From Chloroflexota bacterium (GTDB lineage: Bacteria; Chloroflexota; Dehalococcoidia; Lucifugimonadales; JACPQL01): a DNA stretch of 64,000 nt. Positions 1-64,000 of the stretch are shown one piece after another (position 1 is the first letter of the stretch; each line of letters starts with the position of its first letter). Position numbers and translations under genes: made by a program. The notes beneath the pieces were generated by a model. The model made no database searches. It was not told the DNA's origin and saw only the letters and a list, made by a program, of their open reading frames with translations. Location of the stretch: contig JACPQL010000051.1 of assembly GCA_016190445.1 (NCBI GenBank), positions 102,505 to 166,504 of the forward strand, in the 5' to 3' direction.

Positions 1-891
1 TACCCTGATTACATTGACGTTATAGGCAGCGTCAATGAAACGGATGAGTACCGTCTGGCCCACTTTGGCGTGGACCGCAGCCCTTTCAAAGGGGCTGTCA
101 TCGTCCACCCTCTTGGCCTCTCCGGAGAGGCCAAAAACGTCCGGCCTGAAGTCGTTCAAGAACCCGTCCTGGGTGAAATCCTCCGCTGCGATGGGGTTAT
201 CCGGGTCGCATTTCTGCATGAAGGCGTTGTGGCCCAGCTCATGCCACCTGGTATCAATATCATCGGGCACCCACAGCGCCTCCACGTCGTAGCGGACTAC
301 ATGCGATGGCGGGTTGAACGCACGGACGAAGCCGGGGCCCCCCGCCGGGTAGGGCGGGTCGGGCACGCCGTGGGCCTCCGGGATATCCGGCTTCTTGGGA
401 TCAACGATGACCGCGCCGTAGAGCCCCATCTCGAAGTGCAAGCCCGTGTTCTTGTGGCAGTGATAGAGAAAAGTGCCGGCCTGGTTGGTGGCGAACTGGT
501 AGACGAAGTTGCCCGATATCTCGAAGGAGTGCTTCCCGACGCCATCGTTCATTGAGGTAGGCTCGATGCCATGCCAGTGAATGGTGTGGGTGTTGGTCTT
601 GGCCCCAACCCTCGCATGGACAATGTCGCCCTCCACCGTCCTCACTGTCTTGCCAGGGAGTGTCGTTCCTGACTCTGTATCGTCGTCGGGGTCCTCAAAT
701 AGCCACATGGGTACCTTGGTGCCGTCCCGCAGCTCCAGGTCACGGTTGACCAGCAGGTTGCGGGCAATTTGCCTGGTGGGCGGCACCGGGTCAATGGCCT
801 CCCCGCCGAAGGTGGGCGGGCAGACATGCTTGTGGAATATGGGAAACTCGTCCGGCGGCACGGGCCTCAGCGGTATACTACGAGGCGCCAT
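1..891 (-). CDS. Multicopper oxidase, C-terminus beyond window edge
   Basis: The frame is open from ATG at 891 to the window edge (297 codons, 3' end missing). It has the multicopper-oxidase signatures of an N-terminal cupredoxin domain: HWHG near residue 110 and YHCHKNTGLHFEMGLYG near residue 150, keeping the Cys-His pair and downstream His of copper sites. The first ~60 residues are proline-rich with no export signal, so secretion may depend on the TAT-signal protein encoded just upstream. Start and upstream stop overlap by one base (TAATG), so the two are translationally coupled. Such oxidases transfer electrons from organic or metal substrates to oxygen; the substrate cannot be read from the sequence. 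The family is clear, the exact enzyme is not. Confidence 0.8.
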   Translation of the reverse strand, partial: MAPRSIPLRPVPPDEFPIFHKHVCPPTFGGEAIDPVPPTRQIARNLLVNRDLELRDGTKVPMWLFEDPDDDTESGTTLPGKTVRTVEGDIVHARVGAKTNTHTIHWHGIEPTSMNDGVGKHSFEISGNFVYQFATNQAGTFLYHCHKNTGLHFEMGLYGAVIVDPKKPDIPEAHGVPDPPYPAGGPGFVRAFNPPSHVVRYDVEALWVPDDIDTRWHELGHNAFMQKCDPDNPIAAEDFTQDGFLNDFRPDVFGLSGEAKRVDDDSPFERAAVHAKVGQTVLIRFIDAAYNVNVIRV

Positions 892-2120
892 TAGTGTCCT
901 CCATGAGTCTCTTCGTTCACTCCGCCTTGTTCCTTAGGGTTGGACGGCGGGAAGTCCACCCCGTCGAGGTCCCCGGTGATCTGCCACCCTGTCACCATGC
1001 CCTGAGGGTAGTTGCCACCGGCAGCGCTCTGGGATATCTCGTTGTGCCCGTGCATCGGGTACGTCAAGGGGGACTGGCCCACGCCCCCCAGGGTGAGCGA
1101 CAACTCAGTACGTACCAGTTGCCGTAAGGGGATGTTGGGGTCGCCCGGGATGTCCGGCGGCCTCCGGAAAGGCAGCAGCCAGTCCATGCGCCCCCCTGGG
1201 TCTGTGGTGAACGTATCCACAAATCGAACGTTGTCCTCAACGCGGTAGTTGCCAGCCAGGTCAGTCCAGGCAACCAGGTAGACATGGTTGCCGTGGATAT
1301 GAGGCGAGTCCGCGGTCATGCCGGCGTTCATCAGCCGCAGCAGGTGTGGCTGGCCGATTCTCCCCGATGGGACGGTGTGGTGGTTGTGAGCGGCATATGC
1401 CCCCGATTCGCCATTAATGGTGAAGTACCGGGGCAGGAACTCCTCTCTGAACCTGGAAGCATCTATGCTTTCGCCCCGCTCTGCCATGGAGTTGAACCTG
1501 GGGTCAATGGAGCTGAACAGCCAGACGCGGGTGCGCTCCGGTCTCCAGGGCTCACCGGGGAAGAAGTCTGTGGTGCCCAGGTCATCAAAAAGGCTCTGCA
1601 CGGTAGGCGTAGGCTCGCTGTACGGCGTATTCCCCGACTTGGGCAATACAATCATCGGGCCGTGCAGGCCCAGGACACGGTTCACCGGCGCGTTCAGGTG
1701 GTCCAGGTACATGTAGCTTCCGCCCACCGGCGCGGCAAACTCGAACGTCCTGGTCTCGCCGGGCCCGATAACGATGCCGGCCCCCACCTCGCCTGGGACC
1801 CCAGGAATGCGGAACCCGTGCGCCTCGCGCAGGGTATTGGTCACCGAAAAGTTGACCTCATCGCCCTCGATAGCCTGTATCAGAGGGCCGGGCATCTGGG
1901 GCAGGTGCTCCAGACTGTCGAGGTCTTCGAAAGCCCAGTGATAGACGGGCCTTCTGTCCACCATCTGGGCAAGGGCTTCGGTGATTGCCAGCCGGTGCCG
2001 GGTCCCGTAGGTGGTCATCTTCAACGGGGCGACGTAGCGGCCCGCCACCCCGCCACCAACAAACACAGCCACCCCCAGCGCAGCGTACCTGATGAACCCT
2101 CGCCTGGTTATCCGCTTCAT
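891..2120 (-). CDS. TAT-exported cupredoxin/multicopper-oxidase-like protein with degenerate copper sites
   Basis: This 409-residue protein starts at ATG 2120, behind GGAGG at 5-base spacing. The N-terminus has a twin-arginine motif (TRRGFIRYAALG) and a hydrophobic stretch, so export across the membrane is predicted. Two cupredoxin-like domains are suggested. The usual copper motifs are eroded: the HCH region of the first half reads YLDHLNAPVNRVLGLHG and the C-terminal one reads MHGHNEISQSAAGG, with no Cys in either; SPHIHGNHVYLV retains some His. It is therefore probably not a complete oxidase alone. The next gene overlaps its stop and keeps the Cys-His motif, suggesting a two-subunit complex. 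The alternative is an independent substrate-binding or structural cupredoxin. Confidence 0.75.
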   Translation of the reverse strand: MKRITRRGFIRYAALGVAVFVGGGVAGRYVAPLKMTTYGTRHRLAITEALAQMVDRRPVYHWAFEDLDSLEHLPQMPGPLIQAIEGDEVNFSVTNTLREAHGFRIPGVPGEVGAGIVIGPGETRTFEFAAPVGGSYMYLDHLNAPVNRVLGLHGPMIVLPKSGNTPYSEPTPTVQSLFDDLGTTDFFPGEPWRPERTRVWLFSSIDPRFNSMAERGESIDASRFREEFLPRYFTINGESGAYAAHNHHTVPSGRIGQPHLLRLMNAGMTADSPHIHGNHVYLVAWTDLAGNYRVEDNVRFVDTFTTDPGGRMDWLLPFRRPPDIPGDPNIPLRQLVRTELSLTLGGVGQSPLTYPMHGHNEISQSAAGGNYPQGMVTGWQITGDLDGVDFPPSNPKEQGGVNEETHGGH

Positions 2121-2286
2121 TTCCACCTCCGGTAGGTGTTCCTGGTGCGCAGTGTCCCTTGCTTGTTTGCGGTCGGACTACGTGTTGCGCGCTTCCAGTC
2201 CGATGCGCGAACCCCTGCTTGAGAGCATCGTGCTGCCAGGCTCTCCAATTGCATGTATAGCGGCAGGCGGGATGGCGGATGCACTC

Positions 2287-2380
2287 CTGACAGGGTGCTG
2301 AAAACCCTTTCGACCATCCCCAGTCCCCCTTGGCAGGAAGGAAGGGGGTAGAGATTATGTCTGGGGCACACCCTGGTCCT
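2287..2380. repeat. Degenerate copy of the CTAG miniature element
   Basis: About 90 bases match the right-hand half of the elements at 6724-6873 and 16764-16912 (reverse orientation): an AGGGTGCTGAAAA end, TTCGACCATCCCC, the GGAAGGGGG block and TCTGGGG. The flanking CTAG is CTGA here and the other end is not recognisable. It lies in the 810-base gene-free stretch 2121-2930, which otherwise holds only the repeat at 2699-2906 and unassigned sequence. Confidence 0.6.
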
Positions 2381-2698
2381 TCTTGCCCAGGAAGGACCAG
2401 CAATCCCGACCTGCCGGGGCTGTACTCCCCCTTTTCAAGGCTCTGTCAAGCGCAGCGCCAATCCGATGGCAACAGTATAGAGGCGCCCCTGAGTGGGAAG
2501 CCCAGCGCGGGGAGTCTATGCTTGTGGTCTAGAACTGAGTACCCCCCTGGACAACTGGGGCAACGTGGATCACGAGGGGTTTCCGCGCCTTCTAGTGTGG
2601 TGTCCCTGAAGTTCGCAGCCGATGTCTCTATGCCGTTGCGAGGCCCGATGGATTCGATGGGCTCACCACAGGCTCCGGAGGGCCGTGGCAATCTGGCG

Positions 2699-2906
2699 GC
2701 GGGGCTGTCATGCTGAGGAGTCGGTTGAACTCATCTGCCTTCAACATTCCTCTGCCGACGAAGTCCCGACTCAGTCGAGGACTCGCGACAGAGGCGGAGC
2801 ATCCAAGGGGGGTCCCCCATCCCTCGGTGGCGCCCCGATTGTATCGGGGCATGACCGATTGCTTCGTCGTCCCGATGTCATCGGGACTCCTCGCAACGAC
2901 AGTTTG
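2699..2906. repeat. Dispersed intergenic repeat, family B copy 1
   Basis: The block beginning GGGGCTGTCATGCTGAGGAG and running to the palindrome CCCCGATTGTATCGGGG (about 2834-2850) recurs, shorter and inverted, at 23893-24010. The end of this copy (ATTGCTTCGTC...GCAACGAC) also resembles 7934-7985. No coding potential was recognised. It looks like non-autonomous repeat debris between genes. Confidence 0.65.
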
Positions 2907-2930
2907 TACGTGAATCTCTGGGACAGGATG

Positions 2931-4682
<1,752 letters not shown>

Positions 4683-4762
4683 GTCACTCCTCCCTGTTGC
4701 GGGCATGCCCTGGATGGCGCCCAGTCTAGTGAGGGACTCTTGAGGCGTCAAGGTGAGGAAGG

Positions 4763-5485
4763 TTAGGCTACGGCGGCGATGGCCTCCGCCAGGTCCAGCT
4801 TGCCAGAGTAGATGGCCATGCCCACGATGGCCCCCTCCACCCCAGCCTCCCGCAGCCGCTGCAGGTGCTCCACTGAGGCGACGCCGCCGGAGGCGATGAC
4901 CGCGGCCCCAGTCTCCCCAGCAGCACGCACCGCCTCGGCAGTAGCCTGGATGTTGGGCCCGGTGAGGGTGCCGTCCCGGGCGATGTCGGTATAGACGAAG
5001 CGGCGCACGCCCAGGCTAGCCATGTTCCGGATCAGTTCGGTTGCCATGAGGGAAGACTCCCGCAGCCATCCGCGCACGGCCACCACGCCCTCCCTGGCAT
5101 CCACCCCCACCACGATGGCCGCGCCGTAGCGGGCCACCGCCTCCCGCACCAGAGAGGGCTCCTCCACAGCGACGGTGCCCAGGATGGCCCGGCGGGCCCC
5201 GGCCTCCAGGACTCTCGCCACCGCGTCCATTCTCCTTAGCCCGCCACCTACCTGTACCGGCAACTCTACCGCCGCCACGATGCTCCGGACCACCTCCAGA
5301 TTGGCGGGCCTGCCTGCCGCCGCGCCGTCCAGGTCCACCACGTGGATGCGAGGCGCTCCCGCCCGTTGGAACCCCAGCGCGACGCCTACCGGGTCCGATG
5401 AATAGGCCGTCTCCTTTTCGTAGTCGCCCTGGTGCAGCCGGACCACCCGACCCCCGCGCAGGTCAATGGCAGGGACCACTTCCAT
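4763..5485 (-). CDS. hisA: ProFAR isomerase (HisA), histidine biosynthesis
   Basis: HisA isomerises ProFAR to PRFAR, the fourth step of histidine synthesis, in a TIM barrel. The 240-residue length is normal. The N-terminal VVPAIDLRGGRVVRL carries the first catalytic Asp, HVVDLDGA and VQVGGGLR are phosphate-binding strands, and VGVDAREG carries the second catalytic Asp. It starts one base after the hisH stop, so hisH-hisA form a coupled pair; the rest of the his pathway is not in this window. Confidence 0.96.
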   Translation of the reverse strand: MEVVPAIDLRGGRVVRLHQGDYEKETAYSSDPVGVALGFQRAGAPRIHVVDLDGAAAGRPANLEVVRSIVAAVELPVQVGGGLRRMDAVARVLEAGARRAILGTVAVEEPSLVREAVARYGAAIVVGVDAREGVVAVRGWLRESSLMATELIRNMASLGVRRFVYTDIARDGTLTGPNIQATAEAVRAAGETGAAVIASGGVASVEHLQRLREAGVEGAIVGMAIYSGKLDLAEAIAAVA

Positions 5486-5486
5486 A

Positions 5487-6113
5487 TCAGGCCGCTCCCG
5501 CCATCACCATGTGGCGGACGAAGTTGTCGTACAGCCTGAGGCCCAGGGCGCCGCTCTTCTCCGGGTGGAACTGGGTGGCTATCAAACTGCCTTGGGCCAG
5601 GGCTGAGCAGAAGGAGACCCCGTACTCCGTGGTGCCCATGACCAGGGCCTTGTCCTCCGGGTCGGCATAGTAGCTGTGGACAAAGTAGAAGTAAGAGCCG
5701 GGTGGCACATCCCGGAACACCGGGTGCTCCTCCCGCAGGGCAACGCGGTTCCACCCCATGTGAGGCACCTTGAGCCCGGATGGCAGCCGGCGTACCCGTC
5801 CCGGCACCACGCCCAGGCACGGCGTCTCGCCACCCTCTTCCGAAACGTCCATGAGAAGCTGGAGACCCAGGCACACGCCAAAGAAGGGCACACCGCGGGC
5901 GATGGCCTCCCGGACAGGCCCAACCAGTCCGTGGCGACGCAGGCCCTCCATGGCGGCCCCCGAGGCGCCGACGCCCGGCATGACCAGGGCGTGGGCCGCC
6001 GCCAAATCGGCGGGGTCGGAGGTGATGCGGGCCTGGTGGCCCAGGTGCTCGAAGGCCTTCTGAACGCTCCGCAGATTGCCCGCGCCGTAGTCTATGATGA
6101 TGATCTCAGTCAC
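5487..6113 (-). CDS. hisH: Imidazole glycerol phosphate synthase glutaminase subunit HisH
   Basis: HisH hydrolyses glutamine and channels ammonia to HisF for imidazole glycerol phosphate formation. The 208 residues show IIIIDYGAGNLRSV at the start, the nucleophile elbow GVCLGLQLL (Cys), and the His/Glu pair in FHPEKSG, so the Cys-His-Glu triad is complete. The start is GTG 6113, at the position expected for the family. It is followed directly by hisA (one-base gap). HisF is not present in this window. Confidence 0.96.
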   Translation of the reverse strand: MTEIIIIDYGAGNLRSVQKAFEHLGHQARITSDPADLAAAHALVMPGVGASGAAMEGLRRHGLVGPVREAIARGVPFFGVCLGLQLLMDVSEEGGETPCLGVVPGRVRRLPSGLKVPHMGWNRVALREEHPVFRDVPPGSYFYFVHSYYADPEDKALVMGTTEYGVSFCSALAQGSLIATQFHPEKSGALGLRLYDNFVRHMVMAGAA

Positions 6114-6174
6114 TGCTGCTGACTCCTGGGAATTCTCTGGGTGAAGAGGCTCTAAGGCTAAGGCGGCTCATTTA

Positions 6175-6213
6175 CCCCGCTCATGGTGAGCCCGTCGAAC
6201 CATATGAGCGGGG
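6175..6213. repeat. REP-like palindrome
   Basis: A 10-base inverted repeat, CCCCGCTCAT ... ATGAGCGGGG, encloses GTCGAACCAT. Related palindromes containing TTCGACA and GAGCGGG occur at 6512-6548, 22934-23008 and 60827-60913. The GIY-YIG gene reads into this copy. Confidence 0.75.
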
Positions 6214-6495
6214 TGAACGGCTGCCCTCTGACAATTCCACCAGGCAGTTCCAATCCCGACGTATCAAAGCTTCCTTCTTTCGCCTAGTCCATCCTTTGAT
6301 CTTCCGCTCCGATCTAAAGGCTTCATCTTGAGAAGTGAATTCTTCAGTAAACACCACCTGGACTGGCCTGTGCTTTGATGTGTAGCCTGAGATTTCCCCC
6401 TTTTGGTGAGCGGCCAACCTCTTTTGCAAGTCATCTGTATGGCCGGTGTAGTGCGAGCCGTCCGAGCATTGCAGGATGTAGACACAGAAGGCCAT
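6181..6495 (-). CDS. GIY-YIG domain endonuclease family protein
   Basis: The single-domain small protein (104 residues from ATG 6495) has the UvrC/YhbQ-type GIY-YIG fold: VYILQCSDGSHYTGHTDD, where YIL and YTG are the two namesake strands, then the RLAAHQKG helix and a later Glu (EAFRSERKIKGW). The family cleaves nucleic acid; the cellular target of such standalone proteins is not established. The last ~14 residues are encoded by the REP-like palindrome at 6175-6213, so the original C-terminus has probably been replaced by repeat sequence. Another in-frame start is TTG 6501. No strong ribosome-binding site is visible. Confidence 0.8.
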   Translation of the reverse strand: MAFCVYILQCSDGSHYTGHTDDLQKRLAAHQKGEISGYTSKHRPVQVVFTEEFTSQDEAFRSERKIKGWTRRKKEALIRRDWNCLVELSEGSRSPRSYGSTGSP

Positions 6496-6511
6496 TTTCA
6501 ATGCTTTGCTT

Positions 6512-6548
6512 CCCGCTCATTTCCTTCGACAAGCTCAGGATGAGCGGG
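6512..6548. repeat. REP-like palindrome
   Basis: CCCGCTCAT and ATGAGCGGG arms surround TTCGACAAGCTCAGG. It sits between the GIY-YIG gene start and the 3' end of the interrupted nuclease-like gene. Confidence 0.75.
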
Positions 6549-6550
6549 AT

Positions 6551-7233
6551 TCACTTCTGTGTCACTCTCATTTCTGCCTGTTCAGGGTGGACTTGTGAAA
6601 CCGCAGGAGCATTTGCTCCCAAAGCGGCCTCCAGGATGTCCCAGCGGTTCCTATAGTCGGGCGCCACTGTATCCAAAATGTCACACCAGTTGTCCTCTCG
6701 ACCGCCTTTTTCATACTTGTCTACTAGCAGGTTGCTGGAAAAAGGGGTGTCCAGAGGGGCGAAGCCCCTTTGGCGGGGGTCTGGGGGTGTCCCCCAGATA
6801 CAATTTTCACCCCCTTCCTGGCCAGGAAGGGGGACAGGGGGATGGTCGAAGGAGTTTTTCATCACCCTGCTAGGCCCTTGCTATTGCCTGCCAAGTCGCC
6901 GTGCGGGACGATGAACACATCAGGCGCGGGGGGTGCTTTGGGATCGCGGCGCAGGTCCACAAAGACGACAAAGAACCCTTCGCGAGGTGGGCCCTGAGCC
7001 AGCTTGCCTATGCGCCATTTCCAGTAAGGCCCCCACCTTTTGCTGTTTACGTGCGCGTGTGTCATGGTTTTCACCTGGACAACTATTGACTTCCCGGTTT
7101 CAGCATTTGTGGCTAGCAGGTCAACATCTTTAACCCCTGGAGAGGTGAGGCCAACCGCATATCCGCGTGAAGCTAGCTCGAACGCTACATAGTGTACTCC
7201 AGCAGCCCCAACCAGAGCTTTGTCCGCAGCCAT
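6551..7233 (-). pseudogene. PD-(D/E)XK-like nuclease gene split by a 146-base CTAG element
   Basis: The 5' part (7233 to 6870) encodes ~120 residues with GVKDVDLLATN followed by SIVVQVKT, resembling the D...(E/Q)xK core of restriction-endonuclease-fold proteins. It then runs into the repeat at 6724-6873 and stops at 6862. Deleting the insert plus one CTAG joins GGC CTA to GTA GAC and restores one continuous frame: IVPHGDLAGN-SKGL-VDKYEKGG, ending at TGA 6551 after YRNRWDILEAAL. The frame restoration is direct evidence of insertional disruption with 4-base target duplication. ATG 7233 has GGAGG upstream. The truncated 123-residue product could still be made; its function is unknown. Confidence 0.75.
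6724..6873. mobile_element. CTAG-flanked miniature inverted-repeat element, copy 1
   Basis: CTAG at both ends (6724-6727 and 6870-6873) encloses 142 bases whose ends are inverted repeats: CAGGTTGCTGGAAAAAGG-like on the left and CAGGGTGATGAAAAACTCC on the right strand. The interior is two palindromic blocks (GGGGTGTCC..., CCCCCTTCCTGG...GGAAGGGGG). No coding capacity is seen, so it must have been moved by a transposase in trans. It interrupts the nuclease-like gene. Confidence 0.8.
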
Positions 7234-7248
7234 TTCAACCTACCTCCA

Positions 7249-7827
7249 CTAAGGCGGCGCGCCTGTGCCGCCCTCTCTATGGGGAATGAGCTCCTCCTGG
7301 GTTAGGCCCCGGTCCTCGTACCGCGCCAGCATGAACACCAGGTCAGAGAGCCGGTTCAGGTACCGCACCACCTCCGGGTTGGCCAGCATGCCCTGCTCTT
7401 TCAACTCCACGGCCCGCCGCTCCGCCCGGCGCACCACCGTTCGGGCCACGTCCAGGGCCGCCGACGCCGGTGAGCCCCCGGGCAAAACAAAGGCACGGGG
7501 CAGCTTCACCTGGGCGCCCAGCTCGTCTATCAACCCCTCCAGGCGCACCACCATCTCCCCGCTGACCACGCCGAAGTGACGCTCCAGCTTCTCTCGCTGG
7601 GCACTGTCCGTGGCCAGCTCCGCCCCCACGGTGAACAGCTCCCTCTCTACCTGCCGCACGATCTCCCGCACCCGCTCGTCTCGCGAAAGGCTGCGGGCCA
7701 GACCCAGGAGCGACACGGCCTCATCGGTGGTGCCATAGGCCTCGCAGCGGAGGTCGGTCTTGGACACCCGCCCCCCGTACAGGAGGCCCGTCTCACCCTC
7801 GTCACCGCGCCGCGTATAGATTCGCAT
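7249..7827 (-). CDS. ATP:cob(I)alamin adenosyltransferase, PduO type
   Basis: This enzyme transfers the adenosyl group of ATP to cob(I)alamin, making adenosylcobalamin. The 192 residues contain the N-terminal ATP loop IYTRRGDEGETGLLYGGRV with KTDLRCEAYGTTDEA, and the conserved RTVVRRAERRAVEL helix followed by YLNRLSDLVFMLAR. Both are diagnostic of the MMAB/PduO fold. Start is ATG 7827. The broken nuclease-like gene begins 15 bases after its stop. No cobalamin riboswitch was noticed upstream. Confidence 0.93.
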   Translation of the reverse strand: MRIYTRRGDEGETGLLYGGRVSKTDLRCEAYGTTDEAVSLLGLARSLSRDERVREIVRQVERELFTVGAELATDSAQREKLERHFGVVSGEMVVRLEGLIDELGAQVKLPRAFVLPGGSPASAALDVARTVVRRAERRAVELKEQGMLANPEVVRYLNRLSDLVFMLARYEDRGLTQEELIPHREGGTGAPP

Positions 7828-7933
7828 GGTGTGTCCTATCAGCTAGGCCATTATACCATCCAACGATGGCCCACTTTGACACAGGCCGTGCGCCTCTACA
7901 GAACCTTGAATAGTGTGCTAAACGTCCACCCCA

Positions 7934-8040
7934 CCAGATTGCTTCGTCCCGACCTATTGGGACTCGCAACGACGGTGTGGGCGCCTCTCGTCATTGCGAG
8001 CCCCGACGCAGTCGGGGCGTGGCAACCCGCTGGAGGGGTG
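7934..8040. repeat. Dispersed palindromic repeat debris
   Basis: The segment contains ATTGCTTCGTCCCGACC...GGGACTCGCAACGAC, resembling the end of the repeat at 2699-2906, then TCATTGCGAG and the inverted pair CCCCGAC / GTCGGGG. It fills most of the 284-base gap between the adenosyltransferase gene and tenA. Confidence 0.55.
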
Positions 8041-8111
8041 GCTCTGTCCACCGGACCCGTTTAGCACTCTGTGCAGTCCTCTATGATATGCTGCGCCGAG
8101 GAGGGCTGGGC

Positions 8112-8774
8112 ATGGCACCGCCAACGCGGTTCACCGACCACCTGCGTCGCGAGGCGGCGCCCATCTGGGACGCTATCTTCCGCCACCCCTTCCTGCGTGC
8201 GGTCCAGGAGGGAACGCTGCCGGAGGAGAGGTTCCGCTACTACCTGGCGCAGGACTACCACTACATCGGCGCCTTCGGCAAGGCGGTTGCGGTGGCCCTG
8301 GCCAAAGCGCCCGACGCCCGGCACTTCGACGAGCTGGCGCGGCGCCTCACCACGCCCATCGAGAGGCCATTGCACCGCCGCCTCTTCGCTCTGGCGGGCA
8401 TGGACGAGGAGGAGGTGCGCCGGGCCCGCCCGTCTCCCACCTGCCTGGCATACATGGACCACCTGCTGGCCACGGCCCTCACCGGCGATGTGGGGCTCAT
8501 CAGCGCGGCGCTCCTCCCCTGCCCCTGGACCTACCACGAGCTGGGCAGCCGCCTACAGGAGACCCGCAACCCCCTGTACGCCGAATGGGCCTCCTTCTAC
8601 CGAGAGGGGTTTCTGGCGGAGAGCGTGACAGCGTGGCGGGCCCTGGTGGACAGGGCTGCAGAGCCGTCCTCCGCTGCCTACCGTGGGCTGCTGGAGGAGG
8701 CCTTCCTCACCAGCAGCCGCTACGAGTGGATGTTCTGGGAGATGGCCTACCGCACCGAGAAGTGGCCGGTGTAG
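8112..8774 (+). CDS. tenA: TenA-family aminopyrimidine aminohydrolase / thiaminase II
   Basis: TenA enzymes hydrolyse aminopyrimidines for thiamine salvage. The start is ATG 8112, with GAGGAGG at good spacing; the longer frame from 7977 runs through repeat sequence and is rejected. Residues fit the TenA all-helical fold: the Asp region YLAQDYHYIGAF, the catalytic Cys in LLPCPWTYHELG, and the C-terminal Glu region YEWMFWEMAY. Length of 220 residues is normal. A TATGAT hexamer at 8082-8087 could be the -10 box. It stands alone, with no other thiamine gene nearby. Confidence 0.92.
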   Translation: MAPPTRFTDHLRREAAPIWDAIFRHPFLRAVQEGTLPEERFRYYLAQDYHYIGAFGKAVAVALAKAPDARHFDELARRLTTPIERPLHRRLFALAGMDEEEVRRARPSPTCLAYMDHLLATALTGDVGLISAALLPCPWTYHELGSRLQETRNPLYAEWASFYREGFLAESVTAWRALVDRAAEPSSAAYRGLLEEAFLTSSRYEWMFWEMAYRTEKWPV

Positions 8775-8857
8775 GGAAGCGTTGTGGGCCGCGCAGCGTG
8801 GCTCTTCACGCCATCACTGGAGGCCAGCATAGGCCGAGCGTAAGGAGGTGTTCACTC

Positions 8858-9490
8858 ATGAAACATTTCTATTTCTGCCCTGATCAAGGCCGAGACCTCG
8901 AGCGAAAGCTTTTCCGCTCTTGGCACAACGTGCTAAGAAAATATGAGCAAGCCTGGCAAGACAATGACCTCGCATATGTATACAACCAGGAGGCAAACGT
9001 TGGCGTCCTTGCACTCGCCGCGTGGAAGATAGGCCGACTCCCGTTCCTTGAGTTCTCTGTCAAGAAGCTAACGAGCCCTGGACGAAGACGGAGGTACTCA
9101 GGGTGGGGCGACCTCTCTATTTGGCCAATGGAAGAAGGAGGAAAGAGAGGCGGGATACTGATCGAGGCAGAGCGAGTGCAAAGGTCTTGGAAGAACAAAA
9201 ACGACAGCATGGCAAATAAGATACGTGAATGCCTTAAGAAGGCCACGGGCGACGCTAGCAGAATATCGGAGTGGGACGCCAGAAGGATGGGGCTAGTTTT
9301 CGCCATACCTTTCGGCGCACGAAATGGGCAGTTCGAACCAACCACCTTTTGGACAACTCTGGTAGAGACCAGGAGGTCACTTAAGGCCGACTTCTGTGCT
9401 TTCCATTTGTGCAAGAGAGACATATGGTCACAGCAGCGCAAACACAAGGATTGCCCAGGGGTTGCTGTCATAGGTAAGTACATAACGTAG
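8858..9490 (+). CDS. Hypothetical protein, possible nuclease-fold, likely acquired
   Basis: The ATG at 8858 follows a strong ribosome-binding site (TAAGGAGG, 8841-8848) and opens a 210-residue frame beginning MKHFYFCPDQGRDLERK. I do not recognise the family. Visible features are a basic, Trp-rich sequence, an acidic pair in GWGDLSIWP and an ILIEAERVQ strand; the D...ExE spacing is only faintly like PD-(D/E)XK nucleases. Base composition is more AT-rich than neighbours and the gene abuts an IS1182-type element, which suggests horizontal arrival. No partner gene is obvious. Confidence 0.6.
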   Translation: MKHFYFCPDQGRDLERKLFRSWHNVLRKYEQAWQDNDLAYVYNQEANVGVLALAAWKIGRLPFLEFSVKKLTSPGRRRRYSGWGDLSIWPMEEGGKRGGILIEAERVQRSWKNKNDSMANKIRECLKKATGDASRISEWDARRMGLVFAIPFGARNGQFEPTTFWTTLVETRRSLKADFCAFHLCKRDIWSQQRKHKDCPGVAVIGKYIT

Positions 9491-9625
9491 GCGCGAGCTT
9501 GTGGGAGAGAGTCAGCGCACCGGGACTCCTCTCTCGAAGTGTGGGATGTCCCCAGAGGTCTCCTCTGTCCCTCTCTCCCACCAGATGGGGCATGCCTCAA
9601 AGGTCGCTTTTCACGTGTCACCCTG

Positions 9626-11195
9626 AGAGCTTGTGAAGAAATGGGGCCTTGTTCCCTGGCCTAATGATTGGGTATGGGGGACAATAGGAGAAACGACAGC
9701 CTGGAGAGAACCGTGAGCAAAGGGACGCTGTTTGCACTGCCCGAACCCCAGCAGGGGACCGCCACTCCACCGACTCGGCCCGAGGAGGCGCGTGTGGTGC
9801 GACCGGAACGGCGACAGCTCCAGTGGGTGCCCAAGGACCTGGAAGCGGCGTTGCCACAAGATCACCCGGCCCGGGCTATCTGGGGTGTGTTGGAGGGACT
9901 GGAGCTGTCGGCCTTTTATGGTTCTATCAAGGCGGTGCTGGACGGGCCCGGCCGTCCCACGACGGACCCCCGGGTGCTGCTGGCCCTGTGGTTGCTGGCC
10001 ACGGTAGAGGGAGTGGGCAGCGCCCGGCGGCTGGCCAGGTTGTGCGAGGAGCACGACGCCTACCGCTGGCTGTGTGGTGGGGTGCCCATCAACTACCACA
10101 TGCTGTCGGACTTTAGGGTGGCGCACCAGGCGGCCCTCTCTGAGCTGTTGACTCAAATTGTGGCCTCGTTGATGGCTGCTGGAGCCGTCACCCTGGAGAA
10201 GGTGGCGCAAGACGGGATGCGAGTGCGGGCCAGCGCCGGGGCCTCTTCTTTCAGACGGGAGGAACGGCTGGAAAAGTGCCTGGAGATGGCACGCAAGCAG
10301 GTGGAACGGCTGGCCCAGGAGCGGGAACATCCCGACCCTGGGGTGAGCCAGAGGGAACGGGCAGCACGGGAGCGGGTGGCGCGGGTGGAGAAAGCCCTGG
10401 AATACCTGCCGCAAGCGCAAGCTGCTAAGGAACGCCAGCAGCAGACCATGGCCCTGGCGGAGCGGGCCAAAGTGGGCGCTCCTCGGACCTCCACCACTGA
10501 CCCTGAGGCGCGAGTGATGAAGATGCCCGACGGCGGGTTTCGGCCAGCCTACAATGTGGAACTGGCCACCGACATGGCCAATGGTGTCATCGTGGGAGTG
10601 GCAGTGACCGCGCAGGGCACGGACGCCGGGCAGGCCCTGCCCATGGAGGAGCAGGTGGTGAAACGGACAAGCCGACAGCCCCTGGCCTACCTGATGGACA
10701 GCGGTTTTGCCACCAGGGAGGACATCACCGCCCTGGAGGAGCGGGGCATAACCGTCGCTCCGGTGCGGCTGCCTCGGAACAGACCCCAAGAGGAGCGTTT
10801 CCAGCCCCGTTACGGAGATAGCCCCGAAGTAGTCCGGTGGCGGAAGCGGATGGCTACGGAGGAGGCAAAAACGGTGTATAGGGGGCGTAGCGCCTCGGCC
10901 GAATGGGTCAATGCCGAGGTGCGCCAGCACGGATTTCCCAGTTCACGGTAAGGGGGCTTGTCAAAGTCACCACCGTAATGCTCCTGGTCGCCGCCGCCCA
11001 CAATCTCTTGCGCTGGGCAACTCTGATGGGGTAGGTGTCGTGAAGGTAGGGGACTCCAGGCTTTTAGGACACCCGTAGAGCGAGTCCCGCCAACCACCAC
11101 CTTCTCTTGTGGAGGCTCCAGCTCGATGAAAAAGATGACCCAAGAGTCTACTATCAGCATATCCCCACCAGATAACCCAAAAACTCACAAGCTCT
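9626..11195 (+). mobile_element. IS1182-family insertion sequence
   Basis: A transposase gene lies between short inverted ends: AGAGCTTGTGA at 9626-9636 and its complement TCACAAGCTCT at 11185-11195. The ~1.57 kb length suits the family. The exact borders are inferred from this inverted pair, and no target duplication was confirmed. The 150 bases after the transposase hold no recognised gene. The transposase is frameshifted, so this copy is probably inactive. Confidence 0.65.
9668..11034 (+). pseudogene. IS1182-type transposase, frameshifted near the 3' end
   Basis: The main frame (9668-10951) encodes the N-terminal helical domain (TDPRVLLALWLLATVEGVGS), the YRWLCGG and MLSDFRV segments, a long coiled-coil insertion (about 195-270) and DDE-core pieces GGFRPAYNVELATD, DSGFATREDI and YRGRSASAEWVNAEVRQHG. 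It then stops after FPSSR. The expected ending, QFTVRGLVKVTTVMLLVA...HNLLRWATLMG, is present in the -1 frame and ends at TAG 11032-11034. A one-base deletion near 10932-10936 explains this. The TTTCCC at the junction does not fit a classical slippery heptamer, so programmed frameshifting is unlikely. Confidence 0.82.
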
Positions 11196-11279
11196 GAGCG
11201 AAGCGAAGGGTCTGGGGTGAGGAGGGCTATCTATGAGGCACAAGCCCCACCCCAGATTCTTCGTCGCTTCGCTCCTCAG
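11194..11279. repeat. Long imperfect inverted repeat next to the IS right end
   Basis: CTGAGCGAAGCGAAG...TCTGGGGTG pairs with CACCCCAGA...CTTCG-CGCTTCGCTC-CTCAG across a ~35-base centre. It follows the IS1182 right end. The gene-free stretch 11035-11351 contains only the IS tail and this hairpin. Confidence 0.6.
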
Positions 11280-11351
11280 AATGACATTTTGGGGCAAAGC
11301 CCACCAGATGTGGGGGAGGGGTGAACCTGCCAGTCTAGCTGGGGACAATAA

Positions 11352-12131
11352 TCAGCGACTACGCCTATGCTTGGGTCTTGTCACAGGCGAAGGAGGAGCC
11401 ACTCTGACCTTCTCAGCCTTTACTTCAAACTCGCCCGAATATGACCTGATCAACTGGGAGAGTTGCCTGTGTCCATATGTCCTCGGGTCGAAGCCAGGGT
11501 CCAACTGGCGCAGGCGATTGCCGACTGTAGCCAAGAATGCCCATCCATCTTCCTGCTCAGAGATGTCGAAAGCCTTCTTGAGCAGCGGCAGAGGCTCGGC
11601 AGGACCCGGCTCGACGTCGCCCTTCTGCTTCGAGGGCTGGGCAACTTCTGCCGTACCAGCTCCGGCACGTAGGTTCTCCGTGTAAACAAATACATCGCAA
11701 GCGTTCACGAACGCCCTGGGAGTGGTCCTCCTCCCGATCCCCATCACAAACAGCCCCTTCTCTCTAATGCGAGTTGCCAATCTGGTGTAGTCGCTATCGC
11801 TCGACACCAAACAAAAGCCATTCACCACTCCATCATAGAGAATGTCCATCGCCTCTATGATCATCGCGCTGTCCGTAGCGTTCTTGCCGATGGTGTAACG
11901 GAATTGCTGGACCGGCTGAATAGCGTGGACATTCAGAATGTCCTTCCAACTGTTCATGTTGGCTGTGGTCCAGTCGCCATAGATGCGGCGGATAGTTACC
12001 GTCCCGTACTTGCCTGCCTCGGCAATCATCTCCCCGAACAAAGATGCTTGAGCGTTGTCACCGTCTATCAACATGGCAATGCGCTTGGTCTCTGCCAGTG
12101 GAGACAATCCTGTCATCCCTTCACCCCTCAT
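11352..12131 (-). CDS. NYN-domain ribonuclease-like protein with OST-HTH/LOTUS domain
   Basis: Residues ~17-150 form a NYN (PIN-like) domain: AMLIDGDNAQ, GKNATDSAMIIEAMD and CLVSSDSDYTRLATRI carry the acidic residues that bind catalytic metal in this nuclease fold. A linker rich in Pro, Ala and Glu leads to a C-terminal ~70-residue OST-HTH/LOTUS-like domain (LKKAFDISEQEDGWAFLATVGNRL), thought to bind RNA. The tail is basic (RPKHRRSR). The combination, as in LabA/DUF88 proteins, suggests RNA turnover, but no target is known. The start could be ATG 12131 or ATG 12116, the latter having GAGGGG upstream. fabG ends 61 bases upstream. Confidence 0.88.
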   Translation of the reverse strand: MRGEGMTGLSPLAETKRIAMLIDGDNAQASLFGEMIAEAGKYGTVTIRRIYGDWTTANMNSWKDILNVHAIQPVQQFRYTIGKNATDSAMIIEAMDILYDGVVNGFCLVSSDSDYTRLATRIREKGLFVMGIGRRTTPRAFVNACDVFVYTENLRAGAGTAEVAQPSKQKGDVEPGPAEPLPLLKKAFDISEQEDGWAFLATVGNRLRQLDPGFDPRTYGHRQLSQLIRSYSGEFEVKAEKVRVAPPSPVTRPKHRRSR

Positions 12132-12192
12132 TCCGCCAGGACGCGCCAGTATCTAGCCCGGAGCAGGTCCATGCTCCGCCCGCCCGCTGGCT

Positions 12193-12963
12193 TCACAGGC
12201 TCAGGCCGCCGTCCACACCCAGCGCCTGGCCAGTGATGTAGGAGGCCTGCGAGCTTGCAAGAAAAGCCACGGCGTGGGCCACATCCTCCGGGGTGCCGAA
12301 CCGCTCCAGGGCTATCCGTGCCCTCACCTGGGCCTTCAGTTCCTCGGAGAGGCTCTCCACCATGGTGGTGCCAATGAACCCGGGGGTCAGGGCATTCACG
12401 GTGACGCCCCGGGAACCCACCTCCTTGGCCACGGTGCGAGTGAAGCCCAGGAGACCCGCCTTGGAGGCGGCGTAGTTGGCCTGGCCTGGGTTCCCCGCCA
12501 GGGCCACTATGGAGGATATGCTAATGATGCGCCCCCACCGCTGGCGCAGCATGTGGCGCAGCACTGTCCGGGTGCACAGGAACGCCCCTTTCAGGTTAAC
12601 GTTCAATACCGCATCCCACTGCTCCTCGGACATGCGCAGTATGAGGGTGTCGCGGGTGATGCCGGCATTGTTCACCAGGACGTCAACATGCCCCCAGGCA
12701 TCCACCACCTGCTTCACCATGGCCTCCACCTGGTCGGCCTTGCTCACGTCCGCCAGCACCACCATCGCCTCAGTGCCCAGGCCTCGGACCGCCTCCGCCA
12801 CCTCCTCGGCACCTCCCTTCCCAGCCGGCACATCGTTGATGGCCATCTTCGCACCACAGCGGGCCAGCTCCAGCGCCACCGCCCTGCCTATGCCTCGGGA
12901 GGCGCCAGTGACCAGGGCCACCCGCTCGGACAGGTCTATGACGGGCCTTTCCTGCGCTGCCAT
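12193..12963 (-). CDS. fabG: 3-oxoacyl-[acyl-carrier-protein] reductase FabG
   Basis: FabG reduces 3-oxoacyl-ACP with NADPH in fatty acid elongation. The 256-residue short-chain dehydrogenase has TGASRGIG for the cofactor, VNNAG, the catalytic Ser in SISSI, and YAASK (Tyr and Lys); PGFIGTTM is in the substrate loop. The ATG at 12963 lies one base after the plsX stop (TAGCATG), with a GGGGAGAGGGAG ribosome site inside plsX. The plsX-fabG pairing is a usual fatty-acid operon and supports FabG over other short-chain dehydrogenases. Confidence 0.95.
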   Translation of the reverse strand: MAAQERPVIDLSERVALVTGASRGIGRAVALELARCGAKMAINDVPAGKGGAEEVAEAVRGLGTEAMVVLADVSKADQVEAMVKQVVDAWGHVDVLVNNAGITRDTLILRMSEEQWDAVLNVNLKGAFLCTRTVLRHMLRQRWGRIISISSIVALAGNPGQANYAASKAGLLGFTRTVAKEVGSRGVTVNALTPGFIGTTMVESLSEELKAQVRARIALERFGTPEDVAHAVAFLASSQASYITGQALGVDGGLSL

Positions 12964-12964
12964 G

Positions 12965-13990
12965 CTACTCCCTCTCCCCTGCTCGCTGGCGCACATTTGC
13001 CAGCTCCTGCCGCATCTGCTCCACCAGGTCATGCTCCAGGCACCGCGCGGCCATTCCCACAGCCCCGGCCACGCCCGCCGCCCTGGAGCGGCCATGCCCG
13101 ACAACCACCACGCCGTTCACTCCAAAGAGGGGCCCCCCACCCTGCTCGGCGCTGGTGCTAGCGGCCAGCACTGCTGACGCCAGGCGTTCCACCTGGTCCG
13201 GGGGCAGAGAGCCTTGAAGCGCTTGGCGCAGGTGCCTGGCCAAGACGGCGCCCAGGCCCTCCGTGTACTTGAGCAGTATGTTGCCCACAAAGCCGTCGCA
13301 GACCACCACATCCGCCTTCCCCAGGGGTATATCGTGGCCCTCCACGTTGCCCACGAAGTTGAGGCCGCTGGCCCGCAGCAGCGCCGCCGCCTCCAGTACC
13401 TGCCGGTTGCCCTTCCCCTCCTCGGCACCGACGCTCAGGAGGGCCACCCGCGGGTCAGGGATGCCAAGGTAGAACCGGGCGAAGGCCGAGCCCAGTGCAG
13501 CGAAGCTGAGCAGGTGCGAGGGGCGGGCATCCACGTGGGAGCCCAGGTCCAGCACCGAGGTCTTGGGGGCCAGGCCCAGGAAGGGCCCGCCCAGGGCAGG
13601 GCGCTCCAGCCCCGGAAAGAGGCCGAGGTTCAAAACGGCGGCGGCCATGGCGGCCCCAGTGGAGCCCATGGTCACCATGGCATCGGCGCGCCCATCCTTC
13701 ACCAGCCTGGCGGCCACTGCCACGGAAGCCCCCGACTGCTGGCGCAAGGCCAGGGCGGCGTGCTCGCCCTCGCGGACCACGCCCCAAGAAGGCACCACTG
13801 AGACAGGCAGAGCATCTGCGCCCAGAGGTCGCAGCTCCCGCCGGACCGCCTCCTCCTCACCCACCAGCAACACCTCCGCCTTACCCTCACGAGCGGCCTC
13901 CACAGCGCCCTTAACCACCTCTCCTGGGGCGTAGTCGCCACCCATGGCGTCCAGAGCAATGCGATACCTCCGGGCGTTCGCCACAATCAC
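12965..13990 (-). CDS. plsX: Phosphate acyltransferase PlsX
   Basis: PlsX converts acyl-ACP to acyl phosphate, the donor for PlsY in phospholipid synthesis, and is a peripheral membrane enzyme. The 341 residues start with IALDAMGGDYAPG, followed by the conserved MVTMGSTGA, NVEGHDIPLGKADVVVCDGFVGN and GGGPLFGVNG segments. Length and motif order are standard. It is the first gene of a coupled pair with fabG. Confidence 0.96.
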   Translation of the reverse strand: MIVANARRYRIALDAMGGDYAPGEVVKGAVEAAREGKAEVLLVGEEEAVRRELRPLGADALPVSVVPSWGVVREGEHAALALRQQSGASVAVAARLVKDGRADAMVTMGSTGAAMAAAVLNLGLFPGLERPALGGPFLGLAPKTSVLDLGSHVDARPSHLLSFAALGSAFARFYLGIPDPRVALLSVGAEEGKGNRQVLEAAALLRASGLNFVGNVEGHDIPLGKADVVVCDGFVGNILLKYTEGLGAVLARHLRQALQGSLPPDQVERLASAVLAASTSAEQGGGPLFGVNGVVVVGHGRSRAAGVAGAVGMAARCLEHDLVEQMRQELANVRQRAGERE

Positions 13991-14098
13991 CTCGTTCTGC
14001 GCGCCAAGCGCTTGCGTGACCCCTCAGGGTCTGGGCGATTATATCTGCGGCTGCGGGCCGGGGCAACTAAGGACAGCGGCAGTATGACTGACCCTCTT

Positions 14099-14491
14099 CT
14101 ACCTCCCCACAAGGGCAATAAGCAACGACAGGCTAAGGATATACACCACGGTGGCAGTCATCCCGGTCACGAAGTACCCCACCTCCCTTTTGCCGATGCG
14201 TCTGGTAACCAGAGAAGAGGCGACCGCTGCCGCTAGAGGGAAGATGTTCAGGAGGGCTATGGAAGGCAACGAGATGCTGATCGTTGAGCTGGAGGCCACA
14301 GACCTCCAGGTGGGAAGGGCGAAGATGAGAAAGCCGGTAACGGCACCAATGACAAAAAGGAAGACATCCCGCACATGGAGCACTCGATAGCCGAACACAG
14401 CCAGGGCACCAGCAGACCAGATGGCCAGGGTGTACCCATGAGGCAGAGCTATGCTCTCAACAATGGTGGCTATTGCATGTGGGAAAGTCAT
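14099..14491 (-). CDS. Small integral membrane protein of unknown function
   Basis: A 130-residue hydrophobic protein with about four predicted membrane spans (TLAIWSAGALAVFGY, VFLFVIGAVTGFLIFAL, IALLNIFPLAAAVASSL, GMTATVVYILSLSLLIAL). The basic RRIGKRE loop lies between the last two. No family was recognised. It lies 15 bases downstream of capA on the same strand and could be co-transcribed with it. Start ATG 14491 has GAAAG nearby rather than a strong ribosome site. Confidence 0.6.
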   Translation of the reverse strand: MTFPHAIATIVESIALPHGYTLAIWSAGALAVFGYRVLHVRDVFLFVIGAVTGFLIFALPTWRSVASSSTISISLPSIALLNIFPLAAAVASSLVTRRIGKREVGYFVTGMTATVVYILSLSLLIALVGR

Positions 14492-14506
14492 ATGTCTTGG
14501 CGCGAC

Positions 14507-15838
14507 TTACTGGCCCGCCTCAATCACCCCCACGCCGTCCCGTACCTCAATGCGGGTCCGGAAGGGCTCTGAGAGGCGCGTAATCTGCTCCAGCGCCTGC
14601 CGGGCCACCTCACCCTCCGCCAGCACGGGCCGGCCCCGCTGGGGGCGAGGCCTCCCGAATCCCAGGTCCACGGGTATCAGCCGGACCTCCGCCAACTCCT
14701 TGCGGCGGAACTCCACCTGGGCCACCACGGTGCGCCAGTGCACCGGGTCGGCGGGGAAGCCCTGGGTATCGTTGGCGCTGCGGGCGTCGTAGTAGTCGGA
14801 GGGCGTGGCATCCATGCCCAGGCCAAAGCGGCTGTAAGCGTCGTGTGGCAACCGGCGCACCGCCTCGTTCTGGAATATGAAGTTGCCCAGGGCGTAGAAG
14901 ATTGGCCTGCCCCTGTAGACCTCAATGCCCCGGTCGAAGTGCGGCCCGTGGCCAATAAATGCGTCCGCCCCCGCCTCGATACAGGCGTGTGCGAACTCGA
15001 CGACGAACTGGGCGGGCTCCTCTCTGGTGGCGCCGAACTCGTGGTTGTGCAGGCTCACCAGCACCCAGTCCGCCTGGCGCCGCGCCTCCCGGACCCAGCG
15101 GAGGTTGCCGTCCAGGTCCTCGGGATGGGGCCTGGTGGTGGTACGAAACTCCTCGCCCAGCACGAACTTCCGGTCAAGAAAGTGGAACTCAGTGTCGGTG
15201 TCCTGCGGCATGGGGCCGCGCGTACCGAAGCGGTGCCAGAACTCCTTCTCCACCTCCAGGCCCAGCCCGCGGCTCAGGCGGCGGAGCTGCTCAAATGCCT
15301 CGCGGTCCGCGGTGTATGTCACCTGGTGGCGCAGGGTGTTGATGCCCACCCTCCCGTGCATGTCGGGGCGGGCCTGGCCAGCCCGGGCCGCCTCCCGAAA
15401 GGTGGAGGTGGCCGCGATGAGGGCCACCCGACCCCGAGGCGTCTCCAGGTAGGCAGGGGCCTGGGCCTCGGCCAGGTTGCGACCGCTGCCAGCGTGGGGC
15501 AGGCCGGAGCGCTCCAGGTTCCTCTTGTTCTCCAGCGCCCCGGTCTCGCCGTAGTCGAAAGAGTGGTTGTTGGCGCAGGACACGATGTTTATGCCCAGCC
15601 ATTTCAGCTCCTCCAGGTTGGCCGGGTCCGTGGCCGTGTATGTCCCGGTCTGGAAGCCCGGCGAGCCCTCCCACAGGTGTACCAGCATCTCCAGGTTGGC
15701 GAAGGCCATGTCCGCCCGGCGCAACAGCTCCCGCAGCTCCAGGAACCTGGGCTCGCGGAAGAGAGAGTGTGGACGGGTGATCATGGAGTCGCCGGTGAAA
15801 GCCATGAGGATGTCACCCGGCTCTGCCTCGTACAGCAT
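14507..15838 (-). CDS. CapA/PgsA-family metallophosphatase-like protein
   Basis: This 443-residue protein belongs to the CapA (poly-gamma-glutamate synthesis) family with a calcineurin-like fold. Motifs are FTGDSMI at the start, NLEMLV, SCANNHSFDYGE, LVSLHNHEFG, IGHGPHFDRGIEV and YALGNFIFQ; the Asp, Asn-His and His residues form the presumed metal site. The start ATG 15838 is supported by GGAGG seven bases upstream; a longer frame to 15916 lacks support. No signal peptide or transmembrane anchor is evident at this start. The physiological substrate is unknown. It is divergent from the selenoprotein candidate. Confidence 0.88.
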   Translation of the reverse strand: MLYEAEPGDILMAFTGDSMITRPHSLFREPRFLELRELLRRADMAFANLEMLVHLWEGSPGFQTGTYTATDPANLEELKWLGINIVSCANNHSFDYGETGALENKRNLERSGLPHAGSGRNLAEAQAPAYLETPRGRVALIAATSTFREAARAGQARPDMHGRVGINTLRHQVTYTADREAFEQLRRLSRGLGLEVEKEFWHRFGTRGPMPQDTDTEFHFLDRKFVLGEEFRTTTRPHPEDLDGNLRWVREARRQADWVLVSLHNHEFGATREEPAQFVVEFAHACIEAGADAFIGHGPHFDRGIEVYRGRPIFYALGNFIFQNEAVRRLPHDAYSRFGLGMDATPSDYYDARSANDTQGFPADPVHWRTVVAQVEFRRKELAEVRLIPVDLGFGRPRPQRGRPVLAEGEVARQALEQITRLSEPFRTRIEVRDGVGVIEAGQ

Positions 15839-15969
15839 GGGACCACCTCCATACTGGGTGCGCGGGCGCCATTGTAGTACGGGAGGCCCACGGACACCAG
15901 GGGCAGGGCCTTGCACAGAAGGGCTGCATCTGGAAGAATGCCTCGTAGACCGTCCCAGGAGGGCAGCAC

Positions 15970-16614
15970 ATGAGCAGTCCAGAGGAACCCATTCGAGTCA
16001 TCAACTGGTACGACTACATCTGACCGTGGTGCTACCTCGGCCTGGAGCGGCTGAAAGAGCTGGGTCAGGAGTACCCCCTGGAGATAGAGCTGAAGGCGTA
16101 CCTCTTGCGGCCCGACGTGCCCCCAGAGGGCAGACCGAGGCAGCCACGCCCCGGCGAGGAGCCCGGAGTGCTGAGCGAACCCCTTCGCACCTACGCCAAT
16201 GAGATGGGCCTGACCAACATGAAGCGGTCACCCCTGGTATCTTATTCGCTGAAGGCGCTGGAGGCTACCGAGTACGCCAAGGGCACGGGCAAGGTGGAGG
16301 CATTCCACCAGGGCGTGTACCGGGCGTACTGGGAAAAGCAGCAGGACATTGGCCGCAACGAGGTCCTGGCAGAGGTTGCCCAGGAGGCCGGGCTGGAATG
16401 GGACCCCCTGCGCCAGGCCCTGGAGGCCCAGACCTACCTGCGCCCCGTGGTGGAGCAGTTCCAGCAGGGCATGTCCCTGGGCTTCACAGGCATACCCGCT
16501 TTTCTCGTTGAGGGCATACCCATGGTAGGCCTCCAAACCCTGGAGACGCTGCGCATGGTCGCCAAGCGGGTGCTCGCCCGCCGAGAGGGCAAGGGGGACC
16601 CAGAGGCGCACTGA
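15970..16614 (+). CDS. DsbA/FrnE-family thiol oxidoreductase, probable selenoprotein (UGA at codon 18)
   Basis: ATG 15970 has AGGAGGG upstream at ideal spacing. The frame runs to 16614 with a single in-frame TGA at 16021-16023, exactly where the first Cys of the active-site CPWC motif is expected: INWYDYI-TGA-PWCYLGLERL. The rest is a normal 214-residue DsbA/FrnE-type domain: helical insert about 60-155, cis-Pro loop FTGIPAFLV, final helix LRMVAKRVLA. The simplest reading is Sec insertion giving a U-P-W-C redox motif. A hairpin compatible with a bacterial SECIS follows the UGA. Alternatives are a TGC/TGT-to-TGA nonsense mutation or a sequencing error. Sec machinery is not in this window. A gene caller would probably start it at 16105 and lose the active site. 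Confidence 0.75.
16031..16051 (+). promoter_or_regulatory. Candidate bacterial SECIS hairpin
   Basis: Starting 8 bases after the UGA, GCT pairs with GGC, then after a small internal loop CTC pairs with GAG. This leaves the hexaloop GGCCTG at 16039-16044, whose first two bases are G and which begins 16 bases after the UGA. That matches the loose bacterial SECIS rule (loop 16-37 bases downstream, G early in the loop). The stem is short and was folded by eye only. Confidence 0.4.
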
Positions 16615-16669
16615 TACTACGTAATGGTTAGTCCGCAAAATAAGCGTACTAATGCGCGGGACTTCTCCA

Positions 16670-16689
16670 CCGCCCCGTAAACGGGGCGG
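16670..16689. terminator. GC-rich hairpin downstream of the DsbA-like gene
   Basis: A perfect 8-base stem, CCGCCCCG / CGGGGCGG, with TAAA loop lies 55 bases after the stop at 16614. There is no T-run after it, so it is only a candidate terminator or repeat. The gap 16615-16934 otherwise holds the CTAG element copy 2. Confidence 0.35.
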
Positions 16690-16763
16690 CATGGATGCCG
16701 CCGCCTTCAGGCGATGGTACAGTGCCAGATCCGAAATTGCGACACATTTCAAAGGACTAAGCA

Positions 16764-16912
16764 CTAGGAGGTTGCTGAAAAAGGGGTGTCCAGAGGTGCG
16801 AAGCCCCTTTGGCGGGGGTCTGGGGGTGTCCCCCAGATACAATTCTTACCCCCTTCCTGGCGAGGAAGGGGGGCAGGGGGATGGTCGAAAGGGTTTTTCA
16901 TCACCCTGCTAG
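16764..16912. mobile_element. CTAG-flanked miniature inverted-repeat element, copy 2
   Basis: CTAG at 16764-16767 and 16909-16912 bracket 141 bases nearly identical, by eye, to the element at 6724-6873 in the same orientation, with ends GAGGTTGCTGAAAAAGG and (complement) CAGGGTGATGAAAAACC. It lies between the convergent ends of the DsbA-like gene and the glycyl radical enzyme gene. Confidence 0.8.
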
Positions 16913-16934
16913 CGTGACAGGAAGCTCACCCCGG

Positions 16935-18710
16935 TCACAGAGGCAGGCTGTGCTCGGTCCGCGCAATGATCTCGTCCTGCACCTCGGGACTCAGGTTCAC
17001 GAAGTAGGCGCTGTAGCCGCCCACCCTGACCACCAGATCCCGGTACTGCTCAGGGTTCCGCTTTGCCTCTCTCAGCAGCCCAGCATCAAGAACATTGAAC
17101 TGGATGTATGTCCCCCCAGCCCGAAAGTAGCTTGTGACAACGTCAATCAGCTTTTCCCGGGTCTCCTTCGACGCCACCAGGGCTCCGGGAAGCTTCACAT
17201 TGAGAATGCCAAACATCGAATCGTCCTTGAAGTCGGCTTTCAAGGCAGAGCCAAGGAGGGCCGTCAGGCCTTTGCTATCCATTCCCTGCATGGGCGAAAG
17301 GGAGCCGTCTGCCAGAGGCTGACCGGCTTTACGCCCATTGGGGAGAGCGGCCAGGCGCTTTCCCGCGAAATAGTGCCACGCCTGCCCGTTGCGGTTTATA
17401 GCGTACGGGAAGCCGAAGATGTTCCTCTCTGACTGGATTACGCCGCCGGTGAACCTGGCCACCTCACGGACCATCAGGTCAGCCTCGTCCTGGTCATTGC
17501 CATATTTGGGTGCCGCCAGGCATGCCCTTCGCACTACCTCCCCGGACGTCCCCTTGAAGTCCGAGTCCAAGGCCACCAGGAGTTCATCCATGCTGACCGT
17601 CTTGTCCTCGTACACCAATCTCTTGATAGCAAACAGAGAGTCGGCGGCTGGAATGATACCCCGGTCTTTTCTGAGCGTCAGGCGATAGTCTGACAGTCCG
17701 CCACTGGTGAAGTCCATGCCTCTCTCCAGACAGCCCGGCAGGAGCGCGGATGCAAGGGGCTGAGGGTAGTGTTCCGCTTTCACCTGGTCCACCAGCCGGT
17801 CGTACCACATTTGCCTTCGGAACACATGCTCCACCTGCTTTTTGAACGCGCCGTAGAAGTCATCAAAGGCCTGGAAGCTCCGGGGGTCCCCCGTGTCGCA
17901 ACCGATGCGCTTGCCAGTCTTGGAAGCCACCCCGTTGTGCAGGGCCAGGTCAACGCACAACGGGACATTGAGGTAGTCGGTGGCAAGGCTGGTGCACTGG
18001 TCGGACGGCATGGCCTGCGAGCAGCCATGGCCCACCCACGCCAATGCGTTCCGTGGTGCCACCCCTCGACGGACCATGTATTCCACCGCCAGATCGCCGT
18101 TCTGGAACTGGGGGACCCCACCCCGCACGCGCAGATTCGTCTCCATCGCCTTGCGGAGAAGCCAGCGGGGCGTATCTTTGGTCCAGCGGACGACGACGTG
18201 GGGTTCTGCGTAGCCGGTAAGGCCAGCGACATGCAACAGGAGGTAGGAAAGCTCGTTGCTCACCTCCTCGCCGTCCGCGTTCGTTCCCGCCAGGCCCAGG
18301 TTTGTGAGAGGGTTCTTCTGAAAGTAGTCCCGCCAGCTTATCTCCGCAATCCACTCCAGCCGCGCGGCATACAGAAAGAAGTCGCTAAGCAAGTCGGCTG
18401 CCTCTTCCACAGAAAGCCTGCCCTCCTCCAAGTCTCTGCGGAAAAATGGGTACAGGTACTGGTCCATGGAGCCAAAGCCTGTGGGTGGGTAGTGAGGCGT
18501 TTCAAGCTTTACTGCCAGGTGGACCAGCACCACGCTCTGTAGCGCCTCTCTGAAGGTGCGGGCTGGGTTCTCCGGGACCCACTCACATACCTGCGCCATC
18601 CGCTCCAACTCCAGTCGCCGAGCGCCGTCCCGCTCTTCAGCAGCCAATTCCTTGAGACGAAGCGCGTGTCGCCTGCCAAAGCTAGCCAGCCCTTCCAGTG
18701 AAATGACCAC
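16935..18710 (-). CDS. Glycyl radical enzyme, catalytic C-terminal portion
   Basis: This frame is in the same register as 18717-19370 upstream and separated only by a TGA, so both are pieces of one ~810-residue pyruvate-formate-lyase-type enzyme. The C-terminal motif RVGGYSAYF (30 residues before the end) carries the glycyl radical site, and VGHGCSQAMPSDQC at residue ~230 of this part carries the thiyl Cys. The residue two after that Cys is Gln, not the Glu of GCVE-type dehydratases and decarboxylases, so the substrate class is unclear. The nominal start is GTG 18710, with no ribosome site of its own. The activase gene is divergent at 19434. If not read through or reinitiated, this part would be silent. 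Confidence 0.85.
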   Translation of the reverse strand: MVISLEGLASFGRRHALRLKELAAEERDGARRLELERMAQVCEWVPENPARTFREALQSVVLVHLAVKLETPHYPPTGFGSMDQYLYPFFRRDLEEGRLSVEEAADLLSDFFLYAARLEWIAEISWRDYFQKNPLTNLGLAGTNADGEEVSNELSYLLLHVAGLTGYAEPHVVVRWTKDTPRWLLRKAMETNLRVRGGVPQFQNGDLAVEYMVRRGVAPRNALAWVGHGCSQAMPSDQCTSLATDYLNVPLCVDLALHNGVASKTGKRIGCDTGDPRSFQAFDDFYGAFKKQVEHVFRRQMWYDRLVDQVKAEHYPQPLASALLPGCLERGMDFTSGGLSDYRLTLRKDRGIIPAADSLFAIKRLVYEDKTVSMDELLVALDSDFKGTSGEVVRRACLAAPKYGNDQDEADLMVREVARFTGGVIQSERNIFGFPYAINRNGQAWHYFAGKRLAALPNGRKAGQPLADGSLSPMQGMDSKGLTALLGSALKADFKDDSMFGILNVKLPGALVASKETREKLIDVVTSYFRAGGTYIQFNVLDAGLLREAKRNPEQYRDLVVRVGGYSAYFVNLSPEVQDEIIARTEHSLPL

Positions 18711-18716
18711 AGCTTG

Positions 18717-19370
18717 TCAGAAATGCAGCTTTCCGAAATCGTGGTCCCGATTGGCCATCCACTGTTGCTGTCGCTCCTGCGCCTCCCGGATAAGGCTACG
18801 GACACCTCTACTGACCACCGCATCGAACATGAGGCAGCCCGAAAGCTGAGCCTTGAAGTCGTAGCGGGGCACACCCGCCTCAGAAAGGTCATCGTACCAG
18901 CTTCCCAGAACACTTCGGCCCAGCTCCCTGGCCTTGTCCACGGCGGTCCTGCCTCGCCAGAACCTACCTAGCTCCAGCAGCGTATCCCACGCCTCTGGGG
19001 TGAGCACTCCCTTCTCTACCGGCCCACCCAGCGTCATCTTTCCCCGGTCTTCTTCAATCAACGGGCCCAGAAAGCAACCGTCGAAATCAACCTGCGGATA
19101 GCAGCCTCGGAGATACTGGGTCTCGCTCCCCACCAGAAGCTGCCCTGGGAAGACGGTGACGGGGACCCCTTCCAGCACCTTTTTCACCAGCTTGGCCCGC
19201 CTCAATACCACGGGCTCTCCCTCAGTCTCCTTCCACGACTCGGTAGCCAGGACGGCACGCTCTACCGCTATTCCGGGGGTGGCACTGTGGAACCGCTGCT
19301 TCAACGCTTTGGCCCGCTCGCTAAGCTCGGTCCGGTCAATCCTCTCCAGCAGCACCGTCTCTATCCCCAT
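18717..19370 (-). CDS. Glycyl radical enzyme, N-terminal portion ending at an in-frame TGA
   Basis: ATG 19370 with AGGAGGGTGAG upstream starts the pyruvate-formate-lyase-like N-terminal region: RIDRTELSERAKALKQRF, the ATESWKETEGEP segment typical of the family, KVLEGVPVTVFPGQLLVG, and DFDGCFLGPLIEEDRGKM. It stops at TGA 18717-18719 after GKLHF. Translation beyond it continues in frame as QAVVISLEGLASFGRRHA, the next conserved helix of the family, where an aromatic residue often fills the TGA position. A TGG-to-TGA (or similar) change, a sequencing error, or recoding would each explain it. Alone, this 217-residue piece has no catalytic residues. Confidence 0.8.
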   Translation of the reverse strand: MGIETVLLERIDRTELSERAKALKQRFHSATPGIAVERAVLATESWKETEGEPVVLRRAKLVKKVLEGVPVTVFPGQLLVGSETQYLRGCYPQVDFDGCFLGPLIEEDRGKMTLGGPVEKGVLTPEAWDTLLELGRFWRGRTAVDKARELGRSVLGSWYDDLSEAGVPRYDFKAQLSGCLMFDAVVSRGVRSLIREAQERQQQWMANRDHDFGKLHF

Positions 19371-19433
19371 CGCTCACCCTCCTTGTCGCCGGGTGGCCCG
19401 CAACCTAGAATGCGATGATGCCATGAGGAGTGC

Positions 19434-20384
19434 ATGATGCGCAACCACCGTTCTGAGGAAGCGGGAGAGGCGAAGGGCGTCGTCTTTGACGTTCAGCGCT
19501 TCTCCCTTCACGACGGGCCGGGTGTAAGGACCGTGGTGTTCCTCAAAGGATGTCCGCTGCGCTGCCGGTGGTGTGCCAACCCCGAGTCAATCCGTCCGGC
19601 CCTGGAACTGGGCTTCCTCACCTCCCGCTGTGACCAGTGCGGGAGGTGCGCAGGAGCATGCCCCAAGGGGGCCATCGCGCTGGATGCGGGGGGTATCCCG
19701 CACATAGACCGGGCCCACTGTACAGGTTGTGGGGACTGCACCAGAGTATGCTTCCCCAAGGCCCTCGTCGTCTACGGCGCGGAGAAAACTGCCCAGGAGG
19801 TATTCGAGGAGGTGCGGCGGGACCGCATATTCTTTGGCGGCTCGGGCGGCGGAGTAACCGTTTCCGGCGGCGAGCCGCTGCGACAAGCGTCTTTTGTGGT
19901 GGCCCTGCTTGAACTGTGCCGCGCCGCCGGCATTCACACCTGCATAGAAACATCGGGTTTTGCCCGCAGACACGTGCTACAGAAGGTCCTGCAATCAACG
20001 GACTACGTGCTTTTTGACCTCAAGCATCTGGACTCGGCAATGCATCGAAGGTCCACTGGGGTGCCAAACACACTAATACTCCAAAACGCAGAGCTCGTGG
20101 TGAAGCAAGGGGTGCCCGTCCTGTTCCGTTCTCCACTGATACCTACCGTGAATGACACTCTGGAAAACATCGAGATGACTGCCCGCTTCCTGAGGTCCCT
20201 GCTGGGCGATCAGGCCGCCATTGAGCTTCTCCCATACCATCGCATGGGCATGGCGAAGTACGAGGCGCTGGCCAGACCCTATCTCCTGAAGGGACTGCAA
20301 CCGCTGTTGCCCACCTCTCTTCATGTGAAATCTGTTCAAGCTGCGTACGAGGAGAGAGGCGTACGATGCAGCATTAGCCTCTGA
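19434..20384 (+). CDS. Glycyl radical enzyme activating enzyme (radical SAM)
   Basis: This enzyme uses SAM and a [4Fe-4S] cluster to abstract the glycine hydrogen of its partner enzyme. The radical SAM motif is GCPLRCRWCANPE (CX3CX2C) near residue 40. Two further clusters are predicted in the insert CDQCGRCAGACPKGA and CTGCGDCTRVCFPKA. GGGVTVSGGEPL is the SAM-binding glycine motif. The architecture matches activases with a ferredoxin-like insert, as for dehydratase and decarboxylase glycyl radical enzymes, rather than plain PflA. It starts at ATG 19434 (or 19437) behind GAGGAG and is divergent from its presumed partner, the 63-base gap holding both promoters. Confidence 0.93.
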   Translation: MMRNHRSEEAGEAKGVVFDVQRFSLHDGPGVRTVVFLKGCPLRCRWCANPESIRPALELGFLTSRCDQCGRCAGACPKGAIALDAGGIPHIDRAHCTGCGDCTRVCFPKALVVYGAEKTAQEVFEEVRRDRIFFGGSGGGVTVSGGEPLRQASFVVALLELCRAAGIHTCIETSGFARRHVLQKVLQSTDYVLFDLKHLDSAMHRRSTGVPNTLILQNAELVVKQGVPVLFRSPLIPTVNDTLENIEMTARFLRSLLGDQAAIELLPYHRMGMAKYEALARPYLLKGLQPLLPTSLHVKSVQAAYEERGVRCSISL

Positions 20385-20466
20385 GCTGGGCTACAATGGA
20401 ACGAAGCAGCAGCGGCGCGGGCCGCTGTGGCCCGGGATGTAGCCTGATGGCATTGGAGGATAGGCC

Positions 20467-22110
20467 ATGCCCCGCATGACCGGGGGACAGGCGGCGGTTC
20501 ACGCTCTCCGCCGTGAGGGGGTGGAGGTGGTCTTCGCCCTGCCGGGCGTCCAGATCATGCAGCTCTTCGATGCCTTTCACGGCCAGCGGGACATCCGCCT
20601 GGTGACGGTGCGCCACGAACAGGCCACCACCCACATGGCCGACGGCTACGCCCGGGTGAGCGGTAAGCCAGGGGTGGCGCTGGTGGTCCCAGGCCCAGGA
20701 GTGCTCAACGCAGCCACGGGCCTGGGCACCGCCTATGCCTCCTCGTCACCGGTGCTGCTGCTGGCAGGCCAGGTGGAGAGCCATGCCATCGGCAGTGACA
20801 CCGGCGCCCTTCACGAGGTGAACGACCAGCTCGACGTGGTGCGCCCTCTGACCAAGTGGTGCCGCCGGGTGCTGCGGGTGGCCGATATCCCCGCCGCCAT
20901 CCACGAGGCCTTTCGCCAGATGAACACCGGGCGTCCCCGCCCCACGGAGGTGGAGATACCTCCCGACGTGCTGGCGGCCACCGGCGACGTGGACTTCCCC
21001 GAACCCGCCCCCGAAACACCTCGCGCTCCTGACCCCGGCGCCGTGGAGCGCGCCGCGGCACTGCTCCGCCAGGCGCGCAGGCCCCTTATCTGGGCTGGGG
21101 GTGGCGCCGTCATCTCGGGCTGCTCAGAAGAGCTGGCGGCCCTGGCCGATGTGCTGGGAGCGCCCGTGGCCACCACGCCTGAGGGCAAGGGGGCCATCCC
21201 CGAGGACCACCCCCACTCCCTGGGCACCAACTACTATGGCCACGGCGCCGCCGCTTTGGCCATGCCCTCCGCCGACGTGGTCCTGGCAGTGGGGACCCGG
21301 CTGACGGGCATCATGCGCGGCACCACTGCGCTGCGCCCACCCCACCAGCTCATTCACATTGACGTGGATGGCACAGTGCCCGGCAAGGTCTACCCCGCGG
21401 AGGTGGCGGTCCATTCCGACGCCCGCCTGGCCCTCCAGGCGCTGCTGGACGCCTTGGGCCCAAAGATGGGAAAGCCTCGCTGGCATCTGGAAGAGGTTGA
21501 GAAGATGCGCCAGGAGGCGCGCCGGTGGGTACAGGAGCAGGCGCCGCTACAACTAGAGGTCATAAACACCATCCAGCGGGAGCTGCCTCAGGACGCCGTG
21601 CTGGTCAGCGGCGTCACCAACGTGGGCTACTGGTGCAACCTGGCGTACCCGGTGACCAGGCCCCGCACCTACTTCACCTCCTCCTACTTCGCCACCCTGG
21701 GGTACGCCTTCCCCCTCTCGCTGGGCGCCAAGATAGCCACAGGGCCAGACCGGCCCGTGGTCTGCCTCTCGGGGGATGGCGGCTTCCTGTACGGGGCCTC
21801 GGAGCTGGCCACGGCGGTGCAGTTTGGAATCAACGTGGTGGCCATCGTCTTTGCCGACGGCGCCTTCGGCGCATCCTTGAACGACCAGCGGACCCGCTAT
21901 GGTGGCCGGGAGGTGGGAACGCGGCTCCACAATCCGGACCTGGTCCGGCTGGCCGAGGCCTTCGGCGCCCGCGGCATCCGGTGCTCCGGCCCTGACGGGG
22001 TGGGCAAAGCCCTCCGGCAGGCCCTGGATGGCGGGCGCCCCACACTGATCGAGGTACCCATGCCCACGCTGGCGCCACCCTTCCAGATCCCACCCAGGAG
22101 CTTGTCGTAG
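20467..22110 (+). CDS. Thiamine pyrophosphate-dependent enzyme, acetolactate synthase-like
   Basis: The 547 residues have the three domains of the acetolactate synthase/pyruvate decarboxylase superfamily. The N-terminal catalytic domain has the conserved Glu in VRHEQATTHMADGYAR, with VVPGPGVLNAATGLGTAY. The middle domain has RPLIWAGGGAV and ends with GKVYPAEVAVHSDARLAL. The C-terminal TPP domain has LSGDGGFLYGASELATAV to VFADGAFG. Whether it makes acetolactate, decarboxylates a 2-oxoacid or acts as a carboligase cannot be decided; no small regulatory subunit (ilvN) is nearby. Start ATG 20467 follows GGAGGATAGGCC. sppA follows after 12 bases. Confidence 0.88.
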   Translation: MPRMTGGQAAVHALRREGVEVVFALPGVQIMQLFDAFHGQRDIRLVTVRHEQATTHMADGYARVSGKPGVALVVPGPGVLNAATGLGTAYASSSPVLLLAGQVESHAIGSDTGALHEVNDQLDVVRPLTKWCRRVLRVADIPAAIHEAFRQMNTGRPRPTEVEIPPDVLAATGDVDFPEPAPETPRAPDPGAVERAAALLRQARRPLIWAGGGAVISGCSEELAALADVLGAPVATTPEGKGAIPEDHPHSLGTNYYGHGAAALAMPSADVVLAVGTRLTGIMRGTTALRPPHQLIHIDVDGTVPGKVYPAEVAVHSDARLALQALLDALGPKMGKPRWHLEEVEKMRQEARRWVQEQAPLQLEVINTIQRELPQDAVLVSGVTNVGYWCNLAYPVTRPRTYFTSSYFATLGYAFPLSLGAKIATGPDRPVVCLSGDGGFLYGASELATAVQFGINVVAIVFADGAFGASLNDQRTRYGGREVGTRLHNPDLVRLAEAFGARGIRCSGPDGVGKALRQALDGGRPTLIEVPMPTLAPPFQIPPRSLS

Positions 22111-22122
22111 GGAGGTGCGTCT

Positions 22123-22917
22123 ATGCGGCTGCTTCCACTGCCCCGACGGGGGCGCATCGGCCTCGTGGAACTGCACGGTGTCATAGACGGCAGGCTCAAG
22201 ACAACCCGGATCATCCCGCTGCTGGCGGCCCTACGGCGGCAGAGGTACATCAAGGCAGTAGTCCTTGACATAGACTCGCCCGGCGGCGGGGCCACGGCCT
22301 CGGAGTACCTGCACATGTCCGTGAGCAAGCTCGCCGCGGAGAAACACGTGGTGGCCTTTATCCGCGGCACGGGCGCCTCCGGCGCATACATGGCGGCCTG
22401 TGGAGCGCAGCGCATAGTGGCCACGCCGGGCAGCATAGTGGGCTCCATAGGAGTCATATCCCTGCGACCGGTGGCCGCCACCCTTCTCCAGCGGGTCGGC
22501 ATCGAGTTCAGCGTGCAGAAGAGTGGGCGCCTCAAGGACATGGGCACCTTCTACCGTCCGCCCACTGAGGAGGAGCAGCGCAAGTTGCAGGAGCTGGTGG
22601 GCGACTTCTATCGCTCCTTCCTGGACATCGTGGCCCAGGGGCGGAAGATGGAGCGGGAGCGGGTGGCAGCCTACGCCACGGGTGAGGTCTTCACAGGCCG
22701 GCGCGCCCTGGAGCTGGGCTTGGTGGACGAGCTGGGGGACCTGGAGCGCGCCATTGACCTCGCAGCGGAGCTCTCTGGGGCGCCGCGACGGGTGGTACTG
22801 GTGCAGCCCCGGGTGCCTCTGCGGGAGCGACTGCTGAGAGGAATGGGCAGCGCCATGGTTGAGTCGGCGCTGGATTCCCTGGAGGAGCACCTGGCCTTCC
22901 GGCTGGACCTGCGGTAG
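22123..22917 (+). CDS. sppA: Signal peptide peptidase SppA-type serine protease (S49)
   Basis: S49 proteases degrade cleaved signal peptides and membrane fragments using a Ser-Lys dyad. IDSPGGGATASEYLH and FIRGTGASGAYMAAC include the nucleophile Ser, GSIVGSIGVIS follows, and the general-base Lys is in KSGRLKDMGTFYRPPTEEE. The 264 residues are a single S49 domain. There is no clear N-terminal membrane anchor, unlike most bacterial SppA, so it may be peripheral. Start ATG 22123 follows GGAGG. It probably shares a transcript with the TPP enzyme. Confidence 0.9.
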   Translation: MRLLPLPRRGRIGLVELHGVIDGRLKTTRIIPLLAALRRQRYIKAVVLDIDSPGGGATASEYLHMSVSKLAAEKHVVAFIRGTGASGAYMAACGAQRIVATPGSIVGSIGVISLRPVAATLLQRVGIEFSVQKSGRLKDMGTFYRPPTEEEQRKLQELVGDFYRSFLDIVAQGRKMERERVAAYATGEVFTGRRALELGLVDELGDLERAIDLAAELSGAPRRVVLVQPRVPLRERLLRGMGSAMVESALDSLEEHLAFRLDLR

Positions 22918-22933
22918 CGCCTCCCCTGAAATG

Positions 22934-23008
22934 GCCCGCTCGCCCTTCGACAGGCTCAGGGTGAGCGGGCTAATACAACGCTCATGGCCAGCCCGTCGAA
23001 CCATGAGC
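22934..23008. repeat. Tandem pair of REP-like palindromes between convergent genes
   Basis: The first palindrome (22934-22970) is GCCCGCTC...TTCGACAGGCTCAG...GAGCGGGC. The second (22980-23008) is GCTCATGG...GTCGAA...CCATGAGC. They lie between the 3' ends of sppA and mazG and could act as a bidirectional terminator. Confidence 0.75.
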
Positions 23009-23050
23009 CATTTTCATCCGCGGTGGAGAGCCCAAAAGGTTCATGGGCAA

Positions 23051-23839
23051 CTATCCCACCGCCCTCTTCGCCTCCTGCCACAGCGCCTCTTTCCCTTCCA
23101 TAGGCATCCCCGCGAAGTCTAATCCCCGTTCCCGGCAGAGGCGCTCCATGTGGGTGAACCTCCGGTAGAAGCGGCGGTTCGCCCCCCGGAGCGCGTCCTC
23201 CGCGTGAATCTCCATCCAGCGCGCGGCATTGACCACCGAGAACAGGAGGTCGCCAAGCTCCTGCTCCCGCTCCTCTGGCGAAGGGCTGCTCTCCAGCTCC
23301 CGCAGCTCCTCGGCCACCTTCTCCAGCACCCCTGCCATGCTCTCCCAGTCGAAGCCGGCGCGGGCCGCTCGCTCCTGGATAGCGTGGCTATAGGCCAGTG
23401 CGGGCATGGTGGTGGCCGCCCCGTCCAGTATGGAGCGCTCCCTCTCCCCCGCAAGTTCGTGCTCCTCACGCTTGATGCGGTCCCAGTTCACCTTGACTTC
23501 GGCCGAGTCGGCTACCTGAGTATCGCCGAAGACATGAGGGTGGCGGCGATGCAGCTTCTCATTGATGCCACGCACCACGTCGTGGATGTCGAAGGCACCC
23601 TCCTCGGCGCCAATCTGGGCGTGGAACACCACCTGGATCAGCAGGTCGCCCAGCTCCTCCGCAAGAGCCTTCGGGTCCCCGGATTCTATCGCCTCCAGGG
23701 CCTCGTAGACCTCCTCTAGCAGATTGGGCCGCAGCGAGGCATGGCTCTGCTCCAGGTCCCAGGGACAACCACCCTGGGGAGCCCGCAGGCGCCTCATGGT
23801 CTCCAGAAGCGAGTCAAAGGAGCCCAGGTCTTCGGTCAC
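23051..23839 (-). CDS. mazG: Nucleoside triphosphate pyrophosphohydrolase MazG
   Basis: MazG hydrolyses (d)NTPs to monophosphates and pyrophosphate, cleaning the nucleotide pool. Two tandem MazG domains are visible. The first has CPWDLEQSHASLRPNLLEEVYEALEAI and ELGDLLIQVVFHAQI (the EExxE and ExxD metal ligands). The second has EVAEELRELE and QELGDLLFSVVNAARWM. GTG 23839 is preferred since GGGGAGGA lies just upstream, giving 262 residues; GTG 23875 in the same frame is also possible. Convergent with sppA. Confidence 0.94.
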   Translation of the reverse strand: MTEDLGSFDSLLETMRRLRAPQGGCPWDLEQSHASLRPNLLEEVYEALEAIESGDPKALAEELGDLLIQVVFHAQIGAEEGAFDIHDVVRGINEKLHRRHPHVFGDTQVADSAEVKVNWDRIKREEHELAGERERSILDGAATTMPALAYSHAIQERAARAGFDWESMAGVLEKVAEELRELESSPSPEEREQELGDLLFSVVNAARWMEIHAEDALRGANRRFYRRFTHMERLCRERGLDFAGMPMEGKEALWQEAKRAVG

Positions 23840-23892
23840 AGCTTGTCCTCCCCGGCCGATTGCCGCGAGGCCCACCCCCCGCTGACAACGCT

Positions 23893-24010
23893 ATGCCCCG
23901 ATACAATCGGGGCGCCACCGGGGGATGGAAACCCCCCTAGATGCTTCGTCGGCAGAAAAATGTTGAAGGCAGATGAGTTCAACCGACTCCTCAGCATGAC
24001 AGCCCCTCCC
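23893..24010. repeat. Dispersed intergenic repeat, family B copy 2 (inverted)
   Basis: This is the reverse complement of most of 2699-2850, with the same CCCCGATTGTATCGGGG palindrome and the same TTGAAGGCAGATGAGTTCAA core but a shorter middle part. It lies between mazG and the DUF1461 gene. Confidence 0.7.
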
Positions 24011-24060
24011 CCAAGACCTATTTTCACGCCAATCTGGTAACATGCTATGATGCACAAGAG

Positions 24061-24792
24061 ATGTCCAGGATAACACGTCGGGTTGCGCTGGTGACCACCA
24101 TCGCCCTGGTGCTGGCTGTGCCGGTGTTTCTTATATCCAGCAATGTGCGCTGGGCAGCCAACAGCCTCCGCATGTACGGCTTCCTCTTCGACCGGCACCA
24201 GGTCGCCCAGGGCACGGGCATATCCCGCGATGAGCTGCTGCGTGGCTCCCGGCAGATTGTGGACTACTTCAACTCGGACCAGGAGCCACTGCGGGTCGTG
24301 GTGCAACTGGCTGGCGCCGAGCGAGAGTTGTTCGGGCCCCGCGAGGTCCAGCACATGGCCGACGTGAAGGGGCTGTTCCGCGGCGTGTACCGGGTCCAGG
24401 AGGCGTCGGGGGCGCTGCTGGTGGCGGGCACAGCCCTCCTCCTGGCAATCCATCGGCGCCGTGGCCTGAAGGTAGTCGGGAAGCTGGCGGCCATGGGCGG
24501 CGCGCTGACTGTAGCCCTCGTGGTAGTGGTGGGCCTGGGCTCGCTGGTGAGCTTCGGGCCGCTCTTCTACCTCTTCCACATAGTGAGCTTCAGCAACGAC
24601 CTCTGGCAGTTGGAGCGGACGGACTACCTGCTGCGCCTCTTCCCCCAAGGGTTCTGGCAAGACGCCACTCTCCTGATCGGCGCAGCCACCCTGGTGGAGG
24701 CACTGGCCCTGATAGCAGTAGCCTATGGAGGGCTCAGGTGGGTACGCAGGGCTACCCACCGTCGCCGAGTGGCCCAACGGGCCACCGGATAG
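24061..24792 (+). CDS. DUF1461/TIGR01906 family integral membrane protein
   Basis: The 243-residue protein has an N-terminal span (VALVTTIALVLAVPVFLIS), a ~90-residue outside loop with the conserved YGFLFDRHQV and FNSDQEPLRV pieces, and three further spans. Between the last two is the family signature LFYLFHIVSFSNDLW, followed by DYLLRLFPQGFWQDA. The function of this family is unknown. Start ATG 24061 has only a weak ribosome site; a TATGAT -10-like hexamer lies at 24046-24051, implying a very short leader. Confidence 0.88.
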   Translation: MSRITRRVALVTTIALVLAVPVFLISSNVRWAANSLRMYGFLFDRHQVAQGTGISRDELLRGSRQIVDYFNSDQEPLRVVVQLAGAERELFGPREVQHMADVKGLFRGVYRVQEASGALLVAGTALLLAIHRRRGLKVVGKLAAMGGALTVALVVVVGLGSLVSFGPLFYLFHIVSFSNDLWQLERTDYLLRLFPQGFWQDATLLIGAATLVEALALIAVAYGGLRWVRRATHRRRVAQRATG

Positions 24793-24795
24793 CTA

Positions 24796-25023
24796 TCAGG
24801 CCGCGCAGGAGGCGCACCCACCGCCGCATCCATGACCCCCACCTCCACCCATGGAGAGCTCGCCGGAGGGACCAGATCCGCTGCGCACCGAGGCGAAGAC
24901 AGAGAGCACCCGCCCCGCCATGGTCCCACAGTCAGGGCAGGGTGAACTCTCGCCCTGGCCCATCGGGCGCAGGCGCTCGAACTTGGCGTGGCAGGTGGGA
25001 CAGACATACTCGTATAGAGGCAC
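24796..25023 (-). CDS. FmdB-type zinc ribbon protein
   Basis: The 75-residue protein starts at GTG 25023, with GGAGG five bases upstream. PLYEYVCPTCHAKFERLRPM and PCPDCG supply the four Cys of the FmdB/CxxC regulatory zinc ribbon. The C-terminus is Gly-rich and ends HGCGGGCASCAA with further Cys, common in this family. The function is not established. It is convergent with the DUF1461 gene, stop to stop four bases apart. Confidence 0.85.
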   Translation of the reverse strand: MPLYEYVCPTCHAKFERLRPMGQGESSPCPDCGTMAGRVLSVFASVRSGSGPSGELSMGGGGGHGCGGGCASCAA

Positions 25024-25135
25024 GGCCTCCTCCCAATCCATCGTCTGTGGCGTCTAGCACCCATTTTAGCCATATGCTGCCCTCGGGTGCAACGGGGCAA
25101 AGCCCATGCCAGCTTGGCCGGACCCCAGGACTCCG

Positions 25136-25495
25136 TCAGCCCGTCCTGGCATACCCCGCCAGGACCTTCTCCAGCTCCGCCGATGTGGTGAAGACAGCAT
25201 CCGGCACCTGGGCACTGGTCTTCTCCACCGCCTCTCCCGTACCCTCCACAAAGACGATGGGCAGGTGGCGAGTCGCCTTGCTTGAGCGTAGATAGCTGGC
25301 GGTGACGCGCCCGTGAGAGGGTAGCCTTGTAAGGTAGATTACAACCACATCCGGCGGCGTGGCCTTTATCAGCTTGCCAGCGCGAGCGCCGTCCTCAGCC
25401 TCGAAGTCAACGGCCCACCCCCAGGAGCGAAGGGCGCTGGCGTACTCATCCGCCTCGGCTGCCTTCCAATGGATGAGGAAAACCCTCCCTTTCAT
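25136..25495 (-). CDS. Response-regulator receiver-like protein
   Basis: A 119-residue protein from ATG 25495 (TTG 25519 overlaps the upstream stop and is less likely). KGRVFLIHWKAAEADEYASAL and PDVVVIYLTRLPSHGRVTA follow the beta-alpha pattern of a receiver domain, and RHLPIVFVEGT resembles the beta-5 region. The phosphoacceptor Asp seems to be replaced (VVVIYLTRL in place of VVLLDxxMP), so it may be a pseudo-receiver. It is the last gene of the ChdC-AhbAB-DUF3052 group. No output domain is present. Confidence 0.6.
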   Translation of the reverse strand: MKGRVFLIHWKAAEADEYASALRSWGWAVDFEAEDGARAGKLIKATPPDVVVIYLTRLPSHGRVTASYLRSSKATRHLPIVFVEGTGEAVEKTSAQVPDAVFTTSAELEKVLAGYARTG

Positions 25496-25515
25496 TGCGC
25501 TGTCCAACAACCCAG

Positions 25516-25929
25516 TCAAACGTAGCGAGCCCGGCGTTCCTTCCGTATCACAAACCGGGTCGCGTACTCCTCTTTGGACAGCGTGACATCCTTGTTGTCC
25601 ACCAGGTCGGTGCGGAGCGCCGCGGCCTGCATCTCAGACCACGTAAAGCCGGTGTCCCTGGCACGGGCGAACCTCTTCTTCGGCATCACCACCCATATGG
25701 CACCGTCAGGTACAATGCGCCGCTGGAGCTGGGCAAAGACATCCGATAGCCCCTCTAGTCCAGTCGGCCAGAATATTATTGCATTGCACGGTCCCTCGGC
25801 CAGCCCCTCAGAGAGACCCACACCCTCCGGGCACTCCTGTCGGAGCAAGGCGGCAGCTTCGTGGCTCGCGTTCAAAAGGCAGACCACCTGGCCGGGCTGT
25901 ATCCGCATCTTTTTTGCAAGGCCAGGCAC
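25516..25929 (-). CDS. DUF3052 family protein
   Basis: From GTG 25929, four bases after the siroheme decarboxylase stop, the 137 residues read LAKKMRIQPGQVVCLLNAS, then AIIFWPTGLEGLSDVF, GAIWVVMPKK and ATRFVIRKERR, the typical pattern of DUF3052. The fold looks nucleotide- or SAM-binding-like but no activity is known. The longer frame from 26070 overlaps the upstream gene and is rejected. Close spacing makes it part of the haem-related operon. Confidence 0.82.
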   Translation of the reverse strand: MPGLAKKMRIQPGQVVCLLNASHEAAALLRQECPEGVGLSEGLAEGPCNAIIFWPTGLEGLSDVFAQLQRRIVPDGAIWVVMPKKRFARARDTGFTWSEMQAAALRTDLVDNKDVTLSKEEYATRFVIRKERRARYV

Positions 25930-25933
25930 AGCA

Positions 25934-26986
25934 CTATCCCTCGGCAGCCAAGTTCTGGCGCTCCCATTCCTCAAACTCGGGGCTGAAGTAGCGGACCCGA
26001 GTCTTTTTGTACTCCTTGGTGCTGTAAAGAAAGGCACGGCGGTCCATACCAGTGGCAGCCTGGATCGCATCCACCACCTGCTCGCACTCGCGCACCTTCC
26101 GACCGTGGACCATGGTGAAAACGTTGTAGGGCCAGTCAGGATAAGTGGGCCGCTGGTAGCAGTGGCTGACAGCCCGGAAAGAGGCCATCCGATTGCCCAC
26201 CTCCGCTACGCGCTCCTCCGGGACAGCCCAGACGACCATGGGATTTGCCCTGAAGCCGGCTTCCCGATGGTAAAGGATGGCGGCAAAGCGTCGCATGTGG
26301 CCTGACTCCATCAGCCGGTGGCCCCACCCCAGCAGCACCTCCACGGACATGCCCAGCCGCCGCGCCATCCCGCCAAAGGGCTGCGGCTCCATAGACAGGT
26401 CATCCTGGAGTTCGCGGATGACCGCCACATCCTTGTCGGTCAATGGCCGGGCCAGGGCCCGCTGACGGACTTCGTCCGTGTAGGCGGGCGCAGCGCGCTC
26501 ATCCACCGCCTCTTCACCCGCCACGTCCAGCACCACGCCGATCTTGAACAGACGTAGCGTGGGCAGGATGCGCGTGGACGTGGCCCCGGCCATCTGGTGC
26601 AGTCGCTGGACGATGCGCTCCAGACAACTTTGTGGGGGCACCGCGATGGTGAACCACATGTTGAACTGGTGGTTGCGTTTGTAGTTGTGGCTCACCCCCG
26701 GATGAGTGTTGACCACCGCTGCCGCCTGGTCCACCCTGGCAGAGTCCACCTGCATGGCCACCAGGCTGCTCTGGTACCCCAGCGCCCTGGTGTCGAAGAT
26801 GGCGCTTATCTGCCGGATAACGTGCGCATCTCTGAGCCTCTGGACTCGCCCCAGCACCTCGCCTTCGTCTATGCCCAGCATCTCGCCAAGGCGGGCGTAA
26901 GGCGCCACCTCCAGGGGGAAAGACTCCTGGACCATGTTCAGCAGGCGGCCATCTATTGCGTCGCGGGGTACCACTCTTGTGCTCAT
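25934..26986 (-). CDS. ahbAB: Siroheme decarboxylase, fused AhbA-AhbB
   Basis: Two Lrp/AsnC-like siroheme decarboxylase modules lie in one 350-residue chain. Module 1 (about 8-155) has the HTH IDEGEVLGRVQRLRDAHVI and SHNYKRNHQFNMWFTI. Module 2 (about 175-340) has VIRELQDDLSMEPQPF and SHCYQRPTYPDWPYNVFTMVHG, where the His and Tyr residues are those of the AhbA/B active site. AhbA/B convert siroheme to 12,18-didecarboxysiroheme; the related NirD/L/G/H proteins do this for haem d1. ATG 26986 is preferred over GTG 26998. It overlaps the native end of the ChdC-like gene upstream, supporting a haem-synthesis operon. Confidence 0.88.
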   Translation of the reverse strand: MSTRVVPRDAIDGRLLNMVQESFPLEVAPYARLGEMLGIDEGEVLGRVQRLRDAHVIRQISAIFDTRALGYQSSLVAMQVDSARVDQAAAVVNTHPGVSHNYKRNHQFNMWFTIAVPPQSCLERIVQRLHQMAGATSTRILPTLRLFKIGVVLDVAGEEAVDERAAPAYTDEVRQRALARPLTDKDVAVIRELQDDLSMEPQPFGGMARRLGMSVEVLLGWGHRLMESGHMRRFAAILYHREAGFRANPMVVWAVPEERVAEVGNRMASFRAVSHCYQRPTYPDWPYNVFTMVHGRKVRECEQVVDAIQAATGMDRRAFLYSTKEYKKTRVRYFSPEFEEWERQNLAAEG

Positions 26987-26998
26987 AGCTTCAACCAC

Positions 26999-27691
26999 TC
27001 AGGCTTTCCACGATCTCCTCCAGCCCCCTGGATATGCCGGTGAAGACGGCGTGTCCCTCAGGGTGTAGAGGCTGGCCTCGCTCTCGCGCAGCTCCATCAC
27101 CAGGTCAAGGAAATCGGCGGGCCTATCCGTCTCGAAGGCCAGCACAAACTCCTGGTCGTCCAGCCCAAAGGAGTAGGTGGTGTTGATCTTGACCGATGGG
27201 TATCGGTGGCCGATAGCGAAATGGTCGTTCATCATCGCCTGGCGGGCCGCCTTGGGCAGCCGGTACCAGGGCCTGGTCTTGACGAAGGGGTAGACGAAGA
27301 CGTACCTGGCCCCGCTGGGTCGTATCCGGGCCCGGCCACCCTCCTGCCCCTCATGGCGGTGACCGTCCAGGTACATGGACTCTTTGGTCATGGCGAGATA
27401 GGAGTACGGCGTGTCCAGGTAGCGTCCCAGGCCTGTCCGGCATAGGGCGGAGGCGAACTCCTGAAGGGTCTCCAGGTCGTGGCACGCCTTCCAGAGCAGG
27501 AAGTCCACGTCTCCTCGCAGGCCGACCAGGCTGTAGCCACGGACCATCATCCGAGGGAGGAACTCCTCTACCGTCGCCAGGAACTGCTCCTTGCCCCGCC
27601 GGCGCTCCTCTTCCTCCAACAGCCGCCACTGAGGCGCCACCTTGTACAGAGTGAACTTGACAAACTGCCTCTGGGACTTCCTCTCCGACAT
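26999..27691 (-). CDS. chdC: Chlorite dismutase-family protein, probable coproheme decarboxylase, with C-terminal frameshift
   Basis: The ~230-residue protein has the ChdC/HemQ layout: QFVKFTLYKVAPQWR, LRGDVDFLLWKACHD, YVFVYPFVKTRPWYRLP and MMNDHFAIGHRYPSVKINTTYSFGLDDQEFVLAFE with the haem-ligand His. ChdC decarboxylates coproheme to haem b. The present frame ends SSPAYPGGWRRSWKA, but a single missing C near 27042 would restore LRDTPVFTGISRGLEEIVESLSG with its stop at 26991-26993, the usual family ending. Either a real frameshift or a homopolymer error. Its neighbour is siroheme decarboxylase, so the two may act in one haem route. Confidence 0.82.
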   Translation of the reverse strand: MSERKSQRQFVKFTLYKVAPQWRLLEEEERRRGKEQFLATVEEFLPRMMVRGYSLVGLRGDVDFLLWKACHDLETLQEFASALCRTGLGRYLDTPYSYLAMTKESMYLDGHRHEGQEGGRARIRPSGARYVFVYPFVKTRPWYRLPKAARQAMMNDHFAIGHRYPSVKINTTYSFGLDDQEFVLAFETDRPADFLDLVMELRESEASLYTLRDTPSSPAYPGGWRRSWKA

Positions 27692-27707
27692 TGTAAGGGA
27701 TCGCCTT

Positions 27708-28709
27708 TCAACCTTTCACAGGGAAAGGAGTCTCTTCCAGGTAGAAGTTGTGCTCTGCCAGGTCATCAAGGCGCTGTCGCTCCTCGGCAGTGAAGTCAGG
27801 CACCTCCGAGGCCCCAGCGAACTCCACAAGTTGCTCCAGGGAGAGGATGGTGGGCAGGACTGAGGCCACCATCTCCTGGTCCAGGGCGAACTTGATGGCC
27901 GCCTGGCCGAGGGTGCGCCCGGTGCCCTCCGCCAGAAAGCGGACGCGCTCCACCTTCTTAAGGCCGTCCTGAAGCCACTCTCGCTGGCGGAATCTGCGGT
28001 GATCGCCCTCAGGGAAGACCGTCTCCGCGTTGACTGTGCCGTCCAGCAGCCCCGAGGCGTGGGGCACCCGCACCAGCAGGCCAGTGCTTGTCTCTTTGGC
28101 GATGGGGAAGAAGCGCCGGGCGGGCTCCTGCTCCAGGATGCTGTAGATGGTCTGGAGAGATGGCACACCCCGCTCCCTCATGGCGGCCTCTCCCTCCTCA
28201 GACCAGCCGATGTCCGGCCCCAGGGCCACGCCCACGTAGCGGACATTGCCCTGCCTCTGGAGCGCCGCCAGTGTGTCGAACACCTCATCCCGTCTTATGG
28301 CATCCAGGCGGGGGTTGTGCATCTGGTAGAGGTCAATATAGTCCGTCCTCAGGCGGCGCAGGCTACCCTCGCAGGCACGCCGGATAAAGTCCGGCGACCA
28401 GTCCTGCGGGTGCTCCCGGTGTCCCTGACGAGGGAGGGTTGAGCCCTCGAAATCGTAGCCGAACTTGGTGGCTACAACAATCTCGTGCCGGTGCTCCCTC
28501 AATGCCTGGGCCAGGACCTCCTCGCCGTAGCCACTGCCGTAGACGTCAGCCGTGTCGTAGAGGGTGATGCCCAGGTCCAGGGCCTTCCGTAGCAGCCTGA
28601 CGCGCAGACTGTCGTCCTTGACGCCCCACCAGTCGGTGCCGACAGTCCAGACGCCGAAGCCCGTCTCCGAGACCACCAGGTCGGTATTGGGAAAGCGGCG
28701 GAACTTCAT
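27708..28709 (-). CDS. Aldo/keto reductase
   Basis: The 333 residues form a TIM-barrel NAD(P)H oxidoreductase of the AKR family. [15 protein letters not shown] has the catalytic Asp and Tyr, VVATKFGYD the Lys, and [11 protein letters not shown] the His-region strand. The C-terminus LAQ-like helix ([22 protein letters not shown]) binds the cofactor. ATG 28709 has GGGGAG eight bases upstream; a longer start at 28733 is weaker. Substrate unknown. It lies 17 bases upstream of the ChdC-like gene and may share its transcript. Confidence 0.9.
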
Positions 28710-28769
28710 GGTGCGATCTCCCCTAGCAGGCATCCAGACGCGTCAGGCTGCCGAACGGCCAGTGTGGTG

Positions 28770-29357
28770 TCAACCTGTCCCCGCCAGGTGCTGGAGGGCC
28801 CGGCGCACCCGCTCCTCCAAGGGCAGGCCTGGCTCCAGCCCCGCCATGGCCTGCCGCGCCTCCGACGGAGTGTAGCCCAGCGCCACCAGGGCGGTCACGG
28901 CGTCCACCGGGCCCGGCCCCGGGGCCCCCACCTCCACAGCCCCCCGCTCCTTCTCCAGCCTGCCCCGTAGCTCCAGCACCAGCCGCGCCGCCCTCTTCTT
29001 GCCCACGCCCGGCACCCGGCCCAAGGCATCGGCGTCGCCAGAGGCGATGGCCAGTGCCACCTCCTGCGGGCCCATGGCCGAGAGTACCACCAGGGCGATC
29101 CTGGGACCCACCCCGCTCACACTCAGGAGCAACTCGAACACCCGCCTGGCCTCCTCGGTGGCGAAGCCGTACAGGGATAGGGCGTCCTCGCGCACCACCA
29201 GGTGGGTGAAGAGGCGCACCCCGTCACCGACCTCCCCCAGCGACTCCAGCGAAGAGGACGGCACATAGACCCGCAGGCTGACGCCCCCAACCACCACCAC
29301 CACACTGTCGGTGCTCCTCTGCTCCAGAACGCCCCGTACCGCGGCTATCAGGCTCAC
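28770..29357 (-). CDS. ruvA: Holliday junction branch migration protein RuvA
   Basis: RuvA binds Holliday junctions and loads the RuvB helicase. The 195 residues start at GTG 29357, overlapping the ruvC stop by four bases (GTGA). The N-terminal OB-fold has LIAAVRGVLEQRS and REDALSLYGFATEEARRVFELLL. Two helix-hairpin-helix motifs follow: VSGVGPRIALVVLSAM and VPGVGKKRAARLVLELRGRL. The C-terminal domain DAVTALVALGYTPSEARQAM contacts RuvB. RuvB is not in this window. Confidence 0.95.
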   Translation of the reverse strand: MSLIAAVRGVLEQRSTDSVVVVVGGVSLRVYVPSSSLESLGEVGDGVRLFTHLVVREDALSLYGFATEEARRVFELLLSVSGVGPRIALVVLSAMGPQEVALAIASGDADALGRVPGVGKKRAARLVLELRGRLEKERGAVEVGAPGPGPVDAVTALVALGYTPSEARQAMAGLEPGLPLEERVRRALQHLAGTG

Positions 29358-29863
29358 GGCAGTATCTTGCCCCGCGCCAGGGCAGCAGCCCGCCGATGGC
29401 GCAGGTGGCAAAGCGCCACCGCCAGAGCATCGGCAGCGTCGGCGGGTTGTGGCACCTCATTGAGCCCCAGGATGAGCCGCACCATCTCCTGGACCTGGGC
29501 CTTGGTACTGCCGCCGTAGTCGGCGACCGCACTCTTGACCTGGGCAGGCGAGTAGCAGGACACGGGAAGGTCTCGGGCGGCGGCCACCAGCAGCGCTACC
29601 CCTTGGGCCTGGCCCACTGCCAGCGCTGACCTGGCGCCCCGGTCAATGGAAACGAAAGGCTCCTCCACTGCCACCTCATCAGGCGACCACCGGGCCGCCA
29701 CGCCCAGCAACTCCTGGTGGAGCCGGTACAGCCGCTGGTAGACCGGGAGCCGAGCGCTGGCGGTCAGCACACCCTGCTCCAGGCAGCTAGGACCCTCGGG
29801 GCCGTCGGCCACCAGGCCATAGCCCATCTTGGTAGTGCCGGGGTCCACCCCCAGAACGCGCAC
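29354..29863 (-). CDS. ruvC: Crossover junction endodeoxyribonuclease RuvC
   Basis: RuvC resolves Holliday junctions by paired nicking. The 169 residues show the four acidic residues of the RNase H-like site: Asp7 in VLGVDPGTT, Glu in DEVAVEEPF, and the two Asp in PADAADALAVALCH. GTG 29863 has GGAGG four bases upstream. The ruvC-ruvA overlap and the yebC gene 17 bases before it match a common yebC-ruvC-ruvA operon. Confidence 0.96.
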   Translation of the reverse strand: MRVLGVDPGTTKMGYGLVADGPEGPSCLEQGVLTASARLPVYQRLYRLHQELLGVAARWSPDEVAVEEPFVSIDRGARSALAVGQAQGVALLVAAARDLPVSCYSPAQVKSAVADYGGSTKAQVQEMVRLILGLNEVPQPADAADALAVALCHLRHRRAAALARGKILP

Positions 29864-29880
29864 CGGTCCTCCAAAATCAA

Positions 29881-30648
29881 TCAGCGGGCCGCTGCCTCGC
29901 TGCCGTACCTCTCCACCACCTCCTGCGGGAACTCGGCGTTGGTGTACACCCGCTGGACGTCGTCCATCTCCTCAAGCCGCTCCAGCAGCCTCAGCATCTG
30001 CTCCGCCGACTTGGCATCCAGAGGGACCGTAGCCTTGGGCACCATGGAGAGTTCCGCAGAGGCCACCTCGGCACCTTGGGCATCAATGCTCTGGCGGATA
30101 GCATCGAAGTGCCGCGGATCGCCGTATATCTCCAGGACTCCGTCTTCCAGCTTGAAGTCCTCGGCGCCCGCATCTATGGCGGCCAGGGCGACCTTCTCCG
30201 CCTCCTCCGCGTTCGGGGTCTCAATCGTCACCACGCCCCGAGGCTCAAAGGCCCAGGCCACACCTCCGGTCTCACCCAGGCTCCCACCACCGCGGGTCAG
30301 GGCAGCTCTCAACTCGGACACCGTGCGGTTCCGGTTGTCAGTGATGGTCTGGAGAAGGATGGCCGCCCCGCCGGGCCCGTACCCCTCGTAGGTGATCTCC
30401 TCGACCTTTTCTGTGGCGTCGCCACCCCCGCCCCGCTTGATGGCCCGCTCTATGTTGTCGGCGGGCATGTTCGCCTCTCTAGCCTTCTCCAGAGCCAGGC
30501 GCAGCCGGACATTCAGGGTGGGGTCGGGCCCCCCCTGGCGTGCCGCCACGCTCAGTTCTCGAACCACCTTGGTGAAGAGCTGGCCACGCTTGGCATCCAC
30601 GGTGCCCTTCTTGCGTTTGATGGTAGACCATTTGGAGTGGCCGGACAT
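29881..30648 (-). CDS. yebC: YebC/PmpR (TACO1) family protein
   Basis: The 255-residue protein opens with the family hallmark SGHSKWSTIKRKKGTVDAKR and contains NMPADNIERAIKRG, the YEGYGPGGAAILL block and TDNRNRTVSELRAALTRGGG. YebC proteins have been described both as transcriptional regulators and, more recently, as ribosome-associated factors that relieve stalling. It heads the ruvC-ruvA group. Start ATG 30648 is followed by the conserved MSGHSKW. Confidence 0.95.
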   Translation of the reverse strand: MSGHSKWSTIKRKKGTVDAKRGQLFTKVVRELSVAARQGGPDPTLNVRLRLALEKAREANMPADNIERAIKRGGGGDATEKVEEITYEGYGPGGAAILLQTITDNRNRTVSELRAALTRGGGSLGETGGVAWAFEPRGVVTIETPNAEEAEKVALAAIDAGAEDFKLEDGVLEIYGDPRHFDAIRQSIDAQGAEVASAELSMVPKATVPLDAKSAEQMLRLLERLEEMDDVQRVYTNAEFPQEVVERYGSEAAAR

Positions 30649-30711
30649 ATGCCCACCTCCTCCCCGATGTCATGATGATAGCACCGCCCTGATGGCAGGG
30701 TCAAAGCGTAG

Positions 30712-30740
30712 TTGTTGGATGCGGGTCTACGTGCTATTCT
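30712..30740 (+). promoter_or_regulatory. Sigma-70-type promoter of the PHP gene
   Basis: TTGTTG (30712-30717), 17-base spacer and TATTCT (30735-30740) lie 21 bases before the ATG at 30762. yebC starts on the opposite strand at 30648. Confidence 0.5.
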
Positions 30741-30761
30741 CGCTACCCTGTGGAGGGAGAC

Positions 30762-31424
30762 ATGGTATACGACTTTCACACGCACACTTTCCTTAGCGAC
30801 GGAGAGCTCTCCCCGGTGGAGTTGGTCCGCCGGGCGGCGGCGCTGGGGTATCGCGCCATAGCCATCACAGACCATGTCGGGTTCGGGACCCAGATGCCCA
30901 CCATCCCGGTGCTGGCGGAGGAGTGCCAGCGGGTCTCGGGCCGCTGGGGCGTGATGGCCTTCCCGGGCGTGGAACTGACCCACATCCCCTCTGACCTCAT
31001 TGACGAGGCTGCCCGCAAGGCCAGGGAGCTGGGGGCCAAGCTCGTGGTGGTCCACGGGGAGACGCTGGTGGAGCCGGTGGAAGAGGGGACGAATCTGGCG
31101 GCGGTGAGTTCGCCCTACGTGGATGTCCTGGCACACCCCGGCCTCCTGACCCCTGAGGAGGCCCGAATTGCCGCCCGGAACGGCGTCTTTCTGGAGGTAT
31201 CGGCGCGCCGCGGGCACAGCCTAGCTAACGGTCACGTGGTACGCACCGCCCTGGCCGCCGGAGCCCGCATCATTGTGGACTCCGATGCCCACGCACCCTC
31301 TGACCTGCTGGCACCACACTTCGCCCGCAAGGTAGCGCTGGGCGCTGGCCTCACGGGCGAAGAGATCGCCGTGGCCCTGGAGACCAACCCTCAGGGGCTA
31401 CTCCAGAAACTACAAGAGCGATAA
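30762..31424 (+). CDS. PHP-domain phosphoesterase, histidinol phosphatase-like
   Basis: The 220 residues begin YDFHTHTFLSDGELSPVELV, the HxH metal motif of the PHP fold, followed by AIAITDHVGFG, GVELTHIP, VVVHGETLVEP, VDVLAHPG, LEVSARRGH and IIVDSDAHAPSDL, each supplying His, Asp or Glu for a trinuclear metal site. Length and motifs fit HisK-type histidinol phosphatases and related small PHP phosphatases, but no substrate is proven. ATG 30762 has GGAGGGAG upstream; GTG 30750 is the alternative. Since hisA and hisH are elsewhere in the window, a histidine role is possible but not shown. Confidence 0.87.
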   Translation: MVYDFHTHTFLSDGELSPVELVRRAAALGYRAIAITDHVGFGTQMPTIPVLAEECQRVSGRWGVMAFPGVELTHIPSDLIDEAARKARELGAKLVVVHGETLVEPVEEGTNLAAVSSPYVDVLAHPGLLTPEEARIAARNGVFLEVSARRGHSLANGHVVRTALAAGARIIVDSDAHAPSDLLAPHFARKVALGAGLTGEEIAVALETNPQGLLQKLQER

Positions 31425-31484
31425 CAAACAGCACTAGCAAGCAGAGCAACCACCCGGGGCCAGGACCGATGGACTACTGGAAGA

Positions 31485-31625
31485 CTAGCCCTTGCCGATA
31501 CGGAATACCTTGGTCCCGCATGTCGGGCAGGTGCCCTGGGTGGCCGGTCGGCCATTCTTCAGGGTCACGCGCGACGGGTTGCGGATCTCTTTCTTGGCCC
31601 GGCACTTGAAGCAATACGCATCCAT
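31485..31625 (-). CDS. DUF5679 zinc-ribbon mini-protein
   Basis: A 46-residue protein from ATG 31625 with AGGAGG seven bases upstream. DAYCFKCRAKKEIRNPS and GTCPTCGTKVFRIGKG hold four Cys in two CxxC knuckles, and VTLKNGRPATQ between them is the conserved family core. DUF5679 proteins are of unknown function and common in Chloroflexota and actinobacteria. It has its own promoter. Confidence 0.9.
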   Translation of the reverse strand: MDAYCFKCRAKKEIRNPSRVTLKNGRPATQGTCPTCGTKVFRIGKG

Positions 31626-31654
31626 GAACGATCCTCCTATCTAGCCATAGGGGG

Positions 31655-31683
31655 ACAATATAGCGTCAGCTTGCTATTGTCAA
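31655..31683 (-). promoter_or_regulatory. Sigma-70 promoter of the DUF5679 gene
   Basis: On the minus strand, TTGACA (31683-31678) and TATTGT (31660-31655) are 17 bases apart; a TATATT overlapping it gives a 15-base alternative. The start codon is about 30 bases downstream. Confidence 0.6.
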
Positions 31684-31726
31684 GGCCTTTTAGCTAGGAG
31701 AAGGCCTCAATTTAGAAGGGCCGCCG

Positions 31727-31834
31727 CTAGCAGGCTGCTGAAAAGGGCCTCCGGCCTTTTTCAGCAGGTTCACCCCGTCCCTGGTGGGCAAGGGGGCCAT
31801 CGCTGAAAAACTCCGTTTATCAGCGACCTGCTAG
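31727..31834. mobile_element. CTAG-flanked miniature element, copy 3 (short variant), at the truB 3' end
   Basis: CTAG at 31727-31730 and 31831-31834 enclose 100 bases with inverted ends CAGGCTGCTGAAAAGGG and CAGGTCGCTGATAAACGG. The interior differs from copies 1 and 2 apart from palindromic blocks (GGGCCTCCGGCC). It supplies the last codons and stop of truB: removing it and one CTAG would change the ending from RLAGR to RLAAALLN. Confidence 0.7.
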
Positions 31835-32776
31835 GCGCGGCGAGTACATGGAGGGGTGTGCTATCTGGAACACCTTCTCTGGCTGCCAGATGCCCTGCGC
31901 CTTGTTGAGGCGCACCACCCCCACGAAGCGACCGTCAGGGCTGTAGGCGCGCCGCCGCTCCAGATGTGAGGCATACATGATATCAGGCCCAGCAGGCACC
32001 GGTTGGCCGCTGCGAAGAAGCCGCTCCGCCCGGGCCTCAACGGTTATGGATGCGACCCCCAGGAGGATCACGTCAGGGGGCTGGAGTAGAGAGAGCCACT
32101 TCCCCTCCTCAACTGCCTTAGCGAACTCGTCGGGAGAGACCGCGTCCTCCAAACGAAACGGCCCTGTGCGCAGGCGCACCAGGGAGTGGATGTGGGCCCC
32201 CACCCCCAACGCCTTCCCCAGGTCATGCGCCAGACTCCGCATGTAGACCCCACGTCCGCACTCTGCCTCCAGGGTCAAGAAGGGAGGTTCCCATTCCACA
32301 AGCTCAAGCCGGTGCACCTTGACCTGGCGTGGAGCCCTCTCCACCTCCACCCCGGCCCGCGCCAAGTCATAAAGGCGCTTCCCCTCCCTCTTCAACGCGC
32401 TATACATGGGTGGTTGCTGGGAGATGGTCCCTGTAAGAGACGGCAGCTTCTCGACCACCTGCTCGCGGGTAATTTGAGAGGGGTCCGCCTCTTCTGTGAC
32501 TTTGCCAAGAGAGTCGTAGGTATCGGTGGTCACACCCATTCGCACACGCGCCCGGTAGACCTTGGAGCCGCTGATAAGGTATTCCATCACCCGGGTGGCC
32601 TGCCCAAAGCAGATGGGAAGAACGCCGCCAGCCACCGGGTCCAGGGTGCCGCCATGGCCCACCCGGCGCACACGGGTGAGCCGCTTAGCCCAACGCACCA
32701 TGTCCATGGACGTAGTGCCCATGGGCTTGTTCAGGTTGAGAATGCCATCCACCGCCGCCGGCAAAGAGTTACTCAT
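31820..32776 (-). CDS. truB: tRNA pseudouridine(55) synthase TruB
   Basis: TruB isomerises U55 in the T-loop of tRNAs. The 318 residues have ILNLNKPMGTTSMDMV, the catalytic Asp in RVGHGGTLDPVAGGVLP, ATRVMEYLISGSKVYRA and the RGVYMRSLAHDLGKALG segment, with a C-terminal PUA-like extension. The start overlaps the rbfA stop by eight bases. The last two codons and the stop come from the CTAG element at 31727-31834. TruB is the distal gene of the nusA-rnpM-infB-rbfA-truB operon. Confidence 0.96.
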   Translation of the reverse strand: MSNSLPAAVDGILNLNKPMGTTSMDMVRWAKRLTRVRRVGHGGTLDPVAGGVLPICFGQATRVMEYLISGSKVYRARVRMGVTTDTYDSLGKVTEEADPSQITREQVVEKLPSLTGTISQQPPMYSALKREGKRLYDLARAGVEVERAPRQVKVHRLELVEWEPPFLTLEAECGRGVYMRSLAHDLGKALGVGAHIHSLVRLRTGPFRLEDAVSPDEFAKAVEEGKWLSLLQPPDVILLGVASITVEARAERLLRSGQPVPAGPDIMYASHLERRRAYSPDGRFVGVVRLNKAQGIWQPEKVFQIAHPSMYSPRLAGR

Positions 32777-33137
32777 TGGGAGTGGAGTCCCCGGCCCCGG
32801 GAGCTAGGTCCCGCATTACCTCCAGCACGCGCGCTCCCTCCTGTATGGACTCGTCCAAGAGAAAGCGTAGCTCGGGGGTGTTCTTGGTCCTAAGACGCTC
32901 CCGCAGGCTCCGCCGCAGGAACCCGGAGGCAGACTCCAGCCCGCGCAGAGCATCCTTTTTGGCCTGGCTCTCTCCCATGACGCTGACGTAAATACGGGCG
33001 TATCTCATGTCCACTGAGGTGTCCACGCGGGTGATGCTGACCATGGCGCCCAGTCGCGGGTCCTTCATGGTGTGGGCCACCAGATCGCTTATCTCCCTGC
33101 GCAGCAAGCCATTGAGGCGGTCCAAGCGTCGGGTCAC
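32769..33137 (-). CDS. rbfA: 30S ribosome-binding factor RbfA
   Basis: RbfA binds the 5' region of 16S rRNA during 30S maturation. The 122 residues from GTG 33137 (GGGAGG six bases upstream) include TRRLDRLNGLLRREISDLV, MVSITRVDTSVDMRYARIYV and the KH-like ASGFLRRSLRERLRTKNTPELRFLLDES pattern. Longer frames into infB are rejected. Between infB and truB as usual. Confidence 0.94.
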   Translation of the reverse strand: MTRRLDRLNGLLRREISDLVAHTMKDPRLGAMVSITRVDTSVDMRYARIYVSVMGESQAKKDALRGLESASGFLRRSLRERLRTKNTPELRFLLDESIQEGARVLEVMRDLAPGAGDSTPNE

Positions 33138-33183
33138 AGCGGGCCTCCCGAGAGGCACCGTAGCCAAGATGCGGATAGGGCCA

Positions 33184-35001
33184 TCAGGATGGCTTGCCAA
33201 CCTGCTGGGTGCGGTGGGCTTCCAGGATATCGCCCTCCTGGACGTCGGAGAAACCCTCCAGCCCCAGGCCACACTCGTAGCCTGTGGCCACCTCACGAAC
33301 ATCGTCCTTGAACCGCCGCAGGCTGGCCACAGCACCATCGAAGACCGCCTTGCCACCCCGCAGCACCCTCACCTGCGAACTCCTGGTAAAGTGGCCCTCG
33401 GTCACGTAGCAGCCCGCCACGGTGCCCTTCCGGCCCAGCGAGAATACGGCCCTCACCTCAGCCCGGCCCTCCACTACCTCCTGGTAGGTAGGCTCGATAA
33501 GGCCCGTGAGGGCGGCATGAACGTCCTCGGTCAGCCTATAAATCACATCGTAGACACGTATGTCCACGCCCTCGCTGTCCGCCAGGCGACGGGCTCCAGG
33601 CTCGATGCCGGTGTTGAAGCCGATGATGATGGCCTGCGATGCCACCGCCAGAAGGACATCGCTTTCAGTTATGGTGCCGCTGGCTGCGTGGATGACCTTA
33701 GTCTGGAGCTTTTCCGTGGCCAGGTGTTGCAGAGCATTCACCACCGCCTCAACGCTGCCCTGGACGTCGGCCTTGAGAATGAGGGCCAACTCTTTTACCT
33801 CACCCGCAGTGAGTCGGGCGTACACGTCCTCCAGAGAGGTCCCTCGGGCGCGGGTAGTCTCCGCCTGGCGTGCTCGCTCCTCTACCGTTTGCCTGGCGGC
33901 ACGCTCGTCGGCTATCACCTCCAGCCGGTCTCCCGCTTGAGGGAGGGCCGTCAGGCCCAGCAGCTCCGCCGGGGTTGAAGGCGTGGCTGCCTTGAGTCTG
34001 CGCCCTGTCTCCGTGAGCATGGCCTTTACCCGACCACGGACCACACCCACTACCACACTATCACCCACCCGCAGAGTGCCCGTCTGGACCAGCACCGTGG
34101 CCAATGGCCCACGGCTCTTGTCCAGCCGGGTCTCGATGACAGTGCCCACGGCAGGCCGCTCCGGATTTGCCTTCAGCTCCGCCACTTCGGCCACCACCAG
34201 GATGCTCTCCAGAAGCTCCTTTATCCCCTCCCCAGACTTGGCGGAGACGGGCACGGCAATGATGTCGCCGCCCCAGGCCTCGATGAGCAGCCCGTGCTCG
34301 GAGAGTTGGCGCTGCACCCGCTCCACATCCGCGCCGGGGACATCTATCTTATTGATAGCCACCACAATGGGCACCCCTGCGGCCTTGGCGTGGTTCATGG
34401 CCTCCACCGTCTGCGGCATCACACCGTCATTGGCGGCCACCACCAGCACAGCAATGTCCGTCACGCGGGCTCCCCGCGCTCGCATGGCGGTGAATGCCTC
34501 ATGCCCCGGCGTGTCCAGAAAGGTGATTCGATGGTCGTTGTACTCGGCCTGGTATGCTCCAATGCGCTGTGTAATACCTCCGGCCTCGGTAGCGACCACG
34601 TTAGTCTTCCGGATAGCATCGAGAAGGGAGGTCTTGCCATGGTCCACATGGCCCAGTATGGTGACCACGGGTGGCCGAAGTATCAGCTTGGAGGCATCCT
34701 CCTCCACTGCCACACCGCTGGTAGGAAGCTTGGTCTTCTGCTCTGCTTCGCGGACGGCGTGGATGCCGAAGCTCTGACAGACACTGGCCGCGGTGTCGAA
34801 GTCTATCACCTGGTTGATGTTGGCCATGATGCCGCCGCGCATTAGCTGCTTGATCACCTCTATGGGGCTTACCTCCAGGTGATCAGCCAACGCGTGGACG
34901 GAGATAGCCGGCGGCAACTGAACACGGCGCGCCTGGGCGCGGCGTGCCGCCTGGGACGATCGCTCCTTTACCGGCGCCGGACTGGCGCTCTGTTCCGTCA
35001 T
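33184..35001 (-). CDS. infB: Translation initiation factor IF-2
   Basis: IF-2 is the GTPase that positions initiator fMet-tRNA. This is a short form (605 residues): the basic N-terminus is only ~70 residues and leads into the IF2-N domain ([21 protein letters not shown]). G motifs are [12 protein letters not shown] (G1), [10 protein letters not shown] (G2), DTPGHEAF (G3), INKID (G4) and SAKSGEG (G5-like). Domains II-IV follow, ending in the fMet-tRNA-binding C2 domain ([11 protein letters not shown]). Start ATG 35001 with AGGAGAGG upstream; GTG 35004 is adjacent. Confidence 0.97.
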
Positions 35002-35012
35002 CACCTCTCCTG

Positions 35013-35300
35013 TCAGATGGACTGGTGCTCCGACTCCAGGCTCGCCACCAATAGCTGAAGCTGGGCCCTGTCAGCGGGGCTGATAGTCGCGCGCAGGGCG
35101 ATGTCCAGCCGCTTTCCCTTCAGGGCCCGCTCCCAGCAGGCCCGTTGACCGCAAAGGTAGGCACCCCGGCCCGATTGCTTTCCCGCGGCGTCCAGGTGCA
35201 CCTCCCCTTGCGGCGTGCGGACAATTCGGAAAAGGCCCCTCTTGCCGACCTTTTCTCTGCACACCACGCACGTGCGCATGGGGACGTGCTTGGACTTCAT
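35013..35300 (-). CDS. rnpM: RnpM/YlxR (DUF448) RNA-binding protein
   Basis: The 95-residue protein has the DUF448 signature MRTCVVCREKVGKRGLFRIVR and GRGAYLCGQRACWERAL, with the GRGAY motif implicated in RNA binding. Members of this family bind RNase P RNA in Firmicutes. It sits between nusA and infB, its universal position. Start ATG 35300 follows GAGAGG. Confidence 0.93.
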   Translation of the reverse strand: MKSKHVPMRTCVVCREKVGKRGLFRIVRTPQGEVHLDAAGKQSGRGAYLCGQRACWERALKGKRLDIALRATISPADRAQLQLLVASLESEHQSI

Positions 35301-35317
35301 GCCGCCTCTCCACCGGA

Positions 35318-36931
35318 CTACACTGCGTCGGGCGTGTGGACAGAATCCCTGTACTGGGCTCCGCCCCTCCGTCCCCCGCCACGGCGCCCACCCGGATCAT
35401 CTCCACCACCCCGACCCTTTCGCTTGCGCCCACCACGACTCTTCCCGGCCCGGACCGGTCCCCCGAGGATATCCTCGGCGAAGCGGATCCCCGTGGAAGC
35501 CATCGCTGGCACCTGCCAGACGTCCTCGCCCTCCTCCACAGGCTCTTCCTCTTCCTCAGCCTCCTCCTCAGCCGGAGCGGGCACTGCCAGCTCCCGGACC
35601 GCCTCCTCTGCAAGCTGCTCCTCAACAGACTTGGCCTGAGCTTCAACAGGAGCGGGCGCCTCCGCCACCAGTGCCACCTCCGGCTTCGCCGCCACAGGAG
35701 CCGCGGCCTGGGGCACCTCCTCGGCCTCTATCCGCGCAGCCGGGGCCTCCACCTTGACCACTGGTGCCTCCACCTGCGCCGCGGGGGCCACAGCAACGGC
35801 CTCCACCACTGCAAGCTCAGGCTGTGAGGCCGCAGGCGCCGTCGCCACGGCCTGGGCCTCTAGCGGCCGTTGCAGGCGCTCCGCCTCCATCTCAGCGGAG
35901 CTCTTGATATCTATCTTCCATCCCGTAAGCTTGGCGGCCAGGCGGACGTTCTGCCCCTCCTTGCCAATGGCCAGGGAGAGATGTCTGTCAGGGACAACCA
36001 CCGTGGCGGCCTGGGTCTCTTTGTCCGCGGCCACCCGCACCACCTGGGCGGGGCTCAGGGAACTGGCGATGAAGATGGCGGGGTCACGGTGCCACTGGAC
36101 CACGTCAATCCTTTCGCCCTGAAGCTCGTTGACGATGTTCTGGATGCGAATGCCTCGCAGCCCCACGCAGGCACCCACCGGGTCAACCCCTTCCTGCCGG
36201 GCAGATACGGCGACCTTGCTCCTGGAGCCGGGCTCTCTGGCGATGGCCTTGATCTCCACGATGCCGTTATAGACCTCCGGCACCTCCTGCTCCAGTAGCC
36301 GGCGAAGCAGGTCGCGGTGAGTGCGAGAGACCACGATCTCCGGCCCTCTGCTGCTCCGCTTCACCTCTACCACGTAGATGCGGACCTTCTGGCCAACGCG
36401 AAGCCGCTCCCCAGGCGTCTGCTCGCTGGGCGGCAGGATGGCCTCGGCCCTCCCGTTCAGGTCCAGAGTCACGGGGCCACCGTATCTGGGGTCCCCCCGC
36501 TGCACCGTCCCCGTCAGCACCTCCCCAGCCCGCTCGGCGAACTCCGCATAGACCAGCTCGCGCTCCGCTTCCCGCAGGCGCTGCATCACCACCTGCTTGG
36601 CGGTCTGAGCCGCGATACGACCAGCGTTCTGGAGTTCCGCCTCCAACTCCACCACGTCCCCCAGGGCTGCATCCCGTTTTATCCGGCGGGCCTCCGTCAG
36701 GGTGAGCTCTTTTCGGGGGTCTGACACCGGCTCCACCACGGTCTTCAGCGTGAGGACCTTTACCTCACCCGTGGCGGGGTTCAGCCTCACGGTGATGTCC
36801 TGGCCGGTGGTAGCGTTGTCCCGACGGTACGCAGAGGCCAGCGCCGCCTCAATGGCCGAGAGCACCATCTCTCTCGGCAGATTCCGCTCTGCCGCCAACT
36901 GCGTCAGCGCGATCAGAAAGTCGCTCTTCAT
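35318..36931 (-). CDS. nusA: Transcription termination/antitermination protein NusA with long acidic and Gly-Arg tail
   Basis: NusA binds RNA polymerase and modulates pausing, termination and antitermination. From ATG 36931 (AAGGA upstream), residues 1-130 form the RNAP-binding domain ([19 protein letters not shown]), ~135-200 the S1 domain ([17 protein letters not shown]), and ~200-345 two KH domains ([39 protein letters not shown]). After ~355 there is a ~185-residue low-complexity extension: Ala/Pro/Val/Glu repeats, a Glu run, then a Lys/Arg/Gly-rich end ([20 protein letters not shown]). That tail replaces the AR repeats of E. coli NusA. Heads the nusA-rnpM-infB-rbfA-truB operon. Confidence 0.95.
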
Positions 36932-36972
36932 TGGTCCTTCTCCACCTGCTGTGGTCAACCCCCCGACTAGAG

Positions 36973-36997
36973 AAAAAGTGGGCAGAGCCCACTTTTT
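36973..36997 (-). terminator. Terminator-like hairpin in the nusA leader
   Basis: AAAAAGTGGGC and GCCCACTTTTT form an 11-base perfect stem with a three-base loop, ending in a T-run on the minus strand. It lies downstream of the promoter at 37027-37056 and ~40 bases before the nusA start, so it could act as an attenuator, or simply end proS transcripts. Its symmetry also allows termination on the plus strand. Confidence 0.65.
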
Positions 36998-37026
36998 CCA
37001 TACCACCCGAAGACCAGTCCGTTTCT

Positions 37027-37056
37027 ACTTTACCACTGCTTTGGGCATTTTTGCAA
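37027..37056 (-). promoter_or_regulatory. Candidate promoter of the nusA operon
   Basis: On the minus strand TTGCAA (37056-37051) is 18 bases from TAAAGT (37032-37027). It lies just after the proS stop at 37071 and about 95 bases upstream of nusA, so the leader would contain the hairpin at 36973-36997. Confidence 0.5.
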
Positions 37057-37070
37057 CCCCCTGATCTTTC

Positions 37071-38771
37071 CTAGGAGCCTCCGAGTACGTGCTGAAGCCT
37101 TGCGTCCGCCTCCTCCAGAGGCACCACCTGGGCATTACGCTCGCGGCGGGCCTTCAACTCCACCGAGCGCTGCTTGAGAGAGCGGGGGCTCACCAGCAGT
37201 CGCACCGGCAGGCCGATGAGGTCGGCGTCGTTCAGCTTCACCCCCGCCGACTCGACCCGGTCATCGAACAGCACCTCATAGCCCTGGGCAGAGAGCCGCT
37301 GGTAGAGGGCCTCCGCCTCCCGGGACACGTCGGGGTCATCCACGTTCAGGGCCACCAGGTGCACCTGGTAAGGGGCTATGGGAGTAGGGAAGATGATCCC
37401 CTTGTCATCGTGGTTCTGCTCTATCGCCCCGGCCAGGAGGCGGCCCACCCCTATGCCATAGCAGCCCATGGTAATGGGCCGCTGGACGCCCTCCCGGTCC
37501 AGGTAGCGGGCACCCAGGGTCTCGCTGAAGACCGTCCCAAGCTTGAACACGTGCCCCACCTCAATCCCCCGGATACCGGACAGCGGCGCGCCGCACTGAG
37601 GGCAACCGTGGCCATCGCGGGCCAGGGCTATGTCCGCCATCACATCCACCTGGAAGTCACGAGGATAGTTGGCTTTGCGGAGGTGGGTATCCGGCTTATT
37701 GGCCCCCGCCACGAAGTTGCTCCCCACGCGGATGGAGGCGTCCCCCACCCGATGCACGCCAGAGAGGCCGATGGGCGAGGCGAAGCCGGGCACCAGGCCC
37801 GCCCCCTGTAGCTCCTCATCGGTGGCCAGCCGCAGCTCGGTGCATTTCAGCAGGTTCTTCAGTTTCACCTCGTTCACGTCCAGATCGCCGCGCAGGGTCA
37901 CGAACACGACGTGGCCATCGGCGGAGTAGAACACCGCCTTCAGGGTCTTGCTGGAGGGCACGCCCAGGTAGTCGGCCAGGGCGGCGATGGTCTTCACCCC
38001 TGGCGTGCGCACCTCCTCCAGGGGTTGCTCCGGCTCGGCCTCCACCGGAGGCAGCCGGAAGGTGGCCCGCTCGGCATTGGCGGAGTAGTGGCACCGCTGG
38101 CAGCGCAGGATGATATCCTCGCCACTCTCCGCGGGCAGGATGAACTCGTGGGAGTCCTTGCCACCGATGGCGCCGCTATCGGCCTCAACGGCCAGAGTGG
38201 AGAGGCCGCAGCGGGAGTAGATGGCGCTGTAAGCCTCCATCATGCGCCGATAGCTCCGGTCCAGCCCCTCCTCATCGGCATCGAAGGAGTAGGCGTCCTT
38301 CATGTCGAACTCGCGCACCCGAATCAGCCCCGCCCGGGGTCGCGGCTCATCGCGGAACTTTGTCTGGATCTGGTACAGGACCAGGGGCAGGTCCCGGTAG
38401 CTCTGGACGTTGGCCCGCACCAGCGCCGTGACCACCTCCTCATGGGTGGGGGCCAGCACCAGGTCACGGTCCCGCCTGTCCTTCAGGTGGAACAGGTTCT
38501 GGCCGAAGGCGCCGGCGCGCCCCGTTTCCTGCCACGTCTCCAGGGGCTGGAGCGCGGGCATCCTCAGCTCCTGGCCCCCGGCGGCGTCCATCTCCTGGCG
38601 GATGATCTCCTCTATCTTGCGCAGGGAGCGCTGGGCCAGGGGGAGGTAGGCGTAGACGCCCGCCGCCACCTGGGAGATCATGCCCGCCCTGAGCATGAGG
38701 CGATGGCTTGGGGTCTCCGCCTCGGCAGGGTCCTGGCGGAGCGTCCTGGTGAGCAGACGGGTCATACGCAT
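37071..38771 (-). CDS. proS: Prolyl-tRNA synthetase, bacterial type with editing domain
   Basis: ProRS charges tRNA-Pro. The 566 residues include class II motifs: motif 1 around RKIEEIIRQEMDAAGGQELRMP, motif 2 FRDEPRPRAGLIRVREFDMKDAYSF, and motif 3 MGCYGIGVGRLLAGAIEQ. Between motifs 2 and 3 (about 225-385) is the INS editing domain that clears alanyl-tRNA-Pro (VKTIAALADYLGVPSSKTLKAVFY). The anticodon-binding domain closes the chain (YQVHLVALNVDD). Start ATG 38771 or 38765. Confidence 0.97.
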   Translation of the reverse strand: MRMTRLLTRTLRQDPAEAETPSHRLMLRAGMISQVAAGVYAYLPLAQRSLRKIEEIIRQEMDAAGGQELRMPALQPLETWQETGRAGAFGQNLFHLKDRRDRDLVLAPTHEEVVTALVRANVQSYRDLPLVLYQIQTKFRDEPRPRAGLIRVREFDMKDAYSFDADEEGLDRSYRRMMEAYSAIYSRCGLSTLAVEADSGAIGGKDSHEFILPAESGEDIILRCQRCHYSANAERATFRLPPVEAEPEQPLEEVRTPGVKTIAALADYLGVPSSKTLKAVFYSADGHVVFVTLRGDLDVNEVKLKNLLKCTELRLATDEELQGAGLVPGFASPIGLSGVHRVGDASIRVGSNFVAGANKPDTHLRKANYPRDFQVDVMADIALARDGHGCPQCGAPLSGIRGIEVGHVFKLGTVFSETLGARYLDREGVQRPITMGCYGIGVGRLLAGAIEQNHDDKGIIFPTPIAPYQVHLVALNVDDPDVSREAEALYQRLSAQGYEVLFDDRVESAGVKLNDADLIGLPVRLLVSPRSLKQRSVELKARRERNAQVVPLEEADARLQHVLGGS

Positions 38772-38784
38772 GGGCAGAGTTCTC

Positions 38785-39729
38785 CTATCTGACCATTTTG
38801 CGCGTGAAGGTTACCAGGAACAGGGCGATGGTGAAAACACCCAGGAAGGACTCCGCGACGCCCATGTAGCGGGCCCAGCCTTCGGGATTGGGCGCCCATC
38901 CGCCGTAGCCCAACGCTGAGAAGGATACGGCGGAGAAGTAGAGGGCGTCCAGGAAACGAATGGGGTCAACGAATGAGCCCAAGAGATAGTACGCCACGGC
39001 CAGGCCAAGGATGATGACCACGGCGGCCCGCACCACCCGCCACGGCCTCTCCCCGTAGCCGAAGAGCTGTTCGTAGCCACAGTACTTGACGACCTCCCAA
39101 GACCTCCTGGCAACCTCCCGAAACTTCTTGACAGTCTCCAAAGACCGCCTAAAAATCTCCCGCCATTCCTGCCATACCTGCTTGCGCTGACACTCCAGTT
39201 CTCGGTAGTAGAACCTGCCGGCAGTATCGTTGTCACCGATGCGCTGGTACCAATGCTTCAGAGTGCGATACACCTCCACACACTCGCCCCATTTCTTGTC
39301 TTCCCGGGCACCCATACCACTTTCATCGCCGAGTATCACCTTCTTTCCCCACTGGACACGCCGAAGCTCCGTTCTGTCTGTGACCCTTGCCCCAAACAAC
39401 TTGACGCCTTCCATATCAGTCTGTTGACCAGCGCCAGGCCCTTCGAAGTTTGCACCATCCAGGGTGGCATGACGCAGGTCTGCGCCTTGAAGCTTGGCAC
39501 ATGAGAGGTTCATCTCATGCAGGTCTATCCCCCGCACATTCCGCCTGCTCAGGTCCAGGTCCTTCGCCGTGCCGCCGTTGGCCTCTATCAGGCGCTCCAC
39601 GTCGTTCCGCGTCAGCGGCTCCTTGCCTTCTACCACGTCGCCGCGGCCCCACCTCCGCAGCCAGCAGTCCACGGCCTCGCGGGTGCGTGGCGGCGGGCAC
39701 TCTTGCTGCTTGGGTGTTTCGTCGGTCAC
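38785..39729 (-). CDS. Pentapeptide-repeat protein fused to a two-helix ion channel domain
   Basis: The ~314 residues have an N-terminal Pro/Glu-rich start, then pentapeptide-like repeats LSRRNVRGIDLHEMNLSCAK and LQGADLRHATLDGANFEG (about 55-95), a helical region rich in Lys, Arg and Trp, and at the C-terminus two membrane spans (VVIILGLAVAYYLLGSF and FLGVFTIALFLVTF) around a pore loop FSAVSFSALGYGGWAP. The GYG resembles the K+ selectivity filter, although the preceding Thr-Val/Ile is Ala-Leu. Similar fusions occur in bacteria and are presumed ion channels. The start is uncertain; GTG 39729 is used because upstream frame runs through repeat sequence. Confidence 0.75.
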   Translation of the reverse strand: MTDETPKQQECPPPRTREAVDCWLRRWGRGDVVEGKEPLTRNDVERLIEANGGTAKDLDLSRRNVRGIDLHEMNLSCAKLQGADLRHATLDGANFEGPGAGQQTDMEGVKLFGARVTDRTELRRVQWGKKVILGDESGMGAREDKKWGECVEVYRTLKHWYQRIGDNDTAGRFYYRELECQRKQVWQEWREIFRRSLETVKKFREVARRSWEVVKYCGYEQLFGYGERPWRVVRAAVVIILGLAVAYYLLGSFVDPIRFLDALYFSAVSFSALGYGGWAPNPEGWARYMGVAESFLGVFTIALFLVTFTRKMVR

Positions 39730-39803
39730 TGCGTGTCGCCCATTCGTGGAGTGGGGCTTATTGTACAGGGAAATGGGGAGCAAGACCCAGGCTATCATGG
39801 TGA

Positions 39804-39880
39804 GGGCTTGTGACCTGTTAGTCCCTTCCCCCGCAGGCGGGGGAAGGTCAGGAAGGGGGGAGGAAAAGACCACAAGCTCT
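39804..39880. repeat. Short inverted-repeat element with IS1182-like ends
   Basis: GGGCTTGTGA (39804-39813) and its partner CACAAGCTCT (39871-39880) resemble the AGAGCTTGTGA ends of the IS1182 copy at 9626-11195. Between them, CCTTCCCCCGC and GCGGGGGAAGG form a perfect 11-base palindrome (39824-39847). No coding capacity. It may be a miniature derivative mobilised by IS1182. Confidence 0.5.
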
Positions 39881-39977
39881 GAGGAGCTAGGAAAAATCGG
39901 CAGCGCAGCTCTGACTGGCTGAATGCCGCGCTTTTGCGCCGGCCTCAAAGCCTTTTCCTGTGACCTGTTGGTAGAGG

Positions 39978-39983
39978 TATAAT
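39978..39983 (+). promoter_or_regulatory. Consensus -10 box of the histidine kinase gene (leaderless mRNA)
   Basis: A perfect TATAAT lies only six bases before the ATG at 39990, so transcription would start at or next to the start codon. No clear -35 hexamer was seen (TTTCCT at 39955-39960 is the best) and there is no Shine-Dalgarno. Confidence 0.55.
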
Positions 39984-39989
39984 CCGCCC

Positions 39990-42350
39990 ATGCACGCGAA
40001 CGGGGCCGCTCCAGAATCTTCAGATAGCTCTCGCTTCCAGAAGGCGAGCTGGCTGACGCTGGCGGTGTCTGTGTTCTTCCTTGGACTCTTTGTGCTTTTC
40101 GTATTGTCTCACTCTATAGCCCCCTGCGATGACGCACGCCTTCAGCCGGGGGCCAAGGCATGGAGACCTGAAGGGGTGACAGTAACGCTCCTTGGGGAAC
40201 AGACCGAGGGCCTGAGGTCCGGCGACCTGGTCATCGCAGTGGAGGGGCGCAGCATGGAGTCCTGGGCACAGGCCGTCTTCTCGTTACGTGAGCCACGCCC
40301 CGGGTGGAAAGCCGGCCAGACGGTCACATATACCGTTCTGCGGGACGGAAGCCCGGTGGATGTGAAGGTTACTCTGGGCACGTACCCTCTTGCCTCTACA
40401 CTGGCAAAGGAGTGGGGTGCCGTCCTTTTCGCCGTGGTCTTTCTCCTGATAGCCGCCTTCGTTTTCTTTCAGCGGCCCGGCGAGCCAGCCGCCCGGGTGC
40501 TTCTGCTCGGCGCCTCCGGCATCATGAGCGCCACCGCGTGGTCCCTTGGCCTGCATGTGCTGGACGTGGTGGATGGGACGCGGCTCTGGCTGTATCTGGC
40601 CACTACGAAGGCGGGTTACATGCTCCTCTGGATAGGCCTGGTACACTTCTGGCTCGTCTTCCCCAAGCCCTGGACCAGCGTGCTGAAACGTCGCTGGGTG
40701 GTCCCCTCTCTCTATGCGATGCCCTACCTGGTAATTACTGCCTACGCGGCAGCCATGTGGCCGGGGTCCAGTGGCACCCTGGACTGGCTGGGCCGGGCCT
40801 TCTGGACCATCGAGCCTCTGGAGCTCACCTATGTCACGCTGGGGCTTGTGGCAGCCATATGGCGGTACAGGAGCCCTCTGGACGCGGAGGACCGCAGGCA
40901 GATGCGCTGGGTGTGGCTCGCTGTGCTGGCCCTGAGCAGCGTCGGCATCGCCTTCTTTTTTCTCCCTCAGTTGCTGCTGGGAGGGCCCCTGTTCAGCTTC
41001 AATGTCCTGGCTATCCTGGGGCTAGTGTTCCCTCTGGCCCTGGGCTTCGCCATCCTGCGCTACCGGCTCTTTGACATTGACGTCATCATCAACCGCACCC
41101 TGGTCTATGGCATCCTCACGGCCGTCGTCGTGGGCCTGTACGTGCTGGTGGTTGGTTCCCTGGGTGTCCTGTTCCAGGCCCGAGGAGACCTACTCATCTC
41201 TCTCGTGGCCGCCGGGCTAGTGGCTGTGCTGTTCCAACCGCTACGCCAGCGCCTTCAGCATGCTATCAACCGGTGGATGTACGGCCAGCGGGACGACCCC
41301 TACACTGTGCTGACATCTCTCGGGCGCCACCTGGAAGACACCCTGCCTGCGGACGCCATACTGCCAACGGTGGTGGAGACGGTGGCCCGAGCCCTCAAGA
41401 TCCCCTATGTGGCCATCGTTCGGAGCGAGGGTGAGCAACAGGTCGTCCTCGCGGCCAGCGGCCAGCCTACCCCGGACGTCCTCAAGATTCCCCTCGTCTA
41501 CCAGGGCGAAGAGGTGGGCCAGATGATGCTGGCGCCGAGGGCGCCTGGTGAAGCCTTCAGCCGTGCCGACTGGAGGCTGGTGAGCGACCTGGCACGACAG
41601 ACCGGCGTGGTAGCCCACAGTGTCCGATTGACTGGTGACCTCCGGCGGGCGCGGGAGCGGCTCGTTATCTCTCGGGAGGAGGAACGCCGCCGGCTGCGGC
41701 GTGACCTGCACGACGGCCTCGGCCCCGTTCTGGGCGGCGTGACCCTGAAGCTGGATGCCGCCCGCAACCTCCTTGCCCGGGACACCGCCGCCGCAGATGT
41801 CATCCTTGCCCAGGTGAAGGCACAAACCCAGCAAGCTCTTGCCGACATCCGCCGCCTGGCCTATGCCTTGCGCCCACCGGCCCTGGACCAGCTTGGCCTG
41901 GTCTCCGCACTTCGTGAACATGCAGCGACCACCAGGTTCGCAGGGACCGACGGAGGGAGTGCAGAGACCCACAGCTTGAGGGTAAGGGTTGAATCGCCCC
42001 AACCACTGCCTGTCATGCCAGCCGCTGTGGAGGTGGCCGTGTACCGCATTGCCGTGGAGGCGCTGACCAACGTGGCGCGCCACTCCCGTGCCCACAACTG
42101 CCTCGTCCGGTTGTCTCTGCCCGACCAGGGCACATTGGAGCTGGAAGTAGCCGACGACGGCGTGGGCCTGCCTCCCGGCTCGACGGCAGGAGTCGGCATT
42201 ACCTCCATGAAGGAGCGGGCTGCTGAGCTGGGGGGAAACTGTGCTGTCGAGTCGGTGGCCGGTGGAGGGACGCGCGTACGGGCACACATCCCTGTGGGCG
42301 TGCCTCACCAACCCTCCACCCGTGCCACGGAGGAGGCAACCAAGAGTTGA
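39990..42350 (+). CDS. Membrane sensor histidine kinase (HisKA_3/NarX class) with PDZ-like sensor
   Basis: The 786 residues contain an N-terminal span (about 20-42), an extracytoplasmic PDZ-like domain (~55-125, VTVTLLGEQTEGLRSGDLVIAVEGRSM), about nine further spans up to ~410, a GAF-like domain (~440-545), the phosphoacceptor EEERRRLRRDLHDGLGPVLGG (His ~573), and an HATPase domain with N-box YRIAVEALTNVARHS and G boxes ADDGVGLPPG and GVGITSMKERAAELGG. It autophosphorylates and signals to the regulator encoded just downstream. The stimulus is not known; the combination of PDZ and many spans suggests envelope or membrane sensing. Its mRNA appears leaderless. Confidence 0.92.
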   Translation: MHANGAAPESSDSSRFQKASWLTLAVSVFFLGLFVLFVLSHSIAPCDDARLQPGAKAWRPEGVTVTLLGEQTEGLRSGDLVIAVEGRSMESWAQAVFSLREPRPGWKAGQTVTYTVLRDGSPVDVKVTLGTYPLASTLAKEWGAVLFAVVFLLIAAFVFFQRPGEPAARVLLLGASGIMSATAWSLGLHVLDVVDGTRLWLYLATTKAGYMLLWIGLVHFWLVFPKPWTSVLKRRWVVPSLYAMPYLVITAYAAAMWPGSSGTLDWLGRAFWTIEPLELTYVTLGLVAAIWRYRSPLDAEDRRQMRWVWLAVLALSSVGIAFFFLPQLLLGGPLFSFNVLAILGLVFPLALGFAILRYRLFDIDVIINRTLVYGILTAVVVGLYVLVVGSLGVLFQARGDLLISLVAAGLVAVLFQPLRQRLQHAINRWMYGQRDDPYTVLTSLGRHLEDTLPADAILPTVVETVARALKIPYVAIVRSEGEQQVVLAASGQPTPDVLKIPLVYQGEEVGQMMLAPRAPGEAFSRADWRLVSDLARQTGVVAHSVRLTGDLRRARERLVISREEERRRLRRDLHDGLGPVLGGVTLKLDAARNLLARDTAAADVILAQVKAQTQQALADIRRLAYALRPPALDQLGLVSALREHAATTRFAGTDGGSAETHSLRVRVESPQPLPVMPAAVEVAVYRIAVEALTNVARHSRAHNCLVRLSLPDQGTLELEVADDGVGLPPGSTAGVGITSMKERAAELGGNCAVESVAGGGTRVRAHIPVGVPHQPSTRATEEATKS

Positions 42351-42358
42351 CTCCGGCC

Positions 42359-43015
42359 ATGAGTCGCATCCGTGTCCTCGTAGTTGACGACCACCCGGTG
42401 TACAGGGATGGGCTGCGTGCCTTGCTGACCTCCATCCCCGACATCGAGTTTGGGGGAGAAGCAGGTACTGGGGAGGAGGCCGTTGCCCTGGCCACCAGCG
42501 CCCAGCCGGACGTGGTCCTCATGGACATCAAGATGCCCGGCATGAACGGTATTGAAGCCACCCGACGCATCACCCCGTCCAGTCCGCACGTTGCTATCGT
42601 CATGCTCACGATGTTTGAAGACGATAGCTCAGTCTTCGCCGCCATGCGGGCTGGGGCACGCGGCTACCTGCTGAAGGGGGCCGACCAGGCCGAGATTCTC
42701 AGGGCTATTCGGGCCGTGGCCAGTGGCGAGGCCATCTTCGGCCCGGCCATCGCCACCAGGTTGATGGACTACTTCGCTTCGGGCAGACCGGCGGCTCCCT
42801 CCAGCACCTTTCCCGGACTCACCGACCGCGAGCGGGAGGTGCTGGGCCTTATGGCCAAAGGTCTGAACAACTCCGATATTGCCCGTAGCCTCGTCCTCAG
42901 CCCCAAGACTGTGCGGAACCACGTCTCCAACATCCTGGGCAAGCTACAGGTGGCGGACAGGGTCCAGGCGGCCCTCCGGGCACGTGAAGCCGGGCTGGGC
43001 GACAGCACCATATAG
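42359..43015 (+). CDS. NarL/FixJ-family response regulator
   Basis: The 218 residues have a receiver domain (RVLVVDDHPVYRDGL; phosphoacceptor Asp in PDVVLMDIKMPGMNG; MLTMFEDD) and a LuxR-type helix-turn-helix (LTDREREVLGLMAKGLNNSDIARSL, SPKTVRNHVSNILGKL). It pairs with the upstream kinase, whose stop it overlaps or abuts depending on start (TTG 42347 with GGAGG upstream, or ATG 42359). Targets are unknown, but the cytochrome/membrane gene cluster directly downstream is the obvious candidate. Confidence 0.94.
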   Translation: MSRIRVLVVDDHPVYRDGLRALLTSIPDIEFGGEAGTGEEAVALATSAQPDVVLMDIKMPGMNGIEATRRITPSSPHVAIVMLTMFEDDSSVFAAMRAGARGYLLKGADQAEILRAIRAVASGEAIFGPAIATRLMDYFASGRPAAPSSTFPGLTDREREVLGLMAKGLNNSDIARSLVLSPKTVRNHVSNILGKLQVADRVQAALRAREAGLGDSTI

Positions 43016-43180
43016 GCGGCCTGCTTCGCTTGCGTCTTGTTTCTCCCCCCCTGTTTCTACTCTGTCCCGCCTAATTTCGTGACTCCAGTCCTGCCCACAA
43101 GGGGACACTGGGCCCATGACAGCGGGAGCCCCCCCTGGCCAAACTGTAGCCCGATTCATAGGAAGAGCAAGGAGGAGTGA

Positions 43181-43399
43181 ATGCCGCAAATATTCAAAGC
43201 CCTGGCGACAATATCAGTCTGGGTCCTGTTCATTAACGGTGCGGGAAGCATGGTGTGGACCGCCATTGAGACCCTGGTCAGGTCGGGAGGGATAAGAGGG
43301 GAGCCCTACAACTTCTCAGACCTGGCCTGGTGGACATCCGCCGTGGCCAGCGTGTTCCTCGCTCTGATAGCGATGAAGATCAGAAGAGAGATGGAATAG
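43181..43399 (+). CDS. Small membrane protein, unknown
   Basis: A 72-residue protein with two hydrophobic segments (IFKALATISVWVLFINGAG; WWTSAVASVFLALIAMKI) and a strong AAGGAGGAG ribosome site before ATG 43181. No family recognised. It opens the same-strand gene series that continues with the cytochrome c gene and could be a small subunit of that membrane system. Confidence 0.6.
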   Translation: MPQIFKALATISVWVLFINGAGSMVWTAIETLVRSGGIRGEPYNFSDLAWWTSAVASVFLALIAMKIRREME

Positions 43400-43454
43400 T
43401 CCCCACTGCTCGCATGGAGACGCGACGGTCCCAATCAACAAAGGGGGTCCAACC

Positions 43455-44363
43455 ATGATAAAAGTGTTGAAATGGCTCGGCATCGGGCTCGGTGCCCTAC
43501 TGGGGGTGATAGTGATCGCCGTGGTGGTCCTGCTCCTTCTGGGACGCTCCCGCGTGAACAGGAGCTACAACATCCAAGTGGAGACGGTCGCCATCCCCTC
43601 CGATGCCGCCTCCGTCCAGCGCGGCCAGCACCTGGTGGAGGCCGTGGTGGGGTGTACGGGCTGCCACGGGACTAACCTGGCAGGCAAGAAGGTCTTTGAA
43701 GAGGGCCCCATAGGCAGAGTCTACGCCCCTAATATCACGGGAGGACAGGGTAGCGCGACCGGCGCCTATACCGACCAGGACTGGGCGCGGGCCATTCGCC
43801 ACGGCGTTAGCCCCAAGGGCAAGGGGCTGCTGATCATGCCCGTGGAGGACTACAACAACCTGAGCGCGGAGGACCTGGGCGCCATCATAGCCTACCTCAA
43901 AGCCGTGCCATCGGTGGACAACCAGACGCCGAAACCGGACATCCGGCCCCTGGGCCGAATCCTTGTGGCCCTTGGAGCGTTCGGCGAGGTTGTCCCCGCC
44001 CAGTTGGTTGACCACACCGCATCTTTGCCTGGCCCTGTGGCGCCTGGTGTCAACGTGGAGTACGGCGGCTACCTGGTGTCCATCAGCGGCTGCAAAGGCT
44101 GCCACGGGAAGGACCTGTCTGGGGCCCAACCGCCAGAACCGGGCGCACCCCTGGCGCCCAACCTGACTCGCGGCGGACACCTGGGCAAGTGGTCGGAGGC
44201 GGAGTTCATCCGCACGCTGCGCACAGGCGTAGAGCCTGACGGCGAAGAGATGGATGCCGAGTTCATGCCGTGGGAGGAGTACGCCAAGATGACCGACGAG
44301 GAGATGGGGGCCATCTGGCGTTACCTGCTGTCGCTGCCGGCGAAGGAGTCAACGGCGCCATGA
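43455..44363 (+). CDS. Membrane-anchored diheme cytochrome c
   Basis: The 302-residue protein has an N-terminal anchor (LKWLGIGLGALLGVIVIAVVVLLLL) and two cytochrome c domains, each with CxxCH: VVGCTGCHG near residue 75 and SGCKGCHG near residue 218. Likely distal Met ligands are in LLIMPVEDY and DAEFMPWEEY. This pattern resembles gluconate/alcohol dehydrogenase-type or c-type electron carriers on the outer face of the membrane. Its partner is unknown; next-door polytopic proteins may receive or deliver the electrons. Stop overlaps the next ATG by four bases. Confidence 0.9.
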   Translation: MIKVLKWLGIGLGALLGVIVIAVVVLLLLGRSRVNRSYNIQVETVAIPSDAASVQRGQHLVEAVVGCTGCHGTNLAGKKVFEEGPIGRVYAPNITGGQGSATGAYTDQDWARAIRHGVSPKGKGLLIMPVEDYNNLSAEDLGAIIAYLKAVPSVDNQTPKPDIRPLGRILVALGAFGEVVPAQLVDHTASLPGPVAPGVNVEYGGYLVSISGCKGCHGKDLSGAQPPEPGAPLAPNLTRGGHLGKWSEAEFIRTLRTGVEPDGEEMDAEFMPWEEYAKMTDEEMGAIWRYLLSLPAKESTAP

Positions 44364-44770
44364 AACCCGCCACCGTCAGACGAAGCGCTTCAATCACCTG
44401 GGCATCGCTCCTCTTTCTCCTGATGGGGGGCTTCTACGTAGCAGGCATTGTGCCTATGTTGCTGTACATCATTCGGAATCGAGAGCTACCCCCGATGCTA
44501 GGCTTCAGAGCCCTGGAAGGCCCCATCTCCCAGGGTCTCGGCATAGATGCTGTGATCGTCTCCCTCTACCTGCTGGCTGTGGTGAGCGCGGCGGAGGTCG
44601 TCGCGGGCTACTGGCTGTGGAAGTCCCGCAAGCTGGGTGGAGTGGCTGCGCTGGCTATCTCACCCGTCAGCCGGGCCTTCTGGATCGGGTACGAGGTGCC
44701 GCCTTTCATCCTGGTCGTGGTGGTCAGGGCAATACTGGTCTGGCGCGGCTGGAGAAGCCTGCGGGGATAA
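44360..44770 (+). CDS. Integral membrane protein, unknown
   Basis: From ATG 44360 (ATGA overlap with the cytochrome c gene) a 136-residue protein with about four spans: ASLLFLLMGGFYVAGIVPML, AVIVSLYLLAVVSAAEVVAGY, VAALAISPVSRAFWIGY and PFILVVVVRAILVW. No cofactor motif and no family recognised. Translational coupling suggests function with the cytochrome. Confidence 0.7.
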   Translation: MKPATVRRSASITWASLLFLLMGGFYVAGIVPMLLYIIRNRELPPMLGFRALEGPISQGLGIDAVIVSLYLLAVVSAAEVVAGYWLWKSRKLGGVAALAISPVSRAFWIGYEVPPFILVVVVRAILVWRGWRSLRG

Positions 44771-44797
44771 GCAAAGGCTCGAAGAGAGGAGTGAAGG

Positions 44798-46042
44798 ATG
44801 GCAAAAAGAGAGAACACGGCCAGCCCCTTTGGTGCCGAGGTCAGGCTGCTCCTCCAGGCGGCCATGGTCATCTTTCTGGTGACTGTGATCGTCGGCATTC
44901 TGAACGGGCTGGACGTCATTGATTTTGACCGCAAGACACTGCTGGCCCATGTGCACGCCGGCACCCTGGGCTGGATTACCCTGGGCTTTTTCGCCGCCTG
45001 CCTTTGGCTCTTCTCCGAGCGGCAGCCCCTGAGCGGCTGGCGGGCCCGGTCGCCTCGCCCTTTGAGCTGGGCTGCCACCGTCGCCATCGCCTTCTACGTT
45101 GTCGCCTTTTACAGCGGCAACCTGACGGCGCGGCTGATCGGCGGCAGCGTGACCCTGATAGCCATCGTCTGGTTCTTCGCCTGGGTGGTGGCCCAGAGTC
45201 GCCGCGTCCGCCTCAGCACGCCGCACCTGGGCATGCTGGCGGCCGCCACCACGCTCACCCTTGGGGCGGTGCTGGGAGTAGTCCTGGGGGTCTGGCTCAA
45301 AGGCGGTCTTCGGTTCCTGCCCGCGGAAATCCTGAACAGCCATCCCGTCCCGCTAATCGTGGGGTACCTCATCCTCGCGGGCATGGCCGTCAGCGAGTGG
45401 CGGCTGAACCCGGCCTCAGTCCACTCTCCGGCCAGCCGCGCTGGGTGGGCCCAAGTAGTGCTACCCTTCATCGGCGGGCTGGTGGTGACGGTGGGAGCGG
45501 TGCTGAACAACCAGGCACTCATCGGGCTTTACGTCCCGCTGGAGGTCACCGGTGTCGCCATCTACGTGGTGAGGCTCAGACGCCATGTTGTGGGCGCCGC
45601 CTGGCTAGCGGGCAACCATGAGCGCCTGTTCGCCATCAGCGCGCTCTTCCTTGTGGCCAATGTTGGGCTTTTCACCTACCTCATCGTCTCGCTCCTCGGC
45701 GGCGCTTACGGCGACCCGCCGGACTTCGTTCTCATGCCCGCATGGCTTATCTTCGCCATGGACCACGCCATGTTCATCGGGGTGCTCAGCAACGTGCTGT
45801 TCGGGCTGGTCTACGAGGCAACGGGGGCGCGGCGCTCCTTCTGGCCCTGGGCGGACCACGTGCTGTTCTGGGGCATGAACGTGGGTGTGGTGGGGTTCGT
45901 CGTGGGGCTGATTATGCAGGAGGCCATCATCAAGCAGATATTCACTCCTATCATGGGAACCAGCATTCTCCTCGGCATGGCCACCTACACCGTGCGGCTG
46001 CGAACAGGAGCGAGCGAAAATATCCCTGTGCAGGCAGGATAG
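44798..46042 (+). CDS. Polytopic membrane protein, CcoN/NnrS-like (possible haem protein)
   Basis: The 414 residues fold into about 12 spans. His residues occur within helices in a pattern reminiscent of haem-copper oxidase subunit I or NnrS proteins: LLAHVHAGTLGWITLGF near 50, NSHPVPLIVGYLILAGMA near 187 and FAMDHAMFIGVLSNVLFG near 325. No copper-site Tyr-His crosslink motif could be identified. It could be a haem-binding membrane redox partner of the cytochrome upstream. Ribosome site GAGAGGAG precedes ATG 44798. Assignment is by resemblance only. Confidence 0.6.
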   Translation: MAKRENTASPFGAEVRLLLQAAMVIFLVTVIVGILNGLDVIDFDRKTLLAHVHAGTLGWITLGFFAACLWLFSERQPLSGWRARSPRPLSWAATVAIAFYVVAFYSGNLTARLIGGSVTLIAIVWFFAWVVAQSRRVRLSTPHLGMLAAATTLTLGAVLGVVLGVWLKGGLRFLPAEILNSHPVPLIVGYLILAGMAVSEWRLNPASVHSPASRAGWAQVVLPFIGGLVVTVGAVLNNQALIGLYVPLEVTGVAIYVVRLRRHVVGAAWLAGNHERLFAISALFLVANVGLFTYLIVSLLGGAYGDPPDFVLMPAWLIFAMDHAMFIGVLSNVLFGLVYEATGARRSFWPWADHVLFWGMNVGVVGFVVGLIMQEAIIKQIFTPIMGTSILLGMATYTVRLRTGASENIPVQAG

Positions 46043-46084
46043 TTCCGAAGAGCGAAGATTAGAGGGAAAAGAAAGGAAAGACCA

Positions 46085-46759
46085 ATGCTTCGAAACCACG
46101 CCGAGCGAGACAGCACACTGAGATTCCTAGCCCTTTGCGGGGTTGCTGGTCCGATCATCTTCGCTGTCCTGGTCACGGTGGGTGGGTTCATCTACGAAGG
46201 CTATAGCCACGCTACACAGGCCATCAGTGAGCTTGGTGGAGTCGAGGCCCGATACCCAATTATCCAAAACGCTAACTTTTTCGTAGTTGGCATCCTGATC
46301 ATAGCTCTTGCCCTTGGACTTCATCGAGGGATTGGTGGTGGACACGGTTCAAAGCTTGGCCCTTTGCTGCTCGGCCTCTTCGGTGTAATTACGACAGTGG
46401 CACAACCATTCCTGCCCTGCGATGCTGGATGTGAATTCAAGACGCTAACCGGAGCCATGCACAACCTCACTGGGCTTGCCAGCTTTCTTGCTGCCGTTGC
46501 TGGTATCTTTGCTATCTCACGCAGATTGAAACGCGAGCCGCAGTGGCACCCCTACCAAGGTTACTCCGTCATAACCAGTGCAGTGGCGCTGGTAGCCCTA
46601 ATTGCATGGATTGGTATCGCTAAGGTTGCTGAAATTGGCAGCTTAAACGGTGTCTTACAGCGAACCTTTGTGGGATTGGTGCTTCTATGGATCGAAATCA
46701 TGGCGCTTCGGATGTTCTGGGTGTCCCGCCGGGCGCCTACGCCCACAACTGAGCGATAG
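46085..46759 (+). CDS. DUF998 family membrane protein
   Basis: The 224-residue protein has about six spans and the family signature YSHATQAISELGGVEARYP after the first. LPCDAGC and GAMHNLTGLASFLAAVAG follow, also typical of DUF998. The function is unknown. AT content is higher than in neighbouring genes. GAAAGGAAAG precedes ATG 46085. Confidence 0.82.
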   Translation: MLRNHAERDSTLRFLALCGVAGPIIFAVLVTVGGFIYEGYSHATQAISELGGVEARYPIIQNANFFVVGILIIALALGLHRGIGGGHGSKLGPLLLGLFGVITTVAQPFLPCDAGCEFKTLTGAMHNLTGLASFLAAVAGIFAISRRLKREPQWHPYQGYSVITSAVALVALIAWIGIAKVAEIGSLNGVLQRTFVGLVLLWIEIMALRMFWVSRRAPTPTTER

Positions 46760-46781
46760 CTGAAAAGGGAGGAACCAAGAG

Positions 46782-47228
46782 ATGAACGATGCTAGCCGAA
46801 GAACCCGAACCCAGAAGTGGGGCTGGGGCATTCTAATCGCGGTGAGCGCCTTGCTGGTACTGGGCGGCGTGGGTATGTACTTCCTGGGTGACAGCCCGGC
46901 CACTTTTGAGCAGGACACCGGCGTTCCAATGGCCGAGGTCAGGCAGGCCTACCCGACCGTTGCCGACCAGGTTGTTCGGGAAGGCCAGAACATCCAAATA
47001 CTGGTGGCAGCATTTGGGGTGCTGACGTTGCTCGTAGCTCTGGAAGGCTTCCGCCATGGTTCACGCTGGGCTTGGAACGCCACCTGGGTCTTGGTCGGCT
47101 GGCTGGTGGTGGGCGGGCTCCAGGCATTGGTGGTCGGCGGCCGCCTTGACATCGGTGGCTTCTTTTTAGCCTTCGCCGCCGTTGCCCTGGTAGGCCAACT
47201 GCTGGCCCGCAGAGTGCTTGGGCGCTGA
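46782..47228 (+). CDS. Four-span membrane protein, unknown
   Basis: 148 residues with an N-terminal span (GWGILIAVSALLVLGGVGMYFLG), a ~35-residue outside loop, and three more spans, ending LLARRVLGR. No family was recognised. GGGAGGAA ribosome site before ATG 46782; next gene starts 16 bases after the stop. Confidence 0.65.
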   Translation: MNDASRRTRTQKWGWGILIAVSALLVLGGVGMYFLGDSPATFEQDTGVPMAEVRQAYPTVADQVVREGQNIQILVAAFGVLTLLVALEGFRHGSRWAWNATWVLVGWLVVGGLQALVVGGRLDIGGFFLAFAAVALVGQLLARRVLGR

Positions 47229-47244
47229 GAAGGGAGGAAACCCA

Positions 47245-48201
47245 ATGACAACAGACTTACGCGTCCAGGAGTACGAGATCGCCGAGCGGCGGCTGTTCCA
47301 AAAGTACGGGCTGGAGTACCGCTCCCACTACTTCCAGCTAGACAACCCTCACCTGCGCGCCAGGGTTATTGAAGTGGGCTCGGGGCCGCCGGTGCTCTTT
47401 GTCCACGGTGGCGGGGGAGTGGCATCCGGATGGGTGCCCCTGTTGCCAGAGATCAAGGGCTATCGCCTGCTGGCGGTGGATCGCCCGGGGTGCGGGCTCA
47501 CCGACGGCTTCAACTACCGGGGGTCAGAGTTCCGCCCCCATGCTGTCTCCTTCCTGGAAAGGATATTGGACGCGCTTCATCTCAAGACTGTCCCGATCGT
47601 CGCCAACTCCATGGGCGGCTTGTGGTCCTTCTGGCTTGCCCTGGAGAGGCCTGAGAGGGTCTCCGCCATGGCCCAGCTTGGCTGTCCGGCCCTCATCCTG
47701 GACACCGGCGCCCCTTTCCCCATGCGGCTGCTGTCGGTGCGCGGGCTGAACCAGCTCATGTTCTCCCTCCAGCGGCCCAGCGTGAAGATGGTCAAAGGTG
47801 TGTTCAAGAACATGGGCCACAAGATGGAGGCCATGGAGCGCCTGCCGGGGGAGTACTGGGAGTGCATGTTCCGCTCCGGAATGCTTCCCGTCTACAAGGA
47901 GGGCTGGCTCACTATCATCGAACGAGTGCTACGCGTGACGGGGCCTGCTCCGGGGCTGAGCCTTCGGGAGGACGAGTTGCGCCGGGTTGCCCAGCCCACC
48001 CTCTTTGTCTGGGGCGACAACGACGCCTTTGGAAAGCCGGAGGTGGGCCGCCGTGCAGTCCAGGTCATGCCCAAGGCAAAGCTGGAGGTCGTTCCCGGCG
48101 GGCACCTGCCCTGGCTGGATGAGCCAAAGCGTGTGGGCGAACTGGTCTCAGGGTTTTTGTCCCAAAACGCGGGCAACGGTCATGCTCAGCGCCAAGCGTA
48201 G
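47245..48201 (+). CDS. Alpha/beta hydrolase
   Basis: The 318-residue alpha/beta-hydrolase fold protein has the oxyanion strand VLFVHGGGGVASGW, the nucleophile elbow IVANSMGGLWS (Ser), the acid in VWGDNDAFG (Asp) and the base in VPGGHLPWLDEP (His), a full triad. A ~60-residue cap lies between ~165 and 240. The substrate is unknown; esterase, epoxide-hydrolase-like or C-C hydrolase activity are all possible. ATG 47245 follows GGGAGGAAA. A fragment resembling its C-terminal LDEPKRV segment lies at 48916-48960. Confidence 0.88.
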   Translation: MTTDLRVQEYEIAERRLFQKYGLEYRSHYFQLDNPHLRARVIEVGSGPPVLFVHGGGGVASGWVPLLPEIKGYRLLAVDRPGCGLTDGFNYRGSEFRPHAVSFLERILDALHLKTVPIVANSMGGLWSFWLALERPERVSAMAQLGCPALILDTGAPFPMRLLSVRGLNQLMFSLQRPSVKMVKGVFKNMGHKMEAMERLPGEYWECMFRSGMLPVYKEGWLTIIERVLRVTGPAPGLSLREDELRRVAQPTLFVWGDNDAFGKPEVGRRAVQVMPKAKLEVVPGGHLPWLDEPKRVGELVSGFLSQNAGNGHAQRQA

Positions 48202-48221
48202 AGAAAAAGGAGGGAGTTAGC

Positions 48222-48923
48222 ATGAATCTCATAAGCATCCGGAGAGCTGGCGGTTGGTTCGCCATCATGGCGGCGGTAGCTTACGTATTGTGGATTCTCA
48301 TGGGAGGGCTGCTGTTTGCCAGCGCGCCGTCGGGGGCGCAACTGGGCGAAGCCGAGGGGGTTTTGTCCTTTCTGGGCGGACTGTCAGAAGGCCAGCGCGC
48401 CCTCGGACAAAGCATGACTGCCTTCCAATTAGTCGCCAACGTGCTGACGGTCCTCGTCCTGGCTGCCCTGTACTTGGTCCTCAGAAACGACGGGCCTGTC
48501 CGCGCCCTGTCCGCTTCAGCCGCTGCGGCTCTGAGCGTTCCCGTCAACATCTTCAGCGCCCTGCTAAGCTTTCCCCTGTATGGGCCGTTGAGTGATGGGT
48601 TCGCCTCGGCCACGGCCGCGGAGAGGGCTACGTCGGTCTCGCTCTATACGTTTTCGGTGTCCCTTTTAGAGGCGGCGGAGGTAACCTCCTCGTTGATCCT
48701 GGGTGCGGCCCTCATAGCCTACGGGCTGGCCATGGCTCGGAGTGCCGTGCCACGCTGGGTAGCCTGGCTGACACTGGCGGCCGGCATAGGCATGCTGGCG
48801 GGAGGGCTGCTTCAAGCAACAGTGGCGGGGCAGTTTGGTATTCTGCCCAGCATAGCGAGGCTCCTGTGGCTGGCGGCGCTCGGCATAGGGTTGTTGCGAA
48901 AGATGCCGGCCCGCGCTGGATGA
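48222..48923 (+). CDS. DUF4386-like integral membrane protein
   Basis: The 233 residues hold six spans; the pattern GGWFAIMAAVAYVLWILMGG, then FQLVANVLTVLVLAALYLVLR and a final pair with YGLAMARSAVPRW resembles DUF4386 proteins. Function unknown. AAGGAGGG before ATG 48222. It closes the same-strand run that started at 43181. Confidence 0.65.
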   Translation: MNLISIRRAGGWFAIMAAVAYVLWILMGGLLFASAPSGAQLGEAEGVLSFLGGLSEGQRALGQSMTAFQLVANVLTVLVLAALYLVLRNDGPVRALSASAAAALSVPVNIFSALLSFPLYGPLSDGFASATAAERATSVSLYTFSVSLLEAAEVTSSLILGAALIAYGLAMARSAVPRWVAWLTLAAGIGMLAGGLLQATVAGQFGILPSIARLLWLAALGIGLLRKMPARAG

Positions 48924-48960
48924 GCCGAAACGGGTGGCAAGCTGGTTAGAGGTTTTCTGG
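48916..48960 (+). pseudogene. Remnant of an alpha/beta hydrolase C-terminus
   Basis: In a frame overlapping the end of the DUF4386-like gene, the bases read LDEPKRVASWLEVF, matching LDEPKRVGELVSGF of the hydrolase at 47245-48201. It may be left over from a duplication or recombination that replaced a second hydrolase gene. The match is short. Confidence 0.35.
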
Positions 48961-49028
48961 CTACGAACGCCGCACCAGCGAGTCGCAGGTGAAGCAGGAA
49001 TCCAGGGACAACCCTAGTTGCAGCAGAG

Positions 49029-50204
49029 CTACCCCCTGGGCAGGCCAAGACCCCGCAGAGCAATGACGTTGCGCAGCACCTCCGAGGTGCCACCGGCGAT
49101 GGTGGCCGACACAGCCCAGTGCCAGGCGCGCTCCACTCGGCCCCTTATGGGGGCCCACGGCTCCCCGTGCTGGAGCTGGCCGTACAGCCCCATCAGGTCC
49201 ATGCAGGTGCGGGCCATGCGCTGGCTCGCCTCGGTGCCGAACAGCTTGGATACCGACGCCTCCCGGTTGGGCACCACGCCCTGCTCCTGCATCCAGGCCA
49301 CCCGGTAGCAGAGCAGCTTCCCCACCGTGTACTCGATGGCCGTCTCCGCGATGCGGTTGCGCACCCGGGGGTCGTCGGTGGCGCGCCCGCCGTTGACGCG
49401 GCGCTGGCCCAGGTACTGCACCACATCCTGGAACAGGGGCCAGTTGCCTGCCACCCGCTCGATCCCTGCCCTCTCGAAGTCCAGGTTGGCCGCCACCACG
49501 TACCAGCCCCGCTCCCTTTCACCCACCATGGTGCTCTTGGGCACCCGAACGTTGTCGAAGGTCACCTGGTTGAACTCCGCCAGCCCCGCCATGTTGACTA
49601 TGGGGCGGATAGTCACCCCAGGAAGCTTCAGGTCCACCAGAAAGACGCTGATGCCACGGTGCTTGGGCGCCTCCATGTTGGTGCGGGCCGCCAGCCAGAT
49701 ATAGTCGTCCACGTGGGCCAGGCTGGTCCAGATTTTGGTGCCGTTGATTACGAAGTCATCGCCGTCCTCCATGGCCCGGGTCTCCAGGGAGGCCAGGTCC
49801 GAGCCGGTGCCGGGCTCGGAGTAGCCGATGGCGAAGCCGCACTCCCCCCTGGCGATACGAGGCAGGAAGTCGCGCTTCTGCTCAGGAGTGCCGAACATGA
49901 TGATGCTGGGACCCATCTGGCGCTCGGCGGCGTGGTGGTAGCCGATGGGCGCCGTGTTCAGCACCATCTCCTCCATGTATATGAGGCGCTCTATGTGCCC
50001 CAGGCCCTGGCCGCCGTGCTCGCGGGGCCAGGCCAGGCCTATCCACCCCTTCCGGCCCAGCTTGCGAGAGAACTCCTTGTCCACGTTGCCGGTGCCCGCG
50101 GCCCCGGCGAGCTGGCGCTCCTCCCTTGGGGACAGCTCGCGCTCCAGGAAGGCGCATATCTCCTGGCGGAACCGCTCCTGCTCAGGGGTGAAGCTGAAGT
50201 CCAT
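49029..50204 (-). CDS. Acyl-CoA dehydrogenase
   Basis: FAD-dependent desaturation of acyl-CoA. The 391 residues begin DFSFTPEQERFRQEICAFLE, with WPREHGGQG, the flavin-contact block CGFAIGYSEPGTGSDLASL, NGTKIWTSLAHVDDYIW, and the C-terminal helical domain containing ARTCMDLMGLYGQL and SATIAGGTSEVLRNVIALRGLGLP, where GGTSEV-type residues contact FAD. The exact catalytic base could not be assigned, so chain-length class is open. It is followed upstream (minus strand) by ispG with a 39-base gap; metabolic link is not obvious. Confidence 0.93.
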   Translation of the reverse strand: MDFSFTPEQERFRQEICAFLERELSPREERQLAGAAGTGNVDKEFSRKLGRKGWIGLAWPREHGGQGLGHIERLIYMEEMVLNTAPIGYHHAAERQMGPSIIMFGTPEQKRDFLPRIARGECGFAIGYSEPGTGSDLASLETRAMEDGDDFVINGTKIWTSLAHVDDYIWLAARTNMEAPKHRGISVFLVDLKLPGVTIRPIVNMAGLAEFNQVTFDNVRVPKSTMVGERERGWYVVAANLDFERAGIERVAGNWPLFQDVVQYLGQRRVNGGRATDDPRVRNRIAETAIEYTVGKLLCYRVAWMQEQGVVPNREASVSKLFGTEASQRMARTCMDLMGLYGQLQHGEPWAPIRGRVERAWHWAVSATIAGGTSEVLRNVIALRGLGLPRG

Positions 50205-50243
50205 GGCGCCCCTCCTTGGGCCTGACGCCCAGGCCTGCCCCGT

Positions 50244-51359
50244 CTAAAGCTTCTCCACCTCTTCCATGAGGGCGGAGAGCATCTCGCTGGCTTCCACCAC
50301 GCGGGCCTTCTGCCCCTTGCGGAAGATGATGGCCCGGCCAGCGCCCGCCGCAATACCCACGTCGGCGTCCTTGGCCTCCCCGGGCCCGTTCACCTCGCAG
50401 CCCATCACCGCCACCTTTACCGGCTTGTCCACCTTCTTGAGCAGCTCGTCCACCTGGTTGGCCAGCTTCACGATGTCCACGTCGGCGCGACCGCAGGAGG
50501 GACAAGCCACCAGGATAGTCCCCTTCTGGCGCAGGTTCAGGGACTTCAATATCTCGTAGCCTGCCAGCACCTCTTCCCTGGGGTCGCCGCTGAGGGAGAC
50601 GCGGATGGTATCGCCGATGCCATCATACAGCAGGATGCCGAGACCGACGGCGCTGCGGACCGTGCCCGACTTGACGGTACCCGCCTCGGTTATGCCCAGG
50701 TGAAACGGATAGGGGACCATGGCCGCCAGCTTGCGGTAGGCCTCCACCGTGGTCTCCACGTCGAAGGCTTTGAGGGAGACCTTGATCATGTGAAAGTCCA
50801 GGGCCTCCAGAATGCCTATCTCCCACAACGCTGTGGCCACCATGTGGTCCACCACCGACCCCGTACCCTCAGCGGCACCCTTGGCGAGCCGGTTGACCCC
50901 ATCCTTGAGGCGGGAGAACCCCCCGGCCCGGCCAATGGCGCCCACTGGTGGCAGGCTGCCGAAATTGACGCCAATGCGAATGGGGACCCGCCGCTCCTTG
51001 GCCAGGCAGACCACCTTCTCCACCTGGCCCTGGTCCCGGATGTTGCCTGGGTTGAGGCGGAGGCCGTCCACCCCCTGGCGCAACGCCTCAAGAGCAAGCT
51101 GGTAGTGGAAGTGGATATCGGCGATCAAGGGTATCTTTATATGGCGCTTGATCTCGCCCAGGGCACTGGCGGCCTCCATGTCAGGCACGGCACACCGGAC
51201 GATCTCGCACCCTACCTCCTCCACCTCTTTGATCTGGCGAACGGTGGCCGCCACGTCCCTGGTGTCCGTCTTGGTCATGGTCTGCACCGAGACGGGGGCA
51301 CCTCCCCCCACCTGGACTGGGCCCACGAACACCGGAGCGGTGGCCCGGCGTGGTCTCAT
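50244..51359 (-). CDS. ispG: 4-hydroxy-3-methylbut-2-enyl diphosphate synthase IspG
   Basis: IspG converts MEcPP to HMBPP in the MEP isoprenoid pathway using a [4Fe-4S] cluster. The 371 residues show VQTMTKTDTRDV at the start, LRLNPGNIRD, a TIM barrel, and the C-terminal cluster ligands in VACPSCGRADVD and VAVMGCEVNGPGEAKDADVGIA. ATG 51359 overlaps the rseP stop (ATGA), so they are coupled. With dxr and uppS in the same operon, three isoprenoid steps are grouped. Confidence 0.97.
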   Translation of the reverse strand: MRPRRATAPVFVGPVQVGGGAPVSVQTMTKTDTRDVAATVRQIKEVEEVGCEIVRCAVPDMEAASALGEIKRHIKIPLIADIHFHYQLALEALRQGVDGLRLNPGNIRDQGQVEKVVCLAKERRVPIRIGVNFGSLPPVGAIGRAGGFSRLKDGVNRLAKGAAEGTGSVVDHMVATALWEIGILEALDFHMIKVSLKAFDVETTVEAYRKLAAMVPYPFHLGITEAGTVKSGTVRSAVGLGILLYDGIGDTIRVSLSGDPREEVLAGYEILKSLNLRQKGTILVACPSCGRADVDIVKLANQVDELLKKVDKPVKVAVMGCEVNGPGEAKDADVGIAAGAGRAIIFRKGQKARVVEASEMLSALMEEVEKL

Positions 51360-52669
51360 GGCAGTATGCTCTCCCCTCTCAGGATGCGAGCGATGTCGAA
51401 GTAGGTCACGACCACAATGAGCGAAAGCAATACCACAAACCCCACCAGGTGGACAAATCCCTCCTTCTGCGGAGGCACCCGTTTCCCACCGCGGACCACC
51501 TCTAGCAGGACGAACATCAGGCGACCGCCATCCAGCATGGGGATGGGCAGGATGTTGAGGATGGCCAGGTTCATGCTGAGCAGGGCCGTGAAACTGATCA
51601 GGGGAATGATGCCGGCCCTTGCTACCTCGCCGGTGAGCTGCGCTATCCCCACGGGCCCTGCTACCTGGGGCGGTGCGGCCCCTACTATCCAGCGGCCTAC
51701 TTCGTTCTTGAATGCCGCCAGCACCGTGCCCATGTGGCTGGCAGCGTGAGGCACCGCCCGCCATGGGGGCTCGGAGCGTCTCTCCAGGGGCCTCTCGGCC
51801 AGCTCCAGCCCAGGTATCCCCTGCCCCTGCGCCACGCTGTCCGCAGGCAGAGCCAACTCGACAACCCTCCCACCCCGCCACACCCCGACAGGTACGGAGG
51901 CCCCGGGGTCACTGGCACGGAAGTCGTCCAGGACAACAGGCAGCCACTCCGAGTAGAAAATGGGGGTCTCCCCCACCAGAAGCACGGCGTCCCCGGGCTG
52001 GAGACCCATAGCCGCAGCGGGCGAGCCCGGCGCCACGCTGGCCACCGAGACCCTGGCATCCGCAATGACAACACCCACGGCCCCCTGGCCTTCGGGGGGC
52101 TTGAAGCGAGGCACCACGCGGGCAGTATAGGTCTCTCCCCCACGCCATCCCACCCAGTCCGTCTCAGCGCCCAGTCGGCTCTGGATGGTCTCCCGAAGTT
52201 CGAGGCTGTTGGTAATGGAGCGGTTGTGAATCCGCAGCACCGCGTCCCCCGGCTGGATGCCCGCCATCGCCGCGGGAGAACCTGCGGCCACCTCCATAAT
52301 CACCACGTCGGTCACCATCGTCTGCTGGGGCACCATGAACAAAGCGGCGAAGAGCACCAGCGGCAGGAGAGCGTTCATGAATGCGCCCGCCCCCAGCACC
52401 ACCACTCGCACGCCGGGGCTTCTGCGCGCCAGGCTGCGTGGGTCCGTCGGGTCCTCCTCGCCTACCAGCTTCACGAAGCCACCCAGGGGCAGCAGGTTCA
52501 GCGAGTAGACCGTCTCCCCCCTTCGGATGCCAAAGATGCGGGGAGGATAGCCGAAGCCGAACTCCAGCACCCGGATGCCATAGGCCTTGGCGGCCACGAA
52601 GTGCCCCAACTCGTGGACCAACACCAGGACGGCCAAGACAAAGATGAAGGTGGCGATGGTGACGAACAC
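51356..52669 (-). CDS. rseP: RseP-type site-2 intramembrane metalloprotease
   Basis: M50 protease that cuts transmembrane segments of anti-sigma factors and signal remnants. The N-terminal span has HExxH in VLVHELGHFVAAKAYG, with GYPPRIFGIRRGETVYSLNLLPLGGFVKLVGEEDP. Two PDZ-like domains follow (PAAMAGIQPGDAVLRI; PAAAMGLQPGDAVLLV). The third metal ligand is in MNLAILNILPIPMLDGGRLMFVL. Length 437 is normal. GTG 52669 starts two bases after the dxr stop. No anti-sigma factor gene is in the window. Confidence 0.95.
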   Translation of the reverse strand: MFVTIATFIFVLAVLVLVHELGHFVAAKAYGIRVLEFGFGYPPRIFGIRRGETVYSLNLLPLGGFVKLVGEEDPTDPRSLARRSPGVRVVVLGAGAFMNALLPLVLFAALFMVPQQTMVTDVVIMEVAAGSPAAMAGIQPGDAVLRIHNRSITNSLELRETIQSRLGAETDWVGWRGGETYTARVVPRFKPPEGQGAVGVVIADARVSVASVAPGSPAAAMGLQPGDAVLLVGETPIFYSEWLPVVLDDFRASDPGASVPVGVWRGGRVVELALPADSVAQGQGIPGLELAERPLERRSEPPWRAVPHAASHMGTVLAAFKNEVGRWIVGAAPPQVAGPVGIAQLTGEVARAGIIPLISFTALLSMNLAILNILPIPMLDGGRLMFVLLEVVRGGKRVPPQKEGFVHLVGFVVLLSLIVVVTYFDIARILRGESILP

Positions 52670-52671
52670 GG

Positions 52672-53802
52672 CTATCCGCCCGCCACTTCCAGGGCCTTGC
52701 GCTTGGCCCAGGAGTCACCCTCCAGAATGGCGTCCAGGGAGGCGCCAGACTCCGGGCGGTGCGCCTCCAGCACCGCGGCCACCACGCGGTGGATATCCGC
52801 GAACCCGAGGCGCCTGCGCAAGAACAGGTCCACCGCCACCTCATCGGCGGCGCTGAGCACCGCTGGGTAGGTCCCCCCTGCCTGGCCCGCCTCCAGGGCC
52901 AGCTTGAAGCAGGGGTGCCGCGCCAGGTCGAGCCGCTCAAAGCTGAGGATACCCGTCTCCACGGCGTTGAAACGGGAGAGCTGCGGGTTGGGCAGTCGCC
53001 GGGGATAGAAGAGCGCATACTGGATGGGGAGGCGCATATCCGGCGGGCTGAGTTGCGCCTTCACCGAGCCGTCCACAAACTCCACCATGGAGTGGATGAT
53101 GCTCTGAGGATGGACCACCACCTCTATCTTCTCCCAGGGTATGTCAAACAGCCAGTGGCTCTCGATCACCTCGAACGCCTTGTTCATGAGGGTGGCCGAG
53201 TCCACGGTGATCTTGGGGCCCATCTTCCAGGTGGGGTGACGCAAGGCCTGCTCGGGGGTTACCCGGGCCACCTCCTCCGCCGACCAGGTGCGGAAGGGGC
53301 CACCGGAGGCGGTGATAATGAGGCGGGCCACCTCCCGGTCCTCGCCACGAAGGCACTGCCAGATGGCGCTGGGCTCGCTGTCCACGGGCAGCAGGGCCAC
53401 GCCGTGGCGCTGCGCCTCCCGGGTGATGAGCTCCCCCGCCATGACGATGACCTCTTTGTTGGCCAGAGCTACAGCCTTGCCCGCCCGGATAGCCTCCAGG
53501 GTGGGCAGGAGAGCGGCTGCACCGGTGGTAGCCACCATGACCAGCTCCGTATCCGGGTGGAGCACCATCTCCTCCATGCTGGCGCACTGGCACCCATCCA
53601 GCCCAGCCTTTGCCGCCAGCTCGGGAGCACCGTCGCAGCCTATGAAGCGGGGCCGGAACTCTCTGGCCTGGCGGACCAGAAGCTCCTGGTTCTGCCAGCA
53701 GGCCAGGCCCACCACGGAGAAGGAGTCGGGGAAGGCGCGAACAATGTCCAGCGTCTGTTGGCCGATGGAACCTGTGGAGCCAAGGACAACGATGCCCGTC
53801 AC
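52672..53802 (-). CDS. dxr: 1-deoxy-D-xylulose-5-phosphate reductoisomerase
   Basis: Dxr makes MEP from DXP with NADPH. The 376 residues from GTG 53802 begin TGIVVLGSTGSIGQQTLD (Rossmann motif); ALANKEVIVMAGELI, LLPVDSEPSAIWQCL (metal-binding Asp-Glu) and ITASGGPFRTW form the active site, and SLxxWP-like IPWEKIEVVVHPQSIIHSMVEF follows. The start overlaps the cdsA stop (GTGA). The longer frame to 54084 is spurious. Confidence 0.97.
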   Translation of the reverse strand: MTGIVVLGSTGSIGQQTLDIVRAFPDSFSVVGLACWQNQELLVRQAREFRPRFIGCDGAPELAAKAGLDGCQCASMEEMVLHPDTELVMVATTGAAALLPTLEAIRAGKAVALANKEVIVMAGELITREAQRHGVALLPVDSEPSAIWQCLRGEDREVARLIITASGGPFRTWSAEEVARVTPEQALRHPTWKMGPKITVDSATLMNKAFEVIESHWLFDIPWEKIEVVVHPQSIIHSMVEFVDGSVKAQLSPPDMRLPIQYALFYPRRLPNPQLSRFNAVETGILSFERLDLARHPCFKLALEAGQAGGTYPAVLSAADEVAVDLFLRRRLGFADIHRVVAAVLEAHRPESGASLDAILEGDSWAKRKALEVAGG

Positions 53803-54617
53803 GAGAGGACCCCTCGTAACACATAGTACACAAGCACCATAGTGAACACAAGGCTGTCCACCCTGTCCAGCACACCGCCATGCCCTGGGATGAGGTGCCC
53901 GGCCTCCTTGGCCTGGGCGCCCCGCTTCAGCATGGACTCTGAGAGGTCGCCTAGCTGCGCCACCACGCCGATGCCTGCTCCCAGAACGGCCACCCACCAC
54001 CACGCCATCTCCAGATGCAGGAGGATGCCCAGGGCCACCGCTGCCGCCACCGCTCCCACCAGACCGCCGGCAGCGCCCTCCCACGTCTTCCCCGGGCTTA
54101 TGCTGGGGGCCATCCGGTGCCTTCCGATGCTCCTGCCCACGAAGTAGGCGGAGGTATCCGTGGCAAAGGTGGCCAGCAGCGCCAGGAGGAGCCAGGCGAC
54201 CCCGTAGTCTTGACGCAGGAACACGGCATGGAGCAGGGTTATGCCCAGGTATACGGGGCCAGCCACAGTGAAAGCCCAGGCTGAGAAGGCGTCCTGTCTA
54301 TCCCGCCGCGCCAAGACCCAGAGCAGCGCCCCCAGCGCCCCCACCACCATCACCAGCAGAGCAACACCCTGACCGTAGGCCGATCCCGCCACCACCAGGG
54401 AGGCGGTCCACAACAGGCCAAAGGACAGGACGGGGCGAGCACCTGCCCCCGCGCCCAGGGCGTAGAACTCCCGCAGGCCGAGGAGCGCCGCCGCCACAAC
54501 CATAAGGGTGAGCCACCAGGCGCCAGCCCACACCGCCAGCAACAGGAGAGGGAGGGCCACCAGGGCAGTCAGCGTCCGAGGCAGGAGCGAGGCATCCTGC
54601 GGCACCCAGCGTGTCAT
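53799..54617 (-). CDS. cdsA: Phosphatidate cytidylyltransferase CdsA
   Basis: CdsA makes CDP-diacylglycerol, the phospholipid branch point. The 272 residues have about seven spans, with DTSAYFVGRSIGRHRMAPSISPGKTWEGAAGGLVG and the signature ESMLKRGAQAKEAGHLIPGHGGVLDRVDS, in which the KD of the consensus is KE. ATG 54617 directly abuts the uppS stop. Confidence 0.95.
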   Translation of the reverse strand: MTRWVPQDASLLPRTLTALVALPLLLLAVWAGAWWLTLMVVAAALLGLREFYALGAGAGARPVLSFGLLWTASLVVAGSAYGQGVALLVMVVGALGALLWVLARRDRQDAFSAWAFTVAGPVYLGITLLHAVFLRQDYGVAWLLLALLATFATDTSAYFVGRSIGRHRMAPSISPGKTWEGAAGGLVGAVAAAVALGILLHLEMAWWWVAVLGAGIGVVAQLGDLSESMLKRGAQAKEAGHLIPGHGGVLDRVDSLVFTMVLVYYVLRGVLS

Positions 54618-55361
54618 CTAACTCTCAGACACGAGCCTGCCGAACCTGCGCTGGCGCTGCTGGTAGGCCTCAATGGCCCGGTCCACCTCGGCAGCGTCGA
54701 AGTCGGGCCATAGGGTTGGAGTGCAGTAGTACTCGCTGTAGGCAGACTGCCACAGCAGGAAGTTGCTCAGCCGCTGCTCACCCGAGGTGCGGATGATGAG
54801 GTCAGGGTCGGGGATATCTGCGGCATACAGGTAGCGGCGGAAGATGTCCTCAGTAATCGCCTCTGGCGACACGCCGTCCCTCAGTATGGCCCGGACGGCG
54901 TCCAGTATCTCAGCCCGGCCTCCATAGTCGAAGGCGACGCACAGGGTGAGACCGGTGTTGTGCTCGGTCAGTGCCAGGGCCTTCTCCGCTGCCTGCCGGA
55001 GCTCCCTGGGGAGGTGTTCCAACCGGCCGAGATGCCGAAGCCGGACATTCTCCGTGTGCAGGTTCTTCGTTTCCCTGCCTATGACCTCCCCTAGCAACCC
55101 CATCAGCCCGTTTACTTCCGGGTCGGGGCGCCCCCAGTTCTCAGTGGAAAAAGCGTAGAGAGTCAGGTACTCCACGGGGTACCGGCTGAAGGCGTGGATG
55201 ACCTTTCTGATGTTCTCGGTGGCCGCACGGTGCCCCTCCAGCCTGGGCAGCCCACGCTGGTACGCCCAGCGGCCGTTGCCGTCCATGATGACGGCGACGT
55301 GCCGAGGTATCCGTTGGGCCGGCGGGCTGTCTGAGGCGCGGGAGTCGGTACGGAGTGCCAT
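54618..55361 (-). CDS. uppS: Undecaprenyl diphosphate synthase UppS
   Basis: UppS adds eight isoprene units to FPP in cis for the cell-wall lipid carrier. The 247 residues have HVAVIMDGNGRWA (catalytic Asp), GHRAATENIRKV, TLYAFSTENWGRP and the C-terminal IIRTSGEQRLSNFLLWQ, with YSEYYCTPTLWPDFD. Standard length and order. It is between frr and cdsA, as in most bacteria. Confidence 0.97.
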   Translation of the reverse strand: MALRTDSRASDSPPAQRIPRHVAVIMDGNGRWAYQRGLPRLEGHRAATENIRKVIHAFSRYPVEYLTLYAFSTENWGRPDPEVNGLMGLLGEVIGRETKNLHTENVRLRHLGRLEHLPRELRQAAEKALALTEHNTGLTLCVAFDYGGRAEILDAVRAILRDGVSPEAITEDIFRRYLYAADIPDPDLIIRTSGEQRLSNFLLWQSAYSEYYCTPTLWPDFDAAEVDRAIEAYQQRQRRFGRLVSES

Positions 55362-55373
55362 GGCTCATGGAGG

Positions 55374-55946
55374 CTACACCTCCATCACCTCAGCTTCCTT
55401 GCGGCTACCCTCACGCTCCATCTCAGCGATGTGGGCGTCGGTGACCTTCTGCAACTGCTCCTGGGCACGCCGGAGGTCGTCCTCGGAGATCTCCTTCTTC
55501 TTCTCCAGGTCGCGCAGCTTCTCCAAAACGTCACGCCGCACATTGCGCACCGCCACCCTGCCCTCCTCCACCTTTCGCTTTACCAGGCGCACCAGCTCCC
55601 GACGGCGCTCCTCGGTCAGGGCCGCCAGGACGAGGCGGATCACCGTGCCGTCGTTGGAGGGATTGAGCCCCAGGTCAGATTGCTGGATGGCCCGCTCTAT
55701 GGCCCGGAAGGTCTGACGGTCCCAAGGCTGTATGACCAAAAGGCGGGCCTCAGGCACGGTTATGGTGGCGAGCTGGTTCAGCGGAGTGGGTGTGCCATAG
55801 TAGTCCACACTCAGGTGCTCCACCAGAGAGGGCGAGGCCCTGCCGGTGCGGATGCCGCCCAGCTCGCGCTCCAGGCTCTCCCCAGACCGCTTCATTCGTG
55901 CCTCGCCGTTCGCCAGGGCTTCCTCTACCTGTTCTGGCAAGACCAT
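55374..55946 (-). CDS. frr: Ribosome recycling factor
   Basis: RRF splits post-termination ribosomes with EF-G. The 190 residues have GESLERELGGIRTGRASPSLV and SVDYYGTPTPLNQLATITVPEARLLVIQPWD in the hinge region, and helix III with LTEERRRELVRLVKRKVEEG. Length is normal. Between pyrH and frr, a 14-base match to the CTAG element end (CTAGCAGGGTG, 55957-55967) occurs by chance or as a remnant. Confidence 0.96.
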   Translation of the reverse strand: MVLPEQVEEALANGEARMKRSGESLERELGGIRTGRASPSLVEHLSVDYYGTPTPLNQLATITVPEARLLVIQPWDRQTFRAIERAIQQSDLGLNPSNDGTVIRLVLAALTEERRRELVRLVKRKVEEGRVAVRNVRRDVLEKLRDLEKKKEISEDDLRRAQEQLQKVTDAHIAEMEREGSRKEAEVMEV

Positions 55947-55975
55947 GGTCGGTCTCCTAGCAGGGTGCTTCCTTC

Positions 55976-57236
<1,261 letters not shown>

Positions 57237-57257
57237 CAAAATCCTCCTGGCCGCAAA

Positions 57258-57285
57258 GGCCCCGGGCTTTAGCCGCCCCGGGGCC
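57258..57285 (-). other. Stem-loop between rpsB and tsf
   Basis: GGCCCCGG (57258-57265) and CCGGGGCC (57278-57285) pair over a 12-base loop in the 210-base gap between rpsB and tsf. It lacks a T-run in either direction, so it more likely tunes downstream expression or RNA stability than terminates. The rest of the gap shows nothing else. Confidence 0.45.
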
Positions 57286-57450
57286 GGATCAGGTCGAACC
57301 GCCTCTCCTAAGTAGCCACGGCGTCTGACCGCTCTTCACCACCTCCACCAAAGCCCGCCCCCACTGGGCAGGATACGCCTGCAAATCAATAGTCCCGGGG
57401 AACCTCAGCCCACACCGGCACCGGACAACCACCACCGGGCCGTACCCCGC

Positions 57451-58260
57451 CTAGGCGCCAGCGGGGACCGCCTCTGCCTGCGGCTCATGCCTGGCCGGCT
57501 CCCGCCCCTCCGACTCCCTCTCATAGGCGGAGCGCCTGTGCGCGCCGTCTATGCAGGCCCCGGCCATCTGGCTGGTAATGAGACGGATAGACCGGATGGC
57601 GTCGTCATTGCCCGGTATCGGGTACTGTATCAGGTCAGGATCGCAGTCGCTATCTACAATGGCCACTATGGGAATCTTCATGCGGTTGGCTTCAGCTACT
57701 GCGTTCTTCTCCTTGCCAATGTCCACCACAAACAAGGCACCTGGGAGCTCGGTCATCTCCTTGATACCTACCAGGTACTTGTTCATCTTGGCCATCTTGT
57801 CGTCCAGCTTCAGGGCCTCCTTCTTGGTCAGCACAGAGAACTCGCCCTTCAGCCGCCGCTCCTCCAGCCGGACCAGGTGGTCTATGCGGCCCTGGATAGT
57901 GTGGAAGTTGGTCAGGGTGCCGCCCAGCCAGCGCTGGTTGACGTAGAGCTGCCCTCCTCGCCGCGCCTCCTGCTCAATGGCCTCCTGGGCCTGCTTCTTG
58001 GTGCCCACAAAAAGGACCTTCTGCCCAGAAGCCGCCACGTCACTGGTGAACTGCCAGGCTTGCTCCAGCAGGGAGAGAGTCTGTTGCAAATCAATTATGT
58101 GGATACCGTTACGCTGGGCAAAGATGAACCTCTTCATCTTGGGGTTCCAGCGCCGCGTCTGGTGACCAAAGTGGACTCCTGCCTCCAGGAGCGCTTTCAT
58201 GCTAAGCGGCTCTATCTCAGCTACTGCCGCTTCCTGTACCTGAACCCTCTCTTCCGTCAT
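57451..58260 (-). CDS. rpsB: 30S ribosomal protein S2
   Basis: S2 binds the 30S head-body junction. The 269 residues include [62 protein letters not shown] and [31 protein letters not shown] ~35-residue Glu/Ala/Arg-rich tail follows the core. Start ATG 58260. It opens the long rpsB-to-ispG series on the minus strand. Confidence 0.97.
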
Positions 58261-58418
58261 AGCACCTCTTCTTTCCAGACGACCGTTGTCCCGCCTTTTC
58301 CAGACACCAGATTCCCATCTACCCTAAGGAGGTGGGTATCTAGATACCAATGTCAGAGGCCTTCCTGGAGGGCCCACACTGGCACAAACGGACCAGGCAC
58401 GCGACCAAATGCGAAGGT

Positions 58419-58447
58419 AGTATAGCATAGAGGCCAGCTTTCAACAA
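58419..58447 (-). promoter_or_regulatory. rpsB promoter with ~150-base leader
   Basis: On the minus strand TTGTTG (58447-58442), 17-base spacer, TATACT (58424-58419). The leader to the rpsB start at 58260 is about 150 bases and contains the inverted pair GGTATCTAGATACC (around 58336-58349). S2-binding leaders are known in bacteria, but no match was verified. Confidence 0.6.
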
Positions 58448-58487
58448 CGGCCCTCGCGGGGCGCCACAGACTGACGGCGGTGGTATC

Positions 58488-59906
58488 ATGGGCAAGGCGT
58501 GGCCCCTCGCTGTGGCCGCTCACTCCCCAGTCTGGAGGTGTCCCTTGGAACCATTCGAAATCTCGGTGGTCGAGGCCAGCGCCCGTATCCGTCGGGGCGA
58601 CCTGTCTCCGGTGGCCCTGGTCGAGTCCCTCATCGCACGCATAGAGTCACTAGAGCCGACCTTGAGGGCATGGGTCACGCTGGACCGGGACGGCGCCACG
58701 CAGCAGGCCCAGGACCGCCAGCGGGAGTTGGAGAGAGGGACCTACCGAGGGCCCCTGCACGGCATACCTGTAGGTGTGAAGGACATCTTCCATACAGCGG
58801 GACTGAGGACCACCGCCTGCTCCCGACTCTATGCCGACTTTGTGCCCACCCGCGACGCCACCTGCGTGGCCCGGCTGAGAGAGGCGGGCGCCATAATACT
58901 TGGCAAGACCGTAACCACCGAGTTCGCCACCGCTGACCCCCCTCCCACCCGCAACCCCTGGAACGCCGCCCACACGCCCGGCGGCTCCAGCAGCGGCTCC
59001 GCAGCGTCCGTGGCCGCCAGAGCGTGCCCTGCGGCCCTGGGCTCCCAGACCGCGGGCTCGGTGCTCAGGCCCGCCGCCTACAACGGCATCGTGGGGCTCA
59101 AGCCCACTTACGGGAGGCTCAGCCGGTGGGGAGTGTTCGCCGTTAGCTGGTCCCTGGATACTATGGGTGTGCTGGCGCGCACCGTGGAGGACTCGTCCCT
59201 GCTGCTCCAGGCCATGGCTGGCGCCGACCCCAAGGACCCCGCCTCCTCCACTAGGCCGGTGCCAGACTACCTGGCGGAGATGAACGGCATGGACCGGCCT
59301 CCCCGCGTGGGACTGGTTAGGGAGTTCTTCTACGGCCGCGCCACTGATGAGGTGCGCCGCCACACCGACGCCACGGCCCAGCGGCTGGCCGAGGCCGGCG
59401 CGGTGGTGGAGGAGATAAGGCTCCCCCGCAGCTTCTACTCGGTGCACCCCGCCCACTGGGCGATGGCCCGCGCCGAATGCGCCTCTGTCCACGAGGGGCT
59501 CTTCCTCCAGCGGAGGGAGGAGTACAGCCCAATGATACGCCGCTGGATAGAGGAGGGCTTCACCATACCAGCCACGCGCTACCTCCAGGCCCAGCGGCTG
59601 CGTCGCAGGTTCCAGGAGGAGATGGCGACAGTCCTGGAGCGAGCGGATGTACTGCTCACGCCTGCCACCACCTCTGAGGCACCCCGTGACCTCACCACCA
59701 CCGGCAACCCCATCTTTCAGACCCCGTGGACCTTCGCTGGCCTGCCGGCCATCGCCATCCCATCGGGGCTGAGCCGGTCCGGGCTGCCCTTGGGGGTCCA
59801 GCTTGCGGCTGCCCCCTTTGCGGAAGGAAAGCTCCTGGCAGCGGCCCGCTGGTGTGAGAGGGAGTTGGGGGTCCGCCTGGCCCCGCCGGGGCTGGGGCTT
59901 AGCTAG
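58488..59906 (+). CDS. Amidase (amidase signature / GatA-like family)
   Basis: The 472-residue amidase-signature enzyme has the catalytic Lys in GIPVGVKDIFHTAGLRTTAC, the cis-Ser/Ser nucleophile region THTPGGSSSGSAASVAAR-like (N-A-A-H-T-P-GGSSSGSAA), and GSQTAGSVLRPAAYNGIVGLKPTYGR. It is divergent from rpsB, and no gatB or gatC adjoins, so a free amide hydrolase is more likely than a tRNA amidotransferase. Substrate unknown. ATG 58488 is the longest start; the homologous part begins near TTG 58545. Confidence 0.88.
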   Translation: MGKAWPLAVAAHSPVWRCPLEPFEISVVEASARIRRGDLSPVALVESLIARIESLEPTLRAWVTLDRDGATQQAQDRQRELERGTYRGPLHGIPVGVKDIFHTAGLRTTACSRLYADFVPTRDATCVARLREAGAIILGKTVTTEFATADPPPTRNPWNAAHTPGGSSSGSAASVAARACPAALGSQTAGSVLRPAAYNGIVGLKPTYGRLSRWGVFAVSWSLDTMGVLARTVEDSSLLLQAMAGADPKDPASSTRPVPDYLAEMNGMDRPPRVGLVREFFYGRATDEVRRHTDATAQRLAEAGAVVEEIRLPRSFYSVHPAHWAMARAECASVHEGLFLQRREEYSPMIRRWIEEGFTIPATRYLQAQRLRRRFQEEMATVLERADVLLTPATTSEAPRDLTTTGNPIFQTPWTFAGLPAIAIPSGLSRSGLPLGVQLAAAPFAEGKLLAAARWCERELGVRLAPPGLGLS

Positions 59907-59922
59907 CGCACCCTTGGCCGCA

Positions 59923-59951
59923 TTGACAATGGTGACCGTGCATGATAAATT
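59923..59951 (+). promoter_or_regulatory. Sigma-70 promoter ahead of CIRCE
   Basis: TTGACA (59923-59928), 17 bases, TAAATT (59946-59951). The CIRCE operator follows eleven bases later, overlapping the expected transcription start. Confidence 0.65.
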
Positions 59952-59961
59952 TATACACTAA

Positions 59962-59988
59962 TTAGCACTCTCGTACTGAGAGTGCTAT
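59962..59988 (+). promoter_or_regulatory. CIRCE heat-shock operator (HrcA site)
   Basis: TTAGCACTC, nine bases, GAGTGCTAT, which is the CIRCE inverted repeat with one mismatch at the last base. HrcA repressor binds this element, normally before groESL, dnaK or hrcA. Here it precedes the FmdB-type gene and dtd. Confidence 0.9.
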
Positions 59989-60012
59989 GCCTTGGTTGGT
60001 GGAGGACAGGAA

Positions 60013-60315
60013 GTGCCGCGCTACGACTATCAGTGTCCGTCGTGTAATCACCGATTTGAGCTCAAGCAGGGGTTCGACGCCGACCCCATCCAGCCGTGCC
60101 CGGTCTGCAACCGGTCTGCTCAGCGGCGCATATACGCGGTGGGCGTCATCTACAAGGGCTCAGGCTGGTACACCACCGACTACGCCCGTTCCAGCGCCAA
60201 CTTCCCCAGCAGCAACGGCTCGGACAACCACGACAAAGCGACGCCAGTCCCTCCCTCCAGCGAGTCCTCCGCTCCAAAGGAAACCCTCTCGGAGGCCAAG
60301 TCCAAGGAGAGCTAG
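60013..60315 (+). CDS. FmdB-type zinc ribbon protein under CIRCE control
   Basis: A 100-residue protein from GTG 60013 with GGAGG seven bases upstream. PRYDYQCPSCNHRFELKQGF and CPVCNRSAQRR contain two CxxC pairs; GVIYKGSGWYTTDYAR is the conserved tail of the FmdB family. The last ~35 residues are Ser-, Pro- and Lys-rich and probably disordered. It has a promoter and a CIRCE operator, implying heat-shock or folding-stress induction. The function of this family is not established. dtd follows after 3 bases. Confidence 0.88.
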   Translation: MPRYDYQCPSCNHRFELKQGFDADPIQPCPVCNRSAQRRIYAVGVIYKGSGWYTTDYARSSANFPSSNGSDNHDKATPVPPSSESSAPKETLSEAKSKES

Positions 60316-60318
60316 CCG

Positions 60319-60783
60319 GTGCGCGCCCTGGTACAGCGAGTGAGCCAGGGCTCCGTTCGAGTTGGTACCACAGTTGTAGGCACCATCGGGACTGGGTTGG
60401 TGGTCTTCCTGGGAATGGGGAAAGAGGACACGGAGGAGGACGCCCGCTACCTGGTGGAGAAGGTCCTTAATCTCCGGGTGTTCCCCGACGAGACTGGCAG
60501 GTTCAATCGCTCCGCCCTGGATATAGGGGCGGAGCTTTTGCTGGTAAGCCAGTTCACCCTTTACGCCGACACGCGCCGGGGCAGGCGCCCCAGCTTCGCC
60601 GACGCGGCATCGCCGGAGCGGGCGGAGCCCGAGTTCCGTCAAGTGGTGGACCTCTTCCGCCAGAGCGGCCTTCGAGTAGAGACCGGGCGCTTCCAGGAGC
60701 ACATGCTGGTGGAGTTGGTCAACGACGGCCCGGTGACCATCTGGCTGGAGAGTGAGGAGCGCCACCGCCCTCGAAGGGGCTAG
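60319..60783 (+). CDS. dtd: D-aminoacyl-tRNA deacylase
   Basis: Dtd removes D-amino acids (and glycine misacylated on tRNA-Ala) from tRNA. The 154 residues show RALVQRVSQGSVRVG, the conserved LLVSQFTLYADTRRGRRPSF and VELVNDGPVTIWLES with the Gly-cisPro-like GPVT motif. GTG 60319 starts three bases after the FmdB-type stop, so dtd is very probably expressed from the CIRCE-controlled promoter. Confidence 0.95.
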   Translation: MRALVQRVSQGSVRVGTTVVGTIGTGLVVFLGMGKEDTEEDARYLVEKVLNLRVFPDETGRFNRSALDIGAELLLVSQFTLYADTRRGRRPSFADAASPERAEPEFRQVVDLFRQSGLRVETGRFQEHMLVELVNDGPVTIWLESEERHRPRRG

Positions 60784-60826
60784 GACCTGCTTTCGCAAGT
60801 CAGCGTACACAAGGGCGTACCCTAAG

Positions 60827-60913
60827 TTCCCGCTCATGTCCTTCGACAGGGCTCAGGATGAGCGGGAACTTTCCGCCGCTCGTGGTGAGCCTGTCGAACC
60901 ATACGAGCGGCGG
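60827..60913. repeat. Tandem pair of REP-like palindromes between convergent genes
   Basis: 60827-60868 is TTCCCGCTCAT...TTCGACAGGGCTCAG...ATGAGCGGGAA; 60873-60913 is CCGCCGCTCGT...TGTCGAACC...ACGAGCGGCGG. They lie between dtd and the nickel/cobalt transporter gene, both 3' ends, like the pair at 22934-23008. Confidence 0.78.
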
Positions 60914-60942
60914 ATGGTGACGCGCTCTTTCGCAACCAGGGG

Positions 60943-61668
60943 CTAGGCGAACAGCCCCCCAACGATCCCTATCTGGTACATGAGCACGAGACCAAATAGG
61001 ATGCTGAGACAGCCCGTGGCGAGTTGGATGCGACTGTTCATGCCAGGGAAACGCCCTGCCGACAGCACAAAGGGCAGCCCGATGAGGATGGTCAGCACAC
61101 CCATGCTGGCCACGGAGCCAAGACCGAAGAGGACGATATACAGCAAGCCAGCCAGGGGCGTCTTGATGGTGGTGAGCACCAGAAGCATCAGGGCCGCGCT
61201 TCCCGCGAGCCCGTGAACGGTCCCCACCAGGTACGACTTGCCCCGGACAAAGGGCCGCCCCACAGAGACACGATGATGGGTCTCCACATGGGCCACGCTA
61301 TCGCCGTGGGAGTGGAAATGGCGGTGCGGCTCCTCAATGTGGGCGTGGGCGTGCACGTGGACCCGCCGCGAACGGTACCGCAGCAACACCTGGATGCCCA
61401 GCAACACCAGCACAATGCCTACACTGAACTCGAAGAACAGGGCCAGGCGCTCCGGTATGGCCAGCCGGAGGCCAATGATGAACAGCCCCATGATCAAGAG
61501 GGTGGTGGTGTGCCCCAGCCCCCAGGAGGTCCCCACCCAGAAAGCACGGAGCGGATTGCGGGTGTCGCTCACGATGGTGGACACCGCCACCACGTGGTCG
61601 GGGTCCAGGGCATGTCGCATACCCAGCAGCAGGCCGAGAACGAGCGCCGCAATCAGTGTTTGCTCCAT
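60943..61668 (-). CDS. Nickel/cobalt transporter (NiCoT/UreH-type)
   Basis: The 241 residues form about six spans. The first includes the NiCoT signature GMRHALDPDHVVAV (HX4DH), needed for metal recognition; helix 2 has FWVGTSWGLGHTTTLLIMG. A cytosolic His-rich loop (HVHAHAHIEEPHRHFHSHGD) likely binds metal. KSYLVGTVHGLAGSAALMLL and GLGSVASMGVLT match the later conserved segments. ATG 61668 with AGGAAG. One base separates it from the Fur-type regulator gene upstream, implying shared regulation. Confidence 0.9.
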   Translation of the reverse strand: MEQTLIAALVLGLLLGMRHALDPDHVVAVSTIVSDTRNPLRAFWVGTSWGLGHTTTLLIMGLFIIGLRLAIPERLALFFEFSVGIVLVLLGIQVLLRYRSRRVHVHAHAHIEEPHRHFHSHGDSVAHVETHHRVSVGRPFVRGKSYLVGTVHGLAGSAALMLLVLTTIKTPLAGLLYIVLFGLGSVASMGVLTILIGLPFVLSAGRFPGMNSRIQLATGCLSILFGLVLMYQIGIVGGLFA

Positions 61669-61669
61669 G

Positions 61670-62131
61670 CTACTTCCTTTCTGTGGAGATTGCCGCTGCC
61701 GGGGAGACTCTCTTGCCGCCGCAGGAGGCGCACCTGCCCGCGACGGCAAAGTGGTCCAGGTCCGGCTCGAAGCCGAAGTCGCGGACAAGGGTAGCCCTGA
61801 ACTCCTCCAGATACGATGGGCTCAGGTCGAAGGCTCCTCCGCACTCCCGGCACACCATGTGATGGTGACGCCCTGACGCGCTCAACTCGTACCGGCTGGC
61901 GCCACCCGCCTGTATCTCCGTCACCAGCCCCAGCTCCTTGAGGAGGTGGATGGTCCGGTAGACGGTGGCCTGGTCCATGTACGGATAGACCGCCTTCACC
62001 CGGCTCTGGATCTCTTCCACACCCACATGCGCTGGCTGCTCGGCGATGACCGAGAGCACCATCACCCTCTGGGGGGTCAGGCGGTGCCCCGTCCGCTTCA
62101 ACGCCTCAATTGCCGCCCCATGTCTGGTCAT
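61670..62131 (-). CDS. Fur-family metalloregulator, Nur candidate
   Basis: The 153 residues have the Fur winged helix (LTPQRVMVLSVIAEQPAHVGVEEIQSRV, DQATVYRTIHLLKELGLV) and the metal-binding half: RHHHMVCRECGGAFDL and GRCASCGG supply the two CxxC of the structural zinc site and a His cluster. Co-transcription with a Ni/Co transporter and a TTGCAA palindrome upstream point to a nickel-sensing (Nur-like) role, though Zur or PerR cannot be excluded from sequence. ATG 62131 is preferred over TTG 62149. Confidence 0.9.
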   Translation of the reverse strand: MTRHGAAIEALKRTGHRLTPQRVMVLSVIAEQPAHVGVEEIQSRVKAVYPYMDQATVYRTIHLLKELGLVTEIQAGGASRYELSASGRHHHMVCRECGGAFDLSPSYLEEFRATLVRDFGFEPDLDHFAVAGRCASCGGKRVSPAAAISTERK

Positions 62132-62164
62132 GTACCCGCTTGTCCCCAAGAATAGCGATTCAAT

Positions 62165-62196
62165 CTGTAGGTCGGGTTGGGAAACCCGACCTACAG
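62165..62196. repeat. Perfect 14-base palindrome in the fur leader
   Basis: CTGTAGGTCGGGTT and AACCCGACCTACAG enclose GGGA. A smaller palindrome CCCGACCTGTCGGG follows at 62212-62225. They lie between the operator and the fur start and resemble widespread intergenic repeats. Confidence 0.8.
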
Positions 62197-62256
62197 CGCG
62201 GGCAGGTTCGTCCCGACCTGTCGGGATGCCCTACAAGGGTCAATCGCTATTTTCGG

Positions 62257-62280
62257 GTTGTTGCAAGCGTTTGCAATAAC
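62257..62280 (-). promoter_or_regulatory. Nur/Fur-type operator palindrome
   Basis: GTTGTTGCAAGC pairs with GTTTGCAATAAC as a 24-base near-palindrome (ten of twelve positions), with two TTGCAA cores four bases apart. It directly follows the promoter at 62281-62308 and thus overlaps the transcription start. The TTGCAA-N-TTGCAA layout is like the Nur box of Streptomyces, which has five bases between the half-sites. Confidence 0.7.
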
Positions 62281-62308
62281 AGTATGCCGCACCAGCGGGC
62301 GCTGTCAA
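62281..62308 (-). promoter_or_regulatory. Promoter of the fur-nickel transporter operon
   Basis: On the minus strand TTGACA (62308-62303), 16-base spacer, CATACT (62286-62281). The operator palindrome starts at the next base, ideal for repression. Confidence 0.7.
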
Positions 62309-62425
62309 GTGCCAGAGGGAGTCTTTTGCGAGAAACGGGGACGAAACTGTCTCAAAACCCGACGGCTTGCCGGTGACCGCCCCACCCGCCGTGATCTTCG
62401 TCCTTCTCCGGAATCTGTTAGTGTC

Positions 62426-62644
62426 CTAATTTGGCGGGGTCGGTGGCTTGCCAGGCCACTTACCAATGGGCATCCATTGCAGCGACCCTAGCTGCACGCG
62501 CCAGAATCGTTGGCACTCTCGGCAGTAAAGATACACGCTCCTGAAACTGGTGCTGTGAACGTAGGGCTTATGTTCCTTAGAAACGCACTCATGGTACAGG
62601 TCGGTATATGCGGCGCGTCGCCAGCCACCAGGGGTCATGCTCAT
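62426..62644 (-). CDS. Small hypothetical protein with one CxxC
   Basis: A 72-residue frame from ATG 62644 (or 62638) contains YTDLYHECVSKEHKPYVHS and YLYCRECQRFWRVQLGSLQW and ends WPGKPPTPPN. The Cys-rich, aromatic composition is protein-like and unlike the spurious frame extending upstream through nadC. No family recognised. It follows nadC by 35 bases on the same strand. Confidence 0.45.
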   Translation of the reverse strand: MSMTPGGWRRAAYTDLYHECVSKEHKPYVHSTSFRSVYLYCRECQRFWRVQLGSLQWMPIGKWPGKPPTPPN

Positions 62645-62679
62645 GGCCGCTCTCGCTGCTCTTGGATGGTAGCCGCCCC

Positions 62680-63531
62680 TCAGCCCTCCAGGTCCAGGCT
62701 GATGTCCAGGGCCCGCACCGAGTGGGTGAGAGCGCCCACCGATATGAGGTCCACGCCGGTCTCGGCCACGGCCCGCACCGTCTCCAACCTTACGCCACCG
62801 GAGGCCTCGGTGATGGCCCGGCCACGGCACATCTCCGCAGCCTGGCGCATCTCGGCCAGGCCCATGTTGTCCAGAAGCAGGATGTGGGCGCCAGCCTCCA
62901 GCGCCTCCTGCACCTGGTCCAGGCTCTCCACCTCCACCTCTACCTTCAGCGTGTGGGGGGCGTTCTGTATCGCCCTCTCCACCGCCTGGCGCAGGGACAA
63001 CCCTGCGGCGGCAAGGGCCGCCAGGTGGTTGTCCTTCACCAGGATGCCGTCGGCCAGATTGAGGCGGTGGTTGTGGCCGCCGCCCATGCGGACGGCGTAC
63101 TTGTCCAGGTGGCGGAAGCCGGGCAACGTCTTGCGAGTGTCCACAATCCGCGCTCGCAAGCCGTGCACCGCCATCACGTAGCGGGCCGTCTCCGTGGCTA
63201 TGCCGCTGAGGCGCTGGAGAAAGTTGAGGGCGGTGCGCTCGGCGCGGAGTATGCCGTCCAGCCGCCCCCTGACCGTGGCCAGGGAGTCTCCAGGATGAAT
63301 AGTGGCGCCGTCGGCGAGCAGGGCGTGGCACGAGAGGTTGGGGTCCACGCAGCGGAACACCTCCAGGCACACCTCAATGCCCGCCAGGACGCCCTCCGCC
63401 TTGGACTTGATGGTGGCACTGCCTTGGACCGATGGAGGGACCAGGGCGGCCGTGGTGACATCGGCGATGGCCTGGTCCTCGGCCAGGGCCCGCTGGATGA
63501 GGTCACGGGTCTCCAGGCTGGTGTGCAGCAC
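62680..63531 (-). CDS. nadC: Quinolinate phosphoribosyltransferase (nicotinate-nucleotide pyrophosphorylase)
   Basis: NadC makes nicotinate mononucleotide from quinolinate and PRPP in NAD synthesis. The 283 residues have AEDQAIADVTTAALVP, AERTALNFLQRLSGIAT, the active-site stretch DTRKTLPGFRHLDKYAVRMGGGHNHRLNLADGILVKDNHL and the phosphate-binding ITEASGGV and DLISVGALTHS. GTG 63531 lies five bases after the preceding stop. No nadA or nadB is in the window. Confidence 0.96.
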   Translation of the reverse strand: MLHTSLETRDLIQRALAEDQAIADVTTAALVPPSVQGSATIKSKAEGVLAGIEVCLEVFRCVDPNLSCHALLADGATIHPGDSLATVRGRLDGILRAERTALNFLQRLSGIATETARYVMAVHGLRARIVDTRKTLPGFRHLDKYAVRMGGGHNHRLNLADGILVKDNHLAALAAAGLSLRQAVERAIQNAPHTLKVEVEVESLDQVQEALEAGAHILLLDNMGLAEMRQAAEMCRGRAITEASGGVRLETVRAVAETGVDLISVGALTHSVRALDISLDLEG

Positions 63532-63536
63532 CGGAG

Positions 63537-64000
63537 TCAGCCTCCATCGCCATAGCGCCGGATCACCTCTTTGAGGGTGTTGGGCATGTAGATCCAGGGC
63601 TCGCTGGCGCCGGCGAAGAAGCCACTAATATCGGCCCGCTTCATGTAGAACCTGGCCTCTTCAAAATACGGGATTGTGAGCCTTCTGACCAGCTCAGCCC
63701 ACTCCCTCAGGTCCTTCACCCTTGGCCCGCCGTACTCCTTTTCGCGGTAAGGCCCGCCATCTACGAACACGAGGAGTTGAGGCATCGCCTTCTCACCCAC
63801 GAACTCTGACAGGTATATATCGAGGGCACGCCTGCCACTGGGAGGGTTATCGTAGTGATAGCAACGGCCTCGCGGCTTCCTGGGCGAGTACGGGGCATAG
63901 TGCACAATCTTGAACCCCTCTTGCCTGAACCCATCGGAGGGGTCTGCCAACCACTCGATCCACCCTTGCTCAGGGCGCTCGATGACCTCCCCGCAGAAGT
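63537..64000 (-). CDS. Hypothetical protein, 5' end beyond window edge
   Basis: The minus-strand frame is open from the window edge to the stop at 63537 (over 150 codons). The visible part begins with FCGEVIERPEQGWIEWL, which looks like half of a zinc finger, followed by GFKIVHYAPYSPR, RALDIYLSEFVGEKAMPQLLVFVDGGPY and EVIRRYGDGG. TTG 63950 could be read as a start but the upstream frame continues with protein-like sequence, so the gene is cut. No family recognised. nadC begins five bases after its stop. Confidence 0.6.
   Translation of the reverse strand, partial: FCGEVIERPEQGWIEWLADPSDGFRQEGFKIVHYAPYSPRKPRGRCYHYDNPPSGRRALDIYLSEFVGEKAMPQLLVFVDGGPYREKEYGGPRVKDLREWAELVRRLTIPYFEEARFYMKRADISGFFAGASEPWIYMPNTLKEVIRRYGDGG

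What the first reader, a model, noticed from the sequence alone, without database searches (positions are those of the whole stretch)
15970..16614. Probable selenoprotein: DsbA/FrnE-like protein with UGA at the first active-site cysteine
A strong ribosome site (AGGAGGG) and ATG 15970 open a frame in which the only TGA (16021-16023) falls exactly on the first Cys of CPWC, giving DYI-U-PWCYLGLERL; the remaining protein is full length and well conserved, including the cis-Pro loop. UxxC replacing CxxC is a recognised pattern for thioredoxin-fold selenoproteins. A hairpin with loop GGCCTG starts 16 bases after the UGA, as a bacterial SECIS should. Automated callers would truncate it to 16105 and miss the redox centre. 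No sel genes are visible here, so this stays an inference.
Basis: partly seen in the sequence, partly recalled or inferred. Interest (0 to 1): 0.85.

Follow-up and report, generated by a model that had tools for sequence, protein, structure and literature searches.

The report
Selenium-containing DsbA/FrnE-like redox protein
This gene of an uncultured Chloroflexota bacterium uses an in-frame stop codon to place selenocysteine in the active site of a DsbA/FrnE-like redox enzyme; the family is already known, but the Sec form turns out to be conserved across most of its order and much of its phylum.

Summary
The finding is real and its reading is right. ATG 15970 opens a 215-codon DsbA/FrnE-like frame whose only internal stop, TGA 16021-16023, lies on the first Cys of CPWC. 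Of 86 orthologues read in the same order, 85 have TGA at this codon and one has TGC; in a phylum-wide sample 27 of the 29 best matches also have TGA. The own genome (an 81% complete draft) has tRNA-Sec, selB, and a selD that itself carries an in-frame TGA at its Sec site. selA was not found, but 170 of 197 relatives have it above cut-off. The hairpin after the UGA meets the published bacterial SECIS rules in 107 of 115 TGA genes, against 3 of 39 Cys homologues and 11% of other positions in the same genes. It is preserved beyond what codon choice explains. One correction: the apical loop is UGGAGC (16043-16048); GGCC lies in the stem. Membership: the known 'DsbA-like, UxxC' selenoprotein family (reported 2005), nearest solved structure Deinococcus FrnE. 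So it is a new member of a known kind. Less documented is how dominant the Sec form is in Chloroflexota, with about ten Sec/Cys changes on a quick tree. 75Se or mass-spectrometric proof is still missing.

The parts
15957..15963 (+). ribosome-binding site AGGAGGG, 6 bases before the ATG
   Evidence: sequence; relatives have comparable sites
15970..16617 (+). selenoprotein gene, DsbA/FrnE-like (PF01323), 215 codons plus stop TGA 16615-16617
16021..16023 (+). in-frame UGA read as selenocysteine (residue 18, first position of UPWC)
   Evidence: TGA at this codon in 85 of 86 same-order orthologues and 27 of 29 phylum-wide homologues
16030..16032 (+). resolving cysteine, residue 21 of UPWC; the only cysteine in the protein
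   Evidence: invariant in alignment A1
16031..16060 (+). predicted bacterial SECIS hairpin: lower stem 16031-16033/16058-16060, upper stem 16037-16042/16049-16054, apical loop UGGAGC 16043-16048
   Evidence: synonymous-recoding test; codon conservation
16495..16497 (+). Pro176 of the Gly-Ile-Pro loop, invariant; the expected cis-proline of the thioredoxin fold
   Evidence: its role as cis-Pro is inferred from the fold

Best explanation
The gene encodes a cytosolic DsbA/FrnE-like thiol-disulfide oxidoreductase whose nucleophilic active-site residue is selenocysteine. When the ribosome reaches UGA 16021-16023, the hairpin just downstream recruits SelB carrying Sec-tRNA-Sec, and the codon is read as Sec18 instead of stop. 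The finished enzyme has one Sec-Pro-Trp-Cys centre: Sec18 attacks a substrate disulfide and Cys21 resolves the mixed selenenyl sulfide. The conserved TGA, homology, machinery genes and hairpin are shown computationally; Sec insertion itself, the reductase or isomerase direction, the partner and the substrate are inferred.
For: TGA exactly on the first CPWC cysteine with full-length homology on both sides. 85/86 orthologues in the order and 27/29 phylum-wide homologues keep TGA there; Cys homologues use TGC/TGT. Own genome: tRNA-Sec (71.5 bits; ARAGORN SeC, TCA), selB (over cut-off), and selD 380 bits with an in-frame TGA in CAG-U-AAKF. selA over cut-off in 170/197 relatives. Two Cys-form genomes, G041 and G420, lack selB above cut-off, while 10 of 12 TGA-form genomes tested with them have it. 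Published bacterial SECIS constraints (PMC13188914) met by 107/115 TGA genes, 3/39 Cys genes, 277/2432 background positions. The native hairpin is more stable than synonymous recodings in 93-96% of 67 non-redundant genes in the windows centred on it, and nowhere else in the gene. Residues L25 and R27, inside the hairpin, have the most constrained codons of 101 tested columns. AlphaFold pLDDT 95.7; best fold and sequence match is FrnE.
Against: selA was not found in the own draft genome. The window's own hairpin is not exceptional against shuffles. A third Cys-form genome, G462, does have selB, so gene form and machinery do not match perfectly. Eight TGA genes miss one SECIS criterion. No protein-level evidence exists.
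Confidence: 0.95

Rival explanations
1. The TGA is a nonsense mutation or sequencing error in a Cys-type DsbA gene (pseudogene).
For: A single base separates TGA from TGC/TGT, and the window comes from a draft assembly. Another TGA-interrupted gene, the glycyl-radical enzyme at 19370-16935, lies next door and may be a true nonsense case.
Against: The same codon is TGA in 84 other orthologues across dozens of families, with no other stop in most frames; the hairpin and its codons are under selection.
Confidence: 0.01
2. UGA is read as another amino acid (for example Cys or Trp) by a suppressor tRNA or a changed genetic code, not as Sec.
For: tRNA-Cys and tRNA-Trp were not among the tRNA loci that could be inspected in the draft, so a UCA-anticodon variant cannot be strictly excluded.
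Against: 19 of 47 long non-overlapping ORFs in the window end with TGA, as does this gene. The only TCA-anticodon tRNA seen is tRNA-Sec. The conserved UGA sits at a redox Cys and is followed by a SECIS.
Confidence: 0.02
3. The functional product is the shorter protein from TTG 16105 (or another internal start) without the redox centre, and the upstream part is a short leader peptide.
For: An ORF of 169 codons starts there; gene callers would report it.
Against: The region 5' of 16105 is the most conserved part of the family (DYI-U-PWCYIGL) and holds the first strand and helix of the fold.
Confidence: 0.01

Closest known systems
DsbA-like selenoprotein family, UxxC (COG2761 / PF01323; 'DsbA-like protein form 1')
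   Same: DSBA domain, Sec at the first position of the CxxC motif, bacterial SECIS directly downstream; described from the Sargasso Sea metagenome in 2005 (PMC1088965), listed in the reviews PMC9312934 and PMC13188914, and with 4 sequences in the 2006 genome survey (PMC1794560)
   Different: Those reports list few sequences (9 and 4); the passages read do not describe it as the prevailing form in Chloroflexota. The published reference sequence NIP15863.1 could not be aligned here.
FrnE (Deinococcus radiodurans DR_0659, PDB 5cnw, 5co3, 5coh, 5xwh)
   Same: Best sequence match (profile E 2.6e-36) and best fold match (TM 0.79, E 5e-13); predicted cytoplasmic; CP(W/F)C motif
   Different: FrnE has Cys, not Sec, and a C-terminal CxxxxC used for regeneration (PMC8945050); the window protein ends before it and has no other cysteine than C21.
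DsbA-like protein SCO1869 of Streptomyces coelicolor (PDB 3gl5)
   Same: Next-best sequence and fold match after the FrnE entries
   Different: Cys form, from a different phylum, about 24% identity

Membership tests
Bacterial selenoprotein | In-frame UGA aligned with a redox Cys of homologues | tested here: met
Bacterial selenoprotein | UGA conserved in other species | tested here: met
   85/86 orthologues in the order, 27/29 phylum-wide
Bacterial selenoprotein | selB, selD and tRNA-Sec in the genome | tested here: met
Bacterial selenoprotein | selA in the genome | tested here: inconclusive
   not found in the 81% complete draft; 170/197 relatives have it
Bacterial selenoprotein | SECIS hairpin: loop 3-9 nt with G in its first two positions, stem 4-16 bp, spacing 16-37 nt, MFE <= -7.5 (model as given in PMC13188914) | tested here: met
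   window: loop UGGAGC, 6 bp, spacing 19 nt, -9.1 to -12.7 kcal/mol; 107/115 TGA genes
Bacterial selenoprotein | Sec present in the protein | not testable with these tools
   needs 75Se labelling or mass spectrometry
DsbA-like UxxC selenoprotein (COG2761/PF01323) | DSBA domain with UxxC motif | tested here: met
   PF01323 E 7.7e-30, UPWC
DsbA-like UxxC selenoprotein (COG2761/PF01323) | Sequence similarity to the published members | not tested
FrnE subfamily | Sequence and fold similarity to FrnE with CP(W/F)C | tested here: met
FrnE subfamily | C-terminal CxxxxC (present in many, not all FrnE) | tested here: not met
   no cysteine other than C21 in the window protein; absence also known in some FrnE
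Rcas_1661 family thioredoxin-like (seleno)lipoprotein NF041057 | score over cut-off 190 | tested here: not met
   35.4 bits, C-terminal half only

The most novel reading that the evidence does not exclude
The Sec form is the ancestral or long-standing form of this FrnE-like enzyme in Chloroflexota, kept under selection through the phylum, and the Cys forms there are secondary conversions, partly tied to loss of the Sec machinery. This would make the family one of the most consistently Sec-dependent thioredoxin-fold families, against the general view that such families mostly gain Sec sporadically.
Probability: 0.45. Interest if true: 0.5.

Novelty: new member of a known kind. Interest (0 to 1): 0.35.

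Why it matters
Standard gene callers stop at the UGA or start after it, so this enzyme is likely lost or mis-annotated as a 169-residue protein without a redox centre in dozens of Chloroflexota genomes. The family gives a good natural series of Sec/Cys exchanges (about ten changes on the quick tree) in one enzyme, which allows the old question of what Sec buys over Cys to be tested on real pairs such as the G041 Cys enzyme against its G004/G063 Sec relatives.

Tried and rejected
The protein scan of genome contigs with the window protein found nothing because the back-translated patterns demand Cys codons. The alignment scan for the same reason returned only Cys homologues, which served as the Cys set. 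Rfam found nothing in the window. NCBIfam has no model over cut-off for it. Conserved gene neighbourhood: none beyond single families of the order, so no operon clue to function. A literature search for SAR202 with selenoprotein gave nothing.

Full report
WHAT IS THERE. The frame 15970-16614 is a 215-codon open frame with one internal TGA at 16021-16023 and a terminal TGA. A ribosome site AGGAGGG stands six bases before the ATG. Read through, it is a DSBA-domain protein (PF01323, 7.7e-30) with the motif DYI-U-PWCYLG.

IS THE TGA MORE THAN CHANCE. A search of 197 genomes of the same order with the read-through protein gave matches in 97, and nearly all of the strong ones have one TGA inside. 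I fetched 90 in-order loci (89 from relatives and the window itself) and read the codon: 83 genes with xPWC and two with PFC, taken as the orthologues, have TGA and one (G041) has TGC; of four second copies three have TGA and one is a Ser paralogue. Of the 29 best matches drawn from the whole phylum, 27 have TGA and two Cys. Nearest relatives are only about 50% identical, so this is not a recent shared mutation.

MACHINERY. The own genome is a 2.02 Mb, 52-contig, 81% complete draft. It has selB above cut-off, tRNA-Sec with anticodon TCA, and selD at 380 bits whose own Sec site is an in-frame TGA (CAG-U-AAKF). selA was not found. 170 of 197 relatives have selA above cut-off. About nine TGA-form genomes, the window's among them, lack a strong full-length selA hit; all are drafts of many contigs, so loss in assembly is the likeliest cause (inference). 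In this genome many contigs end in an abundant 150-base repeat. In a small check, Cys-form genomes G041 and the 98% complete G420 lack selB above cut-off, the Cys-form G462 has it, and 10 of 12 TGA-form genomes have it.

SECIS. In the window the hairpin is UCGGCC-UGGAGC-GGCUGA with the loop beginning 19 bases after the UGA. This meets the published model: loop 3-9 nt, G in its first two positions, stem 4-16 bp, spacing 16-37, MFE <= -7.5 (PMC13188914). The same test was met by 107 of 115 TGA genes, 3 of 39 Cys homologues and 277 of 2432 other positions of the same genes. Recoding with synonymous codons shows excess stability only in 36-base windows starting 3-15 bases after the UGA's first base (mean Z down to -1.55); windows in the rest of the gene stay between -0.34 and 0.42. 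The most codon-constrained columns of 101 tested are L25 and R27, both inside the hairpin. Pair 20-30 (bases counted from the U of UGA as 0) occurs as C-G 44, G-C 10 and A-U 3 times among 83 genes; sequences with C-C there use a shifted register. From my own knowledge, the loop position matches that of the E. coli fdhF SECIS. The window's hairpin by itself would not have been evidence (z -0.24).

FOLD AND FAMILY. AlphaFold gives pLDDT 95.7 (modelled with Cys). The best PDB sequence and fold matches are Deinococcus FrnE and then SCO1869. FrnE is a cytoplasmic disulfide oxidoreductase with CP(W/F)C; it has insulin-reduction and isomerase activity in vitro, and a mutant is sensitive to cadmium and diamide (PMC8945050). 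The window protein has no cysteine except C21 and no C-terminal CxxxxC, so it must be regenerated otherwise (inference). No conserved neighbours were found beyond single families.

MECHANISM. Shown here: a conserved UGA at the nucleophile position, a maintained hairpin of the bacterial SECIS type, and the Sec tRNA, elongation factor and selenophosphate synthetase in the same genome. Inferred from established knowledge of the pathway: SelB binds the hairpin and delivers Sec-tRNA-Sec to the UGA; Sec18, more reactive than Cys, forms a mixed selenenyl sulfide with a substrate disulfide, resolved by Cys21 over the cis-proline loop; thioredoxin reductase/thioredoxin or a small thiol recycles the enzyme. 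Without selenium, translation would stop after 17 residues.

KNOWN OR NEW. A DsbA-like UxxC selenoprotein family assigned to COG2761 was described from the Sargasso Sea in 2005 (PMC1088965), is in the 2006 survey (PMC1794560) and in current reviews as PF01323 UxxC. That COG2761 is the FrnE group is from my own knowledge. The gene is therefore a new member of a known kind. The passages read do not describe its prevalence in Chloroflexota; my literature searches were limited to open-access papers. A quick tree of 95 rows with the Sec column blanked needs ten changes between Sec and Cys; it is unrooted and several branches are weak, so direction is open.

TAXONOMY. The locus of G041 is found letter for letter in SHYT01000012.1, Dehalococcoidia bacterium Baikal-deep-G126, so the window's order belongs to Dehalococcoidia, Chloroflexota.

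Noticed in passing
19370-16935 (- strand), TGA at 18719-18717: A glycyl-radical enzyme gene (PFL-like plus Gly_radical domains) is split by a single in-frame TGA (GKLHF-TGA-QAVVISLEG). The aligned residue in solved relatives is Tyr or Leu, not Cys, only distant homologues (about 33%) without a stop exist in the order, and the hairpin after it is weak (-3.2), so a nonsense mutation or sequencing error is likelier than Sec.
   Followed up: partly
16765-16916: A 150-base interspersed repeat with near-palindromic ends (CTAG..GTTGCTGAAAAA / TTTTTCATCACCCTGCTAG), about 40 copies listed at 78-94% identity in the own genome and several at contig ends; MITE-like.
   Followed up: partly
L008:1139-2059 (own genome C46): selD of the same genome has an in-frame TGA at its catalytic Sec site (CAG-U-AAKF) followed by a strong hairpin (-16.4 kcal/mol, z -2.0); it is a second selenoprotein gene.
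   Followed up: yes
own genome C27:19254-19327 and C27:19799-19872 (L212): Two low-scoring tRNA-like genes in a Pro/Ala tRNA cluster are read by ARAGORN with a four-base anticodon GGGU; degenerate tRNA-Pro copies or frameshift tRNAs.
   Followed up: no
G462 (L176): An Anaerolineae-type genome keeps selB but has the Cys form of this enzyme, a possible Sec-to-Cys change in progress.
   Followed up: no
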